From IMG/VR virus record IMGVR_UViG_3300048928_000190, positions 1 through 62,422 of that record: a stretch of DNA of 62,422 nt; one strand, written 5' to 3'. This DNA is from a virus. The position numbers and the translations under genes were made by a program. The stretch's first letter is position 1. Each line of letters starts with the position of its first letter. A model generated the notes under the pieces. The model saw nothing but the letters and a program-made list of their open reading frames with translations, was not told the origin of the DNA and searched no databases. Below are positions 1 through 62,422 of the stretch, one piece after another.

Positions 1-127
1 CCACGGCGAAGAACACCACGAAAACCAGGGCGACAACCCATTGCGGGATCGACGGCACCCAGTCGTTCACGATCGCCGAAGCCCCGGTGATCTCGGCGCC
101 CAGCACCATGATCAGCATGAACCAGTA
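1..127 (-). pseudogene. C-terminal part of split APC amino-acid permease
   Basis: The minus strand reads a hydrophobic permease segment starting LYWFMLIMVLGAEITGASAI and continuing off the left edge. Joined across the att core to the fragment at 60597-60910 it gives one continuous APC/AAT-family transporter (GWLYWF followed by MLIMVLG), which fits this family well. An in-frame TGA at 134-136, in phage sequence, closes the frame just upstream, so this half has no start of its own. It is displaced from its promoter and N-terminus by the prophage and should be non-functional while the prophage is integrated. Confidence 0.85.
117..127. repeat. attL core (11-bp direct repeat with attR)
   Basis: ATGAACCAGTA is identical at 117-127 and 60597-60607. 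To the left is host permease sequence, to the right phage sequence. Identity stops immediately on both sides, so the strand exchange of the serine integrase must lie inside these 11 bases. The integrase gene starts 34 nt further right. Confidence 0.88.
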
Positions 128-161
128 CAACAGTCACTGTACATGACGTACTGTTGGCGCC

Positions 162-1541
162 ATGCGAGCTTTCATCTACTGCCGAATTTCCGCCGACCGC
201 GAAGGTGCTGGTCTCGGTGTTGAGCGGCAACGAAAAGACTGCGAACAGTTAGCGGAAACACTCGGTTGGACTATCGCCGGAACATTCACCGATAACGACT
301 TGTCTGCGTATTCGGGTAAGCCTCGACCGGCTTACAACGAGATGTTGGAGTCAGTTGAGGCGGGTCAAGCTGGCGCGATCATTGCATGGCATACAGACAG
401 GTTGCATCGTTCTCCCGCCGAGTTGGAGACTTTCATTTCTTTGTGTGATCGGGCGAGTGTTGTTGTTCGTACTGTGCAGGCTGGGGAGTTGGATTTGTCT
501 ACGCCGGCGGGGCAGATGACGGCGCGGATTGTTGGTGCGGTTGCGCGGCATGAGATTGATCATGCGCGTAAGAGGATGGTGGCGGCTCATGCTCAGGCGG
601 CGGAGAAGGGGCGTGCGCATGGGAAGATTCCGTTTGGGTATGCGGCTGTCCGGGATGATTCTGGGGCGATTGTTTCTCGTGTGCCTGATCCGGTTGAGGC
701 TGGTTTGGTGAGGGAGGCTGTGGCCCGCGTTTTGGGGGGTGAGGCTACGCGTGCGGTGACTCAGGATTGGGCGGGTCGGGGGGTGTTGACTCGGTCTGGT
801 GGTGTGTGGAATCCGCGGTCTTTGCGTGAGATGTTGATGCGGCCGACGTTGGCTGGTTTGCGGGCTCATCGTGGTTCGGTGTCCCGGGGGGAGTGGGAGC
901 CGATTATTTCTGAGGGTGAGCATGTGCGGTTGGTGGCGTTGTATTCGGATCCTTTGCGTCGTACGAATCGGGGGACGGGTGTTCGGCATTTGATGTCGGG
1001 GATTGCGTTGTGTGGTTTGTGTGGGTCGGGGGTTCAGCGGTTGAAGTCGGGTGGGTATCCGGCGTATGCGTGTGCGGGTTGTACGCGGGTGTCTAGGTCG
1101 GTGCGGCTGGTTGACCAACTGGTGGAGGAGATGATCATCCAGAGGGCGAACTTCGCTGACGCAGAGAAGAGTTTCATGAGGTCTAAGCCGAAGGTTCCGG
1201 GCGCCGAGGACGAGCTACTGTCTCTTACCTCCAGGCTGGACACTGCAGCGGACATGCTGGCTGATGGCGATCTAGACCGAGCTGGGTATCAGCGGATTCG
1301 TGATCGTGTTGCGCCTCGTATCGCCGAGTTGAAGAAAGCGACTGCCCCCAGTGCGGATCATTCGGCGTTGGCACAGATGGTGGCAAGTGATGACAAGCCT
1401 GGGTACTGGAGTCGCATCAAGGTCGAGACAAAAAGGGAGATCGTTCGGTCTCTTTTTGATGGAGTGATCATCTTGCCCGCCAAAGGGATTGAACGCGATC
1501 AGTGTCTGTGGTTTGTGTGGACGGACCACTCAAGGCCGTAG
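162..1541 (+). CDS. int: Large serine integrase (phage site-specific recombinase)
   Basis: The 459-residue protein catalyses integration and excision. The N-terminal resolvase domain starts RAFIYCRIS, with Ser10 as the expected nucleophile and conserved arginines in YCRIS and DRLHR. A recombinase domain follows (about residues 150-250, GKIPFGY onward). A zinc ribbon is formed by Cys284, Cys287, Cys304 and Cys307, then a coiled-coil segment (about 345-400) and a C-terminal tail. Domain order and length match large serine integrases. It lies directly beside attL, as expected. No clear ribosome-binding site precedes the ATG at 162. In the circular phage its upstream region would be the attP right-end sequence, so expression may differ between integrated and excised states. 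Confidence 0.97.
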   Translation: MRAFIYCRISADREGAGLGVERQRKDCEQLAETLGWTIAGTFTDNDLSAYSGKPRPAYNEMLESVEAGQAGAIIAWHTDRLHRSPAELETFISLCDRASVVVRTVQAGELDLSTPAGQMTARIVGAVARHEIDHARKRMVAAHAQAAEKGRAHGKIPFGYAAVRDDSGAIVSRVPDPVEAGLVREAVARVLGGEATRAVTQDWAGRGVLTRSGGVWNPRSLREMLMRPTLAGLRAHRGSVSRGEWEPIISEGEHVRLVALYSDPLRRTNRGTGVRHLMSGIALCGLCGSGVQRLKSGGYPAYACAGCTRVSRSVRLVDQLVEEMIIQRANFADAEKSFMRSKPKVPGAEDELLSLTSRLDTAADMLADGDLDRAGYQRIRDRVAPRIAELKKATAPSADHSALAQMVASDDKPGYWSRIKVETKREIVRSLFDGVIILPAKGIERDQCLWFVWTDHSRP

Positions 1542-1606
1542 GTCCCTTTAATCTTCAATTACGTGCGCATGTCGGCGTGATGGTGTACCAATTAGGTCAG
1601 CAATGT

Positions 1607-1622
1607 TCGAACGAATGTTCGA
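1607..1622 (+). promoter_or_regulatory. LexA/SOS box (perfect mycobacterial-type palindrome)
   Basis: TCGAAC-GAAT-GTTCGA matches the established mycobacterial LexA consensus TCGAAC-N4-GTTCGA without mismatch. It lies 30 nt upstream of the ATG of the 72-residue HTH gene and points toward the 3' end of the repressor gene. Binding by the host LexA is inferred from the motif. Confidence 0.8.
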
Positions 1623-1651
1623 ACACTTGATCGAAAGTAAGGTGGTACCCC

Positions 1652-1870
1652 ATGCCAACACGGGATCCTCTCAGGGCCGCACTCGCCACAGACAGCAAAT
1701 CAGGCCTGCACGTCATCGCTCGGATGTTATGCAGGCCTGCGGCTGAGGTAGAGCTGAAACTGGATGGAGCGTTGCCATTCACATTGTCGGAGATAATCGT
1801 CTTAGCTGATCATCTAGGGATGGATTGGAAGCTGTTACTCGCCGATTGCGGCGAGGGCGCGGTCCACTAG
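1652..1870 (+). CDS. Small HTH protein under SOS-box control, convergent with the repressor
   Basis: The 72-residue protein has the fold signature of a minimal Cro/XRE-like DNA-binding protein: two helices around HVIARMLCRPAAEVELKL, then PFTLSEIIVLADHLGMDW. It resembles the Cro-like protein encoded at 2184. An AAGGTGG ribosome-binding site (1639-1645) is well spaced before ATG 1652, and a perfect LexA box lies just upstream. Its last 36 nt overlap the repressor gene on the opposite strand, so its transcript would be antisense to the repressor mRNA. A role as SOS-induced antirepressor or alternative Cro is inference. Confidence 0.7.
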   Translation: MPTRDPLRAALATDSKSGLHVIARMLCRPAAEVELKLDGALPFTLSEIIVLADHLGMDWKLLLADCGEGAVH

Positions 1871-2071
1871 TTCCGCAAGATCCTCTTTGAGCGCTCCGCA
1901 GATTGCGGCCATCTGGCTAATGTCTGCGGGGCGTTCTCCGTTTTCGATGCGCTGCAAGGTGCGCACACCAACTCCGCTGAGTTCAGCGAGCTTGTCACGG
2001 CTGTATCCCGCACGGGCACGGGCACCGCGCACCTCAGCGCCAAGCGCTTCATTGAGTTTCTGGATGTCCAT
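1835..2071 (-). CDS. XRE-family immunity repressor
   Basis: The 78-residue single-domain HTH protein starts MDIQKLNEALGAEV, with the helix-turn-helix at about residues 24-45 (YSRDKLAELSGVGVRTLQRI). It lacks the C-terminal cleavage or dimerisation domain of lambda-type repressors, so RecA-stimulated self-cleavage is not possible. The start is placed at 2071 rather than at the upstream in-frame ATGs, because a TACAAT -10 box (2078-2083 on the minus strand) puts transcription initiation almost exactly at this ATG, implying a leaderless mRNA. It is divergent from the Cro-like gene with operator-like repeats between. Confidence 0.83.
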   Translation of the reverse strand: MDIQKLNEALGAEVRGARARAGYSRDKLAELSGVGVRTLQRIENGERPADISQMAAICGALKEDLAELVDRALAAIGE

Positions 2072-2077
2072 GTGGCC

Positions 2078-2105
2078 ATTGTAGGCCATATTTCGGCCCA
2101 AATGG
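2078..2105 (-). promoter_or_regulatory. Leftward repressor promoter with operator O1
   Basis: On the minus strand a TACAAT -10 hexamer (2078-2083) lies 6 nt before the ATG of the repressor. Upstream, 2090-2105 contains GGGCCGAAAT read leftward, a copy of the sequence repeated at O2 and O3. No strong -35 is seen. An operator between the promoter elements suggests autoregulation. Confidence 0.6.
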
Positions 2106-2129
2106 AAACCTGTTCACGCAAATGTGACG

Positions 2130-2142
2130 AAATCGGCCCGGA
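2130..2142. promoter_or_regulatory. Operator O2 candidate
   Basis: AAATCGGCCCGGA carries the GGGCCGATTT core on the minus strand. It lies between O1 and O3 in the divergent intergenic region. Assignment rests on repetition only. Confidence 0.5.
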
Positions 2143-2146
2143 GGGG

Positions 2147-2176
2147 TTGACAATCGGCCCAAATGGGCCGTAAAGT
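2147..2176 (+). promoter_or_regulatory. Rightward early promoter with operator O3
   Basis: A consensus TTGACA (2147-2152) and TAAAGT (2171-2176) are separated by 18 nt. The spacer holds CGGCCCA-AA-TGGGCCG (2155-2170), a palindrome with 7-bp arms. Predicted initiation falls at about 2183-2184, the ATG of the Cro-like gene, so this mRNA should also be leaderless. A repressor bound at O3 would occlude the promoter. Confidence 0.75.
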
Positions 2177-2183
2177 CGTTCGC

Positions 2184-2411
2184 ATGGTCCAAGTCGCCGA
2201 GTTCACGGCATCCTCAGTTCGAAGCTTGTACAAGCGTAGCGGGTATTCCATCGCATCACTTGCGGATGAGACTGGTATTCCTTTTACGACATTACGGCGA
2301 AGATGCTCGGGGGAGTCCCCCTTCAAGGTCCCTGAGTTGGTTCTAGTTTCATCCGTGTTGGGTGTTCCCTTCCGAGATTTGGTGTCGATTCCCAGTTCGG
2401 AGGCTGCATGA
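2184..2411 (+). CDS. Cro-like HTH regulator
   Basis: The 75-residue protein starts MVQVAEFTASS and has an HTH at about residues 20-40 (YSIASLADETGIPFTTLRRR), followed by PFKVPELVLVSSVLGVPF. It is the first gene of the rightward early transcript. ATG 2184 is chosen over ATG 2163 because the latter overlaps the operator and -10 box, and 2184 coincides with the predicted transcription start. It probably competes with the repressor for the GGGCCGA operators; an excisionase role cannot be excluded. Confidence 0.78.
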   Translation: MVQVAEFTASSVRSLYKRSGYSIASLADETGIPFTTLRRRCSGESPFKVPELVLVSSVLGVPFRDLVSIPSSEAA

Positions 2412-2521
2412 CTCACGAAGAATGGGTTCAGCGAGTTTTGAGTGAAGCGCCTCCGCTGTCCGAATCGCAGCTAGATCTCTTGCGGCGGGCGTTCTTTGAA
2501 ATCTACGATCAAGATCATTGA
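2408..2521 (+). CDS. Small acidic protein downstream of the Cro-like gene
   Basis: This 37-residue frame (MTHEEWVQRVLSEAPPLSES..., ending FEIYDQDH) starts with an ATGA overlap of the Cro-like stop. It is predicted mostly helical. Similar short proteins are common after cro-type genes in actinophages, but no function is known to me. The overlap and codon usage support translation. Confidence 0.55.
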   Translation: MTHEEWVQRVLSEAPPLSESQLDLLRRAFFEIYDQDH

Positions 2522-3044
2522 GTGTTGGAAGTCCCGAATGGTTTGAGCGAGTTCGATTCTCGCACGGGACGCGCAGACCGCAGTTGCGGGATTGCAAAAT
2601 CTGAGTTTCTTCTGACCGTCTCTGGCGGTTTCTTAAGCGATGGTTCTTCATCTGCTGTCGCTGCATGTTCTTTGAAAACTCCACAGTGATGCGTGACGTC
2701 GGCTTCGGCCCCTCTGTCGCGGTTGCCTGAACCTCCCCTGTTGACGTGTCCGGGGCCTGTGCCTTGTGCCGGGTTTGAGGGTGGCGATTGCAGGTCTGGG
2801 CTTGCTGGTGGTGTACGCATTGTTTGACGTGAAATACGGGACTGTGTTTGTCCTACACCAGTTTTCGAGCTGAGGTAACGCCGTCGAACGTCTTTTGAGA
2901 AGTGGCCCCATTCAACGTTGTTGGTTGACATGTGCTGTGGCCGGGTCGTTCCGGCATGGGGCGCAAATTTGTATGTCTGGCGGAGGGTTGCAGCCTTCTG
3001 CCGGGTGAAATCTCGTATCCCTGGTGAGTGATTGGAGTTTTCTG
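2522..3044 (+). other. 523-nt early leader without a convincing gene
   Basis: No well-supported gene was found. A GTG frame at 2522-2689 (55 residues) runs through a tRNA-like fold and has no ribosome-binding site, so I do not call it. The stretch holds the minihelix at 2531-2570, a small hairpin at 2578-2589, a weak terminator-like hairpin followed by TTTCTT (2615-2635), and a TTGACA at 2925-2930 without a good -10. It may be an untranslated leader or small-RNA region of the early operon. Confidence 0.4.
2531..2570 (+). other. tRNA-like minihelix (acceptor stem plus T-arm only)
   Basis: GTCCCG (2531-2536) pairs with CGGGAC (2565-2570). Inside is a perfect T-arm, GCGAG-TTCGATT-CTCGC (2547-2563). 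The 10-nt connector has no room for D or anticodon arms, and there is no CCA. It is either a tRNA mimic, a processing signal, or a deletion remnant of a tRNA gene. Confidence 0.4.
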
Positions 3045-3506
3045 ATGTGTGAATCTAGCACAGGTTTGTCTGAGGTTACGCAGCGGGCGTTGGTGATGTT
3101 GGTCAATGAGAATGCTGAGTTGCGTTGTGAGGTTGAGCGTTTGCGTGAGCAGTTGGATGTGGAGCGTTGGGATTCGTTCAATGCTGTGTTGAGTTGTGGT
3201 GTTGATGAGCGTGATGTTGATCGGACGTTTGAGGGTTTGTCGGAGCATGGGGTGCGTAAGCCTCGGGTGATTCAGTTCGGTGAGCCGATTCCTGCTGATG
3301 TGCTGATTGTTAGGCCCGACAATGCGACTGACTTCGATCGGTTTGCTGTGCGCCTTGCCGGAGGCGGGTGGCGCTACACCGAAACTCTTGCCGAAGCGCG
3401 GGAGCTTCTCAGTTCAGGTCTTCGAGGGTGGCGCAAATTCCAAGTCGATGAGTACCCGCTGACTGAAGTCATCACCGAAACCACCACCACCGCAAAGGCA
3501 TCCTGA
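3045..3506 (+). CDS. Hypothetical early protein with N-terminal coiled coil
   Basis: The 153-residue protein starts MCESSTGLSEVTQRALVMLV. Residues about 15-45 form a coiled coil (NENAELRCEVERLREQL). The C-terminal half contains a beta-rich segment around RFAVRLAGGGWRYTETLAEA and ends in a Thr-rich tail. ATG 3045 has a GGAG site 7 nt upstream; GTG 3024 is an alternative start. It is the first clear gene after the 523-nt leader. No family recognised. Confidence 0.7.
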   Translation: MCESSTGLSEVTQRALVMLVNENAELRCEVERLREQLDVERWDSFNAVLSCGVDERDVDRTFEGLSEHGVRKPRVIQFGEPIPADVLIVRPDNATDFDRFAVRLAGGGWRYTETLAEARELLSSGLRGWRKFQVDEYPLTEVITETTTTAKAS

Positions 3507-3877
3507 TGGCAAACAAACCCCTCAAAGCCGACGAACTCATCCACGAATACAACCACTTCCGTTCATTCGGCTACAGCAACCATGAGATCGGTGTGCGTCT
3601 CGGCTACTTCAATCCGGCGCATATGGTGTCGCGGCTTCGTCGGCTTGGTGTGGATACGGATTCGGCGTATGTGGCGCGTGCTCGAAAAGTTGTTGACCGT
3701 CTGATTGATTCGGGTGAGCCGTTCACGGTGGAGATGTTGCCGACGTTGGATGAGCCGACGTTGGGTGGGTCGTTGGTGTCGGCGGCTGTTCGTGATGGTC
3801 GGGTGGTTGAGGTTGGCCGGTTGGTGTCTCGGCGGGCTCGGCGTGATGCTTTGGTGTGGCGGGGTGCAGCGTCATGA
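3506..3877 (+). CDS. Small putative HTH DNA-binding protein
   Basis: This 123-residue basic protein has an HTH-like segment at about residues 10-45 (ELIHEYNHFRSFGYSNHEIG, then LGYFNPAHMVSRLRRLGV). An Arg-rich C-terminus (RLVSRRARRDAL) follows. Its ATG overlaps the preceding stop by one base, so it is translationally coupled. An early transcriptional role is plausible but unproven. Confidence 0.65.
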   Translation: MANKPLKADELIHEYNHFRSFGYSNHEIGVRLGYFNPAHMVSRLRRLGVDTDSAYVARARKVVDRLIDSGEPFTVEMLPTLDEPTLGGSLVSAAVRDGRVVEVGRLVSRRARRDALVWRGAAS

Positions 3878-4047
3878 CTCTTGAGCAGAAGGCTGACAAG
3901 TTTCTTGCTGACCACGGATGGACTGACCCGGAAACTGATCCCGAGAAGATTCGCGGCGTTTGTGCTGGCACCCCAGCAGATATTGATGCGCTGCTGCACG
4001 GCCCGGATTGGTTGCGTTCGCGTGTTGGCCGGCGGTGTTTGGTGTGA
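3874..4047 (+). CDS. Hypothetical 57-residue protein
   Basis: Starts MTLEQKADKFLADHGWTDPE with an ATGA overlap of the upstream stop. It is acidic at the N-terminus and Arg-rich at the C-terminus, with no recognisable domain. It belongs to the coupled early operon. Confidence 0.6.
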   Translation: MTLEQKADKFLADHGWTDPETDPEKIRGVCAGTPADIDALLHGPDWLRSRVGRRCLV

Positions 4048-4148
4048 CCGGCGTTAAGCCTGATCGCCCTGACGGGGTGGATGTTGGTTTGGCTGCGGTA
4101 CTAATCGCTGGCGCTTTCGCTTATCTGCGGGTTAAGGGGTGGTTGTGA
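4044..4148 (+). CDS. 34-residue single-pass membrane protein
   Basis: GTG 4044 overlaps the upstream stop (GTGA). The product has a polar N-terminus and one hydrophobic helix, VGLAAVLIAGAFAYLRV. It is one of several tiny membrane proteins in this prophage. Function unknown. Confidence 0.5.
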   Translation: MTGVKPDRPDGVDVGLAAVLIAGAFAYLRVKGWL

Positions 4149-4234
4149 GTACTCCTGTGTCGTTGGGCGAGTTGCGGGTGGTGGTGGCGGTGTGTGTCAC
4201 GTATTTGGTGTTTTGGTCGCAGATCGTTTTCTGA
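4145..4234 (+). CDS. 29-residue hydrophobic peptide
   Basis: GTG 4145 overlaps the preceding stop. The peptide is almost entirely one membrane segment (LRVVVAVCVTYLVFWSQIVF). It may pair with the 34-residue neighbour. Coding is inferred from coupling and hydrophobic pattern only. Confidence 0.42.
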   Translation: MSTPVSLGELRVVVAVCVTYLVFWSQIVF

Positions 4235-4240
4235 GAGTTG

Positions 4241-4399
4241 GTGGTTGAGTTGATTAAGCCTGAATCTAAGGTGCCGTGTGACGTGTTTTTGCAGAGGTTT
4301 GTGCGTGGTTCTCGGTGGGATGTTGATTGTGCTTTGTGGGGTGGGCATGAGGGTACGCATGTGACTGCTGCGGGTGCCGAGTTTCAGGGGTCGAAGTGA
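4241..4399 (+). CDS. Hypothetical 52-residue protein
   Basis: Starts at GTG 4241 (MVELIKPESKVPCDVFLQRF) and ends four bases into the next gene. It contains two Cys and several Trp and His residues (RWDVDCALWGGHEGTH), perhaps a small structured domain. No family recognised. Confidence 0.5.
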   Translation: MVELIKPESKVPCDVFLQRFVRGSRWDVDCALWGGHEGTHVTAAGAEFQGSK

Positions 4400-5295
4400 C
4401 GGCGAGGGTTACTTTGGGGGCGACGATCCCCACCACCCAGTACGGGAATTTGCAGCCGTCGTTTGAGATGGAGGGTGCGACTGTTGATGCTGCGCTTGAT
4501 GCTGCGGTGTTGACGATGCAGCGGTTTTGGAATTTGGTGTCTGATAAGCCGTTGACTTTGCGTGAGTTGCGTGAGGTTGTTGCGTCTACTGCTGTTGAGT
4601 TGACGTGTTGGGCGTCTGGTTCGCGGGTGTTGTTTGATCCTGTGGCGCATCGGTATTCGCCGGGGGAGTGGTTGTCGGGTAGTGCGTTCGCTGGGCGGTA
4701 TACGTCGGATTTTCCTGCTGATTTGATTGCGGGGAAGATGGCGGCGAAGGCTGATGATGTTGACCCGTCAGATATTTTGGCGATGTGGGCTTTGAATGCT
4801 GAGGCGTCGTCGACTTTCGGTACTGCTGTTCATGCGGCTTTGCAGTTGTATGGGACGTATTTGGTTACGTCGCGGGCGGTGAAGGGGTCGAATGAGTCTG
4901 CGTTGACGAAGAATCCGATTTTGCGGCCGATCGTGGAGTCGTTCTTTGTTGGGCGTGAGGATGAGCGGGCTGTGTATGAGGTGTTTGTTGCTGATCCGGT
5001 GTTGAGGCATTGCGGGCAGATTGACCGCCTGCTGATCACTGGCCCTCGTAGGTTGCGCGTGCAAGATTTCAAAAGCAATGCGACGCTCGACGACAAGGAA
5101 ACGATCGGCCTGCCGTTCCGGGGTGTGGTCGCATCTACGAAGCTCGGCGCGTACTGGCTTCAACTTTCGTTCTATGCCGCGATTCTCATTCGCCACGGCT
5201 GGACGGTTGAAGGTTTGGACATTTTTCATTTGCAGGGTGATGGCTCGTGGGTCACTCATTCGCATGACGTTGTCGATATCAGTGAGGTGATCTGA
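4396..5295 (+). CDS. RecB/Cas4-like PD-(D/E)XK exonuclease
   Basis: The 299-residue protein has the ordered motifs of the RecB nuclease family: GTAVHAAL with His146, CGQIDRLL with Asp210, VQDFKS with Asp224 and Lys226, and the QLSFY motif with Gln256. These form the two-metal active site of 5'-3' exonucleases that resect dsDNA ends. It lies two genes upstream of an Erf annealing protein, so the pair probably acts as a phage recombination module like exonuclease plus annealase systems. The start is GTG 4396, overlapping the upstream stop. Confidence 0.88.
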   Translation: MTARVTLGATIPTTQYGNLQPSFEMEGATVDAALDAAVLTMQRFWNLVSDKPLTLRELREVVASTAVELTCWASGSRVLFDPVAHRYSPGEWLSGSAFAGRYTSDFPADLIAGKMAAKADDVDPSDILAMWALNAEASSTFGTAVHAALQLYGTYLVTSRAVKGSNESALTKNPILRPIVESFFVGREDERAVYEVFVADPVLRHCGQIDRLLITGPRRLRVQDFKSNATLDDKETIGLPFRGVVASTKLGAYWLQLSFYAAILIRHGWTVEGLDIFHLQGDGSWVTHSHDVVDISEVI

Positions 5296-5672
5296 TGAGT
5301 TTCGATAAGTCGATGTTGGAGGCGAATGTGCGGGCGATTGCCGCGCAGTTCCCTGACCGGATTTACCGGCAGTCCAAGAAGGCTGGAAGTGGGCCGTCAT
5401 GCTTCTACGTGCGGAACGGTAAGCCTGATTGTTTGATTGCACAGGGCGCGTTCATGGCGGGTATGGACATTGACACGCTTGCCAGCTTCGATGCAGTTTC
5501 AGACGGTGCAGTCGAAAACTCTGGCGCCGAGTATGTGTTCAAGCCATACGGCCTCACTGCGGTCGAGTTGGATTGGTTGAAGCGAGTGCAGCAGTTGCAG
5601 GATGACGGCTTCCCTTGGGGCAAGGCCGTTCAGATGGCAGACGAAGGAGAACTGATCCCATGGAAGAAATAA
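5295..5672 (+). CDS. Hypothetical protein between exonuclease and annealase
   Basis: The 125-residue protein (MSFDKSMLEANVRAIAAQFP) contains a central PSCFYVRNGKPDCLIAQGAF segment and a C-terminal WLKRVQQLQDDGFPWGKAV helix. Its ATG overlaps the exonuclease stop and its end overlaps the Erf start. Position suggests an accessory role in recombination; the family is not known to me. Confidence 0.65.
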   Translation: MSFDKSMLEANVRAIAAQFPDRIYRQSKKAGSGPSCFYVRNGKPDCLIAQGAFMAGMDIDTLASFDAVSDGAVENSGAEYVFKPYGLTAVELDWLKRVQQLQDDGFPWGKAVQMADEGELIPWKK

Positions 5673-6268
5673 ATGGCAGTCCGAGCATTGTGCAGTTGCT
5701 CAGCGAAGTATCCAAAGAAGTCGGCGCAGTCAAAAAAGACCAACGCAACACCGGCCAAAACTTCAACTTCCGCGGCATCGACCAAGTAGTCCTCGCCACA
5801 TACCCTGCGTTCATCAAACACGGAATCGTGATGGTCCCTGAGGTTTTGAATCAGGAGTACAGCTCGTATCAGACGGGTAAGGGCGCCCGAATGGCGTGGG
5901 TGCAGGTTCTGGTGAGGTACACGTTCTTCGGTCCTGGCGGCGATTCTTTGGTGTCTGTGGTTCCTGGTGAGGCTTCGGATGCGGCGGATAAGGGGATGTC
6001 GAAGGCGATGTCTGTTGCGAAGCGGACTGCGTTGCTTCAGGTACTGCATTTGCCGACTGATGATCCTGATCCTGATTCGGAGTATGTGGAGCGGTCGGAT
6101 CCTGTTGCGGTGAAGCGTGCAGAGGTGTTGGAGGCTTTGAATACGAAGCGGCCGGCGCGGGAGTTGGTTGAGGTTCAGATGAAGTCTTTGGGGGCTTCGG
6201 GTTCTGTGTCTGAGTGTGGGTCGTTGGAGGTTTTGGGGCGGATGTTGGAGTGGGTGAATGACCTTTGA
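5660..6268 (+). CDS. erf: Erf-family ssDNA-annealing recombinase
   Basis: The 202-residue protein contains the ERF core: FNFRGIDQVV (about residue 32), then HGIVMVPEV and GEASDAADKGMSKAMSVAKR followed by LHLPTDDPD. Erf proteins anneal complementary single strands and promote circularisation or recombination of phage DNA. ATG 5660 is preceded by GAAGGAGA at 5643-5650. It works logically with the RecB-type exonuclease at 4396 and the SSB at 11810. Confidence 0.92.
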   Translation: MEEINGSPSIVQLLSEVSKEVGAVKKDQRNTGQNFNFRGIDQVVLATYPAFIKHGIVMVPEVLNQEYSSYQTGKGARMAWVQVLVRYTFFGPGGDSLVSVVPGEASDAADKGMSKAMSVAKRTALLQVLHLPTDDPDPDSEYVERSDPVAVKRAEVLEALNTKRPARELVEVQMKSLGASGSVSECGSLEVLGRMLEWVNDL

Positions 6269-6411
6269 GTGAAACAGAATTGGCGTTGATCGCGAGGGCT
6301 ACGTATTGGCGGTCGATTGGTATGCCCAGTAAGGCTGATATGGATCCGTCCGCTGGCAGCCTGAACGGGTGGGTTGATGTCGTGCGGGCGATTCGCGAAA
6401 GCGGGTTGTGA
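6265..6411 (+). CDS. Hypothetical 48-residue protein
   Basis: TTG 6265 overlaps the Erf stop and the frame ends in an ATGA overlap with the next gene. The sequence begins MSETELALIARATYWRSIGM and ends WVDVVRAIRESGL. It is predicted helical; function unknown. Confidence 0.5.
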   Translation: MSETELALIARATYWRSIGMPSKADMDPSAGSLNGWVDVVRAIRESGL

Positions 6412-6812
6412 TGAGTGATGAGATTCCGGTGACACCCCTGTACGAACAGCTCGATCAGTCAACCCCCGAATACATCAATGCTCGGATCATGTTTTTGGAG
6501 CAGCAGTTTCAAGCCAATCCTGAGCGGTTGGAGTCAGCTCGGCGTCGTGTGTCGGAGGGTAAGGCTGCGTTGCGTAGGGCTGTGGCGGAGGCGACTTTGC
6601 GGGTTGAGGGTAGGTCTGCGGATTTGCGTGCTGCTCAGGTTGATTCGGATGCGGGTGTTGAGGCTGCGAGGTCTGAGTGTGAGTTGGCTGAGGTGTTGTT
6701 TGCGGCGTTGAGGGATGCGGTGCATGAGGGGTCGAAGGAGTTGAATGCGTTGCAGACTCGGTCGGCGAATTTGCGTGCGGAGATCAATATGTCGGGGAAG
6801 GGAAGACCATGA
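6411..6812 (+). CDS. Coiled-coil hypothetical protein
   Basis: The 133-residue protein is predicted to be almost entirely helical, with heptad-like repeats from about residue 30 to 125 (e.g. ARRRVSEGKAALRRAVAEAT and ECELAEVLFAALRDAVHEGS). It may be an oligomerisation or scaffold protein. No catalytic motif. Confidence 0.62.
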   Translation: MSDEIPVTPLYEQLDQSTPEYINARIMFLEQQFQANPERLESARRRVSEGKAALRRAVAEATLRVEGRSADLRAAQVDSDAGVEAARSECELAEVLFAALRDAVHEGSKELNALQTRSANLRAEINMSGKGRP

Positions 6813-7459
6813 GCGAGATTCGCGGGACTTGGGAGTATGTGCCGTATGGCGGCATGGTGCTCACTGCTGGGGATAAGGCGGGAATATGGCAGGAGGGCTA
6901 CGACTTTGGAGTCAATGATGAACGTATGAGTCAGGAGGCGACGGGCGGCGAGATCGCGCCTGGGCGCGGCAATCCGTATGCGGCATCCGCCCTGTTCCCG
7001 GCAACCGAACCCGCCGAGGAGGAGACGAAAGCGGACCCTTTCAAGGCACTGCACGACGTGATCACGTTCAGCAGCATGGACTTCGGATCAGCGAGCGACG
7101 TGGCGTGGATGTACGGCATCGTGGTCGGCTGGGACAACGATGACCCTGATGAGGGAGAGCACCCGCACGCCGCAATGTGGTCGATTGCCCAGCGTTTCAA
7201 CTGGCCACACCGCAAGGTGGAGGAGCTGAGGAACCTTCGTGCCGAGTGGGTACGTCGAACCTCCTCGCCGGTTGCCCCTGCCCCCATCCCAACCGAGTGG
7301 GACCGGATCGAAGACGTACCAGCTGGCGTGACTCGCGTAGAGGATTGCGAAGGCGACACCTGGGTCATTGATAACGGCAAGTGGTACCCACACTGCTTGA
7401 ACCCGTCATCGCCCGATCGATTCGCCCCGTTCGTTGCGGCCGAGAAAGAGGAAGCATGA
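6809..7459 (+). CDS. Modular protein with repeated linker and C-terminal module
   Basis: The 216-residue protein starts MSEIRGTWEYVPYGGMVLTA. A linker ALFPATEPAEEETKAD at about 60-77 and a C-terminal module (about 150-216: PAPIPTEWDRIEDVPAGVTR onward, ending APFVAAEKEEA) recur in the proteins at 13831 and 14751. The DNA repeats are exact over 31 bp (7005-7035 versus 14216-14246) and 22 bp (7423-7444 versus 15257-15278). The central part (DVAWMYGIVVGWDNDD) is unique. Function unknown. Confidence 0.7.
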   Translation: MSEIRGTWEYVPYGGMVLTAGDKAGIWQEGYDFGVNDERMSQEATGGEIAPGRGNPYAASALFPATEPAEEETKADPFKALHDVITFSSMDFGSASDVAWMYGIVVGWDNDDPDEGEHPHAAMWSIAQRFNWPHRKVEELRNLRAEWVRRTSSPVAPAPIPTEWDRIEDVPAGVTRVEDCEGDTWVIDNGKWYPHCLNPSSPDRFAPFVAAEKEEA

Positions 7460-7749
7460 GTGTCCTAGAGCCAGAACAACTCGAACGAATCCGGGCAACC
7501 TACCCCAACCACCCCGGCATCAAAACCCTACTCGCCTACATCAACACCCTGAAAGATCGCAACGCAAACCTCTCCAAAGCATACCGAGTCACCTGCAACC
7601 TCTACGAACAACAATCCATACCCCTCAACAACATCCGCACCCTCGCACGCAAACACCCCCTCCACGAAGGCCAGCCACTCCCCGAAGAACACGCCAAATT
7701 CATTACAGGCGTCCACTACTGGGCATCAGAAACACCAGGGCCTCAATGA
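7456..7749 (+). CDS. Hypothetical 97-residue protein
   Basis: Starts MSVLEPEQLERIRATYPNHP at an ATGA overlap and is predicted helical with a long helix IKTLLAYINTLKDRNANLSK. The coding strand is strikingly A/C-rich throughout, unlike the G/T-rich genes before it. It precedes whiB. No domain recognised. Confidence 0.62.
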   Translation: MSVLEPEQLERIRATYPNHPGIKTLLAYINTLKDRNANLSKAYRVTCNLYEQQSIPLNNIRTLARKHPLHEGQPLPEEHAKFITGVHYWASETPGPQ

Positions 7750-7997
7750 CATCCAACTGGCAACACAAAGCCAAATGCGCACAACCAGGACAACAACCCG
7801 CTGACTGGGAAGTTCACAACCTGCCAACTGAAAACCGAAACGAAGCAGCCCGCCAACTATGTGCGGGCTGCCCTGTTTTGCAGCAGTGCGCGGCAGACGC
7901 CATCAAACCAATCAACATGACCTCACTTTTAGGCACCTTTGAAGCCCCAGATCTGATTTATGTGTCGGGGGTGGTGCGGGCAGGAGTCCCCACATGA
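7746..7997 (+). CDS. whiB: WhiB-family iron-sulfur regulator
   Basis: The 83-residue protein carries the WhiB cysteine pattern: Cys11-x27-Cys39-x2-Cys42-x5-Cys48, which binds a 4Fe-4S cluster. WhiB proteins bind the host sigma factor; some actinophage copies interfere with host WhiB function. The canonical G-[VI]-W-G-G turn after the cysteines is not seen; instead MTSLLGTFEAPD follows. It is coupled to the preceding gene (ATGA) and to the Cys-rich gene after it. Confidence 0.85.
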   Translation: MTSNWQHKAKCAQPGQQPADWEVHNLPTENRNEAARQLCAGCPVLQQCAADAIKPINMTSLLGTFEAPDLIYVSGVVRAGVPT

Positions 7998-8284
7998 ACG
8001 CCCTCCAACAGCTCACATCCCTTGCGGGCGAAACGCTGCCAGCCGATCATGCTGGTTTGTGCGGGGTGTGCGGCCGCGGAATGTATTGGCAGCAAACACC
8101 ACCAGGCATGAGAACATTCGGTTCGGTTGAGCGGGTCCGCGAGCACTGCTGCCGAAGCTGCTACCAACGGACCGCACAACGTTGCGCATTCTGCCGAGGA
8201 ACATCTAGTACCGGGCAACTCTGCAAAGCGTGCACAAGAGTGTGGGACGCGCCAGGCGTCCTCCAAGTAGCGCAGGCAGGCTGA
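7994..8284 (+). CDS. Cys-rich zinc-binding protein (short paralogue)
   Basis: The 96-residue protein has CxxC pairs GLCGVCGRGMY, CCRSC, CAFC and CKAC, enough for two zinc sites. Its N-terminus (MNALQQLTSLAGE... GLCGVCGRGMY) is clearly related to the next gene (MNALVELMSIATPD... GYCQQCGTGMY), so the two are tandem paralogues of different length. Located just after whiB. Role unknown. Confidence 0.68.
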   Translation: MNALQQLTSLAGETLPADHAGLCGVCGRGMYWQQTPPGMRTFGSVERVREHCCRSCYQRTAQRCAFCRGTSSTGQLCKACTRVWDAPGVLQVAQAG

Positions 8285-8285
8285 C

Positions 8286-8840
8286 ATGAACGCACTCGTA
8301 GAACTCATGTCCATCGCCACACCTGACAACTCCGCAGCCGCGGCATTCGCCGGATACTGCCAACAATGCGGAACCGGCATGTACAAGCGAGGACACAAAC
8401 AAGCCGCGGCAGGCAGTGGGTGGAGCCTCGCAGCACTCAAAACCACGTGCACCAAATGCTACAAACGGGATTGGCGCCGAAAGCAAGGGCATGCAGAGCG
8501 GCCCAAGAGTTCACCTCAATGCTCAAAGTGTGAGCGGCTAATCCGAAGCTGGAGCCAACCAGCAGACACCGGCAAAGTGCGACAGACGGTCGACCTGTGT
8601 TCCACCTGCTATCGGAAATCGAAACCCGCTGAGTGCCGATTCACGCACTGCTCGGTGTGCTGTCGAGAAATCGGATCGCCGTCCGCTCACGGTGGCATCG
8701 TCCGCCCTGGTGGCATGAAAGACGAGACGTGCCGAACGTGCCAGTGGACTGCCAACTTCAGGCGCCGGCGGAAAGCTCAGACTCCAGCTGGTGCGGGGAC
8801 TGGCCGTGCGCACACTTACACCTTCGGAGAATTCAGGTGA
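8286..8840 (+). CDS. Cys-rich zinc-finger protein (long paralogue)
   Basis: The 184-residue basic protein has at least five CxxC pairs (CQQC, CTKC, CSKC, CSTC, CSVC, CRTC) and an Arg/Lys-rich tail (NFRRRRKAQTPAG). The N-terminal 35 residues match the preceding gene. Multiple zinc ribbons plus basic tail suggest nucleic-acid binding. Function not assigned. Confidence 0.68.
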   Translation: MNALVELMSIATPDNSAAAAFAGYCQQCGTGMYKRGHKQAAAGSGWSLAALKTTCTKCYKRDWRRKQGHAERPKSSPQCSKCERLIRSWSQPADTGKVRQTVDLCSTCYRKSKPAECRFTHCSVCCREIGSPSAHGGIVRPGGMKDETCRTCQWTANFRRRRKAQTPAGAGTGRAHTYTFGEFR

Positions 8841-8843
8841 ACC

Positions 8844-9185
8844 ATGAGGAAAACGGGGCCGGATAAAAGAACAGTCCAACTCCTCCACGAACGCGCCGGC
8901 GGACTCTGCGAAATATGCGGCTTCGCAGAAGCACAACAAATCCACCACCGCCAACCAAGAGGAATGGGCGGGACCCGCGACTTATCAACAAACGCGTGTT
9001 CCAATCTCACTTTCATCTGTCATCTATGTCATGGGCGGATAGAAAGCTACCGATCAAAAGCAATTGCTGACGGGCATATTGTTTCCAAGTTTTGTGTGTC
9101 TGCGGAAACCCCTTTTCTTTATCGGGGGACATTGCGGATCCTCGACGATGAAGGAGGTTGGATGAATTGGTCTGGTTCAACGTAG
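8844..9185 (+). CDS. HNH endonuclease
   Basis: The 113-residue protein contains the HNH core: CEICGFAEAQQIHHRQPRGM, then NLTFICHLCHGRIE, with paired Cys residues for zinc and a His-His catalytic pair. It could be a free-standing homing-type nuclease or a replication/recombination nuclease. Its 3' end overlaps the start of the replication protein gene. Confidence 0.82.
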   Translation: MRKTGPDKRTVQLLHERAGGLCEICGFAEAQQIHHRQPRGMGGTRDLSTNACSNLTFICHLCHGRIESYRSKAIADGHIVSKFCVSAETPFLYRGTLRILDDEGGWMNWSGST

Positions 9186-9847
9186 ACGATCAACTAGCCG
9201 ATCACCCCAAAGCGCTCACAGCTGGGAACGCTGCCCTCGGACTGTGGGTCAGATGCGGATCTTGGTCGTCTCGGCAACTTTCCGACGGATTTTTGCCAGA
9301 AAATTTAGCAAAATCTTTCGGAAAACCGTCCGAGATCAAGGCTCTTTTGAATGCGGGGTTGTGGCACAAAGTGGAGGGCGGTTACACCTTCCATGAATGG
9401 CCCCAATACCAGCGCTCAGCTGCGGAAATAAAGGCGAAGCGTGAAGCTGAGAGGGTGCGGAAGGCGGCGCAGCGTGGTGCGGGTGTCCCAGTGGGACAAC
9501 CAGTGGGACTCCCACCCGGAAGTGATTGGTCCAATACCAATACCCATACCAAAGAAGTAAAAGATACGCCGAAGCGGGCCGTGGACAGCGCCGAGTTCAA
9601 CCGCTTCTGGGAGGTCTACCCGAAGCGTGAACAGAAAGGGCAGGCAAGGACGGCATTCGCGAAAGCGCTAAAGCTGGTTGATGTTGAAACAATCATTGAA
9701 GGCGCCGAACGATATCGGGATAGTCCGAAGCGGAATCCTAATTACACCAGGAACGCTTCGACTTGGCTTAATGGCGAAGGGTGGGCCGATGAAGTGACAC
9801 CATCCTCTAAGCCTGTTCCTGCTGGGGAGCGATTGTGGGAGGAATGA
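9167..9847 (+). CDS. Replisome organizer / DnaD-like replication protein
   Basis: The 226-residue protein starts MVWFNVDDQLADHPKALTAG. The N-terminal about 90 residues form a winged-helix-like domain (AALGLWVRCGSWSSRQLSDG), followed by a basic linker rich in Lys/Arg and a C-terminal domain with FNRFWEVYPKREQKGQARTA. This layout is typical of phage replication initiators that load a helicase, and the next gene is a DnaB-like ATPase. TTG 9167 is chosen because AAGGAGG (9151-9157) is ideally spaced from it. Confidence 0.8.
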   Translation: MVWFNVDDQLADHPKALTAGNAALGLWVRCGSWSSRQLSDGFLPENLAKSFGKPSEIKALLNAGLWHKVEGGYTFHEWPQYQRSAAEIKAKREAERVRKAAQRGAGVPVGQPVGLPPGSDWSNTNTHTKEVKDTPKRAVDSAEFNRFWEVYPKREQKGQARTAFAKALKLVDVETIIEGAERYRDSPKRNPNYTRNASTWLNGEGWADEVTPSSKPVPAGERLWEE

Positions 9848-9853
9848 TTTTGA

Positions 9854-11167
9854 TTGAATGAAGTTGAGTATGACCGTGAAGTGGCTTGGGATCGGCTACT
9901 TGAGCAGTCTTTGTTGGGTGTGTGTATTTTGCATCCGGATTCTTCGGGTCAGGCTTTGCTTACGATGTCTCCTGATGATTGGTATCTTCCGGCGCATAAA
10001 GAGTTGGCTGCGGTCATTACTAAAATGTTGCGTACGGGGCAGTCGGTTGATGCTATTACGGTTGCTGGTCAGGTGCAGGCGCAGGGCTTGACTATCAATT
10101 GGGATCCGATGAAAGTGTTTTCTTTGACTGAGTTGCCTTTTAGGGCTGAGTCGGCGTCGGATATGGCTGATCGGTTGAGGGAATTGTCTGGGCGTCGGAA
10201 GCTTTCTGATGCGTGTGTTCAGACGTTGGAGCGGATGCGGTCGTTATCGGATTTTGATGGTGCTGCGGATGTTCGTGCGGCGACTTCGAGGTTGCGGCAG
10301 GCGTGTGATTCTGCGGAGGAAACGGCGACTGATCGCGCTACTCCGTTGCCGCGTGGGATGGGGGACTTCCTTTCGGCCCCCTCAGAGGCCCGCCAGTGGC
10401 TTGTTCCGGGTTTGCTGGAACGGATGGACCGGACGGTGATTACTGGCGCTGAGGGTGGCGGTAAGAGCGTGTTGTGTTCTCAGATCGCTGCTTGCCTCGC
10501 CGGCGGTGTTCACCCGTTCGGCGGGAATGTGATGGGCGACGGTAGTCATGCGGTGCGGGTTCTCGTTATTGATTGCGAAAACTCGGACGATCAATCTCGG
10601 CGCAGATATTCGTGGGTTATTGATCGGGTTAAAACATTGCGGGAACGTGATGGGTTTAAGCCGGTCGATTGGAATGAGCAAATGTGCATTGACACTAAAC
10701 CGGCGGGAATTGATTTGCTTTCGGGTAAACACATTTCTTGGTTGGAGCATGCGGTTAGTGAGCTTGCGCCGGATCTGCTGGTTTTGGGGCCGTTGTACAA
10801 GTTGCATCATCGGGATCCTTCTGAGGAGTCGTCGGCGCGTGAGGTTGCTTGGGCGATTGACGGGTTGAGGGAACGGTATGGGTTCGCTCTGCTGACTGAG
10901 GCGCATGCGGGCAACAGCAATGACATGCAGGGGCAGCGGGTGATGCGGCCGATCGGTTCGTCGTTGTGGCGTCGGTGGCCTGAGTTTGGGTTTGGGATTC
11001 GGCGGGCTAAGGACGATCCGAATAAGGCGCGGGCTGAGGTTGTGGATGTTGTGTCGTGGCGTGGTTCGCGTGAGGAGCGGGCGTGGCCGACGAAGTTGTC
11101 TCATGGGCAGACGTTGCCGTGGGTTCCTGATGCTGAGTATTACGACTCGATGAATAACTATGTGTAG
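9854..11167 (+). CDS. Replicative helicase: DnaB-type N-terminus plus RepA-like AAA ATPase
   Basis: The 437-residue protein starts with a DnaB N-terminal domain (EQSLLGVCILHPDSSGQALL; about 1-115). It continues with a RecA-fold ATPase: Walker A GAEGGGKS with Lys204, then VRVLVIDCENSDD and a Walker-B-like LLVLGPLYKL. The ATPase resembles AAA_25/RepA helicases more than classical DnaB. It probably unwinds DNA at the phage fork with the organizer encoded upstream. The start is TTG 9854. Confidence 0.85.
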   Translation: MNEVEYDREVAWDRLLEQSLLGVCILHPDSSGQALLTMSPDDWYLPAHKELAAVITKMLRTGQSVDAITVAGQVQAQGLTINWDPMKVFSLTELPFRAESASDMADRLRELSGRRKLSDACVQTLERMRSLSDFDGAADVRAATSRLRQACDSAEETATDRATPLPRGMGDFLSAPSEARQWLVPGLLERMDRTVITGAEGGGKSVLCSQIAACLAGGVHPFGGNVMGDGSHAVRVLVIDCENSDDQSRRRYSWVIDRVKTLRERDGFKPVDWNEQMCIDTKPAGIDLLSGKHISWLEHAVSELAPDLLVLGPLYKLHHRDPSEESSAREVAWAIDGLRERYGFALLTEAHAGNSNDMQGQRVMRPIGSSLWRRWPEFGFGIRRAKDDPNKARAEVVDVVSWRGSREERAWPTKLSHGQTLPWVPDAEYYDSMNNYV

Positions 11168-11177
11168 GAGTGGTTTT

Positions 11178-11285
11178 GTGACAGTTCGTGGACTGTTTGA
11201 CAGTGTCGCATTCTGGATGGTTCTGGACGTTTCGGTGCTGCTACTCAACTTGAGTGCCGTGTTGTTCGGTGAGCCGGATGTTTGA
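11178..11285 (+). CDS. Small membrane protein ending at an in-frame TGA
   Basis: GTG 11178 follows a GGAG site. The 35-residue product has one membrane helix (VAFWMVLDVSVLLLNLSAVL). The TGA at 11283-11285 is followed in the same frame by an open stretch to 11372 that encodes a second hydrophobic segment, so the two parts may once have been, or may still be expressed as, one 64-65-residue two-helix protein. See the matching finding. Confidence 0.5.
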   Translation: MTVRGLFDSVAFWMVLDVSVLLLNLSAVLFGEPDV

Positions 11286-11372
11286 AATTGGTTGGCGGTG
11301 GGCGCGTTCGCGGCCTGGTCGATTGTCGATGTTCAGGATTACTTCGTGTTGGGGAAGCGGGTACGGCCATGA
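11286..11372 (+). other. In-frame continuation of the small membrane protein
   Basis: The frame continues after the TGA as NWLAVGAFAAWSIVDVQDYF and ends RVRP at a TGA that overlaps the ATG of the MazG-like gene. It could be reached by readthrough or started separately from TTG 11292. The ATGA junction with the next gene suggests the frame is, or recently was, translated to its end. Confidence 0.4.
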
Positions 11373-11752
11373 GTGTTTTTGATGATGTACGAAAGTTCAA
11401 TGAGGCGTGTGGTGTTCCGCTGCGGTCAACCCCAGGCGACATCCCAGACGATGAGCTTGATTTGGCATTGGATCTGATCGGCGAGGAAATCAACGAGCTG
11501 GACGATTCGATCTCGATGGATCTGCCGCTGTCTGAGACTGCCGATGCGATCGTGGATTCGATCTATGTGCTGATTGGTTTGGGTTTGCGGATGGGGATCC
11601 CGTTGCAGGCTGTGTGGGATGAGGTGCAGCGGTCGAATATGGCGAAGGTGGTTGGCGGGGTGGTGGTTCGTGATCCTGGGACGAACAAGGTGTTGAAGCC
11701 TGCTGGGTGGCGTGCTCCTGATGTCGCCGGCGTCCTGAAGGCAGCTTCATAG
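11369..11752 (+). CDS. MazG-like nucleotide pyrophosphohydrolase
   Basis: The 127-residue protein (MSVFDDVRKFNEACGVPLRS) shows the all-alpha NTP pyrophosphatase pattern: EEINEL and ETADAIVDSIYVLIGLGL with acidic metal ligands, then VWDEVQRSNMAKV. Such enzymes hydrolyse non-canonical or specific NTPs/dNTPs, and phage versions alter nucleotide pools. It lies between replication genes and SSB. Confidence 0.82.
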   Translation: MSVFDDVRKFNEACGVPLRSTPGDIPDDELDLALDLIGEEINELDDSISMDLPLSETADAIVDSIYVLIGLGLRMGIPLQAVWDEVQRSNMAKVVGGVVVRDPGTNKVLKPAGWRAPDVAGVLKAAS

Positions 11753-11809
11753 TCGCGTCGATAGTCCCCAAATATTCTGTTACACAACACTTAGTGAAAG
11801 AAAAAACAC

Positions 11810-12208
11810 ATGGCACTCGCAACAACCACCGGCCGCGGCTTCATCATCAGCGACCTCGACTTCAAATTCCTCCCCTCAGGACAAGCAGTAGTCAACTTCC
11901 CCGTCGCCTTCAACCGCTCAAAGAAGAACGAGCAGACCGGCGAATGGGACCGCACCCACGAAATCGTCTACCGGGCAGCAGCATTCGGTGCGCTCGCCGA
12001 GTTCATCCAAAACAACTACGCCGCCAAAACAGAAATCGATTTGACGTTTGAGGCGTTTCAGCGGAAGTACACGACGAAGGAGGGGGAGGAGCGGGTGTCG
12101 TTGGATGCGATTGTGACTCAGGTTGCGGCGCCGTTCAAGCGTGATGGTGGGGGCGGTCAGTCGAATGCTCCTCGGACGCGGGCTGTGGCGAATGAGGGCG
12201 GTTACTGA
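11810..12208 (+). CDS. ssb: Single-stranded DNA-binding protein
   Basis: The 132-residue OB-fold protein has typical SSB features: GQAVVNFPVAFNRS, a TGEWDRTHEIVYRAAAFG segment for subunit contacts, and a Gly-rich disordered tail. The usual acidic DDxPF C-terminus is absent. The first about 220 nt are A/C-rich and the rest G/T-rich, an abrupt switch inside the gene. It is followed by an intrinsic terminator. Confidence 0.92.
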   Translation: MALATTTGRGFIISDLDFKFLPSGQAVVNFPVAFNRSKKNEQTGEWDRTHEIVYRAAAFGALAEFIQNNYAAKTEIDLTFEAFQRKYTTKEGEERVSLDAIVTQVAAPFKRDGGGGQSNAPRTRAVANEGGY

Positions 12209-12231
12209 TCGTCTGATTTGTTCTGTTTCTA

Positions 12232-12266
12232 GGGGCGCATCTGTTGGTTGGGTGCGCCCCTTCTTG
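12232..12266 (+). terminator. Intrinsic terminator after ssb
   Basis: GGGGCGCA (12232-12239) pairs with TGCGCCCC (12253-12260), followed by TTCTT. The sequence after it, TACCCGAAAGCAGG, resembles that after the terminator at 29952, suggesting a repeated terminator and start cassette. Confidence 0.75.
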
Positions 12267-12285
12267 TACCCGAAAGCAGGCACAC

Positions 12286-12828
12286 ATGAGTAAAACAGCA
12301 CTACACATCGGTGAACCCGCCGGCAACTGGCCCGGAAACGCCCAAATCTACCTACTCTCCCAACCCCACCACGAACACCACCGGGTCATCGTCTGGACCA
12401 TCCAAGTACCAGACCCGAAAGATCCTGACGCCGCGAAAACGGAAACCCTCATCAGTGGCGAAGACGGATACGCCATCCACGGCACATACAACCAAGATCA
12501 CCGAACAGCATTGCGGGGCATCGGGTATGAACTGGTTTCAGCGGGCAGCGACACGATTGTTGACCTGGTTCGCGCCTATCACTCAGCCGCTGGTGGTCCA
12601 ACACCCCCCGAACAGGGCTTCCCGTCGTGGGAGCAGGAAACGTTGAATGTGGCGGCTGTCGATGAGTCGGTTGCGGCGTATCGGGTTGCTGTCGCTAACG
12701 GCGATTTCGATGGTGTTGGTTCGGGTTTGGCTCGGATTGTGGTTGATGCGGTGCGTGCTGCGTTGACGTACGGGTTGTCGTTGGATGTGCTGGTTCGCAA
12801 GCAGACGGGGGCAGTCAATGTTGGTTGA
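12286..12828 (+). CDS. Hypothetical protein with helical C-terminal domain
   Basis: The 180-residue protein starts MSKTALHIGEPAGNWPGNAQ. The N-terminal half is beta-rich (IYLLSQPHHEHHRVIVWTIQ). The C-terminal half is helical (AAYRVAVANGDFDGVGSGLA) and vaguely MazG-like but lacks the acidic EExxE pair. The coding strand switches from A/C-rich to G/T-rich at about 12640. No firm function. Confidence 0.62.
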   Translation: MSKTALHIGEPAGNWPGNAQIYLLSQPHHEHHRVIVWTIQVPDPKDPDAAKTETLISGEDGYAIHGTYNQDHRTALRGIGYELVSAGSDTIVDLVRAYHSAAGGPTPPEQGFPSWEQETLNVAAVDESVAAYRVAVANGDFDGVGSGLARIVVDAVRAALTYGLSLDVLVRKQTGAVNVG

Positions 12829-12931
12829 TGGTTTGTGTGTGCGTTCTGAACTGCCGCCCGAATGGTGCTGGCATTGCAGGGGTTTGCCTGATGACCCGTT
12901 TGACGGTGCGGGGGAGGAATCGGATGCCTGA
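12818..12931 (+). CDS. 37-residue small Cys/Trp protein
   Basis: ATG 12818 overlaps the end of the preceding gene and the stop overlaps the next start. The sequence MLVDGLCVRSELPPEWCWHC holds a CxxC pair. Coding is supported only by tight overlaps. Confidence 0.42.
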   Translation: MLVDGLCVRSELPPEWCWHCRGLPDDPFDGAGEESDA

Positions 12932-13376
12932 GACGAATCCACTGGTTTGGTACGACTCGATGACAGAGGAATTTGCAACAGCGCAATTCGGATTCCCCTA
13001 CGTTTGGCATGAGCTTCAAAAGCATGTCGACAACGATGGATGCGAATGGGGCTCTTGCAAATCGGGCAACAGGTGGGAGTGGGAACGCTTAACTAGGCCT
13101 GCACCTGACGGTTGGGCAGATCCAGGCGCAGACCCAGACGCCGACCGGAACAAACCCGAAACAGACCCCACAAACCCCGACTACTACAAATTCCCCAACG
13201 GTGCAGAAACCATCGACATCACCGAATGGCTCAGCGGATGCGGCGCACAAGCAGTCCAATACATTGTGCGAGCCACCCGCACAGACGGCAAAGTCAAAGG
13301 CGACCCCATCGAAGACCTCACGAAGACACTGTGGTTTGTGAGGCGGGAGATTGATCGGCTGACGGCGCAATCATGA
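12924..13376 (+). CDS. DUF3310-domain protein
   Basis: The 150-residue protein (MPETNPLVWYDSMTEEFATA) ends in a DUF3310-like domain (about 95-150): PDYYKFPNGAETIDITEWLS, AVQYIVRATRTDGK, and DLTKTLWFVRREIDRL. Such proteins are common in phages and are proposed to be nucleotide-metabolism or kinase-like accessories, but the function is not established. The ATG at 12924 is internal to a longer frame and matches the overlap with the upstream small gene. Confidence 0.72.
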   Translation: MPETNPLVWYDSMTEEFATAQFGFPYVWHELQKHVDNDGCEWGSCKSGNRWEWERLTRPAPDGWADPGADPDADRNKPETDPTNPDYYKFPNGAETIDITEWLSGCGAQAVQYIVRATRTDGKVKGDPIEDLTKTLWFVRREIDRLTAQS

Positions 13377-13822
13377 AGCCCTGCGTCGACTGCATCGCCG
13401 AAAACATCACCACGAACCGGCCGATCGCGATAGACAAACGAACCGGCAAACCAGTACCGGGGCCGCGCTGCATGAGCCATCACCGCGCCAAACGCACAGC
13501 CACCCGAGCAAGAAACCACGCACGCTACGTAGAGAACACCTACAAGCTGCCGCCAGGAATGTACCCCGCAATCCTGGCGGCACAAGGCGGACGCTGCTTC
13601 ATCTGCCAGAGGGCGTCAGGTAAAGCGCGGATGCTCGCCGTCGACCATGACCACAGTTGCTGCCCTGGCGGGGAGTCGTGCGGCAAATGTGTTCGAAGCC
13701 TTCTCTGTTCGCCGTGCAATCAACTGTTGGGGCATTTGCGGGATGACGTGGAGGCGTTGCGTCGGGCGGTTGTGGTGATTCGGGATAGGCCCGCTCAGGC
13801 GGTTATCAATTCATTGAACTAG
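13373..13822 (+). CDS. Recombination endonuclease VII (Holliday-junction resolvase)
   Basis: The 149-residue protein has the endonuclease VII core: GGRCFICQ, LAVDHDHSCCPG, then CVRSLLCSPCNQLLGHLRDD. Cys pairs bind structural zinc and the DHDH region carries the catalytic His. These enzymes resolve branched DNA before packaging, which fits the exonuclease-annealase recombination module upstream. Confidence 0.9.
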   Translation: MKPCVDCIAENITTNRPIAIDKRTGKPVPGPRCMSHHRAKRTATRARNHARYVENTYKLPPGMYPAILAAQGGRCFICQRASGKARMLAVDHDHSCCPGGESCGKCVRSLLCSPCNQLLGHLRDDVEALRRAVVVIRDRPAQAVINSLN

Positions 13823-13830
13823 GAGAACCT

Positions 13831-14754
13831 ATGACTGGATTCACTCCCGAAGAATGGCGAACGGCAGCACGAGTTGCTCGGCGCAGCATCTTCACTGAAG
13901 GAAATCCTGATCTGGCTGATGCATGGGACAAGGCCGCAGATCAGGCAGAGGCGAGGCTCATTCCTGCCGGCGGTATGGCACTCACCGCCGAACAGGTGGA
14001 TGGGTTGAAGTTTGCACTGGAAGCCGTGACGAGTGTCGCCGATGCTTCACCGGAATTGCGGCGCACTCCGAGCACTCCGATCAGCCGCCTCGTCAAATTC
14101 CTCTGCGCCCTGTTCCCGGAAACCGAACCCGCCGAGGTGAAAGGTCGGGATTTCCTCGACGCCTTGCCTACTGAGCCTGACTGCTGGGACGTCTGCGAAG
14201 GCCAACCCGCCCCTGCCGAACCCGCCGAGGAGGAGACGAAAGCGGAGGCGTTGCAGGACGTCGAGGTGATGCAGTGGGACGGCACCCGCAAATCCATTCA
14301 AGCGATCTGCGATTGGGTCAACAACTTCGACGACGAACTCGACGACCCCACGATTTCCTACTGCTTCTCGAGCGCCGCGCCTGATGACGTGCTCGACGTG
14401 TCCCTCACAACCAATGAAGGTGATTTTGTGCGGGTTTCGGATGGCGACTTCATCGTCCGCGACATGCAGGGCAACTTCTACCGACGTGACCGCAACGCCT
14501 ACACGACTGTTGCTGCCTCCTCGCCGGTTGTCCCTGCTCCCGCCGAAACCGAGTGGCCTTCCTTGGATGCCGTGCCCAGTCACGTACGTCAGGTGTGGGA
14601 CAAGTTTGGCGTCGAATACCGGGTTCGAGTCAACGGCCGCTGGAGGATTCGCCGACCAGCGGGCGAGTGGGCGGAGATCACCATCCCGCCAGCCAGCTTC
14701 GACGACTACGCCCCATTCACGGCACCCCACCCAACAGGAGACGAGCAGCGATGA
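13831..14754 (+). CDS. Large modular protein with repeated PAE linkers and C-terminal module
   Basis: The 307-residue acidic protein starts MTGFTPEEWRTAARVARRSI. It contains two copies of the linker seen at 6809 (ALFPETEPAEVKGRD near residue 95 and PAEPAEEETKAEAL near 130). A central beta-rich domain follows (VMQWDGTRKSIQAICDWVNN). The C-terminal module is PAPAETEWPSLDAVPSHVRQ ... DDYAPFTAPHPT. The middle domain may bind a ligand but is not recognised. The modules suggest recombination among phage genes. Confidence 0.68.
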   Translation: MTGFTPEEWRTAARVARRSIFTEGNPDLADAWDKAADQAEARLIPAGGMALTAEQVDGLKFALEAVTSVADASPELRRTPSTPISRLVKFLCALFPETEPAEVKGRDFLDALPTEPDCWDVCEGQPAPAEPAEEETKAEALQDVEVMQWDGTRKSIQAICDWVNNFDDELDDPTISYCFSSAAPDDVLDVSLTTNEGDFVRVSDGDFIVRDMQGNFYRRDRNAYTTVAASSPVVPAPAETEWPSLDAVPSHVRQVWDKFGVEYRVRVNGRWRIRRPAGEWAEITIPPASFDDYAPFTAPHPTGDEQR

Positions 14755-15287
14755 CCACACGAAACCCGAAAATCGTCACCCTGTGCGGGTCGATGCGATT
14801 CTTCGACAAGATGCTCACCGTCGCTGCCGAGGAAACAGCAAAAGGCCACATCGTGATCGCGCCGTTCTCTGTGGTCGCGAAGGAAGACCAGGGCAGCGAT
14901 TTCAAGAAGATGCTCGACGAGCTGCATTTCCGGAAGATCGACATGGCAGACGAAATCATCGTCGTGACAGACGAAAACGGGTACATCGGGGAATCAACGC
15001 GTCGCGAAATGGTGTACGCGATCCAGACCGGAAAGTTCAACGGCGCCGACAATGTTCGCGAGATCCCGTCCTCGCCGGTTGTCCCTGCCCCCACCGAAAC
15101 CGGACCGTGGCCGACATGGGAAGCGGGGCCGGAAGGGGTGACCGTCAAGTCTGCGAATGGCGAGAGGTTCCGCAAGACCGGAGTCGGCGCTATCCATCTC
15201 CTCACAAACGGCGTGGGCGACTGCTGCAAAATCTCCGTAGCTAATGACCTTCAGCCCGCCCCGTTCGTTGCGGCCGAGGAGGGGTGA
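14751..15287 (+). CDS. DUF4406/nucleoside deoxyribosyltransferase-like protein with shared C-terminal module
   Basis: The 178-residue protein has an N-terminal Rossmann-like domain: KIVTLCGSMRFFDKM, GSDFKKMLDELHFRKIDMAD, then IIVVTDENGYIGESTRREMV. This matches phage DUF4406/nucleoside 2-deoxyribosyltransferase-like proteins. From about residue 106 it carries the same module as the proteins at 6809 and 13831 (SSPVVPAPTETGPWPTWEAG, ending APFVAAEEG). The catalytic role in nucleotide salvage is inferred from family resemblance. Confidence 0.75.
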   Translation: MTTRNPKIVTLCGSMRFFDKMLTVAAEETAKGHIVIAPFSVVAKEDQGSDFKKMLDELHFRKIDMADEIIVVTDENGYIGESTRREMVYAIQTGKFNGADNVREIPSSPVVPAPTETGPWPTWEAGPEGVTVKSANGERFRKTGVGAIHLLTNGVGDCCKISVANDLQPAPFVAAEEG

Positions 15288-15289
15288 GC

Positions 15290-16240
15290 ATGAGCGAAGG
15301 ACTCTTCGACGTGAAACTCGCCTACCAAGGCGACCCACTAAACCCCGACCTCGACATCCCAACCCCAGCCAGCATCGTCGCCACACTCAACAAACCTCAA
15401 CGAGAAGAACGCGTGATGCGGCTCGTACTGCAAGCCGACCACATCCTCAACGAAGCCATCCGCATTCACGGCAACGGCAAAACCATCGCAGCGAAATGCG
15501 TACTGTTCTCCGGCGGCAACGACAGCACAGTCCTCGCCCACATCATGCGAGGACAAGCCACACACGCCATCCACGCCAACACCACCATCGGCATCGAACA
15601 GACACGCCAATTCGTACGCGACACCTGCCAGAACATGGGGTTGCCGCTGATCGAGAAGATCGCACCCACCTCGTACCGCGATCTCGTGCTGGAACGCGGA
15701 TTCCCCGGCCCAGCAATGCACTTCAAGATGTACACCCGCCTCAAAGAGCGATGCCTCGAAGCGGCGAGGCGGGAACTCGTCACCGACGGGCGCAGGCAGC
15801 GAGTCGTATTCATCGCCGGCCGGCGTCGTCAGGAATCAGAACGGCGCTCGGAGATCCCACTGCACGAGCGGAAAGGCTCGACGATCTGGGCGTCCCCACT
15901 GGCGATGTGGACGAAACCGGACATGAACACCTACCGGCTCATGCAACGCGAAGCAGGAAACCCGGTGCCGGTGAACGAAGTCTCCGACCTGATCCACATG
16001 TCGGGTGAGTGCCTGTGTGGGGCGTTCGCGAAACCGGACGAGTTGGAGGAGATCAGGATCTGGTTCCCCGACGTAGCGGCTCAGATCGACCAGCTACAGA
16101 GGGATGTTCGTGCTGCTGGGCATCAGCCTCCGTTTGACACATGGGGGCATGGCGAGGGGAAGCCTTCGAAGTCTGGGGCGATGTGCAGTTCATGTGCCGG
16201 TCAGTACGAGCTATTCGAGACAGTCAGGAGCGTCGCATGA
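15290..16240 (+). CDS. PP-loop ATPase, PAPS-reductase-like
   Basis: The 316-residue protein contains the PP-loop FSGGNDSTVLAH (about residue 73-84), which binds ATP and adenylates a substrate, as in PAPS reductase, DndC and tRNA-thiolation enzymes. Two Cys pairs (GECLCGAF and CSSCAGQ) near the C-terminus could bind a metal or carry sulfur. No other Dnd genes are nearby, so phosphorothioation is not supported. ATG 15290 follows a GGAGGGG site; GTG 15284, overlapping the preceding stop, is an alternative. Confidence 0.78.
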   Translation: MSEGLFDVKLAYQGDPLNPDLDIPTPASIVATLNKPQREERVMRLVLQADHILNEAIRIHGNGKTIAAKCVLFSGGNDSTVLAHIMRGQATHAIHANTTIGIEQTRQFVRDTCQNMGLPLIEKIAPTSYRDLVLERGFPGPAMHFKMYTRLKERCLEAARRELVTDGRRQRVVFIAGRRRQESERRSEIPLHERKGSTIWASPLAMWTKPDMNTYRLMQREAGNPVPVNEVSDLIHMSGECLCGAFAKPDELEEIRIWFPDVAAQIDQLQRDVRAAGHQPPFDTWGHGEGKPSKSGAMCSSCAGQYELFETVRSVA

Positions 16241-16839
16241 TCAGGGACCACAATGCCAGCACTGCGATCAAGGTTTTGGCCGCGCATCAAACCGACATGG
16301 ATGGCGACTGCTATTGCCGTGAGTTCGATTTCAGGTTGGACGAAGGAGACATTCATGCATCTCTCACAGAGTCCCACGCCGAACATGTTCTGGAGGTGCT
16401 GTCCAAGACCCACGAGGTCGTCCTGAGGAGCAACATTCCGGAGGGGATGGGCGCAGGTGGCGGCGTGACTGGGGTGGATGTTGAGCACACGAAAGCGCTG
16501 GAGCAAGTCGCAACCGATGGCGGTTGGGCGATCTGGCGGGACCTCGACGCTGGCTTCTATGTTGTCGGGGAAGAAAGTGGAGTGATCCCGGAAGGCGCGG
16601 ACCACGTTGACGGCGAGCACAACCCGGTCGCTCACGTGTACGTCGCGACCGACGCAGCTTTCATCGTCTACGCCCGGACTGCGGTGCCCGCCCTGGTTGC
16701 GGCTGTCGAGCGAGTCCAAGCGATCGCCGAACACTGGTCCACCTGCCCCAAAGGTGACTACGACTGCCACGACTGCAATTACAACCGCCCCGAGGCTGGG
16801 GACCTACTTTTCGAAGCACTCAAATTGGAGACACCATGA
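16237..16839 (+). CDS. Hypothetical 200-residue protein
   Basis: Starts MIRDHNASTAIKVLAAHQTD at an ATGA overlap. A middle segment AIWRDLDAGFYVVGEESGVI looks beta-rich, and the C-terminus has CPKGDYDCHDCNY, a potential metal site. Family not recognised. Confidence 0.62.
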   Translation: MIRDHNASTAIKVLAAHQTDMDGDCYCREFDFRLDEGDIHASLTESHAEHVLEVLSKTHEVVLRSNIPEGMGAGGGVTGVDVEHTKALEQVATDGGWAIWRDLDAGFYVVGEESGVIPEGADHVDGEHNPVAHVYVATDAAFIVYARTAVPALVAAVERVQAIAEHWSTCPKGDYDCHDCNYNRPEAGDLLFEALKLETP

Positions 16840-17030
16840 GCGAGATCAAGGTTGGCGACCTCGTAGACCTCAAGCCGGAAGTGATGTTCGGTCCGATCGG
16901 CCCGCCACTCAAAGTCACGCGCATCACGAGGAATTGGCTGTATGCACGGCGCGAGGGTCGACTAGCGGTGTCCGTACAAGTTCGGATTGACGATGTCACT
17001 CCAGCGAAGCCGGAAGGGGTGTCGTCGTGA
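16836..17030 (+). CDS. Small SH3-like barrel candidate (64 residues)
   Basis: MSEIKVGDLVDLKPEVMFGP begins a compact beta-rich protein with pattern K-V-G-D-L-V and later V-T-R-I-T and V-Q-V-R-I-D-D-V, resembling KOW/SH3-type folds. The assignment is from pattern only. ATGA-coupled upstream, GTGA-coupled downstream. Confidence 0.55.
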   Translation: MSEIKVGDLVDLKPEVMFGPIGPPLKVTRITRNWLYARREGRLAVSVQVRIDDVTPAKPEGVSS

Positions 17031-17398
17031 CCGCGCCTGATCCGGGGTTGACCGACCTCATCGCAGCGCACGAGTGGGTTCAGGTCGCCCCGCTCAGCTC
17101 TACAAGAGGAATTCATACGCGCAGCTTTGGAAGGGGAACAGCAATGAGCGAACACAGGTCGCATGTCAGGTTCGCAACCGAAGACGGGTCTATCGTTTGC
17201 TGGCCCAACCCGCACGACCCCAACGAAATCGAATGGAAACTTCGGTACGCACCGGACTCCATAACCAGGGCGGACATGATGGTCGCCGCATCGGTAATGG
17301 ACGCCTACCGCAACATCATCAACCTCGATTCACGCACACGACAGTTGCGGGTCATGCAGCTTCGCAAAGCATCCAAGCCTTCTGAGGAGTCGTTGTGA
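17027..17398 (+). CDS. Hypothetical 123-residue protein
   Basis: GTG 17027 (MTAPDPGLTDLIAAHEWVQV). A later ATG at 17144 (MSEHRSHVRFATEDGSIVCW) could be a second start. The end, KPSEESL, comes from the recurring GAGGAGTCGTTGTGAGTG stop-start cassette that also supplies the ribosome-binding site for the next gene. Function unknown. Confidence 0.58.
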   Translation: MTAPDPGLTDLIAAHEWVQVAPLSSTRGIHTRSFGRGTAMSEHRSHVRFATEDGSIVCWPNPHDPNEIEWKLRYAPDSITRADMMVAASVMDAYRNIINLDSRTRQLRVMQLRKASKPSEESL

Positions 17399-17673
17399 GT
17401 GACACCGCGCTACCCGAAGTCGCAACCGCAAACAGTCCCGATGTGGAGATGTGCACCATCGGCGATGTAGACCACGACTGGCGACCCCACGAGTACCTCC
17501 AGTTTAACTACCCGCACATCTCATGGCGCTGCGTCTGGTGCCACGCCGTCGCATGCGGCGACTACACCGAGACCGACCCGTGCATGCAGCCCTACCACCA
17601 CCACACAAACCACCTGTCCCGCTCCGGCATTCAATGGCCACTCGGCGGCGACCGACCCGAGGAGTCGTTGTGA
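17395..17673 (+). CDS. Hypothetical His/Cys-rich protein (92 residues)
   Basis: GTG start at 17395. Contains HISWRCVWCHAVACGD and MQPYHHHTNH, a likely metal-binding site. It ends DRPEESL through the same stop-start cassette as its neighbour. Confidence 0.6.
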   Translation: MSDTALPEVATANSPDVEMCTIGDVDHDWRPHEYLQFNYPHISWRCVWCHAVACGDYTETDPCMQPYHHHTNHLSRSGIQWPLGGDRPEESL

Positions 17674-18104
17674 GTGAGATCCGATCACAGGCCACACCCG
17701 CGAGAGACGAACTGGCTGAGACGATCCCGTATGACGAGATGCGGCGACTGTGCGGACTGCCCGACATTGAGCACCTCGAACTGATGGCCGTCATCCGAAA
17801 GCATGGACTGAACCAGGCAATCAGCTTCATGCAACTGACCGGCACTTTCCAACAGCAGGAGGACGGGCGAATTCAGTGGACGCCCGATCCGTCGCCTTGG
17901 TGGGTTCCAGTCGATGAGCCGTCAATCAAATCAACCCAATGGAAATACGGCCGGAGTACCGGAATCGTAGGCGGCTTCCTTGGCGGGCGTGAACCTGAGG
18001 TTGCGACCCCGCTGCCGAAACCGTCGACCAGTCCGCCGATGTGGGCGAACAACCCAGCCCGCACACGCAGAACCGCATACAAGCCAACCAGGCGGGTGAA
18101 ATAA
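17670..18104 (+). CDS. Hypothetical 144-residue protein
   Basis: GTG 17670 (MSEIRSQATPARDELAETIP) with GAGGAG just upstream. The N-terminal half is helical; the C-terminal half is Pro/Arg-rich and probably disordered (PTRRVK end). No domain recognised. Confidence 0.58.
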   Translation: MSEIRSQATPARDELAETIPYDEMRRLCGLPDIEHLELMAVIRKHGLNQAISFMQLTGTFQQQEDGRIQWTPDPSPWWVPVDEPSIKSTQWKYGRSTGIVGGFLGGREPEVATPLPKPSTSPPMWANNPARTRRTAYKPTRRVK

Positions 18105-18122
18105 CCGCCCACACAATGAACT

Positions 18123-18737
18123 GTGAGTCATCTGAAAGGCGTTTACGTGGACGAAGTTGAAGAGCTAATTAACGACACCTACGATGCGGTCTCCTGGATA
18201 CGGGAACGCATATCTCCGTTTGTTGTTAAATCGGATTCCAAGTCAAACAACCTCGTAACAGAAAGTGACGCCGGTTCTGGAAAACACTCCAAGTGGAACA
18301 TTGGGGCGGGCATCACTGCGGACGATGATCCCGAGAATATGATCCCAATGGAGCGTGTCTCTACTGGGGAGAAACCTAAGTCTAAACCGCCATGCAATGT
18401 CAATGCGATTGATGACGCTGACGACGAGGTTGCGGCGCTAGCGGTTGTGTATTCAAGTCTTGGTCGCAGTTTCCCTCGGCCAGTTTGGCGAGTCGGAGGC
18501 ATCGTAAGGGGCGTTCTTTATGAGGATCTGAGGCCGATCCGAAGGATGTCTAAAGAACTGTTGGATGAATACCGTGAAGGGTGGCGCCCGACAAGCCGGG
18601 AACTTGAGGAGCTTCAGAGGGTGCGGTACGGAAATTTTCGCAAGTACCCGGAGTTGGATGTTTTTCTGTCGATGGGCCGAGTTGAGCGACCAGACCGGCC
18701 GGATGTTTCTGACATGGCGTTGTTCGACGTGGAGTGA
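18123..18737 (+). CDS. Hypothetical 204-residue protein
   Basis: Begins at GTG 18123 (MSHLKGVYVDEVEELINDTY). A low-complexity middle (about 35-90) separates a helical N-terminus from a C-terminal domain with RPIRRMSKELLDEYREGWRP and a repeated R-E-L-E-E-L-Q pattern. It sits just upstream of a MerR-like HTH gene, so a regulatory role is possible. Confidence 0.6.
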   Translation: MSHLKGVYVDEVEELINDTYDAVSWIRERISPFVVKSDSKSNNLVTESDAGSGKHSKWNIGAGITADDDPENMIPMERVSTGEKPKSKPPCNVNAIDDADDEVAALAVVYSSLGRSFPRPVWRVGGIVRGVLYEDLRPIRRMSKELLDEYREGWRPTSRELEELQRVRYGNFRKYPELDVFLSMGRVERPDRPDVSDMALFDVE

Positions 18738-18746
18738 GGTTGGCCG

Positions 18747-19010
18747 ATGGTGCGGCGATTGTGGTTGATCGAACCTGATGCTTCTCGTTTTATTGGGCGT
18801 TCGGGCCGTACCATTCGGAATTGGCGACGCATGGGTTTAGTGGAATGCAAAAAGTATCGGGGTAATTGGGCGTATGAGAAGGATTCGTTGCGGTGGGCGC
18901 GTGATGAATCGCGGCGGCGAATGATGGCGCTGCCTCCAGGCCCGGGCAGGCATCGGGGTTTGGATGTGAATCAGGATGCTTTGTTTGAGGTAAAGCCTCT
19001 TCCAAGGTGA
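18747..19010 (+). CDS. MerR/excisionase-like HTH protein
   Basis: The 87-residue protein has a winged HTH: DASRFIGRSGRTIRNWRRMG followed by CKKYRGNWAYEKDSLRWARD. This pattern (helix, turn, recognition helix with R-T-I-R-N-W, beta-wing) fits phage HTH regulators and recombination-directionality factors. A role as the RDF for the serine integrase is possible but distant from int. Confidence 0.7.
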   Translation: MVRRLWLIEPDASRFIGRSGRTIRNWRRMGLVECKKYRGNWAYEKDSLRWARDESRRRMMALPPGPGRHRGLDVNQDALFEVKPLPR

Positions 19011-19403
19011 CTGTTAGTGTTGTGGGTGTAGTTGGTTGGTGTGGGTTTGGGAGCCTCAGATTGTATCGGGTCCCGGCGGCTGATCAGCTTGGTAGCTGGA
19101 GATGAAATAGTTCTCTGAGCGCCGATTCCGGGTGGGGAGTAGGAGCTGTTTTGTAGCGGCAATCTCCTTCCTGTCCCGCGCATGGTTGCCGAGGATTGCC
19201 TAAGGTGCTGCCACCTTTCCCGTTCAGTCGGTTGGCCCTCGGAGCCTCGGAGTTGCCCCTCTCCGTTATCAATTGGGGCCACAGCTTGGAGGTAGGCCCC
19301 AGTCCGGTTTGCGTGCATGAGATCGCCGCACATAGACCCCTGGGGTGTGAAACCTCAACGCCGAGACCGTCGACCGCTTGCCTCGGCACATAATTGAATA
19401 GAT
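19011..19403 (+). other. About 390-nt intergenic stretch before the tRNA cluster
   Basis: No open frame with a credible start was found. The stretch contains several inverted repeats: GGGGCC/GGCCCC at about 19275-19299 and GCCGAG/CTCGGC at about 19362-19386. It may be a structured untranslated RNA or decayed tRNA genes. Confidence 0.35.
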
Positions 19404-19486
19404 TCCTCTGAGCTTGCGGTAAGTGCTGGGAGTGGGAGACCTTTGGTGCTCTGCCCGGAATGCAGGTTCGAGTCCTGCCGGGGGAA
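19404..19486 (+). other. tRNA-like or degenerate tRNA element
   Basis: A perfect T-arm, GCAGG-TTCGAGT-CCTGC (19462-19478), is followed by CGGGGGA, which can pair with TCCTCTG (19404-19410) including two G-T wobbles. No consistent anticodon arm could be drawn between them, though CTTTGGT would read Gln if it were a loop. It may be a decayed tRNA-Gln or a tRNA mimic. Confidence 0.35.
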
Positions 19487-19488
19487 CG

Positions 19489-19674
19489 ATGGGCGGTTTG
19501 TCGACCGCCCGCATCAGATCCACAGGATGGATTGCAAAGGCGCACAAATCGGCACGGGAAGCTCTTGCAGGGGCAAATGATCCGCGTCCGACTACAGCCC
19601 GTATGAAGGCCGACTTACCCACTCGTAGGCAACGCTGCAAACGGACGCCTGGGGAATTTTTTGAAGCGATCTAG
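19489..19674 (+). CDS. Small basic hypothetical protein (61 residues)
   Basis: ATG 19489 immediately follows the tRNA-like element. The product (MGGLSTARIRSTGWIAKAHK) is Arg/Lys-rich. The 5' end lies in a hairpin GGGCGGT-TTGTCG-ACCGCCC (19490-19509), which could limit translation. Coding is uncertain. Confidence 0.38.
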   Translation: MGGLSTARIRSTGWIAKAHKSAREALAGANDPRPTTARMKADLPTRRQRCKRTPGEFFEAI

Positions 19675-19804
19675 CGAGCGGATCGTGGAGCCTGACCTTC
19701 TGCGGTTGGTCAGGAAGTTGCTGCCCGTATTCCCGCCGGATGACGGGACTGGGCAGCAGCGCATGCCAGTGAGGCAACTGTTGGATCGTTGCAGCGGACT
19801 GTAA
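19661..19804 (+). CDS. Small protein overlapping tRNA-Tyr
   Basis: TTG 19661 with GGGGA upstream gives 47 residues: MKRSSERIVEPDLLRLVRKL and so on, ending LLDRCSGL. The TAA stop is made of bases in the tRNA-Tyr anticodon loop, so the last 40 nt of the frame lie inside the tRNA gene. The amphipathic helix looks protein-like, but the overlap makes the call tentative. Confidence 0.35.
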   Translation: MKRSSERIVEPDLLRLVRKLLPVFPPDDGTGQQRMPVRQLLDRCSGL

Positions 19805-19849
19805 ATCCGTCGCCTTCGGGCATCGGGGGTTCAATTCCCTCCACTGTGC
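19765..19849 (+). tRNA. tRNA-Tyr (anticodon GTA)
   Basis: The anticodon arm is GCGGA-CTGTAAA-TCCGT, the D-arm GCAAC/GTTGC. A long class-II variable arm (CGCCTTCGGGCATC) and a T-arm GGGGG-TTCAATT-CCCTC follow. The acceptor pairs well only over five inner positions (CAGTG with CACTG); the two terminal pairs are mismatched as drawn, or paired with one bulged T. No encoded CCA. Confidence 0.85.
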
Positions 19850-19851
19850 AC

Positions 19852-19925
19852 TTGGGGTTGGTGAAGTGGTATCACGACGGTCTCCAAAACCGTAGTCGCG
19901 AGTTCGATCCTCGCACCCCTTGCCA
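19852..19925 (+). tRNA. tRNA-Trp (anticodon CCA), 3' CCA encoded
   Basis: The anticodon arm is ACGGT-CTCCAAA-ACCGT, the D-arm GTGA/TCAC, the T-arm GCGAG-TTCGATC-CTCGC. The acceptor is TTGGGGT against ACCCCTT: five pairs form, but pairs 1-72 and 2-71 are T-T mismatches. Discriminator G and CCA follow at 19922-19925. It is separated from tRNA-Phe by one base. Confidence 0.9.
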
Positions 19926-19926
19926 T

Positions 19927-19999
19927 GGCAACGTAGCTCAGTTGGTAGAGCGCTCGGTTGAAGCCCGAGAGGTCGCAGGTTCGAACCCTGCCGTTGGCA
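19927..19999 (+). tRNA. tRNA-Phe (anticodon GAA)
   Basis: The acceptor GGCAACG pairs with CGTTGGC except for a G-G mismatch at 2-71. The D-arm is GCTC/GAGC, the anticodon arm CTCGG-TTGAAGC-CCGAG, the T-arm GCAGG-TTCGAAC-CCTGC. CCA is not encoded. It is the third aromatic tRNA in the row. Confidence 0.92.
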
Positions 20000-20050
20000 C
20001 GTTTATCTCTCCATCAATCAATCGCCTTCAACTTCGAATCTTGGTGCGCC

Positions 20051-20902
20051 ATGCGTAAAACCGTATGCCTCTTCACAACAGCAGCCTCACTCACACTCGC
20101 GACCCCACTGTTCGCCGCGGCAATCGCCAACGCTGAACCATGTGCGGGCACAATCGATGTGGCGGTGGACGGAACTGGCGCAGTCAACCACCCCAACTCG
20201 ATCCCCTCCATTCATGCGCCGAACGCTGTTCATGTGCAGTATCCGGGGAGCATTTGGCCTCTCGGTCCGTACACCTATGATCAGTCGGTTGCTGCGGGTG
20301 TGGCGGAGACGAAGCGGGTTGTGCGTGAGCAGCATTCGCGTTGCCCGCAATCAACGGTGCGGGTGATCGGTCATTCGCAGGGTTCTCGTGTTGCTGGTGA
20401 TGCGATTGAGCAGTTGGCTGCCGAGGGTGATGTGAGTTTCATTGATGCTGAGCTGTATTCGGATCCGCGCCATAAGGGTAAGGGCGTTGAGGTGATGGTG
20501 CCGCTTGGTCTTCCTGGGAACAGGTTTATGGGTGAGCGTGGTTCGTTTGGGGCTGCTGAGGTGGAGCAGGTGTGTGTCGCGGGCGATCCGATCTGTGATT
20601 TCCCGGATGTGGTTCGTGAGCCGTTGAAGGTGTTGGACATTGTTCCTGGCTACACCAATTTGCATGGTGCGTATCCGGTTGGTGTGGTGAATGAGGTTGA
20701 TGTTCCTGCTGCGCCGGCGCCGGTTGTGTTGTTGCCTGAGTTGCCACCATTGCCGCCGTTGCCGAATTTGGTTGAGCCGTATGTTGCTCGGCCGTTGTCG
20801 GTGTATGTGCCGGTTGAGGTTCAGGGGTTTGTGCCGCGTGGGGTGTTGGATTGGACTCCTCCGCCGTTGCCGCCGTTGCCTGTTATTCCCCCTTTGTTTT
20901 AG
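20051..20902 (+). CDS. Secreted alpha/beta hydrolase (PE-PPE/cutinase-like esterase)
   Basis: The 283-residue protein has a Sec signal peptide (MRKTVCLFTTAASLTLATPL, with a cleavage site after ANA). The alpha/beta hydrolase signature follows: GHSQGS with Ser109, Asp179 in AGDPICDFP and His205 in NLHGAYP. The C-terminal about 70 residues are Pro-rich. It resembles the PE-PPE domain esterases and cutinases of mycolic-acid bacteria. It may act on mycolate or surface lipids, either as an atypical LysB or as a protein secreted by the lysogen. It lies just after the tRNAs, away from the lysis genes. Confidence 0.8.
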   Translation: MRKTVCLFTTAASLTLATPLFAAAIANAEPCAGTIDVAVDGTGAVNHPNSIPSIHAPNAVHVQYPGSIWPLGPYTYDQSVAAGVAETKRVVREQHSRCPQSTVRVIGHSQGSRVAGDAIEQLAAEGDVSFIDAELYSDPRHKGKGVEVMVPLGLPGNRFMGERGSFGAAEVEQVCVAGDPICDFPDVVREPLKVLDIVPGYTNLHGAYPVGVVNEVDVPAAPAPVVLLPELPPLPPLPNLVEPYVARPLSVYVPVEVQGFVPRGVLDWTPPPLPPLPVIPPLF

Positions 20903-20911
20903 GAGTGTCAA

Positions 20912-21349
20912 GTGTCGCGGATGATCTTCCCGTTCGAGGAACCTGAGGTAGACGGCCCGATCGGATGTGCGATGGTCGTTGACTTTGGGGATGGGTGGCG
21001 GTCTGTCGGCACTCTCACTGGGGTTGGTCCGGTGAAGGTTGATGAGTACGGGCTTGTGTCGTATGAGATTTCGTTTGAGCCTCAGCGCACTTTCTCGGCT
21101 ACGTTTTCGACGCCTGATCCGGATGGTGCTGTGTGGAGTTTGCTGTCTGGCGCCGAGCCTTCGCGTGTGGTGAATCGGGTTAGCCCTGGTTTGAAGAAAC
21201 CGCCAGCAGAGTACATCCCAGGATCTTTCGGGGAAGCAACCAGCACGATCGCCAAGAGACTCGACCGGCTGATCCGGCAGGTTGCTGCAAACACATACAT
21301 TCCGCCGCAGTACTGGGTGAGTCCTGATGTTTCGCGCATGGATCGCTGA
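20912..21349 (+). CDS. Hypothetical 145-residue protein
   Basis: GTG 20912 with AGGAG upstream (MSRMIFPFEEPEVDGPIGCA). The N-terminal part is beta-rich, the C-terminal part helical (STIAKRLDRLIRQVAANTYI). No family recognised. Confidence 0.6.
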   Translation: MSRMIFPFEEPEVDGPIGCAMVVDFGDGWRSVGTLTGVGPVKVDEYGLVSYEISFEPQRTFSATFSTPDPDGAVWSLLSGAEPSRVVNRVSPGLKKPPAEYIPGSFGEATSTIAKRLDRLIRQVAANTYIPPQYWVSPDVSRMDR

Positions 21350-21410
21350 GGTGATTGATCGCGGCTACGACAAGTTTTATGCGTACATGAAAGGTCGGAT
21401 GGGGTTGTGA
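21327..21410 (+). CDS. 27-residue peptide
   Basis: ATG 21327 (MFRAWIAEVIDRGYDKFYAY) overlaps the previous gene and ends in a GTGA overlap with the next. It is predicted to be one amphipathic helix. Low-confidence coding. Confidence 0.38.
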   Translation: MFRAWIAEVIDRGYDKFYAYMKGRMGL

Positions 21411-21529
21411 CTTTGGTTGAGGTTGTGGCTGAGTTGCGGGCTGCTCGGTGTGCGGGTTGGTTGTCTGTGGTTGCGGTGTTGGAGCCGTTGGTTGATCGTT
21501 TGTTGGATGATTGGAGCAGCACCGAATGA
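21407..21529 (+). CDS. 40-residue hypothetical protein
   Basis: GTG 21407 (MTLVEVVAELRAARCAGWLS) with overlaps on both ends (GTGA and ATGA). Helical, partly hydrophobic. Function unknown. Confidence 0.45.
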   Translation: MTLVEVVAELRAARCAGWLSVVAVLEPLVDRLLDDWSSTE

Positions 21530-21708
21530 CTGTCGATTTGAATGCCCTTGATATGAGTTCGGTTTGCGCCCATTGCGATCAGCCGATCTGGATGGCGTCG
21601 AATGGCGACTGGAAGCATTACGAGAGTGGTCGCTGGCTGAACAGGTGTCAACGCGTCGCCAACTATGGAACCGATGCCACACCCAAGCTTTCCGAGGAGT
21701 CATTGTGA
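21526..21708 (+). CDS. Small zinc-binding-like protein (60 residues)
   Basis: ATG 21526 (MTVDLNALDMSSVCAHCDQP). CxxC plus downstream His and Cys (WKHYESGRWLNRC) suggest one metal site. It ends KLSEESL through the recurring stop-start cassette. Confidence 0.55.
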   Translation: MTVDLNALDMSSVCAHCDQPIWMASNGDWKHYESGRWLNRCQRVANYGTDATPKLSEESL

Positions 21709-21875
21709 GCGGGGATATGATTAATGTTCTGGCGAGGTACGGCGACACCCTGGCCTGCCCCGGCTGCGGTGAAACGCTGACACTCGACCAGATGGACGGT
21801 TGGAGAAACGACAACGGACTCACCTGCGTGGGTCGCACAACTCACTCGGACCACATCGCCACGGAGTTGCGATGA
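21705..21875 (+). CDS. Small zinc-ribbon-like protein (56 residues)
   Basis: GTG 21705 (MSGDMINVLARYGDTLACPG). CPGC is followed 20 residues later by Cys and His (LTCVGRTTHSDH), a half-ribbon. Coupled to neighbours. Confidence 0.55.
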   Translation: MSGDMINVLARYGDTLACPGCGETLTLDQMDGWRNDNGLTCVGRTTHSDHIATELR

Positions 21876-22027
21876 GCATCCTGGCAAGTATCGTGATCGG
21901 ACTGGTAATCCCTCCCGTGTTTCTGCTGATCGTCCAGTTCCTCGTGGGTGACCCGAACATGCTCAAAGACGCGTGGGAGTGCAGGCGTCGACCATTCAAC
22001 GGCAAGGCTGCGGGGGAGTCGTCGTGA
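21872..22027 (+). CDS. Single-pass membrane protein (51 residues)
   Basis: ATG 21872 overlaps the preceding stop. The N-terminus is a membrane helix (MSILASIVIGLVIPPVFLLI) followed by a charged tail. No family. Confidence 0.52.
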   Translation: MSILASIVIGLVIPPVFLLIVQFLVGDPNMLKDAWECRRRPFNGKAAGESS

Positions 22028-22055
22028 TTGGGATCCGATCGCGGCAGGCCGACTG

Positions 22056-22127
22056 ATGTTCGGTGTTCTGTGGATGATCCTCCACATCATAATCAAAGGC
22101 TTAGGAGCAAACCAATCCCAAACATAA
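22056..22127 (+). CDS. 23-residue hydrophobic peptide
   Basis: ATG 22056 encodes MFGVLWMILHIIIKGLGANQ plus three residues. It ends just past the proposed start of the glutaredoxin gene. Very short; coding is uncertain. Confidence 0.3.
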   Translation: MFGVLWMILHIIIKGLGANQSQT

Positions 22128-22414
22128 CCATCTACAGCAAAAAGAACTGCCCCGCATGCAAATTCACCATGAAGAAACTCGACAACAACGGCACCCCCTA
22201 TGCGGTTGTGATGGTCGATGAGGATGCGGATGCGTTGGCTTTGATTCAGTCTTGGGGGTTTACGTCTGCCCCTGTGGTGGATGCTGGTGGCGCGGGTCGG
22301 TGGTCTGGGTATTCGCCGGATCGGTTGGATGGTTTGCGGGTTGGGCCTGTTGTGCGTGAGGTTCATCGGTTTGTGGGTGTTGAGGATCGTAGTTCCGTCG
22401 AAGACAAAGGGTAG
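22115..22414 (+). CDS. Glutaredoxin/NrdH-like redox protein
   Basis: The protein has a thioredoxin-fold core: NITIYSKKNCPACKFTMKKL with the CPAC redox motif, GFTSAPVV, then WSGYSPDRLDGL. NrdH supplies electrons to ribonucleotide reductase. The start is unusual: no ATG, GTG or TTG lies close upstream. ATC 22115 stands 7 nt after an AGGAG site and would give a normal NrdH N-terminus. The nearest canonical start in frame is TTG 22028, which would add 29 unrelated residues. Confidence 0.78.
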   Translation: MPNITIYSKKNCPACKFTMKKLDNNGTPYAVVMVDEDADALALIQSWGFTSAPVVDAGGAGRWSGYSPDRLDGLRVGPVVREVHRFVGVEDRSSVEDKG

Positions 22415-22416
22415 GC

Positions 22417-22587
22417 ATGAAGCTAACTCCAATCGAGTGGTGCGCAAAACTTGGCTACAGAATCGCTGATCCAGACGGATGGCGGACGAGGGCTGCACCG
22501 TCGTGGGATACGCCGATCGACGAGGCGGAATTCCTCGGCCGAATGGGTGTGTCGACATGCATGTTTGATGGCGCGAAGCAGACGTAG
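22417..22587 (+). CDS. Hypothetical 56-residue protein
   Basis: ATG 22417 (MKLTPIEWCAKLGYRIADPD) three bases after the glutaredoxin stop. Small mixed protein, possibly a substrate- or DNA-binding domain; family unknown. Confidence 0.52.
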   Translation: MKLTPIEWCAKLGYRIADPDGWRTRAAPSWDTPIDEAEFLGRMGVSTCMFDGAKQT

Positions 22588-22606
22588 CGAAGGCAAGGGG
22601 GTAACT

Positions 22607-22897
22607 GTGGACGGCGATGCTAAGTGGTGGCGGACATACGATGTGGATCGAGTCCAAATTAAGACGACCGACATCAAGTATCGGGAGCCAGGACCGATGG
22701 GGGTGAGCCAGATTATTCATGCTGCAACATCAGCAGAGTCCGTCCTCTTGTCGGATACGTACAGGCATCCAGAACGGCCTGACGCCTTCATGTCCCCTAC
22801 ATCGGCGCTAGTCACTACCTCAAAGTGGGAGCCTTCGTACGCAGACGTTTATTGTGCTCGACCGCCTATCGGGGCTAGATGGCTGGAGGTGATGTGA
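22607..22897 (+). CDS. Hypothetical 96-residue protein
   Basis: GTG 22607 with AAGGGGG upstream (MDGDAKWWRTYDVDRVQIKT). Ends YCARPPIGARWLEVM. Beta-rich by pattern. No known domain. Confidence 0.55.
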   Translation: MDGDAKWWRTYDVDRVQIKTTDIKYREPGPMGVSQIIHAATSAESVLLSDTYRHPERPDAFMSPTSALVTTSKWEPSYADVYCARPPIGARWLEVM

Positions 22898-22898
22898 G

Positions 22899-23084
22899 TT
22901 GCTTTGCAGGATAGGTGAATGGAAACAAACCCTAGACGCAGACGATGTCCGCGAGTTCGACCGTTACCTCGATGAGGGTGGTTCTATGGCGGGGTTGTGG
23001 GCTGAGTGTCGGAGTGTTGGTTTGGGTTTGAAGTTGACGGCGTTTAAGGATCATGAGCGGGGGCGCTGCCGCTGTGATAAGTGA
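22899..23084 (+). CDS. Hypothetical 61-residue protein
   Basis: TTG 22899 (MLCRIGEWKQTLDADDVREF). The segment DDVREFDRYLDEGGSMAGLW followed by LKLTAFKDHERGRCRC resembles a small HTH with a His/Cys tail, often seen in actinophages. Function unknown. Confidence 0.55.
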   Translation: MLCRIGEWKQTLDADDVREFDRYLDEGGSMAGLWAECRSVGLGLKLTAFKDHERGRCRCDK

Positions 23085-23208
23085 AGAGATCCGCGAACAA
23101 GCTGCATGCCGAATCGCCATGGCGCTGCACCTGTTCGAAGGAAAGAGTGCATGGGATAGCAGTATTGCAGAGTATTTGCGCTATCACCCTTCGGGCAGTG
23201 CGCAATGA
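23074..23208 (+). CDS. Hypothetical 44-residue protein
   Basis: GTG 23074 (MISEEIREQAACRIAMALHL) overlaps the upstream stop; ATG 23053 in the same frame is an alternative. It is helical and ends YHPSGSAQ. This frame is preferred over the competing one (23081-23263) because it is more protein-like. Confidence 0.42.
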   Translation: MISEEIREQAACRIAMALHLFEGKSAWDSSIAEYLRYHPSGSAQ

Positions 23209-23216
23209 GTTAGGGG

Positions 23217-23402
23217 ATGAGGGTGAGCCGAACTTGGAAAGACAGCCGCGAACAGAAACTTGAACACTGGCAATCCACCTACACCCCATCCCTATTCAAC
23301 AAACTGTGTCGGCAATCCGCACGGAATCAGGCGCGCCGCGACTTTCAGCGGGGTAGGGAGCCGGCGCCGAAGTATTCGGTTGAGAAGTTGTGGTGGTGGT
23401 GA
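23217..23402 (+). CDS. Small basic protein (61 residues)
   Basis: ATG 23217 (MRVSRTWKDSREQKLEHWQS). Arg/Lys-rich, ends in VEKLWWW. Possibly nucleic-acid binding. No family. Confidence 0.48.
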   Translation: MRVSRTWKDSREQKLEHWQSTYTPSLFNKLCRQSARNQARRDFQRGREPAPKYSVEKLWWW

Positions 23403-23404
23403 CC

Positions 23405-23788
23405 ATGAGTAGAACATTCAAGACTGACCCGTTCTGGGTGAAACTCCAACACCCCGAACGCACAGGCATCCATCCCGTTGCCCGCCACGATCACAGCATC
23501 ACCCCCTGCAACCTTCCATCTTCCCCTGCGGTGTCGTCGTATGTGTTCGGCGATTGCCGGTGGGAGTGGAAGTACAGCGGTGTGAATGAGTGTGGTTGCC
23601 GGATGTGCACGAATTATTGGCAGCGGCGTTGGGATCGTAGGCGGTTCCGTAATCATGAGCGGCGTGTGACTCAGCGATGGCTTGATGAGTACGAAGAAAA
23701 CTGTGCGGCCTGTCCGGTGTGTGGTGATCCTGAATGCCAGGGCAACGGTCCCCTCGAAGACAAGTGGTACATCGGCTGTTACGCGTAG
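23405..23788 (+). CDS. Cys-rich hypothetical protein (127 residues)
   Basis: Starts MSRTFKTDPFWVKLQHPERT. Cys pairs in ECGCRMC and CAACPVCGDPEC suggest a zinc ribbon; the middle is basic (RRWDRRRFRNHERRVTQRW). Likely nucleic-acid binding. Confidence 0.6.
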   Translation: MSRTFKTDPFWVKLQHPERTGIHPVARHDHSITPCNLPSSPAVSSYVFGDCRWEWKYSGVNECGCRMCTNYWQRRWDRRRFRNHERRVTQRWLDEYEENCAACPVCGDPECQGNGPLEDKWYIGCYA

Positions 23789-23803
23789 GAGGCCCGGATC
23801 AAC

Positions 23804-23869
23804 ATGATAATCAACATGATCGAACGCATCCGCGCCATCTGCAAACTCGCCCGGACATGGGTGATCTGA
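23804..23869 (+). CDS. 21-residue peptide candidate
   Basis: ATG 23804 encodes MIINMIERIRAICKLARTWV plus one residue, an amphipathic helix. AGGAGG at 23787-23792 is somewhat far upstream. Low confidence. Confidence 0.25.
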   Translation: MIINMIERIRAICKLARTWVI

Positions 23870-23923
23870 CGGGTGCCTGATGATCCGCGATTTCACTACT
23901 GCCACATCAACTAGGAGTTGGAC

Positions 23924-24037
23924 ATGGCGGCGCTCGTATTCATCGCAGCATTGCTTACCCCGGCAATTCTGCTGACCGTCCTGGTGTCGATCGACGAACA
24001 CCAACGCACGACATATCGAAGAGACCGCAGAATATGA
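23924..24037 (+). CDS. 37-residue single-pass membrane protein
   Basis: ATG 23924 with TAGGAG upstream. A hydrophobic N-terminus (MAALVFIAALLTPAILLTVL) is followed by a short basic tail (RRDRRI). One of several mini membrane proteins here. Confidence 0.52.
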   Translation: MAALVFIAALLTPAILLTVLVSIDEHQRTTYRRDRRI

Positions 24038-24064
24038 CAGACACACAATCTAGGAGCTGAACCG

Positions 24065-25168
24065 ATGGGCGCACTCGCCAACAAACTCAACCCAGCCAGT
24101 GCCCCCACCACAAACACGGACGGGCAGGCGCGCACCACAACAATCACCGGACCCCACGATGACAGCAGCTATGAGGGGATACTTAGCTCCTGCCGTGAAC
24201 CGGTGACAGTGAAGTTCGCTGCGCCCCCGTCCGTCTACCGTAAGTTCAAGGATGACGGCAGTTTGGCGTTCACCACCTACCGCTACAAACTCGCCCCGAA
24301 ACCCGATCAGCGGGACCTTGAACAGTTGATTGCGCAAGCTACGAAAGCGCCGGCACATCAGCCAGATCAAAGCACTGGTGCGCACTGGTTTGTGTTTCAA
24401 GCCGGAGACCTCCAGATCGGCAAACGATCACGCGACGGCTCAACCGAGCAAATCGTGGAACGCTACCTCGAATCCGTTGACGCGGCAGTCCAAGAGTTCA
24501 AGGATCTGAAACGTCACGGCATCGAGGGTGTTCAGATTTGTTTCCCCGGCGACTGCATCGAAGGCATCGTCTCCCAGGGCGGTAAGAATCAGTGGCTCAC
24601 TGAGGACACGATCACTGAGCAGTTCAGGATTTTGCGGCGCCTGATGTTGCATACGGTGGAAGCGTTTGCGCCACTCACTGATCGGGTGTTCATGGATACG
24701 GTTAACGGTAATCATGATCAGGCTCAGCGTCAGTTGAATACGTATCCGGGTGATGGTTGGGCTACTGAGTCTGCGTTGGCTGTGAAGGATGCTTTGTTGT
24801 TGAATCGGTTGGCGTTTGGTCATGTTGAGGTTCGTGTGCCTGATAAGTGGGCTGGGTCTATGACTGTGCCGGTTGGTTCGACGTTGGTGACTGTGGCGCA
24901 TGGGCATCAGTGGTCGCGGGGTAAGGGTATTGATTGGTTGTGTAAGCAGGATTTTGGGCGTCAGGATGCTCGTGGTGCGCAGGTTTTGCAGCATGGTCAT
25001 GAGCATGAGTGGTCGGTGGGTTCGACTCGTGATGTGATGCGGGTGTGTTCGCCTACTTATGATGCGGGCTCTGATTGGTTTCGTGAGAAGAGCGGTGGCG
25101 ACGGTAAGCGTGGCGGGTTGGCGTATTTGTTGCGCGCTGGCGAGGTTTCCAGGATGAGTCTCGTTTGA
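24065..25168 (+). CDS. Metallophosphoesterase (calcineurin-like)
   Basis: The 367-residue protein carries the dimetal phosphoesterase motifs in order: FQAGDLQIGK with Asp115, CFPGDCIEG with Asp163, VNGNHD with Asn216-His217, VTVAHGHQW, and LQHGHEHEW. Related phage proteins act as phosphodiesterases or Mre11-like nucleases. A disordered N-terminus (about 1-60) precedes the domain. The first half of the gene is A/C-rich, the second G/T-rich. TAGGAG precedes ATG 24065. Confidence 0.85.
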   Translation: MGALANKLNPASAPTTNTDGQARTTTITGPHDDSSYEGILSSCREPVTVKFAAPPSVYRKFKDDGSLAFTTYRYKLAPKPDQRDLEQLIAQATKAPAHQPDQSTGAHWFVFQAGDLQIGKRSRDGSTEQIVERYLESVDAAVQEFKDLKRHGIEGVQICFPGDCIEGIVSQGGKNQWLTEDTITEQFRILRRLMLHTVEAFAPLTDRVFMDTVNGNHDQAQRQLNTYPGDGWATESALAVKDALLLNRLAFGHVEVRVPDKWAGSMTVPVGSTLVTVAHGHQWSRGKGIDWLCKQDFGRQDARGAQVLQHGHEHEWSVGSTRDVMRVCSPTYDAGSDWFREKSGGDGKRGGLAYLLRAGEVSRMSLV

Positions 25169-25320
25169 TGGCCGCACTGGTCGCGGTTGCGGTGTTGATG
25201 CTGTTGTTCTGTCTGGTGTTTCTGCCGGTGTTGTGGTTGCGCGATGAGAAGCGTTCTTCGGAGCGTCATATTGAGTCTCTTCGGCGGCTTGAGCGGTATT
25301 GGTCTAGTCGTGTGGGTTGA
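25168..25320 (+). CDS. 50-residue single-pass membrane protein
   Basis: ATG 25168 overlaps the phosphoesterase stop. The membrane helix is LVAVAVLMLLFCLVFLPVLW, followed by a charged helical tail (RDEKRSSERHIESLRRLERY). This resembles spanin- or anchor-like small proteins; function unknown. Confidence 0.55.
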   Translation: MAALVAVAVLMLLFCLVFLPVLWLRDEKRSSERHIESLRRLERYWSSRVG

Positions 25321-25335
25321 CTTGTCTATGTCAAC
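25316..25335. promoter_or_regulatory. Perfect inverted repeat GTTGAC-N8-GTCAAC
   Basis: The palindrome sits in the 39-nt gap between two genes, 25 nt before ATG 25360, and could be an operator or the base of a hairpin. No -10 box is evident. Reported only as a structural observation. Confidence 0.25.
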
Positions 25336-25359
25336 TGTTTCGGGTTGACGGAGGTTCTG

Positions 25360-25629
25360 ATGACTGAACGGCTAGAACAGGCATACGCCCAATTCGATGT
25401 CGCCCTGCGTGAACTTGTTGCCGCATCCGATGAAGCGTCAGGCACTGAGGATGGTTGGTTGGTGACTGATTATGTGACTGTGGTTGGGCAGCAGTTGTTT
25501 CGGGGTGGTCAGCGGGTTGATTCGTGTCCTTCGGTGTTGTTTCCGTTTGGGTCTCAGCCGTCTTGGGTGACGCATGGTTTGTTGGGTGCGGTTGATTCTT
25601 GTTTGGTGGATGTGGAGGCCGAAACGTGA
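25360..25629 (+). CDS. Hypothetical 89-residue protein
   Basis: ATG 25360 with GGAGG upstream (MTERLEQAYAQFDVALRELV). Helical N-terminus, beta-like C-terminus. Function unknown. Coupled by GTGA to the next gene. Confidence 0.6.
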   Translation: MTERLEQAYAQFDVALRELVAASDEASGTEDGWLVTDYVTVVGQQLFRGGQRVDSCPSVLFPFGSQPSWVTHGLLGAVDSCLVDVEAET

Positions 25630-25928
25630 GTGAGTTTTCTGTTGGTTCAACGGGTGAGATTGCGACAGTGGAGGATCGCGGGTATGCGGTTCGACTGTGG
25701 GACCAAGACTGGCTTCTAGTCGCCGAGAAACCTGTCAGCCAGAAGATTGAGAGTTTCGTTGCTGAGCATGTCGCGCCCGGTTCGTACTTGCATATGACGG
25801 TGGACCGTCCAGGCGGGGATCGTTGGTCGGGCCGAGCTGAGGTATCAGTGACATTGACTAGCGATTACGAGTGGCTGAAGGCGATGGTTACTGAGCCAAA
25901 CCCTTGGCTTCGAAGGGCGCTGCAGTGA
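25626..25928 (+). CDS. Hypothetical 100-residue protein
   Basis: GTG 25626 (MSEFSVGSTGEIATVEDRGY). Beta-rich; may fold as a small barrel (VRLWDQDWLLVAEKP). No family recognised. Confidence 0.58.
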   Translation: MSEFSVGSTGEIATVEDRGYAVRLWDQDWLLVAEKPVSQKIESFVAEHVAPGSYLHMTVDRPGGDRWSGRAEVSVTLTSDYEWLKAMVTEPNPWLRRALQ

Positions 25929-26110
25929 TTGAGTATCCGTTCGAGGGGGATCTGCTTGCAGTGTTTGAAGCTGTAGCGGTCCCGCGGATCGTTGATGAAA
26001 CTGTTGGCGCGCTGTGCGGGATTGTAGGGATTCCTTGGGTGTCGTGTGAGGTGAACAAGATTCTGTCGGATGCTGATTGGCGTCGGCGGATGATAGCTAA
26101 GGGCGGATGA
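25925..26110 (+). CDS. Hypothetical 61-residue protein
   Basis: GTG 25925 (MIEYPFEGDLLAVFEAVAVP). Contains a hydrophobic stretch and a basic end (DWRRRMIAKGG). Unknown function. Confidence 0.52.
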   Translation: MIEYPFEGDLLAVFEAVAVPRIVDETVGALCGIVGIPWVSCEVNKILSDADWRRRMIAKGG

Positions 26111-26361
26111 TGGGCCACTTCTCAAAACAGGAAACAGAACGACAGAACGGCGGGCGACTCGAAGGAGTTAACTCGGTTCACGAGGATGGAACGATTATCC
26201 CGTTGGAGCCTGGGTTTCCGCCGTATGTGATCAATGATTCTAGGGCGCAGAGGTTTGCGTCGGTGTTGGCGGTGATTAATCGTCCGCGGCCGATGTGGCA
26301 TGAGGGTGAGGGTTGTTCGGTGAACTCCTGCTGCTGCGACCCGATGGAGGCCAACCAGTGA
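26107..26361 (+). CDS. Hypothetical 84-residue protein
   Basis: ATG 26107 (MMGHFSKQETERQNGGRLEG). A C-terminal Cys cluster (GCSVNSCCCDP) is notable and may bind metal. No family. Confidence 0.5.
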   Translation: MMGHFSKQETERQNGGRLEGVNSVHEDGTIIPLEPGFPPYVINDSRAQRFASVLAVINRPRPMWHEGEGCSVNSCCCDPMEANQ

Positions 26362-26585
26362 AGCTGTACATCCTCGTCAACTACGGCCCAGACGGTGAAC
26401 CTGTCTTAGACATGGGCGGCGAACGCTCATACAACGCTCGACGGCGAATCTTCACCAACGAAAAAGTTGCAATGAACTACGCCCGGAAAGTTGGCGGTGC
26501 GGCCATGGTGATTGTGGGCATCGGCAACGAGGGCGAAGTTTCAGAAGTGATTGACACCAGGACTATCCCAGCGGAGGAAAACTAG
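26358..26585 (+). CDS. Hypothetical 75-residue protein
   Basis: GTG 26358 (MKLYILVNYGPDGEPVLDMG). Alternating beta pattern with VAMNYARKVGGAAMVIVGIG. Possibly a small alpha/beta fold. Function unknown. Confidence 0.56.
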   Translation: MKLYILVNYGPDGEPVLDMGGERSYNARRRIFTNEKVAMNYARKVGGAAMVIVGIGNEGEVSEVIDTRTIPAEEN

Positions 26586-26770
26586 TGAGCGATCTTGTGT
26601 TTTGGCAGGAACCGGGCGACAACTACGTGCGAGTGGGTGAACTAAAAGATATTAGGAGCGAGGTTGTTTCAACAGAAGAGTTGCTTCCATCCTTGGTGAC
26701 GACCTATTTCGTGAGGAGAGCTGGTCGCACGGTAGAAGTGCCTGGCAATCTGCCGTTTCAGGTGGACTGA
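26585..26770 (+). CDS. Hypothetical 61-residue protein
   Basis: GTG 26585 (MSDLVFWQEPGDNYVRVGEL). Beta-rich and small. No family recognised. Confidence 0.52.
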   Translation: MSDLVFWQEPGDNYVRVGELKDIRSEVVSTEELLPSLVTTYFVRRAGRTVEVPGNLPFQVD

Positions 26771-26788
26771 CTTTTAGGAGTATCCCCA

Positions 26789-27052
26789 ATGGCAACAAAA
26801 TTTCTGCGCGGCACCCGCGAATACGAAGAAGCAAGCAAATTCCTCACACGAACCGCACACAACGGCCGCAAACCCCTAGTGGCTGACGAATCCGTACACC
26901 AGATCAGCAGCAGATGGCTCAAAGGCGATGTCATCCTCCGCGATACAGACCGTGAGTTCATCATCCACAACGACGATGTAGTGACCCGATCGCAGCGATT
27001 CAGGATCCCGAAGGGCAGCTGGCTAGCCCGCCGGCCCCGAAAGGACTACTGA
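26789..27052 (+). CDS. Hypothetical 87-residue protein
   Basis: ATG 26789 with TAGGAG upstream (MATKFLRGTREYEEASKFLT). A beta-rich second half, VILRDTDREFIIHNDDVVTR, is followed by a basic tail. It directly precedes the first glycosyltransferase. Function unknown. Confidence 0.56.
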   Translation: MATKFLRGTREYEEASKFLTRTAHNGRKPLVADESVHQISSRWLKGDVILRDTDREFIIHNDDVVTRSQRFRIPKGSWLARRPRKDY

Positions 27053-27676
27053 GTGAAGGTCATTGTCGGGACATACCGCAAACAGCAATACATCCACAAC
27101 TGCATAACCAGCCTCAAACAACACGGCACAGGCGCAACCGAACTCGTATTCATAGACGACTCCGGCGACACCCAACACCACCAATGGTTGAAAGACACCT
27201 ACAACAGCAAAGTCATCGACACCGGCCGGCAAGGGTACGGCGCTGCAATGCAAGCAGCCTGCGCCGAAGGCGTGACGGAAGACTATGCGTTGTGGCTTGA
27301 AGAGGACTTCACGTTCACGAAACCTGTTGACCTCGAACAGTATGCGCGGCATCTTGATGCTCATCCGTATTTGGCGCAGGTTGTGTTTCTGCGGCAGCCG
27401 TGGTTTCAGAATGAGGTCGCTGCGGGTGGCCTGATTCCAGCGTTGGAAGTGAACGGCCACGAGTTCAAGTTGGTGGATGGGCTGTTGGAGCAGACTGCAA
27501 CGTTTTCGGGTAATCCTTCTGTTTGGCGGCGTGATGTGTTTGTGGATGGTTGGCCGGTGGGGGATTGGTCTGAGGATGCTAAGCGGGATCGTTTGTTGGG
27601 GCTGGGTTTTAGGTTTGCGTTTACGCCGGATGTGGTGGTTCATCATTGGGGTGTGCGTTCAGGATTCGGATACTAG
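27053..27676 (+). CDS. Family-2-like glycosyltransferase
   Basis: The 207-residue protein starts MKVIVGTYRKQQYIHNCITS. The GT-A fold is shown by LVFIDDSGD (sugar-nucleotide binding) and LWLEEDF, the DxD-type metal site in E-E-D form. GNPSVWRR and FTPDVVVHHWG follow. It is the first of three glycosyltransferase genes. It probably adds sugar to a virion protein, DNA base or surface glycan; the target is unknown. The first 230 nt are A/C-rich, then the gene turns G/T-rich. Confidence 0.82.
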   Translation: MKVIVGTYRKQQYIHNCITSLKQHGTGATELVFIDDSGDTQHHQWLKDTYNSKVIDTGRQGYGAAMQAACAEGVTEDYALWLEEDFTFTKPVDLEQYARHLDAHPYLAQVVFLRQPWFQNEVAAGGLIPALEVNGHEFKLVDGLLEQTATFSGNPSVWRRDVFVDGWPVGDWSEDAKRDRLLGLGFRFAFTPDVVVHHWGVRSGFGY

Positions 27677-27684
27677 ACATCGGA

Positions 27685-27984
27685 GTGACATTGAGTGGGA
27701 GCAGCGACGACAAGGTCCGCCTTATTGTCAATCAGATTTGGGCACGAGACCAAGCCTTGGTTAGCGACCTGGATGAGTTGACAGCCCTTGGCATTCCAGT
27801 CTGGTCGGTTATCTCAAGCTTCTTCCACATCACGCCAGGAAGGCTGCGCGTGTGCGTAGGCATGGGAGATCTGACCTATAGGCGTTTTTGGGCTGCCTAC
27901 TCGACAGTGGGCGCGCCAGTTACTGGGCCGACCTCTGATGCGCTTGCCGTCACACCCATCAGGCCACCCGAGGCGCAGTCATGA
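27685..27984 (+). CDS. Hypothetical 99-residue protein
   Basis: GTG 27685 (MTLSGSSDDKVRLIVNQIWA), a few bases after the glycosyltransferase stop. Contains a hydrophobic segment LTALGIPVWSVISSFFHI. Small alpha/beta candidate, function unknown. Confidence 0.55.
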   Translation: MTLSGSSDDKVRLIVNQIWARDQALVSDLDELTALGIPVWSVISSFFHITPGRLRVCVGMGDLTYRRFWAAYSTVGAPVTGPTSDALAVTPIRPPEAQS

Positions 27985-28334
27985 GCGAGACATTCATGTT
28001 CGACAGATTCGGCTATCCCACATTCCGAATCACATCAGAAACCGAACCAGACGACCCATTCTTCTCCTTCCAGGCAGACTCGGTCTGCGGATGGACTGAC
28101 GAGAAACAGCCTGTCGACTACGAGAAGTACCTGCACGGAATGATCAAGTGGGACTCCTGTTCACATCTCTACTTCGGGATGGATGAAGAGCGAGATGGGT
28201 ATCTGCATCTGTGCGGTGTCCATGACTTCCATGACCACATCGCACTGTTGAAGTTCCTGTATGAGTTGGCGTTCGAACGCATGGGCAGGAAGCCAGAAGA
28301 GGGCTACGAGTGGGGAGGAGGATCCATTGACTGA
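27981..28334 (+). CDS. Hypothetical 117-residue protein
   Basis: ATG 27981 (MSETFMFDRFGYPTFRITSE). Acidic and aromatic; HLCGVHDFHDHIALLKFLYE is a His-rich helix. The stop overlaps the second glycosyltransferase start. No family. Confidence 0.56.
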   Translation: MSETFMFDRFGYPTFRITSETEPDDPFFSFQADSVCGWTDEKQPVDYEKYLHGMIKWDSCSHLYFGMDEERDGYLHLCGVHDFHDHIALLKFLYELAFERMGRKPEEGYEWGGGSID

Positions 28335-28959
28335 TGTGACAGTGTGCATCCCCTACCGCGAAACACCAGACAGACAACCAGCATACGAACAAGTACACGA
28401 CTGGTACACCAACCGCGGCTACACCACAATCACCGCAGACACCACACACCAACACTTCAACGTCGCAGCAGCCCGCAACGAAGCAGTCCGAGCAGCCCGA
28501 CAAGGCATCCTCATCGTCGCAGACGCAGACACAATCCCCGACGAAACAGCCCTCAAACTCGCTGTGCAAACAGTGGATCGTTCGGTGGTGTATCCGTTCA
28601 ACCGATACCAGTACCTCACCCCCGAATCAGTCCATAGGCCGCTTGAATCGGCGGTTGTTGAGCGGGAGTTCACCAACTCGGTTGGCGGCATGTTCGTCAC
28701 CGACTGGGACACCTACTGGTTGCTGGGTGGACAGGATGAACGGTTCCGGCGTTGGGGCGCAGAGGACAATGCGTGGTTTATGGCGGCGGACACTTTGGCG
28801 TCTGTGGAGCGGATTCCTGGTGTGGTGCGGGCGTTTGGTCATGATGCTGATCGGGATTTGTCGGTTTCGAATCCTGGGTTGTGTCGGCGTGAGTTGTATC
28901 GTTTTGCGCATGGGCGTCCGGAGTTGATGCGTGAGTTGATCCCTGAACCGAAGGTGTGA
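28327..28959 (+). CDS. Galactosyltransferase-like glycosyltransferase
   Basis: The 210-residue protein starts at TTG 28327 (MTDVTVCIPYRETPDRQPAY) with GGAGGAGGA upstream. GT-A motifs: IVADADTIP (DxD) and LLGGQDERFRRWGAEDNAWF, the acceptor/ED motif of galactosyltransferase families. It probably works with the glycosyltransferases at 27053 and 30662. The first 240 nt are A/C-rich, the rest G/T-rich. Confidence 0.83.
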   Translation: MTDVTVCIPYRETPDRQPAYEQVHDWYTNRGYTTITADTTHQHFNVAAARNEAVRAARQGILIVADADTIPDETALKLAVQTVDRSVVYPFNRYQYLTPESVHRPLESAVVEREFTNSVGGMFVTDWDTYWLLGGQDERFRRWGAEDNAWFMAADTLASVERIPGVVRAFGHDADRDLSVSNPGLCRRELYRFAHGRPELMRELIPEPKV

Positions 28960-29447
28960 GTGTGTCTGATCTTGTGGAGTTCCTCGAAGCTCGCTTGGCT
29001 GAAGATGAAGCCATTGCGTTGAAGTCTGGTGGCTCTGAGGCGGAATGGCTGTACCGCGCCGAGTACGACAACGAGACAGGCAATGAGGTTGTGTGGGCGA
29101 ACTCCCGGAATGAAGAGTGGCTGGGACCAGCGCAGAAGAAACCGTATGTCTCGTATGGCCGGTACGTGACGATGGATCATGAGGGTTGCCTGCCCGCTGT
29201 GGACGAGGATGACGGTACGCATATTGCTCGTCATGATCCTGCTCGGGTGTTGCGTGAGGTAGCAGCCAAACGGGCGGTGATGATCGCTGCAGACGATGCG
29301 ACGAGTTACGACATGACGGTTGAAGGTGACCGAGGTGTTGGCAGTCGCAACATGATTGAAGATCCGTATGTGGGCGATGTGATCTTGCGAGCACTGGCAT
29401 CTGCTTACTCGGATCATCCTGACTTCAACCCTGACTGGGCGGCATGA
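28956..29447 (+). CDS. DUF6221-family protein
   Basis: The 163-residue protein starts MSVSDLVEFLEARLAEDEAI. It has the DUF6221 pattern: acidic helical N-terminus, HIARHDPARVLREVAAKRAV, and YSDHPDFNPDW at the C-terminus. The family is widespread in actinobacteria and their phages and has no known function. GTG 28956 overlaps the preceding stop; GTG 28962 is possible. Confidence 0.75.
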   Translation: MSVSDLVEFLEARLAEDEAIALKSGGSEAEWLYRAEYDNETGNEVVWANSRNEEWLGPAQKKPYVSYGRYVTMDHEGCLPAVDEDDGTHIARHDPARVLREVAAKRAVMIAADDATSYDMTVEGDRGVGSRNMIEDPYVGDVILRALASAYSDHPDFNPDWAA

Positions 29448-29563
29448 CTGCCACTCAGCGCGGCATCCGGGGTTACGAATGGTGGCATCGAGTCCTAGGC
29501 CATCGCGTCCGAAATCACTTCTGCTACCGATGCTTCTGCACGTGGCGATGGGACGGGAAATAG
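29444..29563 (+). CDS. 39-residue Cys/Trp-rich peptide
   Basis: ATG 29444 overlaps the DUF6221 stop (MTATQRGIRGYEWWHRVLGH). The end, CYRCFCTWRWDGK, has a CxxC-x-C metal-binding look. Confidence 0.42.
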   Translation: MTATQRGIRGYEWWHRVLGHRVRNHFCYRCFCTWRWDGK

Positions 29564-29585
29564 CAATGAGAAGGTGTGAAGATAC

Positions 29586-29921
29586 TTGAGTAAAGCTCGA
29601 CTCTCCTATCCCAGTGACACTGATCGAATCACCCGGTTCGCCGACAAGGTAGATGACTTCCAGCGCATGACGTTCGGACTCTCATCCGAGTACTCGGTGA
29701 TGCTGCGTGACGGAACTAAGCTCGCCTACTTCAAGCCGTACCGTAAGTCGCCAGAGATCAGTATCACTAAGGGCTGCAATGTCTATGACCGCCTGAGTAG
29801 TTACGACGTGAAGGAGCTGACTGCGATCGTGCAGTCCAACAGGATTCGTCATCATCAGAACCCTGGGATCGTTCGAGCTGCTTGGCTGGTTCATCGATGG
29901 TGTTCGATGCTGGCAGGCTGA
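29586..29921 (+). CDS. Hypothetical 111-residue protein
   Basis: TTG 29586 (MSKARLSYPSDTDRITRFAD). A beta-rich centre (YSVMLRDGTKLAYFKPYRKS) and a C-terminal helix with AWLVHRWCSML are visible. No family recognised. An intrinsic terminator follows shortly after. Confidence 0.55.
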   Translation: MSKARLSYPSDTDRITRFADKVDDFQRMTFGLSSEYSVMLRDGTKLAYFKPYRKSPEISITKGCNVYDRLSSYDVKELTAIVQSNRIRHHQNPGIVRAAWLVHRWCSMLAG

Positions 29922-29951
29922 TGTTTGCGTTTCACCTTCTCCTTCGGGAGT

Positions 29952-29984
29952 GCCCACGGACTTCGGTCGCGGTGGGCTTTTCTT
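29952..29984 (+). terminator. Intrinsic terminator
   Basis: GCCCAC (29952-29957) pairs with GTGGGC (29972-29977), with an inner GAC-TTCG-GTC hairpin, followed by TTTTCTT. The following TACCCAAAACCAGG matches the sequence after the terminator at 12232. Confidence 0.72.
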
Positions 29985-30007
29985 ATACCCAAAACCAGGA
30001 GCAACCG

Positions 30008-30652
30008 TTGAATCCCACAACAGCATCAACCCTCGCCGCATACCGAGACGAACTCGAAGGCGCGAACTTCGCAGACGACATGGTCGCACATCTCGTGATG
30101 GACGCGGCCCGAGAACTGGTCGCCAATGAAGGGCTGACTGTCAAAGCCTCCGAGCTGGAGTGCGGCGAGAACAAGTCAGGCGAACCGGAAAGCGTTCTAC
30201 CCAAGGGAATCTTGGATGTCTACCAGAGCCTGTTTGATGAGCAGAAGAAGCGTGCTGACGGGATCGCCTCGAAGGCGTACGGACATCAGATTCCATCTGT
30301 CCGCGGACTGATCCAGGCGGTGGGCGATCTCAGTGCCATGATCCCAGGCGTTGAACCAGTAGGTGACGCCTCATGGAAGATCCTCGCCCCGTACTACGAA
30401 GACGTTTGGGATAGATACTTCAATCTTCGGAACGGCGATGACCCACTCATCAAATTAGAGCAGGCCGTGCGTGCCGCAGGATTCCATCGAGCAGCGACAT
30501 ACGAACGACTGAACGGCACGTACCGCAACAGCAACACGCATCCGAAACTGGCTGACCCTCGAACTCTTGCCGATCAACGCTGGGAATCCGCTCGTTTCGA
30601 TCTCATGGTGGCCTATGTGGAGCGCCATGGGAAATCATCTAGACCCAGGTAG
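30008..30652 (+). CDS. Hypothetical protein with a tail-protein-like motif
   Basis: The 214-residue protein starts at TTG 30008 (MNPTTASTLAAYRDELEGAN). Residues about 105-140 read QAVGDLSAMIPGVEPVGDAS followed by ILAPYYEDVWDRYFNL. This closely parallels VQMVGDLTAMIPGVPPLGGV ... LKPLYTDVFLAF in the minor tail protein at 47617. The rest is helical. Shared ancestry or a common binding partner is possible. It lies between accessory and glycosyltransferase genes, far from the tail operon. Confidence 0.62.
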   Translation: MNPTTASTLAAYRDELEGANFADDMVAHLVMDAARELVANEGLTVKASELECGENKSGEPESVLPKGILDVYQSLFDEQKKRADGIASKAYGHQIPSVRGLIQAVGDLSAMIPGVEPVGDASWKILAPYYEDVWDRYFNLRNGDDPLIKLEQAVRAAGFHRAATYERLNGTYRNSNTHPKLADPRTLADQRWESARFDLMVAYVERHGKSSRPR

Positions 30653-30661
30653 GCGAACACA

Positions 30662-31288
30662 ATGGTGACAATCAGCTACGCCATAGTCGGACACCACCAA
30701 CGCACCAAACAAGCACAAGCACTATCCGCTCAACTCGGCGGCTGCCCCATCGCACTAGACGACGGCACCATAGGCCAAGGAACAAACCACGACCGAGCAT
30801 GGGTCCTCGCCACAACAACCCCCGCCGACTACTGCTGCGTACTCGAAGACGACGCCATACCCGTCACCAACTTCCACCAACAAACACAAGCAGCACTCGC
30901 AGTCGCACCAACACCCATCATCAGCCTCTACACCGGCACAAGCCGCCCACCCCAATACCAACAACGCATAGCCAACGCACTCACAGCCGAAACGCACTGG
31001 CTCACCTGCGAACAACTCATACACGCAGTAGCAGTAGCCATACGCACAGACCTCGTCCACGACATGCTCACCAACCTCGAATGCGCAAACATCCCAGCCG
31101 ACTACCGAATCGGAACATGGGCACGCAACCAAGGCCACCTCATCTCATACAGCAACCCATCACTCGTAGAACACGACGACGGACCAACCCTCATCCAACA
31201 CCAGGACGGGAAACCCAGAACCGAACCACGCAGAGCATGGCGGTTAGGTAGCCGGCGCAAATGGTCGGGATCTGTGACGGCGATGTGA
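30662..31288 (+). CDS. GT25-like glycosyltransferase
   Basis: The 208-residue protein (MVTISYAIVGHHQRTKQAQA) has CCVLEDDAIPV, the nucleotide-sugar/metal motif typical of LPS-type family-25 glycosyltransferases, and a C-terminal HDDGPTLIQH. The coding strand is extremely A/C-rich up to about 31230. It is the third glycosyltransferase of the region; acceptor unknown. Confidence 0.75.
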   Translation: MVTISYAIVGHHQRTKQAQALSAQLGGCPIALDDGTIGQGTNHDRAWVLATTTPADYCCVLEDDAIPVTNFHQQTQAALAVAPTPIISLYTGTSRPPQYQQRIANALTAETHWLTCEQLIHAVAVAIRTDLVHDMLTNLECANIPADYRIGTWARNQGHLISYSNPSLVEHDDGPTLIQHQDGKPRTEPRRAWRLGSRRKWSGSVTAM

Positions 31289-31361
31289 TTGTGCTGGTGA
31301 GGCAGGTATGTCCACCGGCGGGTGAACAACCACACCCCGCCACCTAATCCCCAGGAGACTG

Positions 31362-31805
31362 ATGCCCACCCTTACCGTGTACAGCCCCACCCTCGCGCCA
31401 GTAGCCACCATCACTGGCATGTACGGAACAGCCACAGGCAAAGACTGGGAAGGTGACGGCTATCGCACCATTGAGTTGGAGCTTGTAGGTAAGCAAGTAC
31501 CAGGAACCTATGCATCCTTCGGTGACCTACACACCCGAAGCTGGTGGCACATCACCGCATGGACCTACACACCCAGCAATACAGACGGACACAACAGCAC
31601 ACTGCACACCCCAGCCGAAGGCCTCACCACCTACACACTCACACGCCTAGGTGACGAAGCAACCGCACTCGCAGACGCAATCCTCACCGACCGCAACACC
31701 AACCAAGCACACACCATCGACAACAACATCACCTACCGCGGACTCGGCGACATCAAACCCGACACCATCAAACGCATGAACAAAGCAATCACCAACCAAC
31801 ACTAA
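31362..31805 (+). CDS. Hypothetical 147-residue protein
   Basis: ATG 31362 with AGGAG upstream (MPTLTVYSPTLAPVATITGM). Thr-rich with several Trp residues (RSWWHITAWTY), A/C-rich codons, no recognised domain. Confidence 0.58.
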   Translation: MPTLTVYSPTLAPVATITGMYGTATGKDWEGDGYRTIELELVGKQVPGTYASFGDLHTRSWWHITAWTYTPSNTDGHNSTLHTPAEGLTTYTLTRLGDEATALADAILTDRNTNQAHTIDNNITYRGLGDIKPDTIKRMNKAITNQH

Positions 31806-31867
31806 CCAACCCTCAACACCAAAGGGACACAACCAACAACCAACGCACCCACAAGGACACCAACCAC

Positions 31868-32167
31868 ATGGCATGGCAACAAAACACCACCTGGGCCGCA
31901 GGCAGCACCCGCACCTGGCGCAAACAACGCGCACAAATACTCCAACGAGACAACCACACCTGCACAATCCAAAGCCCCACCTGCACCCACCACGCCACAG
32001 AAGTCGACCACATCACCAACAAAGCAGCCGGCGGAACAGACCACCCCACCAACCTCCGCGCAACATGCACCCCATGCCACAAACAACTCACACAACAACA
32101 AGCCCAACAAGGCCGCACAAACAAACACACACAGCGCAAACCAATGCCCCACCCCGCAGACACCTAA
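31868..32167 (+). CDS. HNH endonuclease adjacent to terminase
   Basis: The 99-residue protein (MAWQQNTTWAAGSTRTWRKQ) has the HNH core EVDHITNKAAGGTDHPTNLR followed by CTPCHKQL, and an upstream Cys pair. In HK97-like phages an HNH protein beside the terminase is required for cos cleavage, so this gene probably assists packaging. Strongly A/C-rich coding strand. Confidence 0.83.
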   Translation: MAWQQNTTWAAGSTRTWRKQRAQILQRDNHTCTIQSPTCTHHATEVDHITNKAAGGTDHPTNLRATCTPCHKQLTQQQAQQGRTNKHTQRKPMPHPADT

Positions 32168-32323
32168 CCCAACCAAACACCCACCCACAAGCACCACAGC
32201 CCCACCAAGGGGGGTAACCCCCCAACCCCCCAACGGACACCGTTAGGCATAGGGCTTCGGGCTTTGTACGGGTTCCCAGGTTTTCGGTTCAACTAACTTT
32301 TTGATTGGAAAGGGGGCGGTCGT
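32168..32323. other. Possible cos region
   Basis: The 156-nt gap between the HNH gene and terminase small subunit is where cos lies in related phages. It holds a strong hairpin GGGGGG-TAA-CCCCCC (32210-32224) followed by further C-runs, then a G-rich stretch leading to ATG 32324. The exact cut site cannot be read from the sequence. Confidence 0.4.
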
Positions 32324-32737
32324 ATGCCTGGTCCTGCTCCGTCTCCGCATGCTCGGAGGCGTAATGCTCGCCCGGATTGGCGTTCGTTGCCTGCGTGTGG
32401 GTTTGACGGTGTTGTGCCTGTTTGGCCGTTGGTGAAGTGCCCTGAGGGTGCTGAGGATTTGTGGGTTGAGTTGTGGCGGTCGCCGCAGGCGTTGGTTTGG
32501 TCTGAGGGCGGTTCTGCGCATGTGAGGTTAGTTGCTCGGTATGCGGTGATTTTGTTGATTTGTGAGGGGCCTGATGCGACTGCGGCGTTGTTGTCTGAGT
32601 GTCGTCAGTTGGAGGACAGGTTGGGGTTGTCGCCGATGGCGATGAAGCGGTTGCAGTGGGAGATCAGTGATGGTCCTGCTGCTGATGATGTTTCGGCGAA
32701 GGTGGTTGGTAGTGACGACTGGATCGGGGACCTTTGA
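32324..32737 (+). CDS. terS: Terminase small subunit
   Basis: The 137-residue protein starts MPGPAPSPHARRRNARPDWR. The pattern R-P-D-W, LPACGFDGVVPVWPL and W-V-E-L-W-R-S-P-Q-A matches actinophage terminase small subunits, which recognise cos DNA. It overlaps the large-subunit gene. Confidence 0.82.
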   Translation: MPGPAPSPHARRRNARPDWRSLPACGFDGVVPVWPLVKCPEGAEDLWVELWRSPQALVWSEGGSAHVRLVARYAVILLICEGPDATAALLSECRQLEDRLGLSPMAMKRLQWEISDGPAADDVSAKVVGSDDWIGDL

Positions 32738-34478
32738 TCGGATAGTTTCTGACGCTGAGCTTTTGCCGGGGTATTACCGGGATCGGGATACTGGTGCGTG
32801 GTGTTCGTTGCCGTGGCCGGCTGAGCGTGATGAGAAGTTGCTTTTGGCTTCGTCGTCTATTGGTCCGCAGGTTATTCGGTGGGCGCAGTGGGAGACGGAT
32901 GAGCCTGGGTTGGTGAATCCGCATACGGGCGAGCATTGGAAGTTCACGCCGGGGCAGCAGCGGTTTCTGATTATGTGGTACGCGTTCAACGATGAGGGCC
33001 GGTTCATTTATCGGCGTGGCGTGAAGCGCGGCGCTAAGGGAACGGGTAAGGATCCGTTTGGTGCGGCGCACTGCAACATTGAGTTGTTGGGGCCGTCTCA
33101 GTTGGTTTCGGATGGCGTTGATGGTTGGACTGGTGTGCGTCATGGGATGCCGTTGGTTCAGATCGCGTCGAACTCTGAGGATCAGTCGAAGGACATGATG
33201 CGTGTAGCGAACGCGCAGTTGAACTCTGAGGCTCGAGACTATTACAGGTTGGATTGTGCTGAGACGCGCACGATCATCAAGGACAGTGGTGGTCGCCTCG
33301 AGGTTTTGACTGCGTCGGAGCGTTCCAATGAGGGTGACCCAGCAACGTTCATTGCTTTGAACGAGTCTCACCATATGACGGTTTCGTCTGGTGGGGTGAA
33401 TTTGGCGAAGGTTGCTCGACGCAATGTGGGTAAGTCGCCGGCTTCGTTGCAGGCGCGGATGGTTGAGTACACCAATGCTCATGAGTCTGGGTCGGACTCG
33501 GTTGCTGAACGTTCTTTCAATTCTTGGCAGAAGCAGACTTCGGGCAATAATCCTGCGTTGAATCGGGACATCTTGTATGACTCGGTAGAGGCGGATCCGG
33601 GTTTGGATTTCTACGATCCTGTGCAGCGTCGTGTGGCGTTGGAGCAGGCGTACATGGATGCGGAGTGGGCTGACCTTGATCGACTTTCTGCGGAGATTGT
33701 GGACCCTGATACGTCTGCGGCGGACTCGATTCGGTTCTACTTGAATGGTTTGGCTGCCGCGGAGGATGCGTGGGTTGACCCCGGCAACTGGGATGAACTT
33801 GTTGCGAATCTGGTTGTCGCTGATGGCGAGCAGGTTGCAATGTTCTTGGACTGCTCGAAGTCTGAGGATGCCACTGCGCTGATGTTGTGCCGCATCTCTG
33901 ATGGCTTCAACTTTATTGGTGGCGTGTGGCAACGCCCGCGGGGTAAACGCGGTGAAGGTTTTCTGGTTGATCGCAATGAAGTTGACGCGGTTGTTCGGTC
34001 ACTGAAGGAGCGGTACAACGTCGTCTGGTTTGGTGTTGATCCGTCACCTGCGAAGGATGACACGGCGGAGGCTCTGTATTGGGCTGAGGTCATTGACGGT
34101 TGGCACCGCGATTTCGGTAAGTCGTTGACGGTGTGGGCTTCTCGTGGCCATTCCGTGAAGTTCGATATGCGCATGTCTCAGTCCGGTGGACGTGAGCGCA
34201 ATCAGTTGTTCACTGAGCAAGCTCAAATCATTGTCAGGCAGATCGACGAGGAGGGGCTGGCGGGTCCGCTTCGGCATGACGGCGATCCGATGTTGCGTCT
34301 GCATGTGCATCAGGCGAAAAGGCGTGGAAATCCCTGGGGTCATTCCTTGGGCAAGGTAAATCGGGATTCGGACAAGTCGGTTGACCTCGCAGTTGCGATG
34401 GTTGGCGCGAACTTGGGCCGTCGTTTGGCTTTGAACTCGGGGAAGCTCCGAAAAGTGGGCGGCGCGATGTTCTTTTAG
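32712..34478 (+). CDS. terL: Terminase large subunit
   Basis: The 588-residue packaging motor has an N-terminal ATPase: KRGAKGTGKDPFGA is a variant Walker A (about residues 100-113) and ATFIALNESHH the Walker B region. A C-terminal nuclease (FLDCSKSEDATAL with acidic residues) cuts concatemers. GTG 32712 is chosen because AAGGTGG (32699-32705) is well spaced before it; the longer in-frame ATG at 32667 would overlap the small-subunit gene further. Confidence 0.93.
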   Translation: MTTGSGTFDRIVSDAELLPGYYRDRDTGAWCSLPWPAERDEKLLLASSSIGPQVIRWAQWETDEPGLVNPHTGEHWKFTPGQQRFLIMWYAFNDEGRFIYRRGVKRGAKGTGKDPFGAAHCNIELLGPSQLVSDGVDGWTGVRHGMPLVQIASNSEDQSKDMMRVANAQLNSEARDYYRLDCAETRTIIKDSGGRLEVLTASERSNEGDPATFIALNESHHMTVSSGGVNLAKVARRNVGKSPASLQARMVEYTNAHESGSDSVAERSFNSWQKQTSGNNPALNRDILYDSVEADPGLDFYDPVQRRVALEQAYMDAEWADLDRLSAEIVDPDTSAADSIRFYLNGLAAAEDAWVDPGNWDELVANLVVADGEQVAMFLDCSKSEDATALMLCRISDGFNFIGGVWQRPRGKRGEGFLVDRNEVDAVVRSLKERYNVVWFGVDPSPAKDDTAEALYWAEVIDGWHRDFGKSLTVWASRGHSVKFDMRMSQSGGRERNQLFTEQAQIIVRQIDEEGLAGPLRHDGDPMLRLHVHQAKRRGNPWGHSLGKVNRDSDKSVDLAVAMVGANLGRRLALNSGKLRKVGGAMFF

Positions 34479-34487
34479 GGGGATTTT

Positions 34488-35891
34488 ATGGATGACGCTG
34501 AAGTTTTGGCTGCGGCGAAAGACTTGTGGCAGTTGCATTTGGCGGACCGTCCTCGTTTGGATCGTATTCACGGTTTTGTGACGGAGCGGTACGGGAAGCC
34601 GAAGGTTCCGGATGATGCTTCGCCTGAGGTTCATTCGATCGCGGGGATGTCGTACAAGAACGTTTTGACGTTGGTTCGGGACTCGTTTGCGCAGAACTTG
34701 TCGGTGGTCGGGTACAGGTCTTCGTCTTCGGGGTCGGATTTGCCGGCGTGGCAGATGTGGCGGCGTAACCGGATGAACGCTAGGCAGGCTGAGATTTATC
34801 GTCCTGCGTTGACGTATGGCGCGTCGTATGTGGCTGTGATTCCTGGCGAGGATGGTTTGGCGATGTTCAGGCCGCGCTCGCCGCGCAACATGCTGGCGGC
34901 GTATACGGACCCTCAGTCTGATGCGTGGCCGGAGATGGCCTTGGAGATGTGGGTCGAGACGAAGGGCAAAGACAAGGTCCGCAAGGGCCTGTTGTACACG
35001 GATGAGCTTGTGTATCCGTTGATTCTCGGGACTGTGGTTGTCGAGGGTGATGCCGCGAATTTCATTAATCCGCAGTTGGATCCGGACTTTCCTCCGTTTC
35101 CGCATGGGGCTTCTCACTGTCCGGTGGTCCGGTATGTGAATCGGCGTGATGCCGAGGAGATCATTGTCGGGGAGATTGAGCCGTTGTTGACGTTGCAGCA
35201 GGCGATCAACAATGTGAATTTTGATCGTCTGATTGTTTCCAGGTTTGGGGCGTTTCCGCAGAAGGTGATTTCGGGTTGGACCCCGTCGAGTAAGGAAGAG
35301 GCGCTGGCCACTTCAGCTCGGCGTGTGTGGGCGTTCGATGACTTCAATGTGAATGCTCAGACTTTCGCTGCGGCTGCGATTGGTCCGTACAACGAATTGC
35401 TCAATGAGATGTTCGAGCATGTTGCGATGGTGGCGCAGATTTCGCCGGCTCAGGTTACTGGGCAGATCGTGAATGTGTCGGCTGAGGCGTTGGCTGCTTC
35501 CGAGGCGAATGAGCAGCGGAAGTTGGTGGCGATGCGCGAGTCGTACGGCGAAGGGCATGAGCAGTTGCTGTCAGTTGGCGCCGAAATCGAGGGTGATACG
35601 TCCACGGCCGAGGACATCGAGGCTGAGGTGGTGTGGCGGGATACGGAAGCGCGTTCGTTCGGTGCTGTCGTTGATGGCGTCACGAAACTTTCGGCGCAGG
35701 GTGTCCCGATCACAGAGCTGTTGCATCTGGTTCCGGGTGTGACGCAACGTCAGATTCAGGAGATCAGACGTTCGCAGGGAGTGCAGTCGATGTTCAAGGA
35801 CATTAGAGCTGCAGCGGATGCCGCTAAGCAGGATCCGGTGGTTGCGGGCTTGTCTGAGCGCAGATCGGCGGTGCTGGTTGACGGTTCTTGA
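34488..35891 (+). CDS. Portal protein (SPP1 gp6-like)
   Basis: The 467-residue protein starts MDDAEVLAAAKDLWQLHLAD. The mid-region PLLTLQQAINNVNFDRLIVS and ISPAQVTGQIVNVSAEALAA are typical of dodecameric portal proteins that form the DNA entry vertex. Between terminase and capsid genes, as expected. Confidence 0.93.
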   Translation: MDDAEVLAAAKDLWQLHLADRPRLDRIHGFVTERYGKPKVPDDASPEVHSIAGMSYKNVLTLVRDSFAQNLSVVGYRSSSSGSDLPAWQMWRRNRMNARQAEIYRPALTYGASYVAVIPGEDGLAMFRPRSPRNMLAAYTDPQSDAWPEMALEMWVETKGKDKVRKGLLYTDELVYPLILGTVVVEGDAANFINPQLDPDFPPFPHGASHCPVVRYVNRRDAEEIIVGEIEPLLTLQQAINNVNFDRLIVSRFGAFPQKVISGWTPSSKEEALATSARRVWAFDDFNVNAQTFAAAAIGPYNELLNEMFEHVAMVAQISPAQVTGQIVNVSAEALAASEANEQRKLVAMRESYGEGHEQLLSVGAEIEGDTSTAEDIEAEVVWRDTEARSFGAVVDGVTKLSAQGVPITELLHLVPGVTQRQIQEIRRSQGVQSMFKDIRAAADAAKQDPVVAGLSERRSAVLVDGS

Positions 35892-36684
35892 TGATGCGCG
35901 AGAACTCCAAGCATTGTTGGCGGATGTGTCGACCTTGGCGCAGCGAGATTTGACGTTGGTTTGGTCGCAGGTCGCGGATCTGGACTATCGCAGCACTTCG
36001 GCGGTTCTGCTTGATGCGGTGCCTGAGATCGCGACGCAGTATTCCACTGTTTCGGGTGTTGCATCAGCGGAGTTCTATGACGGGCAGTCTCCAGGTTCAC
36101 GGTTCCGTGCTGTGCCTGCTGCGCCTCCTCCTGTTGAACAGGTTCAGGCGTCAACCCGCTGGGCCTTAGGCACCTTGTTCTCTCCGACGGCCACGACGCC
36201 TCTCGAATTGCTGGGTGGTTCGTTGCAGCGCATGGTTTTCAACACTTCCAGGCAAACAATCTACGAGAATTCGCGGGAGGAGCCTGGCGCTACTTTCGCA
36301 CGGTATGCGTCCGCCAATGCGTGCGCGTTCTGTCGGATGCTCGCCACTCGCGGTGCTGTCTATGCCTCCGAAGCTTCTGCAGGCTCGGTGGGCGGGCGCG
36401 GCAAGGATCGCACATCTAACTTCGATTCGACGGGTAAACGAAAGTCGGGCGGGCAGGCCCGCGGGGTCAAGACTCGCGGCAGCCGAGGTGTCGGCGACAA
36501 ATATCATGACCATTGTCATTGCACTGCAGTTCCTGTGCGGCCTGGGGCGACGTATGAGCCACCTGGCTACGTTCAAAAGTGGACAGACGAGTACAACGCA
36601 GCTGTGAAGGCCGTTCCCGGTAAGGGAGAGTTCGGCGCAGTTGATGTGAAAGCTGTCCTGCGCGAAATGCAATCGCGCACTTAA
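35878..36684 (+). CDS. MuF-like head morphogenesis protein
   Basis: The 268-residue protein starts at TTG 35878 inside the portal gene end. The C-terminal part has ANACAFCRMLATRGAVY and YHDHCHCTAVPV, the MuF Cys/His signature. Such minor capsid proteins are injected or assist head assembly. The start is the least certain part. Confidence 0.82.
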   Translation: MTVLDDARELQALLADVSTLAQRDLTLVWSQVADLDYRSTSAVLLDAVPEIATQYSTVSGVASAEFYDGQSPGSRFRAVPAAPPPVEQVQASTRWALGTLFSPTATTPLELLGGSLQRMVFNTSRQTIYENSREEPGATFARYASANACAFCRMLATRGAVYASEASAGSVGGRGKDRTSNFDSTGKRKSGGQARGVKTRGSRGVGDKYHDHCHCTAVPVRPGATYEPPGYVQKWTDEYNAAVKAVPGKGEFGAVDVKAVLREMQSRT

Positions 36685-36688
36685 TCTT

Positions 36689-36708
36689 CCCCACTCTTGG
36701 GGTTTCTT
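36689..36708 (+). terminator. Short intrinsic terminator/attenuator before scaffold
   Basis: CCCCA-CTCT-TGGGG (36689-36702) is followed by TTTCTT. The stem is only 5 bp but GC-rich. It would let part of the transcription stop between portal/MuF and scaffold/capsid genes. Confidence 0.5.
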
Positions 36709-36770
36709 GCGCTGACAGCCGGCGCGTAACGGCTGGTGTTTCACCAATACCTATCAAGGGGTTATTTAGC

Positions 36771-37292
36771 ATGTCTGAAATCAACGCTGCTGACAATGTC
36801 GATACCGAAAAGGTGACTGACACTGGAGATAGCGGGTATCACGCTCCTGCCACGCAGGCTGATCTTGACCGGATCATCACGGAGCGGCTCAACCGTGAAC
36901 GCGGAAAGTTCGCCGACTATGACGATTTGAAGGCTCGCGCTGAACGTCTCGACGAAATTGAGCAGGCGACGAAGTCGGAGACTGAGAAGTTCGCTGAACG
37001 CGCTTCTGCAGCTGAGGCTCGAGAGGCTGCGGCGTTGGCGAAAGCTGAAGCGGCGGAACTGAAGGCGCTCAAGTCGGACGTGGCTCGCGAGAAGGGTGTT
37101 CCTGCGGGATCCCTGACTGGCACCACCATCGAGGAACTTGAGGCATCCGCTGACGAACTTGTTGCTTGGCGGGATGCGAACGCTAAGCCGGTGAAGCCTA
37201 AGACCTCCGTTCGATCCACGTTCACAAAAACCGAGGACAACATGTCCGCCCGAGAACGAGCCGTTAGCGCACTTCGCAACGGCTCTGTTTAA
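36771..37292 (+). CDS. Capsid scaffolding protein
   Basis: The 173-residue highly charged coiled coil (about 45-115, AERLDEIEQATKSETEKFAE onward) lies directly before the capsid gene, which is typical for a scaffold. The first residues and the C-terminal ARERAVSALRNGSV are the likely capsid-contact parts. Confidence 0.85.
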   Translation: MSEINAADNVDTEKVTDTGDSGYHAPATQADLDRIITERLNRERGKFADYDDLKARAERLDEIEQATKSETEKFAERASAAEAREAAALAKAEAAELKALKSDVAREKGVPAGSLTGTTIEELEASADELVAWRDANAKPVKPKTSVRSTFTKTEDNMSARERAVSALRNGSV

Positions 37293-37318
37293 CCAATTCT
37301 TTTTAGGAGAAACACATT

Positions 37319-38284
37319 ATGGCTGATATTTCACGCGACGAACTCGCCTCTTTGATCCAGGAAGGTTACTCGACTGACCTTCTGCAGCGTGCGCGAGACA
37401 CGTCTGCGGTGCTTGCCACGTTCCCGACCCGCGATATGGGCACTAAGGCTGTCCGCCTGCCCGTTCTGGCGACCAAGCCTCACGCTCAGTGGGTCGGCGA
37501 ATCTGCCACTGATCCTGCCGGTGTGAAGCCGACCGCGCAGGCAACGTGGGGCAAGAAGGAACTGATCGCCGAGGAACTGGCCGTCATCATCCCCATTCAC
37601 GAAAATGTTCTGGCCGATGCGTCGGAAAATGTTCTCGCAGAGATCGCGGGACTTGGCGGCGAGGCAATCGCGAACGCCCTGGACGCTGCAGTTCTGTTCG
37701 GCGTCAACAAGCCTTCGACTTGGACTTCGAAGGCACTGAGCACTGCTGCCACTGATGCAGGTCAGGTGTTCACTGTGGGTGCGGGTGTCAACGATCTGTC
37801 GGGTTCGATCCTTCAGGCCGCCGAGGCAGTTTCGCAGAACTACGATCCGTCGAACCTGATTTCGCGTAAGGGACTTCGATTCCGTCTTGCGAATCAGCGC
37901 GACACCAACGGCGCTCCGATCTTCATTCCGGCCCTGTCGGGCGCTCCCGGCGCGCAGGACAGTGTTCATGGTCTGAATGCTTCTTGGGTGACGGGTACCG
38001 TTTCGAACGGCGCTGGCGGCGATACTCCGGTTTGGAATCAGGCTGCTGCTGAGGCGCTGGTCGTGGACCGTGAGCGTGTCATCATCGGCATCCGCCAGGA
38101 TGTGACTGTCAAGTACCTCACTGAGGCGACGGTCGGTGGCATCAATCTGGCTGAGCGTGACATGGTCGCTCTGCGCTTCGTTGCCCGCTACGCATACGTG
38201 CTTGGCGACAACATTGCGACCGGCGCTGCTGCCGCTTCGAACACCCCCGTTGCGCTTATCAAGCCTGCTATTGCCGGTAGCTGA
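37319..38284 (+). CDS. Major capsid protein (HK97 fold)
   Basis: The 321-residue protein ([20 protein letters not shown]) follows the scaffold with AGGAG upstream. It has the HK97-type layout: an N-arm with helix, a P-domain segment [20 protein letters not shown], and C-terminal [20 protein letters not shown]. Codon use is even and C-rich, as in highly expressed genes. Confidence 0.93.
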
Positions 38285-38301
38285 TCGGGGCTGATCTACT
38301 G

Positions 38302-38682
38302 ATGGTGTACGCGACTATTACTGACATTGAATCACGTTTGGGGCGGACACTTTCGGCGGACGAGATGCTGCGGGCGCCGGGGCTTCTGCAAGAGGCTTCG
38401 GCGCTCGTGGACGGCTACTGCGACATGCTGATTCCGGATCCCGAACCTGCTGCGGTCGTCGTGGTCACTTCGAAGATCGCGGCGCGGGGGTTGACGACGG
38501 CCCAGGACCGCGCTGAGGGTGTTTCTTCGGAGCAGTTGGTGTCCGGGCCGTTCTCACGGAACCTGTCCTTCGCGGGGGAAGGATCGTCTATGTGGATCGG
38601 TGCTGCTGAGAAGTTGATGTTGCGGCCGTGGCGTTCTGGCATGAGATCGGTTGCTCTGATCTCTGACAGGGAGGCGCTGTGA
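38302..38682 (+). CDS. Head-tail connector (gp6-like adaptor)
   Basis: The 126-residue protein (MVYATITDIESRLGRTLSAD) has a helical N-terminus typical of gp6-type adaptors, with LLQEASALVDGYC. It is the first ring below the portal. Confidence 0.82.
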   Translation: MVYATITDIESRLGRTLSADEMLRAPGLLQEASALVDGYCDMLIPDPEPAAVVVVTSKIAARGLTTAQDRAEGVSSEQLVSGPFSRNLSFAGEGSSMWIGAAEKLMLRPWRSGMRSVALISDREAL

Positions 38683-39017
38683 CTGTTGCTCGCTTGAAGG
38701 TGTTGACCCACAAGTGGGCTGGCGTCGGGGAAGACGCACACGGCAACGAAATTGAGTCCTGGGATGCGCCGGTTGAGCAACTCGTTTACGGGTGGTCGAC
38801 ACCGAGTTCGACTGAACCGAAAACTGTCGGCGAAAACCGGGTAGTTGTTCAGGTTGAACTGTTGACCCCTGAGGGGTTCGAGATCGGCCCAAGAGACAAG
38901 GTTTCTTTGCCGGGGCAGGGGGAGTTGATGGTTATCGGGTTTCCTGAGGATTTCAACAATGGCCCGTTCGGGTTTCGTCCTGGGTTGGTTGTGAATTTGC
39001 GGAGGGCTGATGGCTGA
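38679..39017 (+). CDS. Head-tail stopper-like protein
   Basis: The 112-residue GTG-start protein (MTVARLKVLTHKWAGVGEDA) is beta-rich, with WSTPSSTEPKTVGENRVVVQ, as in stopper proteins. It occupies the second connector position. Confidence 0.72.
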   Translation: MTVARLKVLTHKWAGVGEDAHGNEIESWDAPVEQLVYGWSTPSSTEPKTVGENRVVVQVELLTPEGFEIGPRDKVSLPGQGELMVIGFPEDFNNGPFGFRPGLVVNLRRADG

Positions 39018-39186
39018 TCTGATTGTGAAGGATTCGTTCGGCGAGATCCATAGCTTTCCTGGTGCGATCGCAAAGGTTGATCCGGACGGCGGCACCAACA
39101 ACCTCGAAATCTATCCTGCCGCCGGCGGCGAGTGGATTGCCTGCTTCCAAGAAGGGCAGTGGGTTTCGTGGAGGTCTGATGCCTAA
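39010..39186 (+). CDS. Small connector-region protein (58 residues)
   Basis: ATG 39010 overlaps the stopper gene. MADLIVKDSFGEIHSFPGAI continues into a beta-rich fold ending GQWVSWRSDA. Similar short genes sit at this place in actinophages; role unknown. Confidence 0.62.
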   Translation: MADLIVKDSFGEIHSFPGAIAKVDPDGGTNNLEIYPAAGGEWIACFQEGQWVSWRSDA

Positions 39187-39451
39187 GATGCGTGTTCAGT
39201 TCGTCCCTGGCGCTTTCAGGGCGTTGCGTTCTGAGCCTGGCGTGGTGGGGGATCTTGAGGCACGCGCCAGACGCGTTCAAGCTGCTGCAGCTCAAACGCA
39301 TGGCGGCACTTACATGCTCAGTTCGCGGATGGGTTTAGCGAAGCCTCAGGGCCGCTGGCGTACCTCGGTTGTTACTGCTGATCATCGGGCGATCCGGAAG
39401 AACGCGAAGTACAACACACTGCTGAAGGCGTTGTCGTATGGGCGCGGGTAG
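39179..39451 (+). CDS. Neck protein (gp10-like)
   Basis: The 90-residue basic protein (MPKMRVQFVPGAFRALRSEP) has a helical core and GGTYMLSSRMGLAKPQGRW, fitting the HK97 gp10-like tail completion family. Located between stopper and tail terminator. Confidence 0.7.
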   Translation: MPKMRVQFVPGAFRALRSEPGVVGDLEARARRVQAAAAQTHGGTYMLSSRMGLAKPQGRWRTSVVTADHRAIRKNAKYNTLLKALSYGRG

Positions 39452-39851
39452 GAAACCGGCACTGTCGGTGGCGATCGCGCTGCTGAAGTCGAAGCAGCCG
39501 GTGCGGGTTGTTGGCACTGTGCCGACCACTCGTCCTCCGGTGTTTGTGCGTGTCGATTTGGCGGACGCGAATCGCTCGAATTTGGTGACGGTGAAACCGA
39601 TGCTGATATTTGAGTGCTGGGCGTCGAACAGTGTTGCGGCTGAGGAGTTGGCGAACTCGATCGCTGATGTTTTGGAGTCCAGCGAGGCTGAATCGGTGGT
39701 CTATAAGGACGCTGCTGGTGTTGATCGTCGTGCGTGGATCAATTCGGCGGAGATTGTGTCTGATCCGCGGCCGTTTGATGATCCGGATCCGGCTATCTCT
39801 CAGTCTCGTTGGCAGGTTGTCGCCGAGCTGGGTATCGCCACAAATCAATAA
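39438..39851 (+). CDS. Tail terminator protein
   Basis: The 137-residue protein (MGAGRKPALSVAIALLKSKQ) with ECWASNSVAAEELANSIADV fits the gpU-like terminator that stops tail growth. It directly precedes the major tail protein. Confidence 0.75.
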   Translation: MGAGRKPALSVAIALLKSKQPVRVVGTVPTTRPPVFVRVDLADANRSNLVTVKPMLIFECWASNSVAAEELANSIADVLESSEAESVVYKDAAGVDRRAWINSAEIVSDPRPFDDPDPAISQSRWQVVAELGIATNQ

Positions 39852-39868
39852 AGAATCGTTGTTGAGTT

Positions 39869-39901
39869 GCCCTGCGCCTGTTTGGTGTGGGGCTTCTTCT
39901 A
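39869..39901 (+). terminator. Intrinsic terminator before major tail gene
   Basis: GCCCTGCGCC (39869-39878) pairs, with three G-T wobbles, with GGTGTGGGGC (39884-39893) around a 5-nt loop, followed by TTCTTCT. It may set the ratio of tail to head transcripts. Confidence 0.65.
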
Positions 39902-39918
39902 TTTGAGGAGTAAGCCGT

Positions 39919-40497
39919 ATGGCTACTGATGTTACTAAGGTCCATGTCCCGAATCCTCCGAAAGTTAAGGGTGTCATTCATTGGGCGCCGCTCGGAACTG
40001 AGATTCCCACTGACGCAACGACCGATCTGCCGGCGGCATACAAGCCCCTAGGCGGCGTGTCAGACGCGGGTGTCACCAAGACACAGGGCCGCGATGTCCA
40101 GAAGATCAAGGACTACGGCGGAGACGTTATCGCAACGCCGCAGTCCGACTACTCGAACACCTTCAAGGTGACTTTCGTGGAGTCGTCCAACCTCGAGGTT
40201 CTGAAGGTTGTGTTCGGCGCCGGCAACGTGACCGCCACCGCGAACGGGTTCATCGTTGACGAGAACTCGGATCCGCTGCCTAAGAGCGTGTTCATTGTTG
40301 ACCATCTGCTCGGGGCTGAAGGCGTGACTCGCCAGATCGCGGCTATCGCACAGCCCACGTCGATTGGCGACACGGTGTATGTCCACAACGACATCGTCAA
40401 GTACGAAGTCACGTTTGAGGCGTTCCCGTTCGTTTCGGGTGGCAAGAAGTTCAACGTGCGGTCGATCACCGATCTCGGTGTTTCTGCTGGCTCGTAG
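39919..40497 (+). CDS. Major tail protein
   Basis: The 192-residue beta-rich protein (MATDVTKVHVPNPPKVKGVI) shows the tail-tube pattern with YSNTFKVTFVESSNLEVLKV. GAGGAG precedes the ATG. Codons are C-rich, as in the capsid gene. Confidence 0.9.
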   Translation: MATDVTKVHVPNPPKVKGVIHWAPLGTEIPTDATTDLPAAYKPLGGVSDAGVTKTQGRDVQKIKDYGGDVIATPQSDYSNTFKVTFVESSNLEVLKVVFGAGNVTATANGFIVDENSDPLPKSVFIVDHLLGAEGVTRQIAAIAQPTSIGDTVYVHNDIVKYEVTFEAFPFVSGGKKFNVRSITDLGVSAGS

Positions 40498-40505
40498 TTA
40501 GACCT

Positions 40506-40597
40506 ACCCGGTGAGTGTTTGTTTCTGACCAGGCCTGCCCTCACCGGGTGGGACTAGGGCCTGGTCCCCACAATCTTTGTAAAGGTCTGGTCCCCGC
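40506..40597 (+). promoter_or_regulatory. Structured leader with competing hairpins before tail chaperones
   Basis: ACCCGGTGAG (40506-40515) pairs with CTCACCGGGT (40540-40549). GACCAGGCC (40527-40535) in its loop pairs with GGCCTGGTC (40558-40566), so the two helices are mutually exclusive. A 15-nt near-repeat, GGGCCTGGTCCCCAC and AGGTCTGGTCCCCGC, ends just before ATG 40598. It probably controls expression of the chaperones relative to the major tail protein. Confidence 0.55.
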
Positions 40598-40936
40598 ATG
40601 GTTTTCCGTATTACTGGCGCGCATGATCCGAAGGTGCAGTTGGAGTTTGAGGTTCCGCTGGCTGACGGCAAGGTTCTTGAGTTCGTTGTCCCTAAACTGC
40701 AGTATCTTCCGACTGCGAAGTCTGAACTGTTCGCGAAGTGGGTTGAAGAGAACCTGGACAGTGAAGCGAAGTCGGATGTGTTGAGCACGAAGAAGTTGCT
40801 CGAATTGTCTACTTCTGCTGCGGCGTTCAAGGTTCTTGACAAGCTGACTGCTGGCGAGATCCGAGAGATCGGCGATTACTGGCAGGAACAGTCGAAGATC
40901 ACGCCGGGGGAATCCTCGGCCTCAGACGACTCCTAG
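40598..40936 (+). CDS. Tail assembly chaperone G
   Basis: The 112-residue protein (MVFRITGAHDPKVQLEFEVP) is the usual small chaperone between major tail and tape-measure genes. It binds the tape measure during tail assembly. Its 3' end carries the slippery site that produces the longer GT product. Confidence 0.88.
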   Translation: MVFRITGAHDPKVQLEFEVPLADGKVLEFVVPKLQYLPTAKSELFAKWVEENLDSEAKSDVLSTKKLLELSTSAAAFKVLDKLTAGEIREIGDYWQEQSKITPGESSASDDS

Positions 40937-41319
40937 ACGAGCACTCTGGGGCCATTGAGTACGACCTGTTGTGTCGGGGTTTCCATTTGGAGGACATCGG
41001 GACTGCTGTGTTGTCGTGGCATGAGTTGCGTGTGTTGATTCGTTATGCGCCTCCGTCGCCGGATCTGGCGTTGTATCGGGCGCAGAATCCGAAGTCGTGG
41101 TGGTGGACACCTGATTTCGATATGTGGTCGTTGCTGCTGTTGTCGTTGCAGGGGGCGAACTGGCAGAGGTCTGGCGGCGATGAGGCTTCGCGTCCGCAGT
41201 TGTTGTCTCGGCCTTTGGAGGATCGGGAATCGGTTGTGGTTGTTGAGGATCCGGATGCTGTGCCTGTGGATGAGATTGCGGATGAGTTGGCTCGGCGTCG
41301 GAAACAGATTTCGGCGTAG
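40598..41319 (+). CDS. Tail assembly chaperone GT (-1 frameshift product)
   Basis: After a -1 slip at G-GGG-GAA the frame continues GILGLRRLLDEHSGAIEYDL and then LCRGFHLEDIGTAVLSWHEL, the typical T domain, to 41319. The joined protein has about 240 residues. The T domain has no good start of its own. Both products are expected to be needed for tail assembly in fixed ratio. Confidence 0.87.
40906..40912 (+). other. -1 ribosomal frameshift slippery site
   Basis: GGGGGAA lies in frame as G-GGG-GAA. Slippage keeps GGG in the P site, while the A-site pairing of GAA to GGA is imperfect. The -1 frame is open from here to the end of the T domain, and the 0 frame ends 27 nt later. Confidence 0.75.
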
Positions 41320-41340
41320 CGCTTTTGGGGGAGGTTCTGC

Positions 41341-44300
41341 ATGGCAGTTGAATTGGCAACTGCGTATGTGTCACTAGTTGTTGACACTAAACAGATTCCT
41401 GGGCAAGTCCGTACCGCACTCGGTGCAGCCGAACGAGGCGCGGACAGCACAGGCAAAAACATAGGCTCAAAAATGTCGTCGGGACTCTCGACAGCATTGA
41501 AAGCCGGCGTACTAACCACTGGTGTAGCTGTGGGCGGACTGCTCGCAGCGTCACTGGTGAAGGGTATGGGTCGTCTCACCGCGATCGATACCGCTGAGGG
41601 CAAGCTCCGCGGTTTGGGTCATTCGACTCAGTCGACCGCGAAGATCATGGATTCCGCTTTGGCGTCCGTGAAGGGTACTGCTTTCGGTTTGGGTGATGCT
41701 GCGACTGTGGCTGCTTCGGCGGTCGCTGCGGGTATCGCTCCGGGTAAGGAGTTGACGAAGTATCTGTCGTTGACTGGTGATGCTGCGACGATTGCGGGTT
41801 CGTCTCTTTCTGAGATGGGTTCGATTTTCAATCAGGTTCAGGCGTCCGGAACGGTGTATACGGATACTTTGAATCAGTTGTCGGACCGTGGTATTCCGAT
41901 TCTGCAGTGGTTGCAGGCGGAATATGGTGTGACTGCTGAGGCTTTGGCGAAGATGGTCAAGGGCGGCGAGGTTGATTCCGCGACGTTCATGAAGGTCATC
42001 TCCGAGAATATTGGTGGCGCGGCTCTTGAGTCGGGTAACACGGTTGTTGGCGCTTTTGAGAATGTCAAGGCTGCGATGGGCCGGCTTGGTGCGGCTGCTT
42101 TGGGTCCTGGGTTTGAGCGTTTGCCTGGCCAGATGGCGTCTATTACAACGGCGTTGGATGATACGGCGAAGTCTGTTGGCCCGTTGGCTAAGGCTTTCGA
42201 TCATCTGTTGTTTGATGTGATGTTGCCTGAAAACTTTGATGCCGGCGCGTTTTTGTCTGGGGTCACGACGACGGTGTTGAACAATTCGACATCGGCGATC
42301 AACAAGTTTTCGGCGTGGGTCGAGTCTGATCTTCCGGGGTTGATTGATTCCGGCAAGGCGAAGATTTCGGAACTGTTTTCTCTCTCGGGGGTTGATGGTT
42401 CGTGGGATCGCCTTGTCGGTGTGTTCCACACGTTGGTTGGTGTGGCGAAGGATGCTGCTACCCCGATTTTGGGGATTGCGACTTCGTTGGCTGCGGCGTC
42501 TGGCGCGTTGGGTGTGTCTTCGTGGCAAGTGTTTTTGTCGGCTCTTGAGGCTGCTGCGACTGTTGCGGATGCTGTTCTTGTTCCGGCGTTGAATGGTTTG
42601 TCGGGGTTGATGGCTGGTAACACTATGGCTTTGGCGGCGCTGGCTGCTGGGTTCTTGGTGTTCAAGACGTTCCCCGGCATTATGTCTCGGATCGGGACAG
42701 CGGTTGCACCTTTGCAGTCTCGATATGTATCTGCGACTGCGGGTGTGCGTGGCTTCAATGATCATGTGCGGGTGCAGCAGGCTTTGGCGGCAGCGTCGGG
42801 TCAGCAGATCAGCCGCTTGGGCGCTGCGCTGGGAACCTTGCCTGTTCGGTATGCGGCTATCGCAAGGATGGGTAGTTCGTTTCAGTCGGCGTCTGGTGGT
42901 GTGAACGCATTCAGTCAGGCGTACGCGGGAGCTGGACGAATTATGTCTTCGTTCAACGCGGATGTTCGCTCGACTCAGCAGTTTGCGTCTGCTGCTGGAC
43001 GACCAGTGGGAACTCTAGGCGCGTCGATGTTGACGTTGCGCGCTAATGCGACGGGCGCGCTGAGTGGTTTCGTTTCGAATGTTCGTTTGACGCAGCAGTA
43101 TGCGTCTGCGGCAGGTCGGCCGATTGGCACTTTGGGTGCTGGATTCCTGACCATGGGGCAGAACGCCGCAACTGGCGCTCGGTCGATGCTGAATGGCATT
43201 CAAGCGGTCGGTTCGACTGCTGCAGGTGTTGGCGCGGCGGGGTTGTCTGGCTTGAGGTCTGCAGCGTCTGGTGTTGCTAGCGCTGTCGGTGGTCCGATGA
43301 ATCTGGCTCTTATGGCTGGTGCTGGGTTGCTGATTTCGTGGGCCTCGAATGTGCAGAAGGCGAAAGCGAATGTTCAGGCTTACGAGAAGTCGTTGCTCAA
43401 TGTGGCGAAGGCTCGCAATGATCTGACGTTGGCTTTGCTGAGTAACGGTGGCAGTGTTGATGACAGTGCGTTGACGAACCTGTCGAATCAGGTCACTGAG
43501 ATCACAGGCCAGTTCGAGTCTTTGGGCAAGAACGATGCTAAGTGGAACAATGTTGCGTCGGACATTTTCGGCGACATGTTCGGTCTCGATGGTCCTGATG
43601 GAGATATTTCCGGGGACATGGACCGGATCGCTCAGGCAAACAAGGACGCTAAGGCCGCGATCGATGAGACGGGGTTCTCGGCGGAGCGTCTAGCGGGAAT
43701 CATTTCCGGTTCGCAGAGTGATTTCGATCTGTTCACTTCGGGGTTGCGGGAGTCGGGCACTGGCGGCGAGATGGCCGCACAGAAGTTTGAGGAGGCGCGA
43801 CAGAACCTTCTTGACATTCAGGAAGCTGCGCGCCGTGTGACTCCGGGTATGGCGGAGATCGCTGAGCAGTTCAACATCATGGCGGATGGTGCGTCTTCGG
43901 CGGATCAGAAGTCTTCGGCGTTGAAGCGGACGTTGGACATTCTTGCGGGTGTTCCTCCGGACATGCAGGCGACGATGTCGGCATACAACCAGTTGGTTCG
44001 TGATGTCGCTAAGTCTACTGCTGAGGCGATGGATCAGACTGCTGGCTTCGGTCAGGAGTTGTTGAACGCTGACGGTTCAGTCAATTCGAGCACTGAGAAT
44101 GGTGCTGGGCTGCTGAAAACGTTGATGGGCATTCGTGATGCGACTGCTGATGCTGCTGCTTCTGGCGGCGACATGGGCAAAGTCTTCGCGGACAACCAGA
44201 CGATGTTTGAGCAGCTGGCTACGCAGGCTGGTGTGTCTGTTGATGAGATCCGGAATGCGATTGGTTCGTTGGGTTACGACCAGCGGGTCATTCAGCTTTC

Positions 44301-46722
44301 GGCGGTCATGGAGGGTGCGGATCAGGTCACCAAGGATTTGGGTGGTATCTGGTCTGCGATGCAGTTCATCAAGCCTGGTGAGCCTAAGGTCATTGAGGTT
44401 GCGGCGCTCACTGAGGACGCTCAAACCCGTTTGAATGAACTGGGTTTCAAGGTTGAGAAGATCACTCAGAATGGTGTCACCACGTTCAAGGTGACTGCCG
44501 ATTCTGAGGATGCGATTGTCGGCCTTGATGCGATCATGGCGAAGATTTCGCAGGTTGGCGGTGTCAGCGCTGTTCCGAAGATCGATTTGGATACAACGTA
44601 TTTCGATTTGAATGAGCAGAAGTCGCAGCAGTTGTTGGACATTTTGAATGCTCAGACTGCTACGCCTGGCGCGGATCTGCTGATTGATAAGTTGTTGGCT
44701 GGTAAGGACATTTCGGTTCGTGAGATTACTGATTTGTCTCAGCGGATCGCTAATCCTGAGGTGCGTCTTGCTATTGAGCAGGCGTTGCGTGACGCGGGCA
44801 TTGTCAATACTGCGCTGGACAACGCGGCTAAGAACCGCAATGCAACGATCACTGTTCAGTACAACGAGATTCGTGCTGCTGCGCAACAGTATGGCGCGTT
44901 CTCGTCTGAGGCTGCAGCGGAGATGTTGCGTCAGCAGCGAGGCTATTTCGCTGGCGGTCGCTTGCCGGCGTATGCGACTGGTGGGAAGCTGCCGACCACA
45001 GGACCCGGAACCAACATGGTTGACGGATTCCTCGGAGTCGGCGCAGACGGTGTACCGCGAGCCCGACTCGACAAGGGCGAATGGGTCATCAACGGACGAT
45101 CCTCCGACAAGTACGACAGGGAGCTGGCGGCAATCAACGCCGGCACATTCCCGAAACTCCCCGGATATGCCGAGGGTGGACGGAACGGCATCGACGCCGC
45201 ACTAGGCGCAGGACGCTCCGTCGAAGGCAACAAGTACGTTTGGGGCGGAACTGGACCCACAGGATTCGACTGCTCCGGATTCGTCGGATGGCTCCAACAA
45301 ATCGTGATGGGCATAGTCGGCTCCACCAAGAGGCTGTACACCACACATAGCCTCATCGGAGGCGCACTAGCAGGACTACAACCAGGACTCGGGCCGGCAG
45401 GAACACAATTCCAGGTCGGTGTATCGCAGGAACATATGGCTGCGACTATCGCCGGTCAGGCCGCGGAGTCGGGTGGCGCCCACGGAACATCAGGTATCGG
45501 CGGGGGCAGGGCGAACGCTCAGCACTCGCAGTTCCCGAACAAGTATCACCTCCCGAACTCGATGATCGCCGGATGGAATGAAGCTCAAGGCGTCGCAGGC
45601 GGCGGCACTACGAGCGAGGTGACGTGGACGGACAAGCAGGAACTTGACCTGCAGTCCGCGGACATTGCTGTTCAGCAGGCGAAGGAAGCCCGCGACAAGG
45701 TTTATGCCGACGAGAAAAAGTCGGAAGCTGACCGTGCGCAGGCAGACATCAAAGTTCAGCAGGCCGAACAGAAAGTCATCGACCTTCAGGCGAAGAAGGA
45801 TGAGGCTTCCACTTCCACGAAGAAGGGTCCGTCTCCGCAAGCTCCAGGGTTGGCTAAGGCCTACTCGGAAGAGGAGATGGCGCGCCTCGAAGCGCAGATG
45901 CAGGTCGATGATGCTGATGAGCGTCGTAACGATGTGTATGCGGATCCTGAGGCGTCTGCGAATGATCGTTTGCGGGCCGATTTTGCGTTGCAGAAGGCGC
46001 AGGAAGAGTTGGCTGCGGTCGGCAAGAAGAAGGATTCCGCCGCCGGCGACTACTCCCTGAAGGGGATTCTGAAGTCGTTTGCGACTAAGGCTTTGGATGC
46101 TGTGTTCACTGGCATCGAGGGGCAGGACTACTTCGGGTTGACTCAGTCTCGCTGGTGGTCAACAGATTTTGCTTCGCTGATTCCTGAGGTTGATGGGGTG
46201 AATGCGTCTCAGTCTGAGATCGCGGGGCAGTTGCCTGTCACTCCGGGGACTGGGAATTGGGTTGCTGATCTGTTGAGGACCGGCGATTTTCAGAGTGGTT
46301 CTCCTGTGGAGGAGGACAATCCGGCGATTGCGGCGTTGTTGGGTGCGCGGTCGTTGTTGGCTGATGGTGATTTCACGCGGAATGTTCGTGATGCGACTGG
46401 GCTTGAGGAGGATTCTCCGATTGTTCAGGCGTTGTTGCGGGCTAAGGGTGTGAAGGCGCCGAAGGTTTTTGATGATGGTGGTTGGTTGATGCCTGGTGAG
46501 ATGGGTATCAATTTGTCTCAGCGTCCTGAGCCGATTTTTAATTCGCCGGGTCAGTTGCAGGCGTTTGCGGGTTCCACTTTGGCGCCTGCTGCTCCAGTTC
46601 CTCAGCCGATTGACGCGAGCGTCAACTTCAACGCTCCGGTGTCTACCAACAATCTCGAAGAGTTCAAGCGCGAGATGCGATTCGAGTCCAAAGTCCGGTC
46701 GCGTTCATACAGCAGGAGGTGA
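41341..46722 (+). CDS. Tape-measure protein with embedded NlpC/P60 hydrolase
   Basis: The 1793-residue protein sets tail length. It begins with helical tape-measure domains (MAVELATAYVSLVVDTKQIP), continues with repeated Ala/Gly/Ser-rich helices around 500-620, and has a hydrophobic stretch near 640-660. Residues about 1290-1390 carry an NlpC/P60-type peptidoglycan hydrolase: YVWGGTGPTGFDCSGFVGW with Cys1311, and VSQEHMA with His1365. This would open the cell wall during DNA entry. The hydrolase region is A/C-rich while the flanks are G/T-rich. Confidence 0.94.
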   Translation: MAVELATAYVSLVVDTKQIPGQVRTALGAAERGADSTGKNIGSKMSSGLSTALKAGVLTTGVAVGGLLAASLVKGMGRLTAIDTAEGKLRGLGHSTQSTAKIMDSALASVKGTAFGLGDAATVAASAVAAGIAPGKELTKYLSLTGDAATIAGSSLSEMGSIFNQVQASGTVYTDTLNQLSDRGIPILQWLQAEYGVTAEALAKMVKGGEVDSATFMKVISENIGGAALESGNTVVGAFENVKAAMGRLGAAALGPGFERLPGQMASITTALDDTAKSVGPLAKAFDHLLFDVMLPENFDAGAFLSGVTTTVLNNSTSAINKFSAWVESDLPGLIDSGKAKISELFSLSGVDGSWDRLVGVFHTLVGVAKDAATPILGIATSLAAASGALGVSSWQVFLSALEAAATVADAVLVPALNGLSGLMAGNTMALAALAAGFLVFKTFPGIMSRIGTAVAPLQSRYVSATAGVRGFNDHVRVQQALAAASGQQISRLGAALGTLPVRYAAIARMGSSFQSASGGVNAFSQAYAGAGRIMSSFNADVRSTQQFASAAGRPVGTLGASMLTLRANATGALSGFVSNVRLTQQYASAAGRPIGTLGAGFLTMGQNAATGARSMLNGIQAVGSTAAGVGAAGLSGLRSAASGVASAVGGPMNLALMAGAGLLISWASNVQKAKANVQAYEKSLLNVAKARNDLTLALLSNGGSVDDSALTNLSNQVTEITGQFESLGKNDAKWNNVASDIFGDMFGLDGPDGDISGDMDRIAQANKDAKAAIDETGFSAERLAGIISGSQSDFDLFTSGLRESGTGGEMAAQKFEEARQNLLDIQEAARRVTPGMAEIAEQFNIMADGASSADQKSSALKRTLDILAGVPPDMQATMSAYNQLVRDVAKSTAEAMDQTAGFGQELLNADGSVNSSTENGAGLLKTLMGIRDATADAAASGGDMGKVFADNQTMFEQLATQAGVSVDEIRNAIGSLGYDQRVIQLSAVMEGADQVTKDLGGIWSAMQFIKPGEPKVIEVAALTEDAQTRLNELGFKVEKITQNGVTTFKVTADSEDAIVGLDAIMAKISQVGGVSAVPKIDLDTTYFDLNEQKSQQLLDILNAQTATPGADLLIDKLLAGKDISVREITDLSQRIANPEVRLAIEQALRDAGIVNTALDNAAKNRNATITVQYNEIRAAAQQYGAFSSEAAAEMLRQQRGYFAGGRLPAYATGGKLPTTGPGTNMVDGFLGVGADGVPRARLDKGEWVINGRSSDKYDRELAAINAGTFPKLPGYAEGGRNGIDAALGAGRSVEGNKYVWGGTGPTGFDCSGFVGWLQQIVMGIVGSTKRLYTTHSLIGGALAGLQPGLGPAGTQFQVGVSQEHMAATIAGQAAESGGAHGTSGIGGGRANAQHSQFPNKYHLPNSMIAGWNEAQGVAGGGTTSEVTWTDKQELDLQSADIAVQQAKEARDKVYADEKKSEADRAQADIKVQQAEQKVIDLQAKKDEASTSTKKGPSPQAPGLAKAYSEEEMARLEAQMQVDDADERRNDVYADPEASANDRLRADFALQKAQEELAAVGKKKDSAAGDYSLKGILKSFATKALDAVFTGIEGQDYFGLTQSRWWSTDFASLIPEVDGVNASQSEIAGQLPVTPGTGNWVADLLRTGDFQSGSPVEEDNPAIAALLGARSLLADGDFTRNVRDATGLEEDSPIVQALLRAKGVKAPKVFDDGGWLMPGEMGINLSQRPEPIFNSPGQLQAFAGSTLAPAAPVPQPIDASVNFNAPVSTNNLEEFKREMRFESKVRSRSYSRR

Positions 46723-46723
46723 C

Positions 46724-47620
46724 GTGCCAGAGACAACGGTCGAAATTAGAAGTCCAGACGGAGATTGGACAACGCTCCTCGGTCCCTCGAAAGGGGATCG
46801 GGGAGTTTTTTTAGGCGAAGACATCGAAGGACTATTCGATGACGAACCTAGCGAGGGCATCTACAACAGTCACGCATTCCAACGAGGGGCAACCTTCGGG
46901 GGAGTGCGTATCGATAAAAAGGATGTCACCTTCGATGCGCTGATCACAAACACAGCGGACGCCACGTGGCAGGAGAATTACTCCGCGTGGCGCCGCTCGT
47001 GGTCGCTGAAGCGTAAGACTCAAATGTGGGTTGAGACTGAAGGTTCCCGCAGATGGATCGATGTGCGCCTAGCGAAGCACATGCGGGTGGTCGCTAAGAT
47101 CGATCCGAACAAGAACGAGTATGGCGTTGTTTCGATGTTCTGCGTTGCGGAGGATCCGTCATTTCTTGAACCTGATGCGACTGACTCTTGGGTGTCCACC
47201 GTTGACACCCTCGGTGGGGGAACAACTTCCGGGACTGTCACCGTATCGAACCCTACTGATACCGATCTGTGGTTGAAGTGGGTGCTTCAGGCTTATCCGG
47301 GTGCGGTCTACACGCTGCCCGATTTCTCGTTCGGCGATAACAGGTTCGAGCGGGCAACTGCCGATGCAGCTCGCCGCATTGTGATGCCTCCGCTGCTCGC
47401 TGGTGAGCACATCCGTGTTGACACGGATGAGGAAGCACTGCAGGTCGTTTCGAACATCGATACCCAGGTGTACATCCGCATGAAGGGTGTCAGCTTCCTG
47501 TACCCAGTTCCGGCTGGCACCAAGAAGTTGGAGTTGCCAGTGTCGGTGTCGAAGGCGCCGGCGGGTGTCGGGGTTCAGGTTCGTTGTCCGCGCAAGTGGT
47601 CGAGCGGAATGGGCTTATGA
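46724..47620 (+). CDS. Distal tail protein (Dit-like)
   Basis: The 298-residue protein starts at GTG 46724 with AGGAGG upstream (MPETTVEIRSPDGDWTTLLG). The first half resembles the siphovirus Dit hub domain; the second half is a beta-sandwich (TVDTLGGGTTSGTVTVSNPT). First gene after the tape measure. Confidence 0.83.
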   Translation: MPETTVEIRSPDGDWTTLLGPSKGDRGVFLGEDIEGLFDDEPSEGIYNSHAFQRGATFGGVRIDKKDVTFDALITNTADATWQENYSAWRRSWSLKRKTQMWVETEGSRRWIDVRLAKHMRVVAKIDPNKNEYGVVSMFCVAEDPSFLEPDATDSWVSTVDTLGGGTTSGTVTVSNPTDTDLWLKWVLQAYPGAVYTLPDFSFGDNRFERATADAARRIVMPPLLAGEHIRVDTDEEALQVVSNIDTQVYIRMKGVSFLYPVPAGTKKLELPVSVSKAPAGVGVQVRCPRKWSSGMGL

Positions 47621-49263
47621 CATCAGTAGAAACCATCGATTTTGATGCCGTATTCAAAGACATCACAGATCGTTTGGAGGCGGAGAAGGAACACCGGCTA
47701 GTTCCGCCAGAGGTTCGACTGTTCGATGGGGACTGGAACTTTCGCGGGTTTGTGAAGCGAGAGATCAAGGCGTCGTTCCAGACGATCGACAACGAGGTGG
47801 GTCAGGGGATCCTTGAACTACCTCAGGACTACTACCTGTCGCGGTGGATGGCTGACATTTATGGGCGCCAGACCACGAACATTCACATCACCGTCGACAA
47901 GGATGGCGCTCGGTGGGGCGGAAGGCTTGAAGAGCTTCTGGTCATAAAGGGTGAAGATGGCCGAAAGATTGTGCGTGCCATCTTCACTCACGACCAGGCC
48001 GAACTCAAGCACCTGCTGGCGTATTCGAATCCGTGGTTGCCTCCGGAGATTCAGTTTCCACGTATGTGGGTGGTCTTCGGGCGCTCTCGTTGGGCCTGCA
48101 AGACAACGCTCCTGGCGAACATCATGCGCGTCGAGTCTTCGATTTGGGCGATGCCTGACAACCCGTTGGACCCGACGAAGTGGAACAACTTCGACCAGTC
48201 GACATGGTCGCAGGTGGTCAAGCCAGATTTGGAACCTGACAACAGTGTATCTGGGCTGGTGGTATCTCGTTTCAAAACTGTTTTTGATGCGACGAAAGAT
48301 GTTGTTGCTGATGGTCAGTTGTCGTGGGAATCGCGCCGGTATCTGAAGGATATTGATCCTCCTCCGTGGCCAGGCGCGAACCTGCGAAACGGTTGCCTTG
48401 TCTGGGATTTGGTAGACAAGTCAGGTTGGACAACAGGCACCTCATTTAACGGGAATCTGTTCTCCGGCTTAGTCCACGAATTGATCAACATCGGCTCAGA
48501 CGGGCTAACTCAGAACACTGAGGTCTTGCCGGATCCGAACATACCGAATGCAGCGTTGCAGCCGGGATACAAGGGTTCAACGGCTTCAATGCCTGGTGTC
48601 ATTTACCGCGAGGGCGAGCATTCTGGCATTCAGTCTTCCGAGTTCTCATGGAAGCCTGCAACGGCGGTTGGGGTTGTCGCGGGCGGGCATTCGATGCCTG
48701 GCGTCAATGAGCTGATTTCTGCCGCAGTGCAGATGGTTGGCGACCTCACCGCAATGATTCCGGGTGTTCCACCCCTTGGCGGCGTGGCTGACGCAGTGTT
48801 GAAGCCTTTGTACACAGACGTGTTTCTGGCGTTCGGCAAGTGGAAGAGCCCGCAACGAGCGCAACGCCTGGGTTGGTCTCACTACCACGAGAAGTGGGCG
48901 GACGGCGCTGACTCTGCGTACACGCTCGCGTGGTTGCTTGCCATGCGTAAAGGCATGTGGGAGACGAGGGAATGTACTCGTCACACCCTTGTCATTGCTG
49001 ATGGCGCGCCATACAAGATCGGGCAACGCGGCCACGGGCATTTCTATCTCGGGGACCGTATTGGTTCAGTTCCCGGTGGGGTGTTCGGCGCGGGCATGGT
49101 GTTCGTTGATCGTGTTTCGGAACTGACGCTTGCGTGGGAACGGGGCGTCACACCGAATTGGAAGATCGTTATCGGCGCTCGGGAAGAAGAAGACCCGATC
49201 GCTAAGGCGGTTGAGCGTCTACAAGACATTCTCGGGATGCTCCGAGATTTAGGGGTGCTCTAG
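47617..49263 (+). CDS. Minor tail/baseplate protein (Sipho_Gp37-like)
   Basis: The 548-residue protein starts MTSVETIDFDAVFKDITDRL. It resembles the ReqiPepy6 Gp37-like family: VRLFDGDWNFRGFVKREIKA and QGILELPQDYYLSRWMADIY. A C-terminal segment QMVGDLTAMIPGVPPLGGVA resembles one in the protein at 30008. Likely a tail-tip component. Confidence 0.85.
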   Translation: MTSVETIDFDAVFKDITDRLEAEKEHRLVPPEVRLFDGDWNFRGFVKREIKASFQTIDNEVGQGILELPQDYYLSRWMADIYGRQTTNIHITVDKDGARWGGRLEELLVIKGEDGRKIVRAIFTHDQAELKHLLAYSNPWLPPEIQFPRMWVVFGRSRWACKTTLLANIMRVESSIWAMPDNPLDPTKWNNFDQSTWSQVVKPDLEPDNSVSGLVVSRFKTVFDATKDVVADGQLSWESRRYLKDIDPPPWPGANLRNGCLVWDLVDKSGWTTGTSFNGNLFSGLVHELINIGSDGLTQNTEVLPDPNIPNAALQPGYKGSTASMPGVIYREGEHSGIQSSEFSWKPATAVGVVAGGHSMPGVNELISAAVQMVGDLTAMIPGVPPLGGVADAVLKPLYTDVFLAFGKWKSPQRAQRLGWSHYHEKWADGADSAYTLAWLLAMRKGMWETRECTRHTLVIADGAPYKIGQRGHGHFYLGDRIGSVPGGVFGAGMVFVDRVSELTLAWERGVTPNWKIVIGAREEEDPIAKAVERLQDILGMLRDLGVL

Positions 49264-49820
49264 TGAGTTTCTGTAGTTATGAGGCGTGCCAGCCAGAGGA
49301 GGGTGTGGAGCCTGATCCGAAGCAGGTGTTTCAGTGGGCGTTTCAGTCTTTGCCGTTTGCTGGTTCGACTCCGCTGCTTGTGCAGCCGGAGGTTCGGCCG
49401 GAATGGTCTGAACTGTTTTGGGATTTGGGTTTTCGGCATCATCCGGAGTTGCAGACGAAGCGGATCGTAGCCCCGATTATGGGGCAGCGCAATGCGATGA
49501 ATGGCGCGGTGATGGTTGTGGATCGTGATGATCCGGATCCGACGCCTGAGGTGATTCAGGACCCGGCGACGTTGACGGCTGAGGCTCGCGAGTTGCAACT
49601 GAATGAGTATCGAAAGTTGGGATTGATTCCTCCTTGGGATCGCCCTGTTGAAGGCGCTGAGGTTGTGTGTGGCCCTTTGTTTGATCCGTCTGAGCATCAG
49701 CCTGCGACGGTGAACGGCTATTTGATGGGGGCGTCTGAGGTTGAGCGCAGGCGGGTTGTTGCTGCGGAGATGGCCGGGAAGAACCGTGGCCGCATTCTGT
49801 CGAATTGGAAGGGGTACTGA
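49263..49820 (+). CDS. Minor tail protein (DUF2744-like)
   Basis: The 185-residue protein starts at GTG 49263 (MSFCSYEACQPEEGVEPDPK). WAFQSLPFAGSTPLLVQPEV and ELFWDLGFRHHPELQTKR fit a small actinophage tail family. Coupled upstream. Confidence 0.7.
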   Translation: MSFCSYEACQPEEGVEPDPKQVFQWAFQSLPFAGSTPLLVQPEVRPEWSELFWDLGFRHHPELQTKRIVAPIMGQRNAMNGAVMVVDRDDPDPTPEVIQDPATLTAEARELQLNEYRKLGLIPPWDRPVEGAEVVCGPLFDPSEHQPATVNGYLMGASEVERRRVVAAEMAGKNRGRILSNWKGY

Positions 49821-50398
49821 TGAAAGTTCTTGACCATCAATACACCGTCCAGGAAACAGGCTATTGGTGCGGGCCAGGATCAACACAGATCGTCCTCACC
49901 TGCCGCGGAATCGATGTCGCCGAACAGCAACTCGCATACGAACTCGGAACACACACAGGCGGCACCGACTGGATCGGGCAAATCACGAAAGTACTGGCAG
50001 CTCGAACCGGGCAGCCGTACATAACTCGTGAGATGCCGAACGATCCACCTACGCGGGCACAAACTGACCTGTTGTGGAATGACATTCGAGCGAGCATTGA
50101 CGCTGGTTGCGGGTTGGTGGCGAACATTGTCGCGCCGGCCAACAATCATCCGCCGGGCTATCCGAACTACACGATCTATCATTATGTGGCGATCGTCGGT
50201 TATGACGAGAAGAACGGCGTTTATGTGGCGGACCCTGCCAGGTTTGGTGGGATTGAGCATTACTGGTTGTCGCTGGAGAAGATGGCGTCGCTGATTTGCC
50301 CGAAGGGTTACGCTGCTGCGCCGGCTGCTGTCCAGCCTGGTCCTGCTGTTGATGGGTGGCTCCCTGTGTTGGAGCAGCTCGTTGGGCCGGTGCGCTGA
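49820..50398 (+). CDS. lysA: Endolysin subunit: C39-like peptidase
   Basis: The 192-residue protein (MKVLDHQYTVQETGYWCGPG) has the C39 peptidase pattern: YWCGPGSTQIVL with the catalytic Cys near residue 17, and IYHYVAIVGYDEKNGVYVAD with the catalytic His. It cleaves peptide cross-links. No muramidase or binding domain is fused; the second activity is on the next gene, so the endolysin is split. Confidence 0.85.
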   Translation: MKVLDHQYTVQETGYWCGPGSTQIVLTCRGIDVAEQQLAYELGTHTGGTDWIGQITKVLAARTGQPYITREMPNDPPTRAQTDLLWNDIRASIDAGCGLVANIVAPANNHPPGYPNYTIYHYVAIVGYDEKNGVYVADPARFGGIEHYWLSLEKMASLICPKGYAAAPAAVQPGPAVDGWLPVLEQLVGPVR

Positions 50399-51291
50399 TG
50401 GATGCAAACACTTTGGCGCAGGTTATGGGCAATCGGGTGTCCGCGGCTAGGTATGCGGAACTGTGCCCAGCTTTCAATGCGGCGATGATTCAGGCGGGTT
50501 GCACAACTGAACGTCGGGCAACGATGTGGTGCGCTCAGGTAGGCCATGAGTCTGGCGGCTTGCAGTGGATGGAGGAAATCTGGGGTCCTACTCGTGACCA
50601 ACTCACATATGAGGGTCGCGTGGACGGTCTTGGAAACACTCAGCCTGGGGACGGTTTCCGGTTCAAGGGGCGTGGCCCGATCCAGATCACGGGACGCTAC
50701 AACTACAGCAAGGTTTCGGTGTGGGCGCACAGTAAGGGGTACGTCCCGACTCCGACTTACTTTGTGGATAACCCAGCTGAACTGTCGAATCCGACGTATG
50801 GGTTCCTTGGCGCCGCCTGGTATTGGACTGTTGCCCGGAACATGAACGGGTACGCCGATATTGATGATTTGCGTGGGGCTACGCAGGCTGTCAACGGTGG
50901 ACTTAATGGGCTCGCGGATCGTGACGCTTATTGGCGGCGCGCAGGCAATGCGGGGGCCGCGATTCTTCCCACTCAATCAAATCTAGGAGGTAGCCCTGTG
51001 GGCACACCTGAACTTGTACAAGACCAATTGTCGGGGCCGAGCGGTCAGGGTTGGCCGATTCTCGGGGCGTCGAAGGTTGCACCTGAACGTGCAAACACTG
51101 TCGTGGAGGCCCTGGCGGAGGTGCGGGATGCTTTGACAGCTCCGCAGCCGTCTCTGATTAATCCTGATGTGGCGTTTGATCCGGTGACGTATTGGCGTCT
51201 GATTGATGCTTCTACGTATCGCACGGAGAAGGCTGTGGAGAAGTTGACTGAGCAGGTTGCGCTGTTGGTCAAAACTGTTGGGGGTAAGTGA
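50398..51291 (+). CDS. lysA: Endolysin subunit: GH19 glycosidase
   Basis: The 297-residue protein (MDANTLAQVMGNRVSAARYA) has a GH19 chitinase/lysozyme core: MWCAQVGHESGGLQW with the catalytic Glu, FRFKGRGPIQITGRYNYSKV, and AATQAVNGG-like helices. It cuts glycan strands. A C-terminal helical region (about 200-297) follows, with EKLTEQVALLVKTVGGK. It overlaps the peptidase gene. Confidence 0.88.
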   Translation: MDANTLAQVMGNRVSAARYAELCPAFNAAMIQAGCTTERRATMWCAQVGHESGGLQWMEEIWGPTRDQLTYEGRVDGLGNTQPGDGFRFKGRGPIQITGRYNYSKVSVWAHSKGYVPTPTYFVDNPAELSNPTYGFLGAAWYWTVARNMNGYADIDDLRGATQAVNGGLNGLADRDAYWRRAGNAGAAILPTQSNLGGSPVGTPELVQDQLSGPSGQGWPILGASKVAPERANTVVEALAEVRDALTAPQPSLINPDVAFDPVTYWRLIDASTYRTEKAVEKLTEQVALLVKTVGGK

Positions 51292-51641
51292 TGTCGAAGT
51301 TTGTGGGGGCTTTTCCGCAGCTCCGTATCGTGATCTATTCGGTGGTGACCGCGATTTTGGGCAGTTTGGTTATTGCCGGTGTGGTGTCTGAGGGGCAGTC
51401 GAACAACATTCTGTCGTATGTGGGTATGGCGTTGGGTGCGTTGGCGTCTCTGCTCGCGGTGATGAATGTTGATAAGGCGAAGCCGGTTTCGGGTTCTGTC
51501 GAGCAGGTGGTTGTTTCTTCGCCGGCTGATGTGGCGGCTTCGGTGCAAGCACGGTTTGAGCAGGCGCAGAGGGATTTTGCGCCTTCGGTGGATGGTGTTC
51601 GTGCTGAGGTTGAGCGTGTTCTTGGGCAGCGTCCGAGGTGA
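51291..51641 (+). CDS. Holin
   Basis: The 116-residue protein (MSKFVGAFPQLRIVIYSVVT) has two membrane segments (IVIYSVVTAILGSLVIAGVV and ILSYVGMALGALASLLAVMN) and a soluble helical tail, directly after the endolysin genes. GTG 51288 is an alternative start. Confidence 0.8.
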   Translation: MSKFVGAFPQLRIVIYSVVTAILGSLVIAGVVSEGQSNNILSYVGMALGALASLLAVMNVDKAKPVSGSVEQVVVSSPADVAASVQARFEQAQRDFAPSVDGVRAEVERVLGQRPR

Positions 51642-51644
51642 TGT

Positions 51645-51944
51645 TTGCGTGAGTTTTTGTCGGTGTTACCCCTAGAAGGTATCGGCGTGGTGGGCATCCT
51701 CCTTGTAGTGATGGGGATGCTCGCCCGCGGGGTACTGGTTACCGGCAGTTCCCATAAAGAGTCCATCGCTGATCGTGACGCCCAAATCTTGTATTTGCGT
51801 GGCGCTTTGACTGCTGAGCAGCAGATTACGTCTACACAGGCGGCCACGATTTCTGAGCAGAAGGTTCAGGGCGATTTGACGACTCACATTCTGGAGGCGA
51901 TCCGGGCGAATCAGGAAAGTCCGCGTGCGGCAGGTGCGACATGA
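51645..51944 (+). CDS. Second holin-like single-pass protein
   Basis: TTG 51645 with GAGGTG upstream. One membrane helix (GIGVVGILLVVMGMLARGVL) and a coiled-coil tail (LRGALTAEQQITSTQAATIS). Likely a lysis accessory. Confidence 0.65.
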   Translation: MREFLSVLPLEGIGVVGILLVVMGMLARGVLVTGSSHKESIADRDAQILYLRGALTAEQQITSTQAATISEQKVQGDLTTHILEAIRANQESPRAAGAT

Positions 51945-52150
51945 GTTTGCGTTGGCCGTGGAGGCGGCGGTGTCATGTGGTTCCTCCTGAGGTGGATGAG
52001 GCTCGGAGGTTGAAGGTTTCGGGTGAGGCTCGTTTGGTTGAGGCTCAGCGTGAGCGGCGGGATGCGGCTGTGGTGTCTGGGAAGTTGAGTTCGCAGTTGC
52101 GGCGTAACGGTTTTGGTGAGTTGATGCGCGCCAGTATGGAGGGTCGCTGA
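51941..52150 (+). CDS. Small basic protein of the lysis region (69 residues)
   Basis: ATG 51941 (MSLRWPWRRRCHVVPPEVDE). A basic N-terminus followed by a charged helix. It overlaps the preceding stop. Function unknown. Confidence 0.58.
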   Translation: MSLRWPWRRRCHVVPPEVDEARRLKVSGEARLVEAQRERRDAAVVSGKLSSQLRRNGFGELMRASMEGR

Positions 52151-52450
52151 ATGTTGCGTGATGTTGGCGACTGGTTGTTGGTTGTGTTGACTTTGACGTG
52201 GTGGGTGTTCACGTTGATTTATGGTTTCCGGTCGCGGTGGTGGTCGAATGAGGTTGGCCGTGTTGTGTTTCCGGAGAAGTTGTTGATGTGTTTGGTGTTG
52301 TCTCAGGTGTCGTGGTCGACGTGGACTGAGTCTGGTTATCCGGGTCGTGATGTGGTGCGGATTGTTTTGTATGGGCTTGGGGCTTTGTCGTTGGTGTGGT
52401 TGACGGTTGTGTTGTTGCGTGTTCAGTTTGCTGAGCGTGCGGGCAGGTAA
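52151..52450 (+). CDS. Multi-pass membrane protein, lysis-associated
   Basis: ATG 52151 directly follows the upstream stop. The 99-residue protein has about three hydrophobic segments (WLLVVLTLTWWVFTLIYGF, KLLMCLVLSQVSWSTW, IVLYGLGALSLVWLTVVLLR). It may be an additional holin or a lysis regulator. Confidence 0.62.
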   Translation: MLRDVGDWLLVVLTLTWWVFTLIYGFRSRWWSNEVGRVVFPEKLLMCLVLSQVSWSTWTESGYPGRDVVRIVLYGLGALSLVWLTVVLLRVQFAERAGR

Positions 52451-52462
52451 GGGGGCGAACTT

Positions 52463-53500
52463 GTGACAACTCCGGGGGGTTCTGCGCCTGAGGGTGCTTA
52501 TGTGTTTGGTTCGGATTTCGGTCAGGGGGTGCCGAATTCGGAGTCTGGTGTGATGGCGATGGTGAAGGGCAAGCAGACTGCCCCGTGGTCCGGCGCCCAG
52601 AATGCGTTCAAAACTAACGGTGTGCCACTGTCGCAGCAGTTGCAGATCATCAACAATCACACTGAAAAGCTATCTGCGATCGAGGAGACCATTCAGGCTC
52701 AGATCCTCCAAGGTCTAGCAGTTGTGTTCACATCCTCCGGTTGGTGGTATCCGCCAAAGACATTGGTGTACGCCGATTTGATCGGCGTCGGTGGCGGCGC
52801 AGGCGGTGGTGGTGGCCGCTGGCTGTTCCCAGGCGGCGGTTATCACGGAGCAGGTGGCGGTGGCGGCGGTGAGATTCACTTCCGCATCTACGCCGCATTC
52901 TTGCCGAAGACCGGCGATGACTACGACCCGATCCGTGTCGACTTGTATCTGGGCGGCGGGGGCGGCGCGGGTGGTGGCAGCCCTATGCCAGGCAGTGGCG
53001 GCGGGAACATCGTATTCGGCGCCAATCTTTCTCCGGTCTTGCAAACCTTCTCCGGTGGCGTCGGCGGCATGCCTGGCATCTCCTCCGGTGCGCAGGGCGG
53101 TGCTGGTGGATTTGGCATGATCCCTGGGGGGCAGGGCGGCAAAGGCAACGCGTCAACAGACATACCCGACTACCCATCTGGCCCTGGCGGAGCGTCGTCT
53201 TCTTCGTTCACCTTCTCGGGCGGTGGCGGGGGAGGTGGCGGAGGTGGGAGTACTGCCGGGGGCAATGGTGTCGCATCGGCTGGCGGAACATCCGGAGCTG
53301 CTGGCGGAGCACCAAACCCAATCATCGCTGCAGGCGGCGCTGGCGGCGGCGGATCGACCAACCAGGGATCTTCCGGCGGGGCCGGCGGATTCCCTGGCGG
53401 CGGCGGCGGCGGCGGTTTCGGTGGAACTACAAACTCGTCATCTGGTGGCAAGGGAGCTGAAGCGAAACTCTGGCTCATCGAGACGAAGAACTCCGCATGA
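52463..53500 (+). CDS. Glycine-rich minor tail protein 1
   Basis: The 345-residue GTG-start protein (MTTPGGSAPEGAYVFGSDFG) has a helical N-terminus (LQIINNHTEKLSAIEETIQA) and a glycine-rich domain from about residue 115, with GGG repeats like actinophage polyglycine tail-tip domains. It may form a receptor-contacting fibre tip. Confidence 0.82.
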   Translation: MTTPGGSAPEGAYVFGSDFGQGVPNSESGVMAMVKGKQTAPWSGAQNAFKTNGVPLSQQLQIINNHTEKLSAIEETIQAQILQGLAVVFTSSGWWYPPKTLVYADLIGVGGGAGGGGGRWLFPGGGYHGAGGGGGGEIHFRIYAAFLPKTGDDYDPIRVDLYLGGGGGAGGGSPMPGSGGGNIVFGANLSPVLQTFSGGVGGMPGISSGAQGGAGGFGMIPGGQGGKGNASTDIPDYPSGPGGASSSSFTFSGGGGGGGGGGSTAGGNGVASAGGTSGAAGGAPNPIIAAGGAGGGGSTNQGSSGGAGGFPGGGGGGGFGGTTNSSSGGKGAEAKLWLIETKNSA

Positions 53501-54162
53501 TTACGCGGGCTCATGTTCTGACTGCATCCGGAATTTGGGTCAAGCACCCCCGCCTCTACGGCATTGAGACGATCATTGTTCGCGGCGCCGGGGGTGGAGG
53601 AAGTTGGCCGACTGGGAGCGGGAATGGTTACGGCGGCGGTGGTGGCGGCGCGTCTCGAACTGAACGCCGAATCGCCGCGTTTGAACTACCCGATGAGGTT
53701 GTTTATCAGGTCGGTGTTGGTGGTGCTGGTGGGGGTTCCAGCAACCGGAATGGCGGAACTGGCGGAGATACCTGGTTTGGAGACTTCATCCTTGTCAGCG
53801 GAGGCCTCGGCGCCTCAACTACTTCACCTGGCCGCGGCGGCAACGGCATGTTCCGTGGCGGCATGGGTGGAACTCCAACTGGCCGAGGAGAGTCCGTGTC
53901 CTCGGGGGTCGTTGATTACATGACGGGTGGCGGTGGAGGTTCTGGTGGCGGCGGAGGTGCGGGTGGCGCTTCGGGGTTCGTTCCTGGCGGCACTTCATAT
54001 CCGCAGTTTTGGCAGACAAGTCAGTCTGGCGGTGGCGGAAATCAGCGTTCGGCGGGCGGGTTCCCTGCTGGTGGGGGAGGTGGCGGAAATGCGACTGGAA
54101 CGCCTGCGGGGAAGGGCGGAGACGGACTGCTCACAATCATTGAGTACTTACACGAGGGATAG
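53497..54162 (+). CDS. Glycine-rich minor tail protein 2
   Basis: The 221-residue paralogue of the preceding gene lacks its N-terminal helix and starts MITRAHVLTASGIWVKHPRL. The polyglycine core ends with GGDGLLTIIEYLHEG. The two may arise from duplication. ATGA overlap upstream. Confidence 0.8.
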   Translation: MITRAHVLTASGIWVKHPRLYGIETIIVRGAGGGGSWPTGSGNGYGGGGGGASRTERRIAAFELPDEVVYQVGVGGAGGGSSNRNGGTGGDTWFGDFILVSGGLGASTTSPGRGGNGMFRGGMGGTPTGRGESVSSGVVDYMTGGGGGSGGGGGAGGASGFVPGGTSYPQFWQTSQSGGGGNQRSAGGFPAGGGGGGNATGTPAGKGGDGLLTIIEYLHEG

Positions 54163-54165
54163 CCA

Positions 54166-54462
54166 ATGGCGACAGCAACTTTGATTGAACGGGATAATCT
54201 CACTTTCGCGGGACCAGCGAATCACTACAAACTTGATCCACCACTGATGGGCTACGAGCATGTGATGGTGTTCATTGAGCCTGGGTATGCGTCGATCACT
54301 CCGCGGGCGGTGATTGTTCCGAAGCGGTTGGGTGATGAGCCGATGTTGAATGCGCCGCTACCAGGCTCGTTTTCACTGCAAGGCGATTCGACAATTGATG
54401 ATGCTGCTTGGTTTGCGCTGTTGGCTGCCGGTGGATACGAAATCGTAAAGGACACACCCTAA
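54166..54462 (+). CDS. Small tail-associated protein (98 residues)
   Basis: ATG 54166 (MATATLIERDNLTFAGPANH). Beta-rich, with IEPGYASITPRAVIVPKRLG. Between Gly-rich and fibre genes; probably structural. Confidence 0.6.
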   Translation: MATATLIERDNLTFAGPANHYKLDPPLMGYEHVMVFIEPGYASITPRAVIVPKRLGDEPMLNAPLPGSFSLQGDSTIDDAAWFALLAAGGYEIVKDTP

Positions 54463-54803
54463 TGGCAGGCATCAAACCACAAAAAGAACCACTCATATTC
54501 CCAACCGGCGGCGACTTCCAATGGGTGTACCACTACACCGAACCGGACGGAACAACACCCAAAGACTTCCCACTCGGAAGCGAACTGTACTACCTCATCG
54601 GCGGCGAAACAGACTTCGTCAAATACCCCTTCGTGATCGAAGCTGACGCAGCACACATCAAAATCGAATCCGAAGTGGCAGACCTCATCCCAGACAAACG
54701 CGGATACCGGCTGATCTTCAAAGAAGACACCACCCCCACCACAGAAACAGTGATCCTGTTCGGGGCGGTAGAAAGGGTGGAGCCGCGTGATTACCGTAGT
54801 TAA
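54462..54803 (+). CDS. Small tail-associated protein (113 residues)
   Basis: ATG 54462 ([20 protein letters not shown]). Beta-sandwich pattern, [12 protein letters not shown] end. The gene is uniformly A/C-rich. The family is often found beside tail fibres. Confidence 0.65.
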
Positions 54804-56592
54804 CGGGACTGGTGGCGGAATCCTGATCGGTTCCACCGCAGTACCTTCCGGCATTCTAGTGCCGGTGCAGGGGCGTGATGGAACGTCCATCACTATCCTC
54901 GGAACGAAACCATCCTATTCGGCGCTGCCAGCATCGGGGAACACTCGCGGCGACCTGTGGATCGTCAAAGGCGACGGCCTCGGACTCGGATACATTTGGG
55001 ACGGCACTAGCTGGCCTGCCATTGGCGATGGTGTCGAGATTCGCGGACCGAAGGGTGAAGTCGGTAACGGCATCGACAACATTTCGGTGTCGGGTACGAA
55101 CTTGGTGTTTGACATGGCGGAGGGCGCGGACATTGTTCGTGCTGTGCCGGCGTTGTCTGATGCGTCGAATGCTGCTACTGCGGCTGCTGGTTCAGCGTCT
55201 GCGGCTTCTGGTTCGGCTACTGCCGCGGCCGGTTCAGCTTCGGCGGCGTCTACGAAGGCTTCAGAGGCTGCGGGTTCGGCTACTGCTGCGGGCGCTTCGG
55301 CTACCGCGGCATCGGGTTCTGCTTCGACTGCTTCGACGAAGGCGGGGGAGGCGTCTACTTCTGCGGGGAATGCTGCCACATCGGCTACTGCGGCGGCTGG
55401 TTCTGCCACTGCTGCTTCTGGTTCCGCTTCTACTGCCACAACTAAAGCGGGCGAGGCTTCGGCATCTGCAACGTCAGCAGGAACGGCAGCGGGCACAGCA
55501 ACAACTAAAGCCAGTGAGGCCGCAGGCTCTGCGACTATCGCAACAACTAAGGCGGGGGAGGCGTCGGACTCTGCTGCTGCGGCGGCACAGTCAGCCCAAG
55601 ACGCGGAGAACGCGGCTTCCGGTGTGATCAGTGTCGGCGGATTCACAGGCGTCGTCACCAAGGCTCAGCTCGGCATCAACAATGTGAGCAACACATCTGA
55701 TGCGGACAAGCCGATTTCGACTGCGACTCAGACTGCGTTCGACAATGTGAGTTCAACTTTTGGTGCGATCGTGGATGGCATCAACGCTGATCTCGATACG
55801 AAAGCGGATCTGGACAACAACGGGAAACTGTTGCAGTCTCAGTTGCCTGCGATGGCTGTGACGGACTTTTTGGGCAATGTGGTGTCTCAGGCTGCGATGC
55901 TCGCTTTGACTGGTGAGCGAGGTGACTGGTGCAACCGTACTGATACGGGCACTGAGTGGCAGTTGATTGCGGAGCCTGCGTCGTCGTTGTCTTCGTGGTC
56001 GGAGAAGGTGTATCCGCTGTCGCCTGTGTCGTCTGTGAATGGGCGCACTGGTGCGGTGACAACATCTTCAGCCGACATTGTGGATGCGACTACGGTCGGC
56101 CGGAATGTGTTGAAGGCCGCGGATGCTGCGGCTGCACGGACGGCGATTGGTGCGGGTACATCGAGTTTGGCGATTGGTACAACTGGTTCGACTGCAGCTG
56201 CGGGTAATGATGCGCGCCTATCGGACACACGCACACCAACAACGGGAACTGTGCCGTACGACATCACGTTCGTGGCGCAATCCGGAAACCGGGCAACAGG
56301 CCTCGGGGATGTGCCCGCGGGAATCAAACTGCGGCGAGCAGTCACATTCTCCGAAGTGCTGTTCCATTGCGAGACTGCGGACGCTTCAGGGAACCTGGTG
56401 GTTGAGGTTCGTAAGAATGGTGCGGCGGTGTCTGGCACTTCGACTACGATCGCTGCAGCGAATCAGGTTGCGGGCGGTACATCTTCGGGTTCGTGGGCGT
56501 TTGCGGCTGGCGACTTCCTGACGATCAATGTCACTGGTGTTGGTACGACTCCCGGCAAGGGCGTGACTGCTGAGCTGAAGGGACTTGCCTGA
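54787..56592 (+). CDS. Tail fibre with long Ala/Ser-rich stalk
   Basis: The 601-residue GTG-start protein has an N-terminal beta domain ([20 protein letters not shown]) and a GPKGEVG collagen-like bit. A stalk of A-S-A/T repeats with K-A-x-E-A steps lies at about 130-275. Then comes [20 protein letters not shown] and a C-terminal tip domain ([20 protein letters not shown]). Trimeric fibres of siphoviruses commonly have this layout. It may bind the cell surface. Confidence 0.84.
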
Positions 56593-57029
56593 TGCCCCAT
56601 ATTTTTGTTCGGGCTGGGAGTTCGTTCACTCCGTCTGGGATGACGAAGAACGCGTCGGCGCAGACGGTGACGAGCACTGCCACCCAGATCGCTGGGATGG
56701 TAGCCGAGTCCGGGTCCACGCTTTCGGGTAACTCGCTTCTCCCGAACGGGTCCAAGACCGGCGCTACGATCACGGCTCAGGTGTCGATCACGGACGTAAA
56801 CTTCTCTCCGTCCTCCGTCGTGGTCGAGCTACGGAAAAACGGCGTACTGATTCCTGGGGCGACTCTCACGGCAAACACTGTCTCGGGCGCCGCGAAGCTG
56901 TACACCATTCCAACTGTCACCGCCAATGTCGCCGGAACCGATCAATACTCATTGTGGGTTACAGTCGCGTCCGGCGTATCCGGCATCACTGTCACGGCGG
57001 GCGTGAACACCTATGTCCGCATCACATGA
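56592..57029 (+). CDS. Small fibre-tip-like protein (145 residues)
   Basis: ATG 56592 ([20 protein letters not shown]). Its beta repeat SSVVVELRKNGVLIPGATLT resembles the C-terminal part of the preceding fibre ([20 protein letters not shown]), so it may be a duplicated tip domain. Confidence 0.68.
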   Translation: MPHIFVRAGSSFTPSGMTKNASAQTVTSTATQIAGMVAESGSTLSGNSLLPNGSKTGATITAQVSITDVNFSPSSVVVELRKNGVLIPGATLTANTVSGAAKLYTIPTVTANVAGTDQYSLWVTVASGVSGITVTAGVNTYVRIT

Positions 57030-57050
57030 CCGGGCTGAGACAATCAGGGC

Positions 57051-57191
57051 ATGGCTTTCGAACCTGACCCCGACACCGGCCAGCCCGGCACCGTGAAACT
57101 CGCCGACGGACGCTGGGCGTACCGCTGGAAAGACGCACCAGACCTCGAACTGATCATCCTCAAACAACCAGAAAACCAGCCACACAACTAA
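57051..57191 (+). CDS. 46-residue hypothetical protein
   Basis: ATG 57051 (MAFEPDPDTGQPGTVKLADG). A/C-rich codons, Pro-rich. A strong intrinsic terminator follows. Function unknown. Confidence 0.5.
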   Translation: MAFEPDPDTGQPGTVKLADGRWAYRWKDAPDLELIILKQPENQPHN

Positions 57192-57204
57192 ACAAACACG
57201 AACC

Positions 57205-57242
57205 AAGGTGCCGTCCACAAACCATGTGGGCGGCACCTTTTC
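57205..57242 (+). terminator. Intrinsic terminator before receptor-binding protein
   Basis: AAGGTGCCG (57205-57213) pairs with CGGCACCTT (57231-57239), extended by CCACA/TGTGG, then TTT. A long, stable stem. The next gene must be expressed by readthrough or its own promoter. Confidence 0.78.
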
Positions 57243-57269
57243 GCATATTGCCACCAAGAAAGGCAACCG

Positions 57270-59918
57270 ATGGCCCTGGAATACTCCACCGTCCGCGTCA
57301 ACATCACCACGATCGCCGCAGACGGAATCGACTTCGACGACATCCCAGACGACACACCCCTGACCGGCACCCTCGAACTTGCACCGATGATCGCTGCAGG
57401 ATCCGCAATCCAGTACGACGACAGCGGCACACTGAAACTGAAAACCGTCTCGCCCGTCACTGTTGATATTGGGATCACGGGCGATATTGCGCATCAGGGC
57501 CGCGACTATGTGAAGGTGCTTGCACCGACAGCGTCTACAACGAATCTGGCGCAACTGCAGTGGCGTGCGAGTTTCAAGAATCTGCGGTTTGGTTCGCAGG
57601 TGATCGCTATGCAGCCGATCTACTTTTATGCGACTCCGGGTGCTGATATCAATTTGGCTGATCATGTGAATGTTGCGCCGTCATCGTTGGCGGTTCAGTT
57701 GTCTCGGGGTCCTCGCGGGTTCGGTATCGGACAGATCGCAACAGATTCGGCGACTGATGAACTCGTCTTCAAACTTGACGACAACTCAGGCACTGAGGTC
57801 GGCCGCATAGTCCTCCCTGAAGCTGAGGTGTCTGATACTGCAGTAGCCGATCTGGTCGCAGCAGATACTGCAACGAAAGCCGCGCTCGATGTCACCTATG
57901 TGGCGTCCGACACTCCATCGAACCGAACCCAGTTCTCCTCGAAACTGTCACTGGCGACTGCCGGGGCATCACCGTCCTCGCGGTACCAGCTTTTCAGTGG
58001 GCAGGAACCGTCCGTCGTGCGCTGGGGCGGCAAGTACCGCATGTACTACGGACTACCAGGCCAGGGTGTCCAGTACCGGGAATGCGCCGAGACCGATGAC
58101 CCGAGAGTGACTGCGAACTGGTCCGCTCCTACCGCCGTACTATCCGGTGGATCACATCACTCGCTATTCGTGGAGGGCGACAATCTCTACCTCTACTATG
58201 TCGATGTCACGAACGAGAACTTCTGTGTGGCCACAGGTTCCACATCGGACTGGAAGCTGCTCACCAAGCAGACCGAGCCTGTGTCGCCCCCGATCGGGAA
58301 CCTTGCCTCGAAGACATCGGGGAACACGTACGTCGTCAAGAACGGTTCGTCGTACGTCATGTTCGCCGAGGCGCGCTGGATAGGCACGCTCGGCGGCGTT
58401 ACCGGGATGACGTGGCAGACCTATGTGATGACGGCCCCGTCTCCAGTCGGCCCTTTCGCCGGCCCCGTACTGCTCACCTCGCTCCGGCCTCGCGGGGTGG
58501 GTCAGGTGTCAGGCATGAGTGTGTACCGAGAAGAAGACAGGTGGGTAACGGTCTTTCACGGTGCGGCCTCGCCACTCGTCTCACTGCCTAATGACATCTA
58601 CCGAGCCGTAAACAAGGGCTCGATCACCGCTGACACATGGGAGATCGTCGACAACGGCCGGCCGTTCATACGACGCGCCCACGAGTGCGAGGTCGACCAG
58701 GCTGTGGACCCCGTGGTGTGCGACGGTCCCGGCGGAGAACTGTACGAGTTCCACTCAGGCAACCAGAACCGTAATACCGCAACTACAGGCACATTCTGGG
58801 TGATGGCCTCCCGACTGTATCCAGGACTAACCCAGAAACTTTCGGGCACCTGGAGGCGAGCTGTCGCCCCCACTGACGGCCAACAGCCTGCCAGTGCTGT
58901 TCCGGCGATGGTCTATCAGGACACCGCATTCCTGAGTCCTACCGGCACTGCCTGCAAGGGGCAATGGGGCGTACTTCCTGACTCGGCCGCGCTCGGTGGC
59001 GGAGTGCGTCAAAACGTGCTCGGAAAGATGGACGACTGGATCGGCTTCCAGAGGCGAGTGTCTGGCGGGTCATACTCTCTCCGCATCTTGGCGGAAACCG
59101 GTCCTGACATGGGGCAGATGACGGTTGACATCATCCCAGGCGTCGTCAATGACTCTGCGATCAAGTCCGTCATGTTCGATCTCTACTCGACCACCCGTCA
59201 ACTCAACAACTCGCTCTCGGTGAGCTTCACTCTCGGGCCGGAGTTCGACGGGCCACTGTGGATTCGCTTCAAGAGCACCGGCAAGAATGCATCCTCGTCG
59301 GGGTATCGGATCGCAGATCAGGGTTGGCAACTGCTCCGTACCGACCTGGTCGATCCTGGCTACGTGCCGAAGGTTACCGCCGGTGCCATCATCAAGATCA
59401 ATGACGACTTCGCCAGAGCCGATGCGGTAACGAATGTCGGTCCGCTATGGGTTCCAAGCGCGGCCTTCCAAGTGGTAGGCGGGAAGCTATCGCGCAACGC
59501 TTCGGCCACCGACCAGGCGGTTCTCCGTCTCTCTCGGCCGCTGACTCCGAACATCCGCGTATCAGCGGAGATAACCAGAGGAACTTCGACCGCGGTAGGT
59601 CTGGTCGTGCGACGTATCGACGACAGCAACCTGATCGGGTGCCGCGTCAACAACCTCGGACACATCTTGATCTACAAGATTGTCGCCGGGACCACGTCAA
59701 GCATCATCGGAGTGGACGGTAAGTGGACTGACGGGGCAACCCTGATGGTCGAAGCGATCGACGACACCTTCACTGTATATGTCGATGGTGTGGTGGTAAT
59801 TACTCCGACAGTGCATGTGGAGTCGGCTTTGGCTGCCGCAACAGGCGCAGGAGTTCGTGTTGTGTCGAATGGCGCATCGTTGCCGACCCTAGACAACTTC
59901 ACGGCGCTGAGCTGGTAG
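57270..59918 (+). CDS. Receptor-binding tail protein with beta-propeller glycosidase-like domain
   Basis: The 882-residue protein has an N-terminal tail-attachment part (MALEYSTVRVNITTIAADGI). A five-bladed propeller-like region is at about 215-520 (PSVVRWGGKYRMYYG, HHSLFVEGDNLYLYYVDVT, SYVMFAEARW), similar to GH43/GH32-type folds. A C-terminal concanavalin/LamG-like domain lies at about 710-880 (DFARADAVTNVGPLWVPSAA). It probably binds or cleaves surface glycans. From about 57900 the codons are more balanced, suggesting recent acquisition of the tip. Confidence 0.84.
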   Translation: MALEYSTVRVNITTIAADGIDFDDIPDDTPLTGTLELAPMIAAGSAIQYDDSGTLKLKTVSPVTVDIGITGDIAHQGRDYVKVLAPTASTTNLAQLQWRASFKNLRFGSQVIAMQPIYFYATPGADINLADHVNVAPSSLAVQLSRGPRGFGIGQIATDSATDELVFKLDDNSGTEVGRIVLPEAEVSDTAVADLVAADTATKAALDVTYVASDTPSNRTQFSSKLSLATAGASPSSRYQLFSGQEPSVVRWGGKYRMYYGLPGQGVQYRECAETDDPRVTANWSAPTAVLSGGSHHSLFVEGDNLYLYYVDVTNENFCVATGSTSDWKLLTKQTEPVSPPIGNLASKTSGNTYVVKNGSSYVMFAEARWIGTLGGVTGMTWQTYVMTAPSPVGPFAGPVLLTSLRPRGVGQVSGMSVYREEDRWVTVFHGAASPLVSLPNDIYRAVNKGSITADTWEIVDNGRPFIRRAHECEVDQAVDPVVCDGPGGELYEFHSGNQNRNTATTGTFWVMASRLYPGLTQKLSGTWRRAVAPTDGQQPASAVPAMVYQDTAFLSPTGTACKGQWGVLPDSAALGGGVRQNVLGKMDDWIGFQRRVSGGSYSLRILAETGPDMGQMTVDIIPGVVNDSAIKSVMFDLYSTTRQLNNSLSVSFTLGPEFDGPLWIRFKSTGKNASSSGYRIADQGWQLLRTDLVDPGYVPKVTAGAIIKINDDFARADAVTNVGPLWVPSAAFQVVGGKLSRNASATDQAVLRLSRPLTPNIRVSAEITRGTSTAVGLVVRRIDDSNLIGCRVNNLGHILIYKIVAGTTSSIIGVDGKWTDGATLMVEAIDDTFTVYVDGVVVITPTVHVESALAAATGAGVRVVSNGASLPTLDNFTALSW

Positions 59919-59960
59919 CGGCCACCACTACTTCCCTGGACCACTCCCGCTTCAAGCAGT

Positions 59961-59998
59961 AAAGCCCCCAACCTCGCGATGAGGTTGGGGGCTTTTTG
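59961..59998 (+). terminator. Strong intrinsic terminator at end of late operon
   Basis: AAAGCCCCCAACCTC (59961-59975) and GAGGTTGGGGGCTTT (59981-59995) form a 15-bp stem with a 5-nt loop GCGAT, followed by TTG. The stem is nearly symmetric, so it could also terminate leftward transcription of the lipoprotein gene. Confidence 0.92.
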
Positions 59999-60083
59999 TC
60001 GTTGATGGGGCCGAGTTGGTCTTCCCTTACCCTCCCGACCCCGCAGATGCGACGCTACCATTCATCGAACAGATGTGCGAACG

Positions 60084-60515
60084 CTATTTTGATGAGTCGC
60101 TCTGAAGTGCTTTCAGCCCTGAGATTGCCTTGTCTGCATCGGCTTCGGATGGGGCGCTTGTCGTGCAGTGAATGGAGTCTCTGGGGTCTACGTTGCCGAA
60201 GCATCGAGATTCGTGAAACGCCCATCCGTAGCTGACGTTATACGCAGTCTGATAGCCGGGCTCTGAAGCTAGCCCCGCATCCATTAGTGGCTGAAATTTC
60301 GGGCTAACGATTGCGTTCGCATCACGAAGCGCAAATTGGCAGTCTTTGGAGTATGCGTTTGTTTCGCATGGCCGTACCAGCTTGCCGGCTTCGGACCAAT
60401 CTCCGATGAGGCTTTCGAGACCCAGGGGATCGGCGGGGGGAGCTGGCGACGGTTGGCTGCATCCGCCTATGAGTAGGGCTGCTGCGCATGCGGTGAGCGC
60501 GATCGTCTTCTTCAT
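60084..60515 (-). CDS. Prophage lipoprotein, candidate lysogenic-conversion gene
   Basis: The 143-residue protein starts MKKTIALTACAAALLIGGCS: a positively charged start, hydrophobic core and lipobox LIGGC, so it is a type-II signal-peptide lipoprotein. The mature part is Cys-containing (VRPCETNAYSKDCQFALRDA) and is not recognised. It is transcribed opposite to all late genes and ends beside the attR side, the classic place for lysogen-expressed genes. A TATTAT (60550-60555 on the minus strand) could be its -10. Superinfection exclusion is a plausible role. Confidence 0.8.
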   Translation of the reverse strand: MKKTIALTACAAALLIGGCSQPSPAPPADPLGLESLIGDWSEAGKLVRPCETNAYSKDCQFALRDANAIVSPKFQPLMDAGLASEPGYQTAYNVSYGWAFHESRCFGNVDPRDSIHCTTSAPSEADADKAISGLKALQSDSSK

Positions 60516-60596
60516 AGGCATTGCATAGCAGACGTGGCCGACTTTGGACATAATAATCCCCTGACCTGCCCGTACTGTGACAATGGTATGCGACGT

Positions 60597-60607
60597 ATGA
60601 ACCAGTA
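60597..60607. repeat. attR core (11-bp direct repeat with attL)
   Basis: ATGAACCAGTA repeats the attL core. Phage sequence is to the left and the N-terminal permease sequence to the right. A phage-side arm GTACTGTGAC at 60572-60581 mirrors GTCACTGTAC (133-142) beside attL when the circle is closed. Confidence 0.88.
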
Positions 60608-60910
60608 GAGCCAGCCCATCACGAAGCCGGCCCACTCGCCGATCCCCAGGCGCGCGTAGTGAGAGAAGGAACCGCTGGCCGGGATCGCGGCGCCCATCTC
60701 GCCGAGCATGCGCATCACGAACACCACGACGGCGCCCGCAAGGATGTAGGAGATCAGGACGGCCGGCCCGGCCTTGGCGATACCGACGCCGGTTCCGAGG
60801 AACAGGCCGGCGCCGATGGCCGAGCCCAGGCCCATCATCGTCAGATGGCGGACCTTGAGGCCGTGGCCGAGAGCAGTGGTTGTTCCGTCGGAGACGTCGG
60901 TGCTACTCAT
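60597..60910 (-). pseudogene. N-terminal part of split APC amino-acid permease
   Basis: From ATG 60910 leftward the protein reads [20 protein letters not shown] and on to GFVMGWLYWF at the att core. The APC consensus GLGSAIGAGLFLG and IPASGSFSHYARLG is present. After the core the frame enters phage DNA and ends at 60512 after about 28 foreign residues, giving a truncated transporter. The start overlaps the dapD stop, so both were one operon. The full gene would be restored on excision. Confidence 0.85.
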
Positions 60911-61863
60911 CAGTCGTTGGCGTGCAAAGCAGCGTTCAGTTCGACGCCGGTGCCCTTCCACGGCACGACCTCGACGGCACCCGAGACCGAGTTACGACGG
61001 AAGAGAAGGTTCGACTTGCCGCTCAGTTCCTTGGCCTTGACGACGGTTCCGTCCGGGCCGGTGACCTTGGTGCCGGCGGTGACGTAGAGGCCCGCTTCGA
61101 GGACGCAGTCGTCGCCGAGCGAAATGCCGAGGCCGGCGTTTGCACCGAGGAGGCAGCGCTTGCCGAGGGAGATCGTTTCCTTGCCTCCACCGGAGAGGGT
61201 GCCCATGATCGAGGCGCCGCCGCCCACATCGGATCCGTCGTCGACGACGACGCCCGCGGAGATGCGGCCTTCGACCATCGAGTTGCCGAGGGTGCCGGCG
61301 TTGAAGTTGACGAAGCCCTCGTGCATGACGGTCGTTCCGCTGGCGAGGTGTGCACCGAGTCGGACACGGTCCGCGTCACCGATGCGAACTCCGGACGGCA
61401 CGACGTAGTCGACCATGCGGGGGAACTTGTCGACGCTGAACACGGTCACGACGCCGCGGATGCGCAGACGCGAGCGAACCTGCTCGAAACCTTCGACGGC
61501 GCACGGGCCGAAGTTGGTCCACACGACGTTGCTGAGCAGGCCGAACTGGCCGTCGAGGTTGACACCGTGGGGTGCGACGAGACGGTGCGAGAGGAGATGG
61601 AGGCGCAGGTAGACGTCATGTGCGTCGACCGGCGCCTTGGAGAGATCGGCGATGGTGGTGCGCACGACGACCTGCGATACCTCGCGAGCGTCATCAGTGC
61701 CTGCCAGCAGTGCAAGATCGGAAGGAATATCTGTTCCCTCGACGTTCTCGGTACCGGTCTTGTCGAATGTTCCCAGCTCCGGTGCCGGGAACCAGGTGTC
61801 GAGGACGGTTCCGTCCGCGGTCACGTTGGCGATACCTACTGCTGTTGCTCCCTGTGCGCTCAC
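60910..61863 (-). CDS. dapD: Tetrahydrodipicolinate N-succinyltransferase (DapD)
   Basis: The 317-residue actinobacterial-type DapD starts at GTG 61863 ([20 protein letters not shown]). It has the left-handed beta-helix with [15 protein letters not shown] and the active-site region [20 protein letters not shown]. It catalyses succinylation in meso-diaminopimelate and lysine synthesis. It is divergent from dapE with a 49-nt gap and overlaps the split permease. Host gene, intact. Confidence 0.94.
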
Positions 61864-61912
61864 GGGACTAGAGATTACTGGGTGGTGGGTGCACCGGCCT
61901 AGGCTGGTGCGT

Positions 61913-62422
61913 GTGAGCATCCTCGATCTTGCTTCGGACCCCATCGACTTGACGGCCGCCCTGGTCGACATCCCCAGCGTCTCGCACGACGAATCCGTCA
62001 TTGCGCAGGCTGTCGAGGATGCGCTGCGTGAGCAGACTTCGGGCTTCGAGATCATCCGCAACGGCAATGCCGTGTTGGCGCGTACGTCGCGTGGTTTGCC
62101 CAGTCGGGTCATGCTCGCCGGACATCTGGATACGGTGCCGATCGCGGACAACGTTCCTTCGCGGCGTGACGGCGACATCCTGCACGGCTGCGGGACCGTG
62201 GACATGAAGTCGGGCGACGCGGTCTTCCTACACCTTGCGGCCACCATCGAGAACCTGGCCCACGATCTGACCCTCGTCTTCTACGACTGCGAAGAGATCG
62301 CCGCAACGTACAACGGCCTGGGACGGATCGAACGCGAGATCCCGCAATGGCTCGCGGCGGACGTCGCAATTCTCGGTGAGCCGACGGCCGGTTTCATCGA
62401 GGCCGGGTGTCAGGGCACGATG
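61913..62422 (+). CDS. dapE: Succinyl-diaminopimelate desuccinylase, 5' part (DapE)
   Basis: The frame from GTG 61913 ([20 protein letters not shown]) runs off the right end. The M20 peptidase motifs AGHLDTVP and FYDCEEI for two zinc ions are present, and ILGEPT follows. It removes succinate in diaminopimelate synthesis. Host gene; 3' part missing from the window. Confidence 0.92.

Follow-up and report, generated by a model that had tools for sequence, protein, structure and literature searches.

Background

Many small repressors of actinobacterial phages lack a RecA-cleavable domain. In enterobacterial phages, LexA-controlled antirepressors are small proteins that inactivate the repressor after DNA damage: the Gifsy antirepressors GftA, GfoA and GfhA are under LexA control and bind non-cleavable repressors (PMC3121763). 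These proteins, together with Tum (phage 186) and AntC (phage N15), resemble the locus described here both in LexA repression, which is predicted for it, and in the possession of a repressor without a cleavage domain (PMC3121763). We propose a similar mode of action for it. A second relevant protein is Mor of TP901-1, a helix-turn-helix (HTH) protein that has no DNA binding of its own and acts by binding the repressor CI; how the SOS response reaches the TP901-1 switch is stated to be unknown (PMC11149083). Finally, the TF-smORF modules described in polylysogens, those of phage VP882 (Qtip) and phage 72, are phage-encoded systems in which a small protein inactivates the master repressor (PMC10432266). 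The TF-smORF modules are driven by a phage transcription factor and are SOS-independent (PMC10432266), in contrast to the host LexA control predicted here.

The locus lies at 1607-1870 of the window (the whole stretch of DNA that was analysed, 62,422 bases). We consider it to be probably an antirepressor unit under LexA control that forms part of the immunity region of a prophage, with a rough probability of 0.6. Its position is unlike that of the Gifsy genes, which belong to an operon with dinI and lie beyond the immunity region: in the window, the small gene is inside this region, where it converges on the repressor gene and overlaps it, and its product is Cro-like. Tum is also different, as it is fused to a DinI-like half. 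Mor, which is found in TP901-1 and in staphylococcal phi13, is like the window protein in being a small protein of HTH fold paired with a repressor, and the TP901-1 CI resembles the window repressor in having no protease domain. However, Mor occupies the place of Cro in its switch, whereas the window has a separate Cro at 2184-2411 and carries the additional gene in convergent orientation behind a LexA box. No family match was found between the small protein and the enterobacterial LexA-controlled antirepressors, and a profile search of PDB sequences did not find the Mor chain. The module resembles a mix of the enterobacterial antirepressors and Mor and is, by position or sequence, a member of neither group. 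Both LexA-controlled and HTH-type antirepressors are known already; their combination, the position in the immunity region and the half-domain forms discussed below appear to be new, and no description of the module in actinobacterial phages was found in open-access papers.

Prophage ends and immunity region

The window contains a prophage with host flanks on both sides. The prophage cuts an amino-acid permease-like reading frame in two, leaving one part at each end (the host permease fragment on the left precedes the core at 117-127), and dapD and dapE adjoin. The dapD-dapE flank is 77% identical to genome G276, which was found by a search of the class of an actinobacterial locus; this places the host among the actinobacteria, near G276. 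Three consecutive tRNA genes (Tyr, Trp and Phe) are present within the prophage at 19765-20000. Inside the left end, the order is serine integrase (162-1541), small gene (1652-1870), repressor (2071-1835) and Cro-like gene (2184-2411).

117-127, no strand: left attachment core ATGAACCAGTA, 11 bases, with a second copy at 60597-60607
60597-60607, no strand: right attachment core ATGAACCAGTA, a repeat of the left core
162-1541, plus strand: serine integrase, 459 aa (Pfam Resolvase 1.6e-31, Recombinase 1.4e-8; phrog_95 integrase)
1835-2071, minus strand: immunity repressor, 78 aa, consisting of one XRE domain and lacking a cleavage domain (Pfam HTH_31 1.1e-11, HTH_3 3.4e-11)
2078-2083, minus strand: TACAAT, from its sequence the likely -10 element for transcription of the repressor gene, 6 nt before the repressor ATG
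2093-2105, no strand: operator-like half copy TCGGCCCAAATGG, direct repeat
2131-2146, no strand: operator-like copy AATCGGCCCGGAGGGG, direct repeat
2155-2170, no strand: putative palindromic operator CGGCCCAAATGGGCCG, between the -35 element TTGACA (2147-2152) and the -10 element TAAAGT (2171-2176)
2184-2411, plus strand: XRE gene, Cro-like, served by the divergent early promoter, 75 aa, ATG at 2184 (phrog_4583 6.1e-16, HTH_3 1.7e-7)

The original prediction, made from the sequence of the window, included a 78-residue repressor without a self-cleavage domain, and this is what was found: Pfam identifies the HTH domains HTH_31 and HTH_3 only and no peptidase domain, and the structural model has a pLDDT of 94.1. 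A RecA-cleavable domain is likewise absent from the small phage repressors examined here. The TAAAGT element ends 7 nt before the ATG of the Cro-like gene; the repressor mRNA is probably leaderless, and the mRNAs of the two genes both look so. Judged by its sequence, the immunity region is of the ordinary two-promoter type, and no route involving RecA-driven repressor cleavage is visible. Induction of the non-cleavable repressor by release of LexA would be the natural reading of this arrangement. A search across 1400-2500, including the region between the convergent genes, found no terminator-like hairpin.

LexA boxes and the promoter of the small gene

1592-1597, plus strand: TTAGGT, a possible but weak -10 element, suggested by TAGGGT/TAAGGT at the equivalent position in Arthrobacter relatives
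1607-1622, no strand: perfect LexA box TCGAACGAATGTTCGA, an exact consensus match whose position is conserved in relatives
1619-1634, no strand: second LexA box TCGAACACTTGATCGA, one mismatch, overlapping the first and also present in the sister contig L003
1639-1645, plus strand: AAGGTGG, ribosome-binding-site-like by its sequence, 6 nt before the start codon
1652-1870, plus strand: small convergent gene, 72 aa, ATG, encoding a Cro-like XRE protein and proposed LexA-controlled antirepressor (ORF, family alignment and predicted fold)
1835-1870, no strand: convergent overlap of the two coding regions, 36 nt, from the coordinates and present in relatives too

A perfect LexA box of the mycobacterial type had been predicted before the small gene. 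When the 62,422-base window was scanned, TCGAACGAATGTTCGA at 1607-1622 proved to be an exact match and the sole perfect occurrence of TCGAAC-N4-GTTCGA. The small gene starts 29 nt beyond it, and the ribosome-binding site that had been claimed is present as AAGGTGG. That prediction described a single box and overlooked the second, overlapping one at 1619-1634. The promoter region of the small gene consequently holds two LexA boxes, one perfect and one with a single mismatch, both of them sequence matches and conserved in relatives. No promoter was identified upstream of the small gene by a sigma-70 scan.

Sites with one or two mismatches from the same consensus are located upstream of lexA in genomes G276, G127 and G116, which are relatives of the host; they include TCGAACGCCTGATCGA and TCGAACAGGTGATCGA, which share the half GATCGA with TCGAACACTTGATCGA. 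Because the lexA genes of these relatives carry such sites, the consensus is likely bound by the LexA of the host group. LexA control of the convergent gene, as originally predicted, is strongly supported by this similarity of lexA promoters in related hosts and by the conservation of box, gene and overlap across phage lineages (discussed below).

Three other LexA-like boxes were observed. The first, TCGAACAGATGTGCGA at 60065-60080, near the right end of the prophage, has one mismatch; boxes like it, ending in GTGCGA, are present in G002, G007 and G008. The second is a perfect box between divergent Cro-like and repressor-like genes of genome G116 (L065:1807-1822), and LexA may therefore control the early promoter directly at that locus, a different SOS wiring. 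The third, also perfect, precedes a metallopeptidase gene in the lysogeny region of Rhodococcus phage Mbo4 (L078:159-174). Repressor-cleaving peptidases are a known induction route, so this box may be another SOS link.

Recurrence in viral contigs and phages

A search of viral contigs with the repressor identified a near-identical sister (L003) and seven contigs with 53-63% identity (L004-L010), so that repressor identity to the window ranges from 53 to 99% over the eight. A LexA-like box with 0-1 mismatch is present just past the 3' end of the repressor gene in all eight contigs, and a convergent XRE-like gene of about 70 residues in seven (the remaining contig, L009, was examined for the box only). 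Annotated phages were reached by searches with the repressors of L007 and Arthrobacter phage Sarge. The combination of repressor, convergent ORF and a box with 0-2 mismatches was found in ten Arthrobacter phages (Sarge, Bauer, Hestia, ArV2, Zucker, Shoya, BrayBeast, Judy, RootBeer and MargaretKali), in the Rhodococcus/Prescottella phage ReT1v-1 and in the Propionibacterium phages Anatole and E6. The Maja box has three mismatches. At 17 of 18 loci, the best box upstream of the small gene differs from the consensus by 0-2 mismatches; by chance, about 0.005 such sites would be expected per 100 positions. For Sarge, Bauer, Hestia, ArV2, Maja, Zucker and Shoya, the 3' end of the small ORF reaches 24 nt into the repressor gene.

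Small gene by name: Sarge gp31, Bauer gp42, ArV2 gp33, Zucker gp41, Shoya gp38, Maja gp31
L077, 3217-3351: small gene of ReT1v-1 (a Prescottella equi phage), 44 codons, unannotated

The small gene is also unannotated in Hestia, BrayBeast, Judy, RootBeer and MargaretKali, and the public phage records in which it carries no annotation are L077 (ReT1v-1), L205, L210, L211, L212 and L213. Annotation is improved by these results, since public records leave the gene unannotated or call it a hypothetical or HTH protein.

In a survey of 241 perfect boxes in viral contigs, XRE genes had their 3' end facing the box in 11 cases and their start facing it in four. Contigs L158 and L263 are likely further cases of the module, and L292 and L157 are uncertain ones. 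Another six contigs from the LexA-box surveys of viral contigs (L112, L161, L167, L129, L152 and L264) were set aside, as no XRE-like ORF is present between box and gene. As the loci are related, these module counts are not independent.

Other searches did not recover the module. An initial tblastn search of phages with the small protein gave nothing significant. In a GTDB scan with the repressor alignment, most hits were XRE proteins of enterobacteria and clostridia, about 40% identical, and the module was absent. Genomes near the presumed host, taken at the level of class (395), genus (37) and family (401), were searched with a profile of the small protein and gave weak XRE hits only. One of these hits, L082:878-1144 (genome G729), is a convergent XRE-like gene that overlaps a repressor gene in the same way, without any LexA box.

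These results bear on a chance origin of both elements, in which the box would be a coincidental match and the ORF a by-product of the antisense strand. Sequence rich in GC often contains long antisense reading frames, and the box at 60065 is another one-mismatch site in the window. However, a 3 Mb sequence simulated with the first-order base transitions of the window contained no perfect box, so that none is expected in 62 kb (sites with at most one mismatch are expected at 0.19 per window in the same simulation), and box, start and overlap recur across several phage lineages. This recurrence is strongly against chance, which we reject as an explanation with almost no probability left to it. 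The arrangement is real and beyond chance, and it is recurrent in actinobacterial phages rather than a peculiarity of one prophage.

The position of the small gene directly downstream of the integrase and on the same strand could point instead to another SOS-coupled step: excision, with the product acting as a directionality factor for the adjacent integrase, or a brake on early genes. The integrase next to the module is of the serine type in the window and the sister contig and of another type in L004-L010, and the module is found beside both serine and tyrosine integrases; in several Arthrobacter relatives, excise is annotated as a gene of its own. A recombination directionality factor was rejected because the gene is not tied to one integrase type, and the wider idea of another SOS-coupled step is improbable.

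The small convergent protein

The gene had been predicted to encode a 72-residue HTH protein converging on, and overlapping, the 3' end of the repressor gene. The overlap is present (36 nt at 1835-1870), as are the ORF and a predicted five-helix XRE fold, but the HTH match at the level of sequence is weak: the best hits are phrog_4583 (E 0.3) and Pfam BetR (E 0.099), and no Pfam HTH model is matched over its cut-off. AlphaFold2 predicts, with moderate confidence (pLDDT 76.5, pTM 0.63), five helices in XRE order at residues 6-13, 19-26, 30-37, 45-55 and 59-64, giving an XRE/Cro-C1 fold with an HTH. In a Foldseek comparison with the PDB, XRE proteins make up almost all of the best matches; their probability is high and TM about 0.6-0.7, but the E-values are not significant (at least 0.098).

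Conservation within the window family differs between this protein and its neighbours. Mean pairwise identity in the small protein is 0.37 for the turn and recognition helix, 0.58 for the loop and helix 4 and 0.54 for helix 5; the values for the same regions are 0.76, 0.45 and 0.42 in the neighbouring Cro and 0.71, 0.84 and 0.49 in the repressor. The recognition helix is the least conserved part of the small protein, the opposite of Cro, and the loop and helix 4 are the most conserved. Compared with Cro, the difference is clear (bootstrap fraction 0.0015), whereas the difference between regions of the small protein by itself does not reach significance (p 0.06). The residues compared in the small protein, 38-61, are essentially clear of the overlap with the repressor gene. 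Helix 5 opens with an invariant Asp-Trp in the small-protein family, which the neighbouring Cro proteins do not have.

Selection on the gene was estimated from dN/dS. Between the window and its sister the value is 0.66 for the small gene, based on six changes, which are too few to show constraint (the repressor value is 0.03). In most pairs of relatives, dN/dS of the small ORF is 0.18-0.62, suggesting moderate selection.

Full-length and half-domain forms

The small proteins of Arthrobacter phages occur in two forms. Those of Maja, Zucker and Shoya have the HTH region; the short form of Sarge, Bauer, Hestia and ArV2 retains just a stretch like TVRELGELAELHGLRLLDVI, corresponding to helices 4-5. 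Helices 1-3 are absent from these four and from ReT1v-1. The last 21-25 residues of Zucker gp41, which has a full HTH, are 64-67% identical to the Hestia, Bauer and Sarge proteins, suggesting that the HTH half was lost (or gained) while helices 4-5 were retained. Several half-domain ORFs are weak as XRE relatives in a profile test, with L263 and L157 not above background; true XRE genes in the background keep the values of this test from falling below about 0.004.

One interpretation of the small protein is that it is a second Cro under LexA control, binding the operators of the repressor and either competing with the repressor or blocking its synthesis. The XRE fold is predicted, the window-family protein is nearer to Cro than to the repressor (p 0.004 with the Cro profile, p 0.18 with the repressor profile), and the window family, like Maja, Zucker and Shoya, has the HTH region. 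Nevertheless, the recognition helix is the least conserved part and does not have the TTLKRR pattern kept by Cro, and the proteins of Sarge, Bauer, Hestia, ArV2 and ReT1v-1 have no helices 1-3 at all, making a second Cro unlikely. Since the DNA-reading helix has been neglected or discarded in evolution, contact with the repressor through helices 4-5 is likelier than binding to the operator. The most likely role of the small protein is that of an antirepressor, to which the variable or missing recognition helix and the retained helices 4-5 lend indirect support.

Alternatively, the LexA-controlled promoter might work mainly by transcription, with an antisense transcript lowering repressor synthesis and the ORF being secondary. 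The convergent overlap is retained in nearly all good cases and there is no terminator-like hairpin between the genes; on the other hand, an XRE fold or half-fold and a start codon after an SD-like sequence have been retained, and the dN/dS values between most relatives also count against this reading. Transcription as the main mode of action is slightly less likely again than a second Cro. As a second effect alongside the antirepressor, antisense transcription over the repressor gene, also part of the original prediction, is possible: with no terminator found between the genes, the transcript probably hinders repressor synthesis as well.

Proposed mechanism

From the boxes, gene order, overlap, recurrence, predicted fold and conservation pattern, we infer LexA occupancy, binding of the small protein to the repressor, induction and an antisense effect in the following course. 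In the lysogen, the 78-residue repressor would shut the divergent early promoter at operators of the CGGCCCAAATGGGCCG type, while host LexA would shut the small convergent gene at one or two overlapping boxes. DNA damage would remove LexA, and the small Cro-like protein would be made. This protein would bind the repressor, most likely via helices 4-5, forming a mixed dimer unable to hold the operator; with the repressor disabled, the early genes would be turned on and the prophage would wake. Less repressor would probably also be made in cis, as the same transcript would run antisense to the repressor gene or its transcription would collide with that of the repressor.

A broader and more tentative reading, which we regard as possible though less probable than the unit itself, is that these loci represent a widespread class of Cro-related, SOS-induced antirepressors in actinobacterial phages, many of them half-domain, in which one LexA-controlled transcript both poisons the repressor and silences its gene. 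As part of that same tentative reading, the half-domain forms, consisting of helices 4-5 without the DNA-reading half, could act as dominant-negatives.

The module offers a concrete answer to the question of how prophages with non-cleavable repressors sense DNA damage across several phage groups. This answer covers isolated, genome-sequenced phages of Arthrobacter and Propionibacterium, along with many related viruses whose hosts are soil and dairy bacteria. The half-domain forms, if functional, would rank with the smallest antirepressors in nature, and the repressor switch would be poisoned by a fragment of its own fold.
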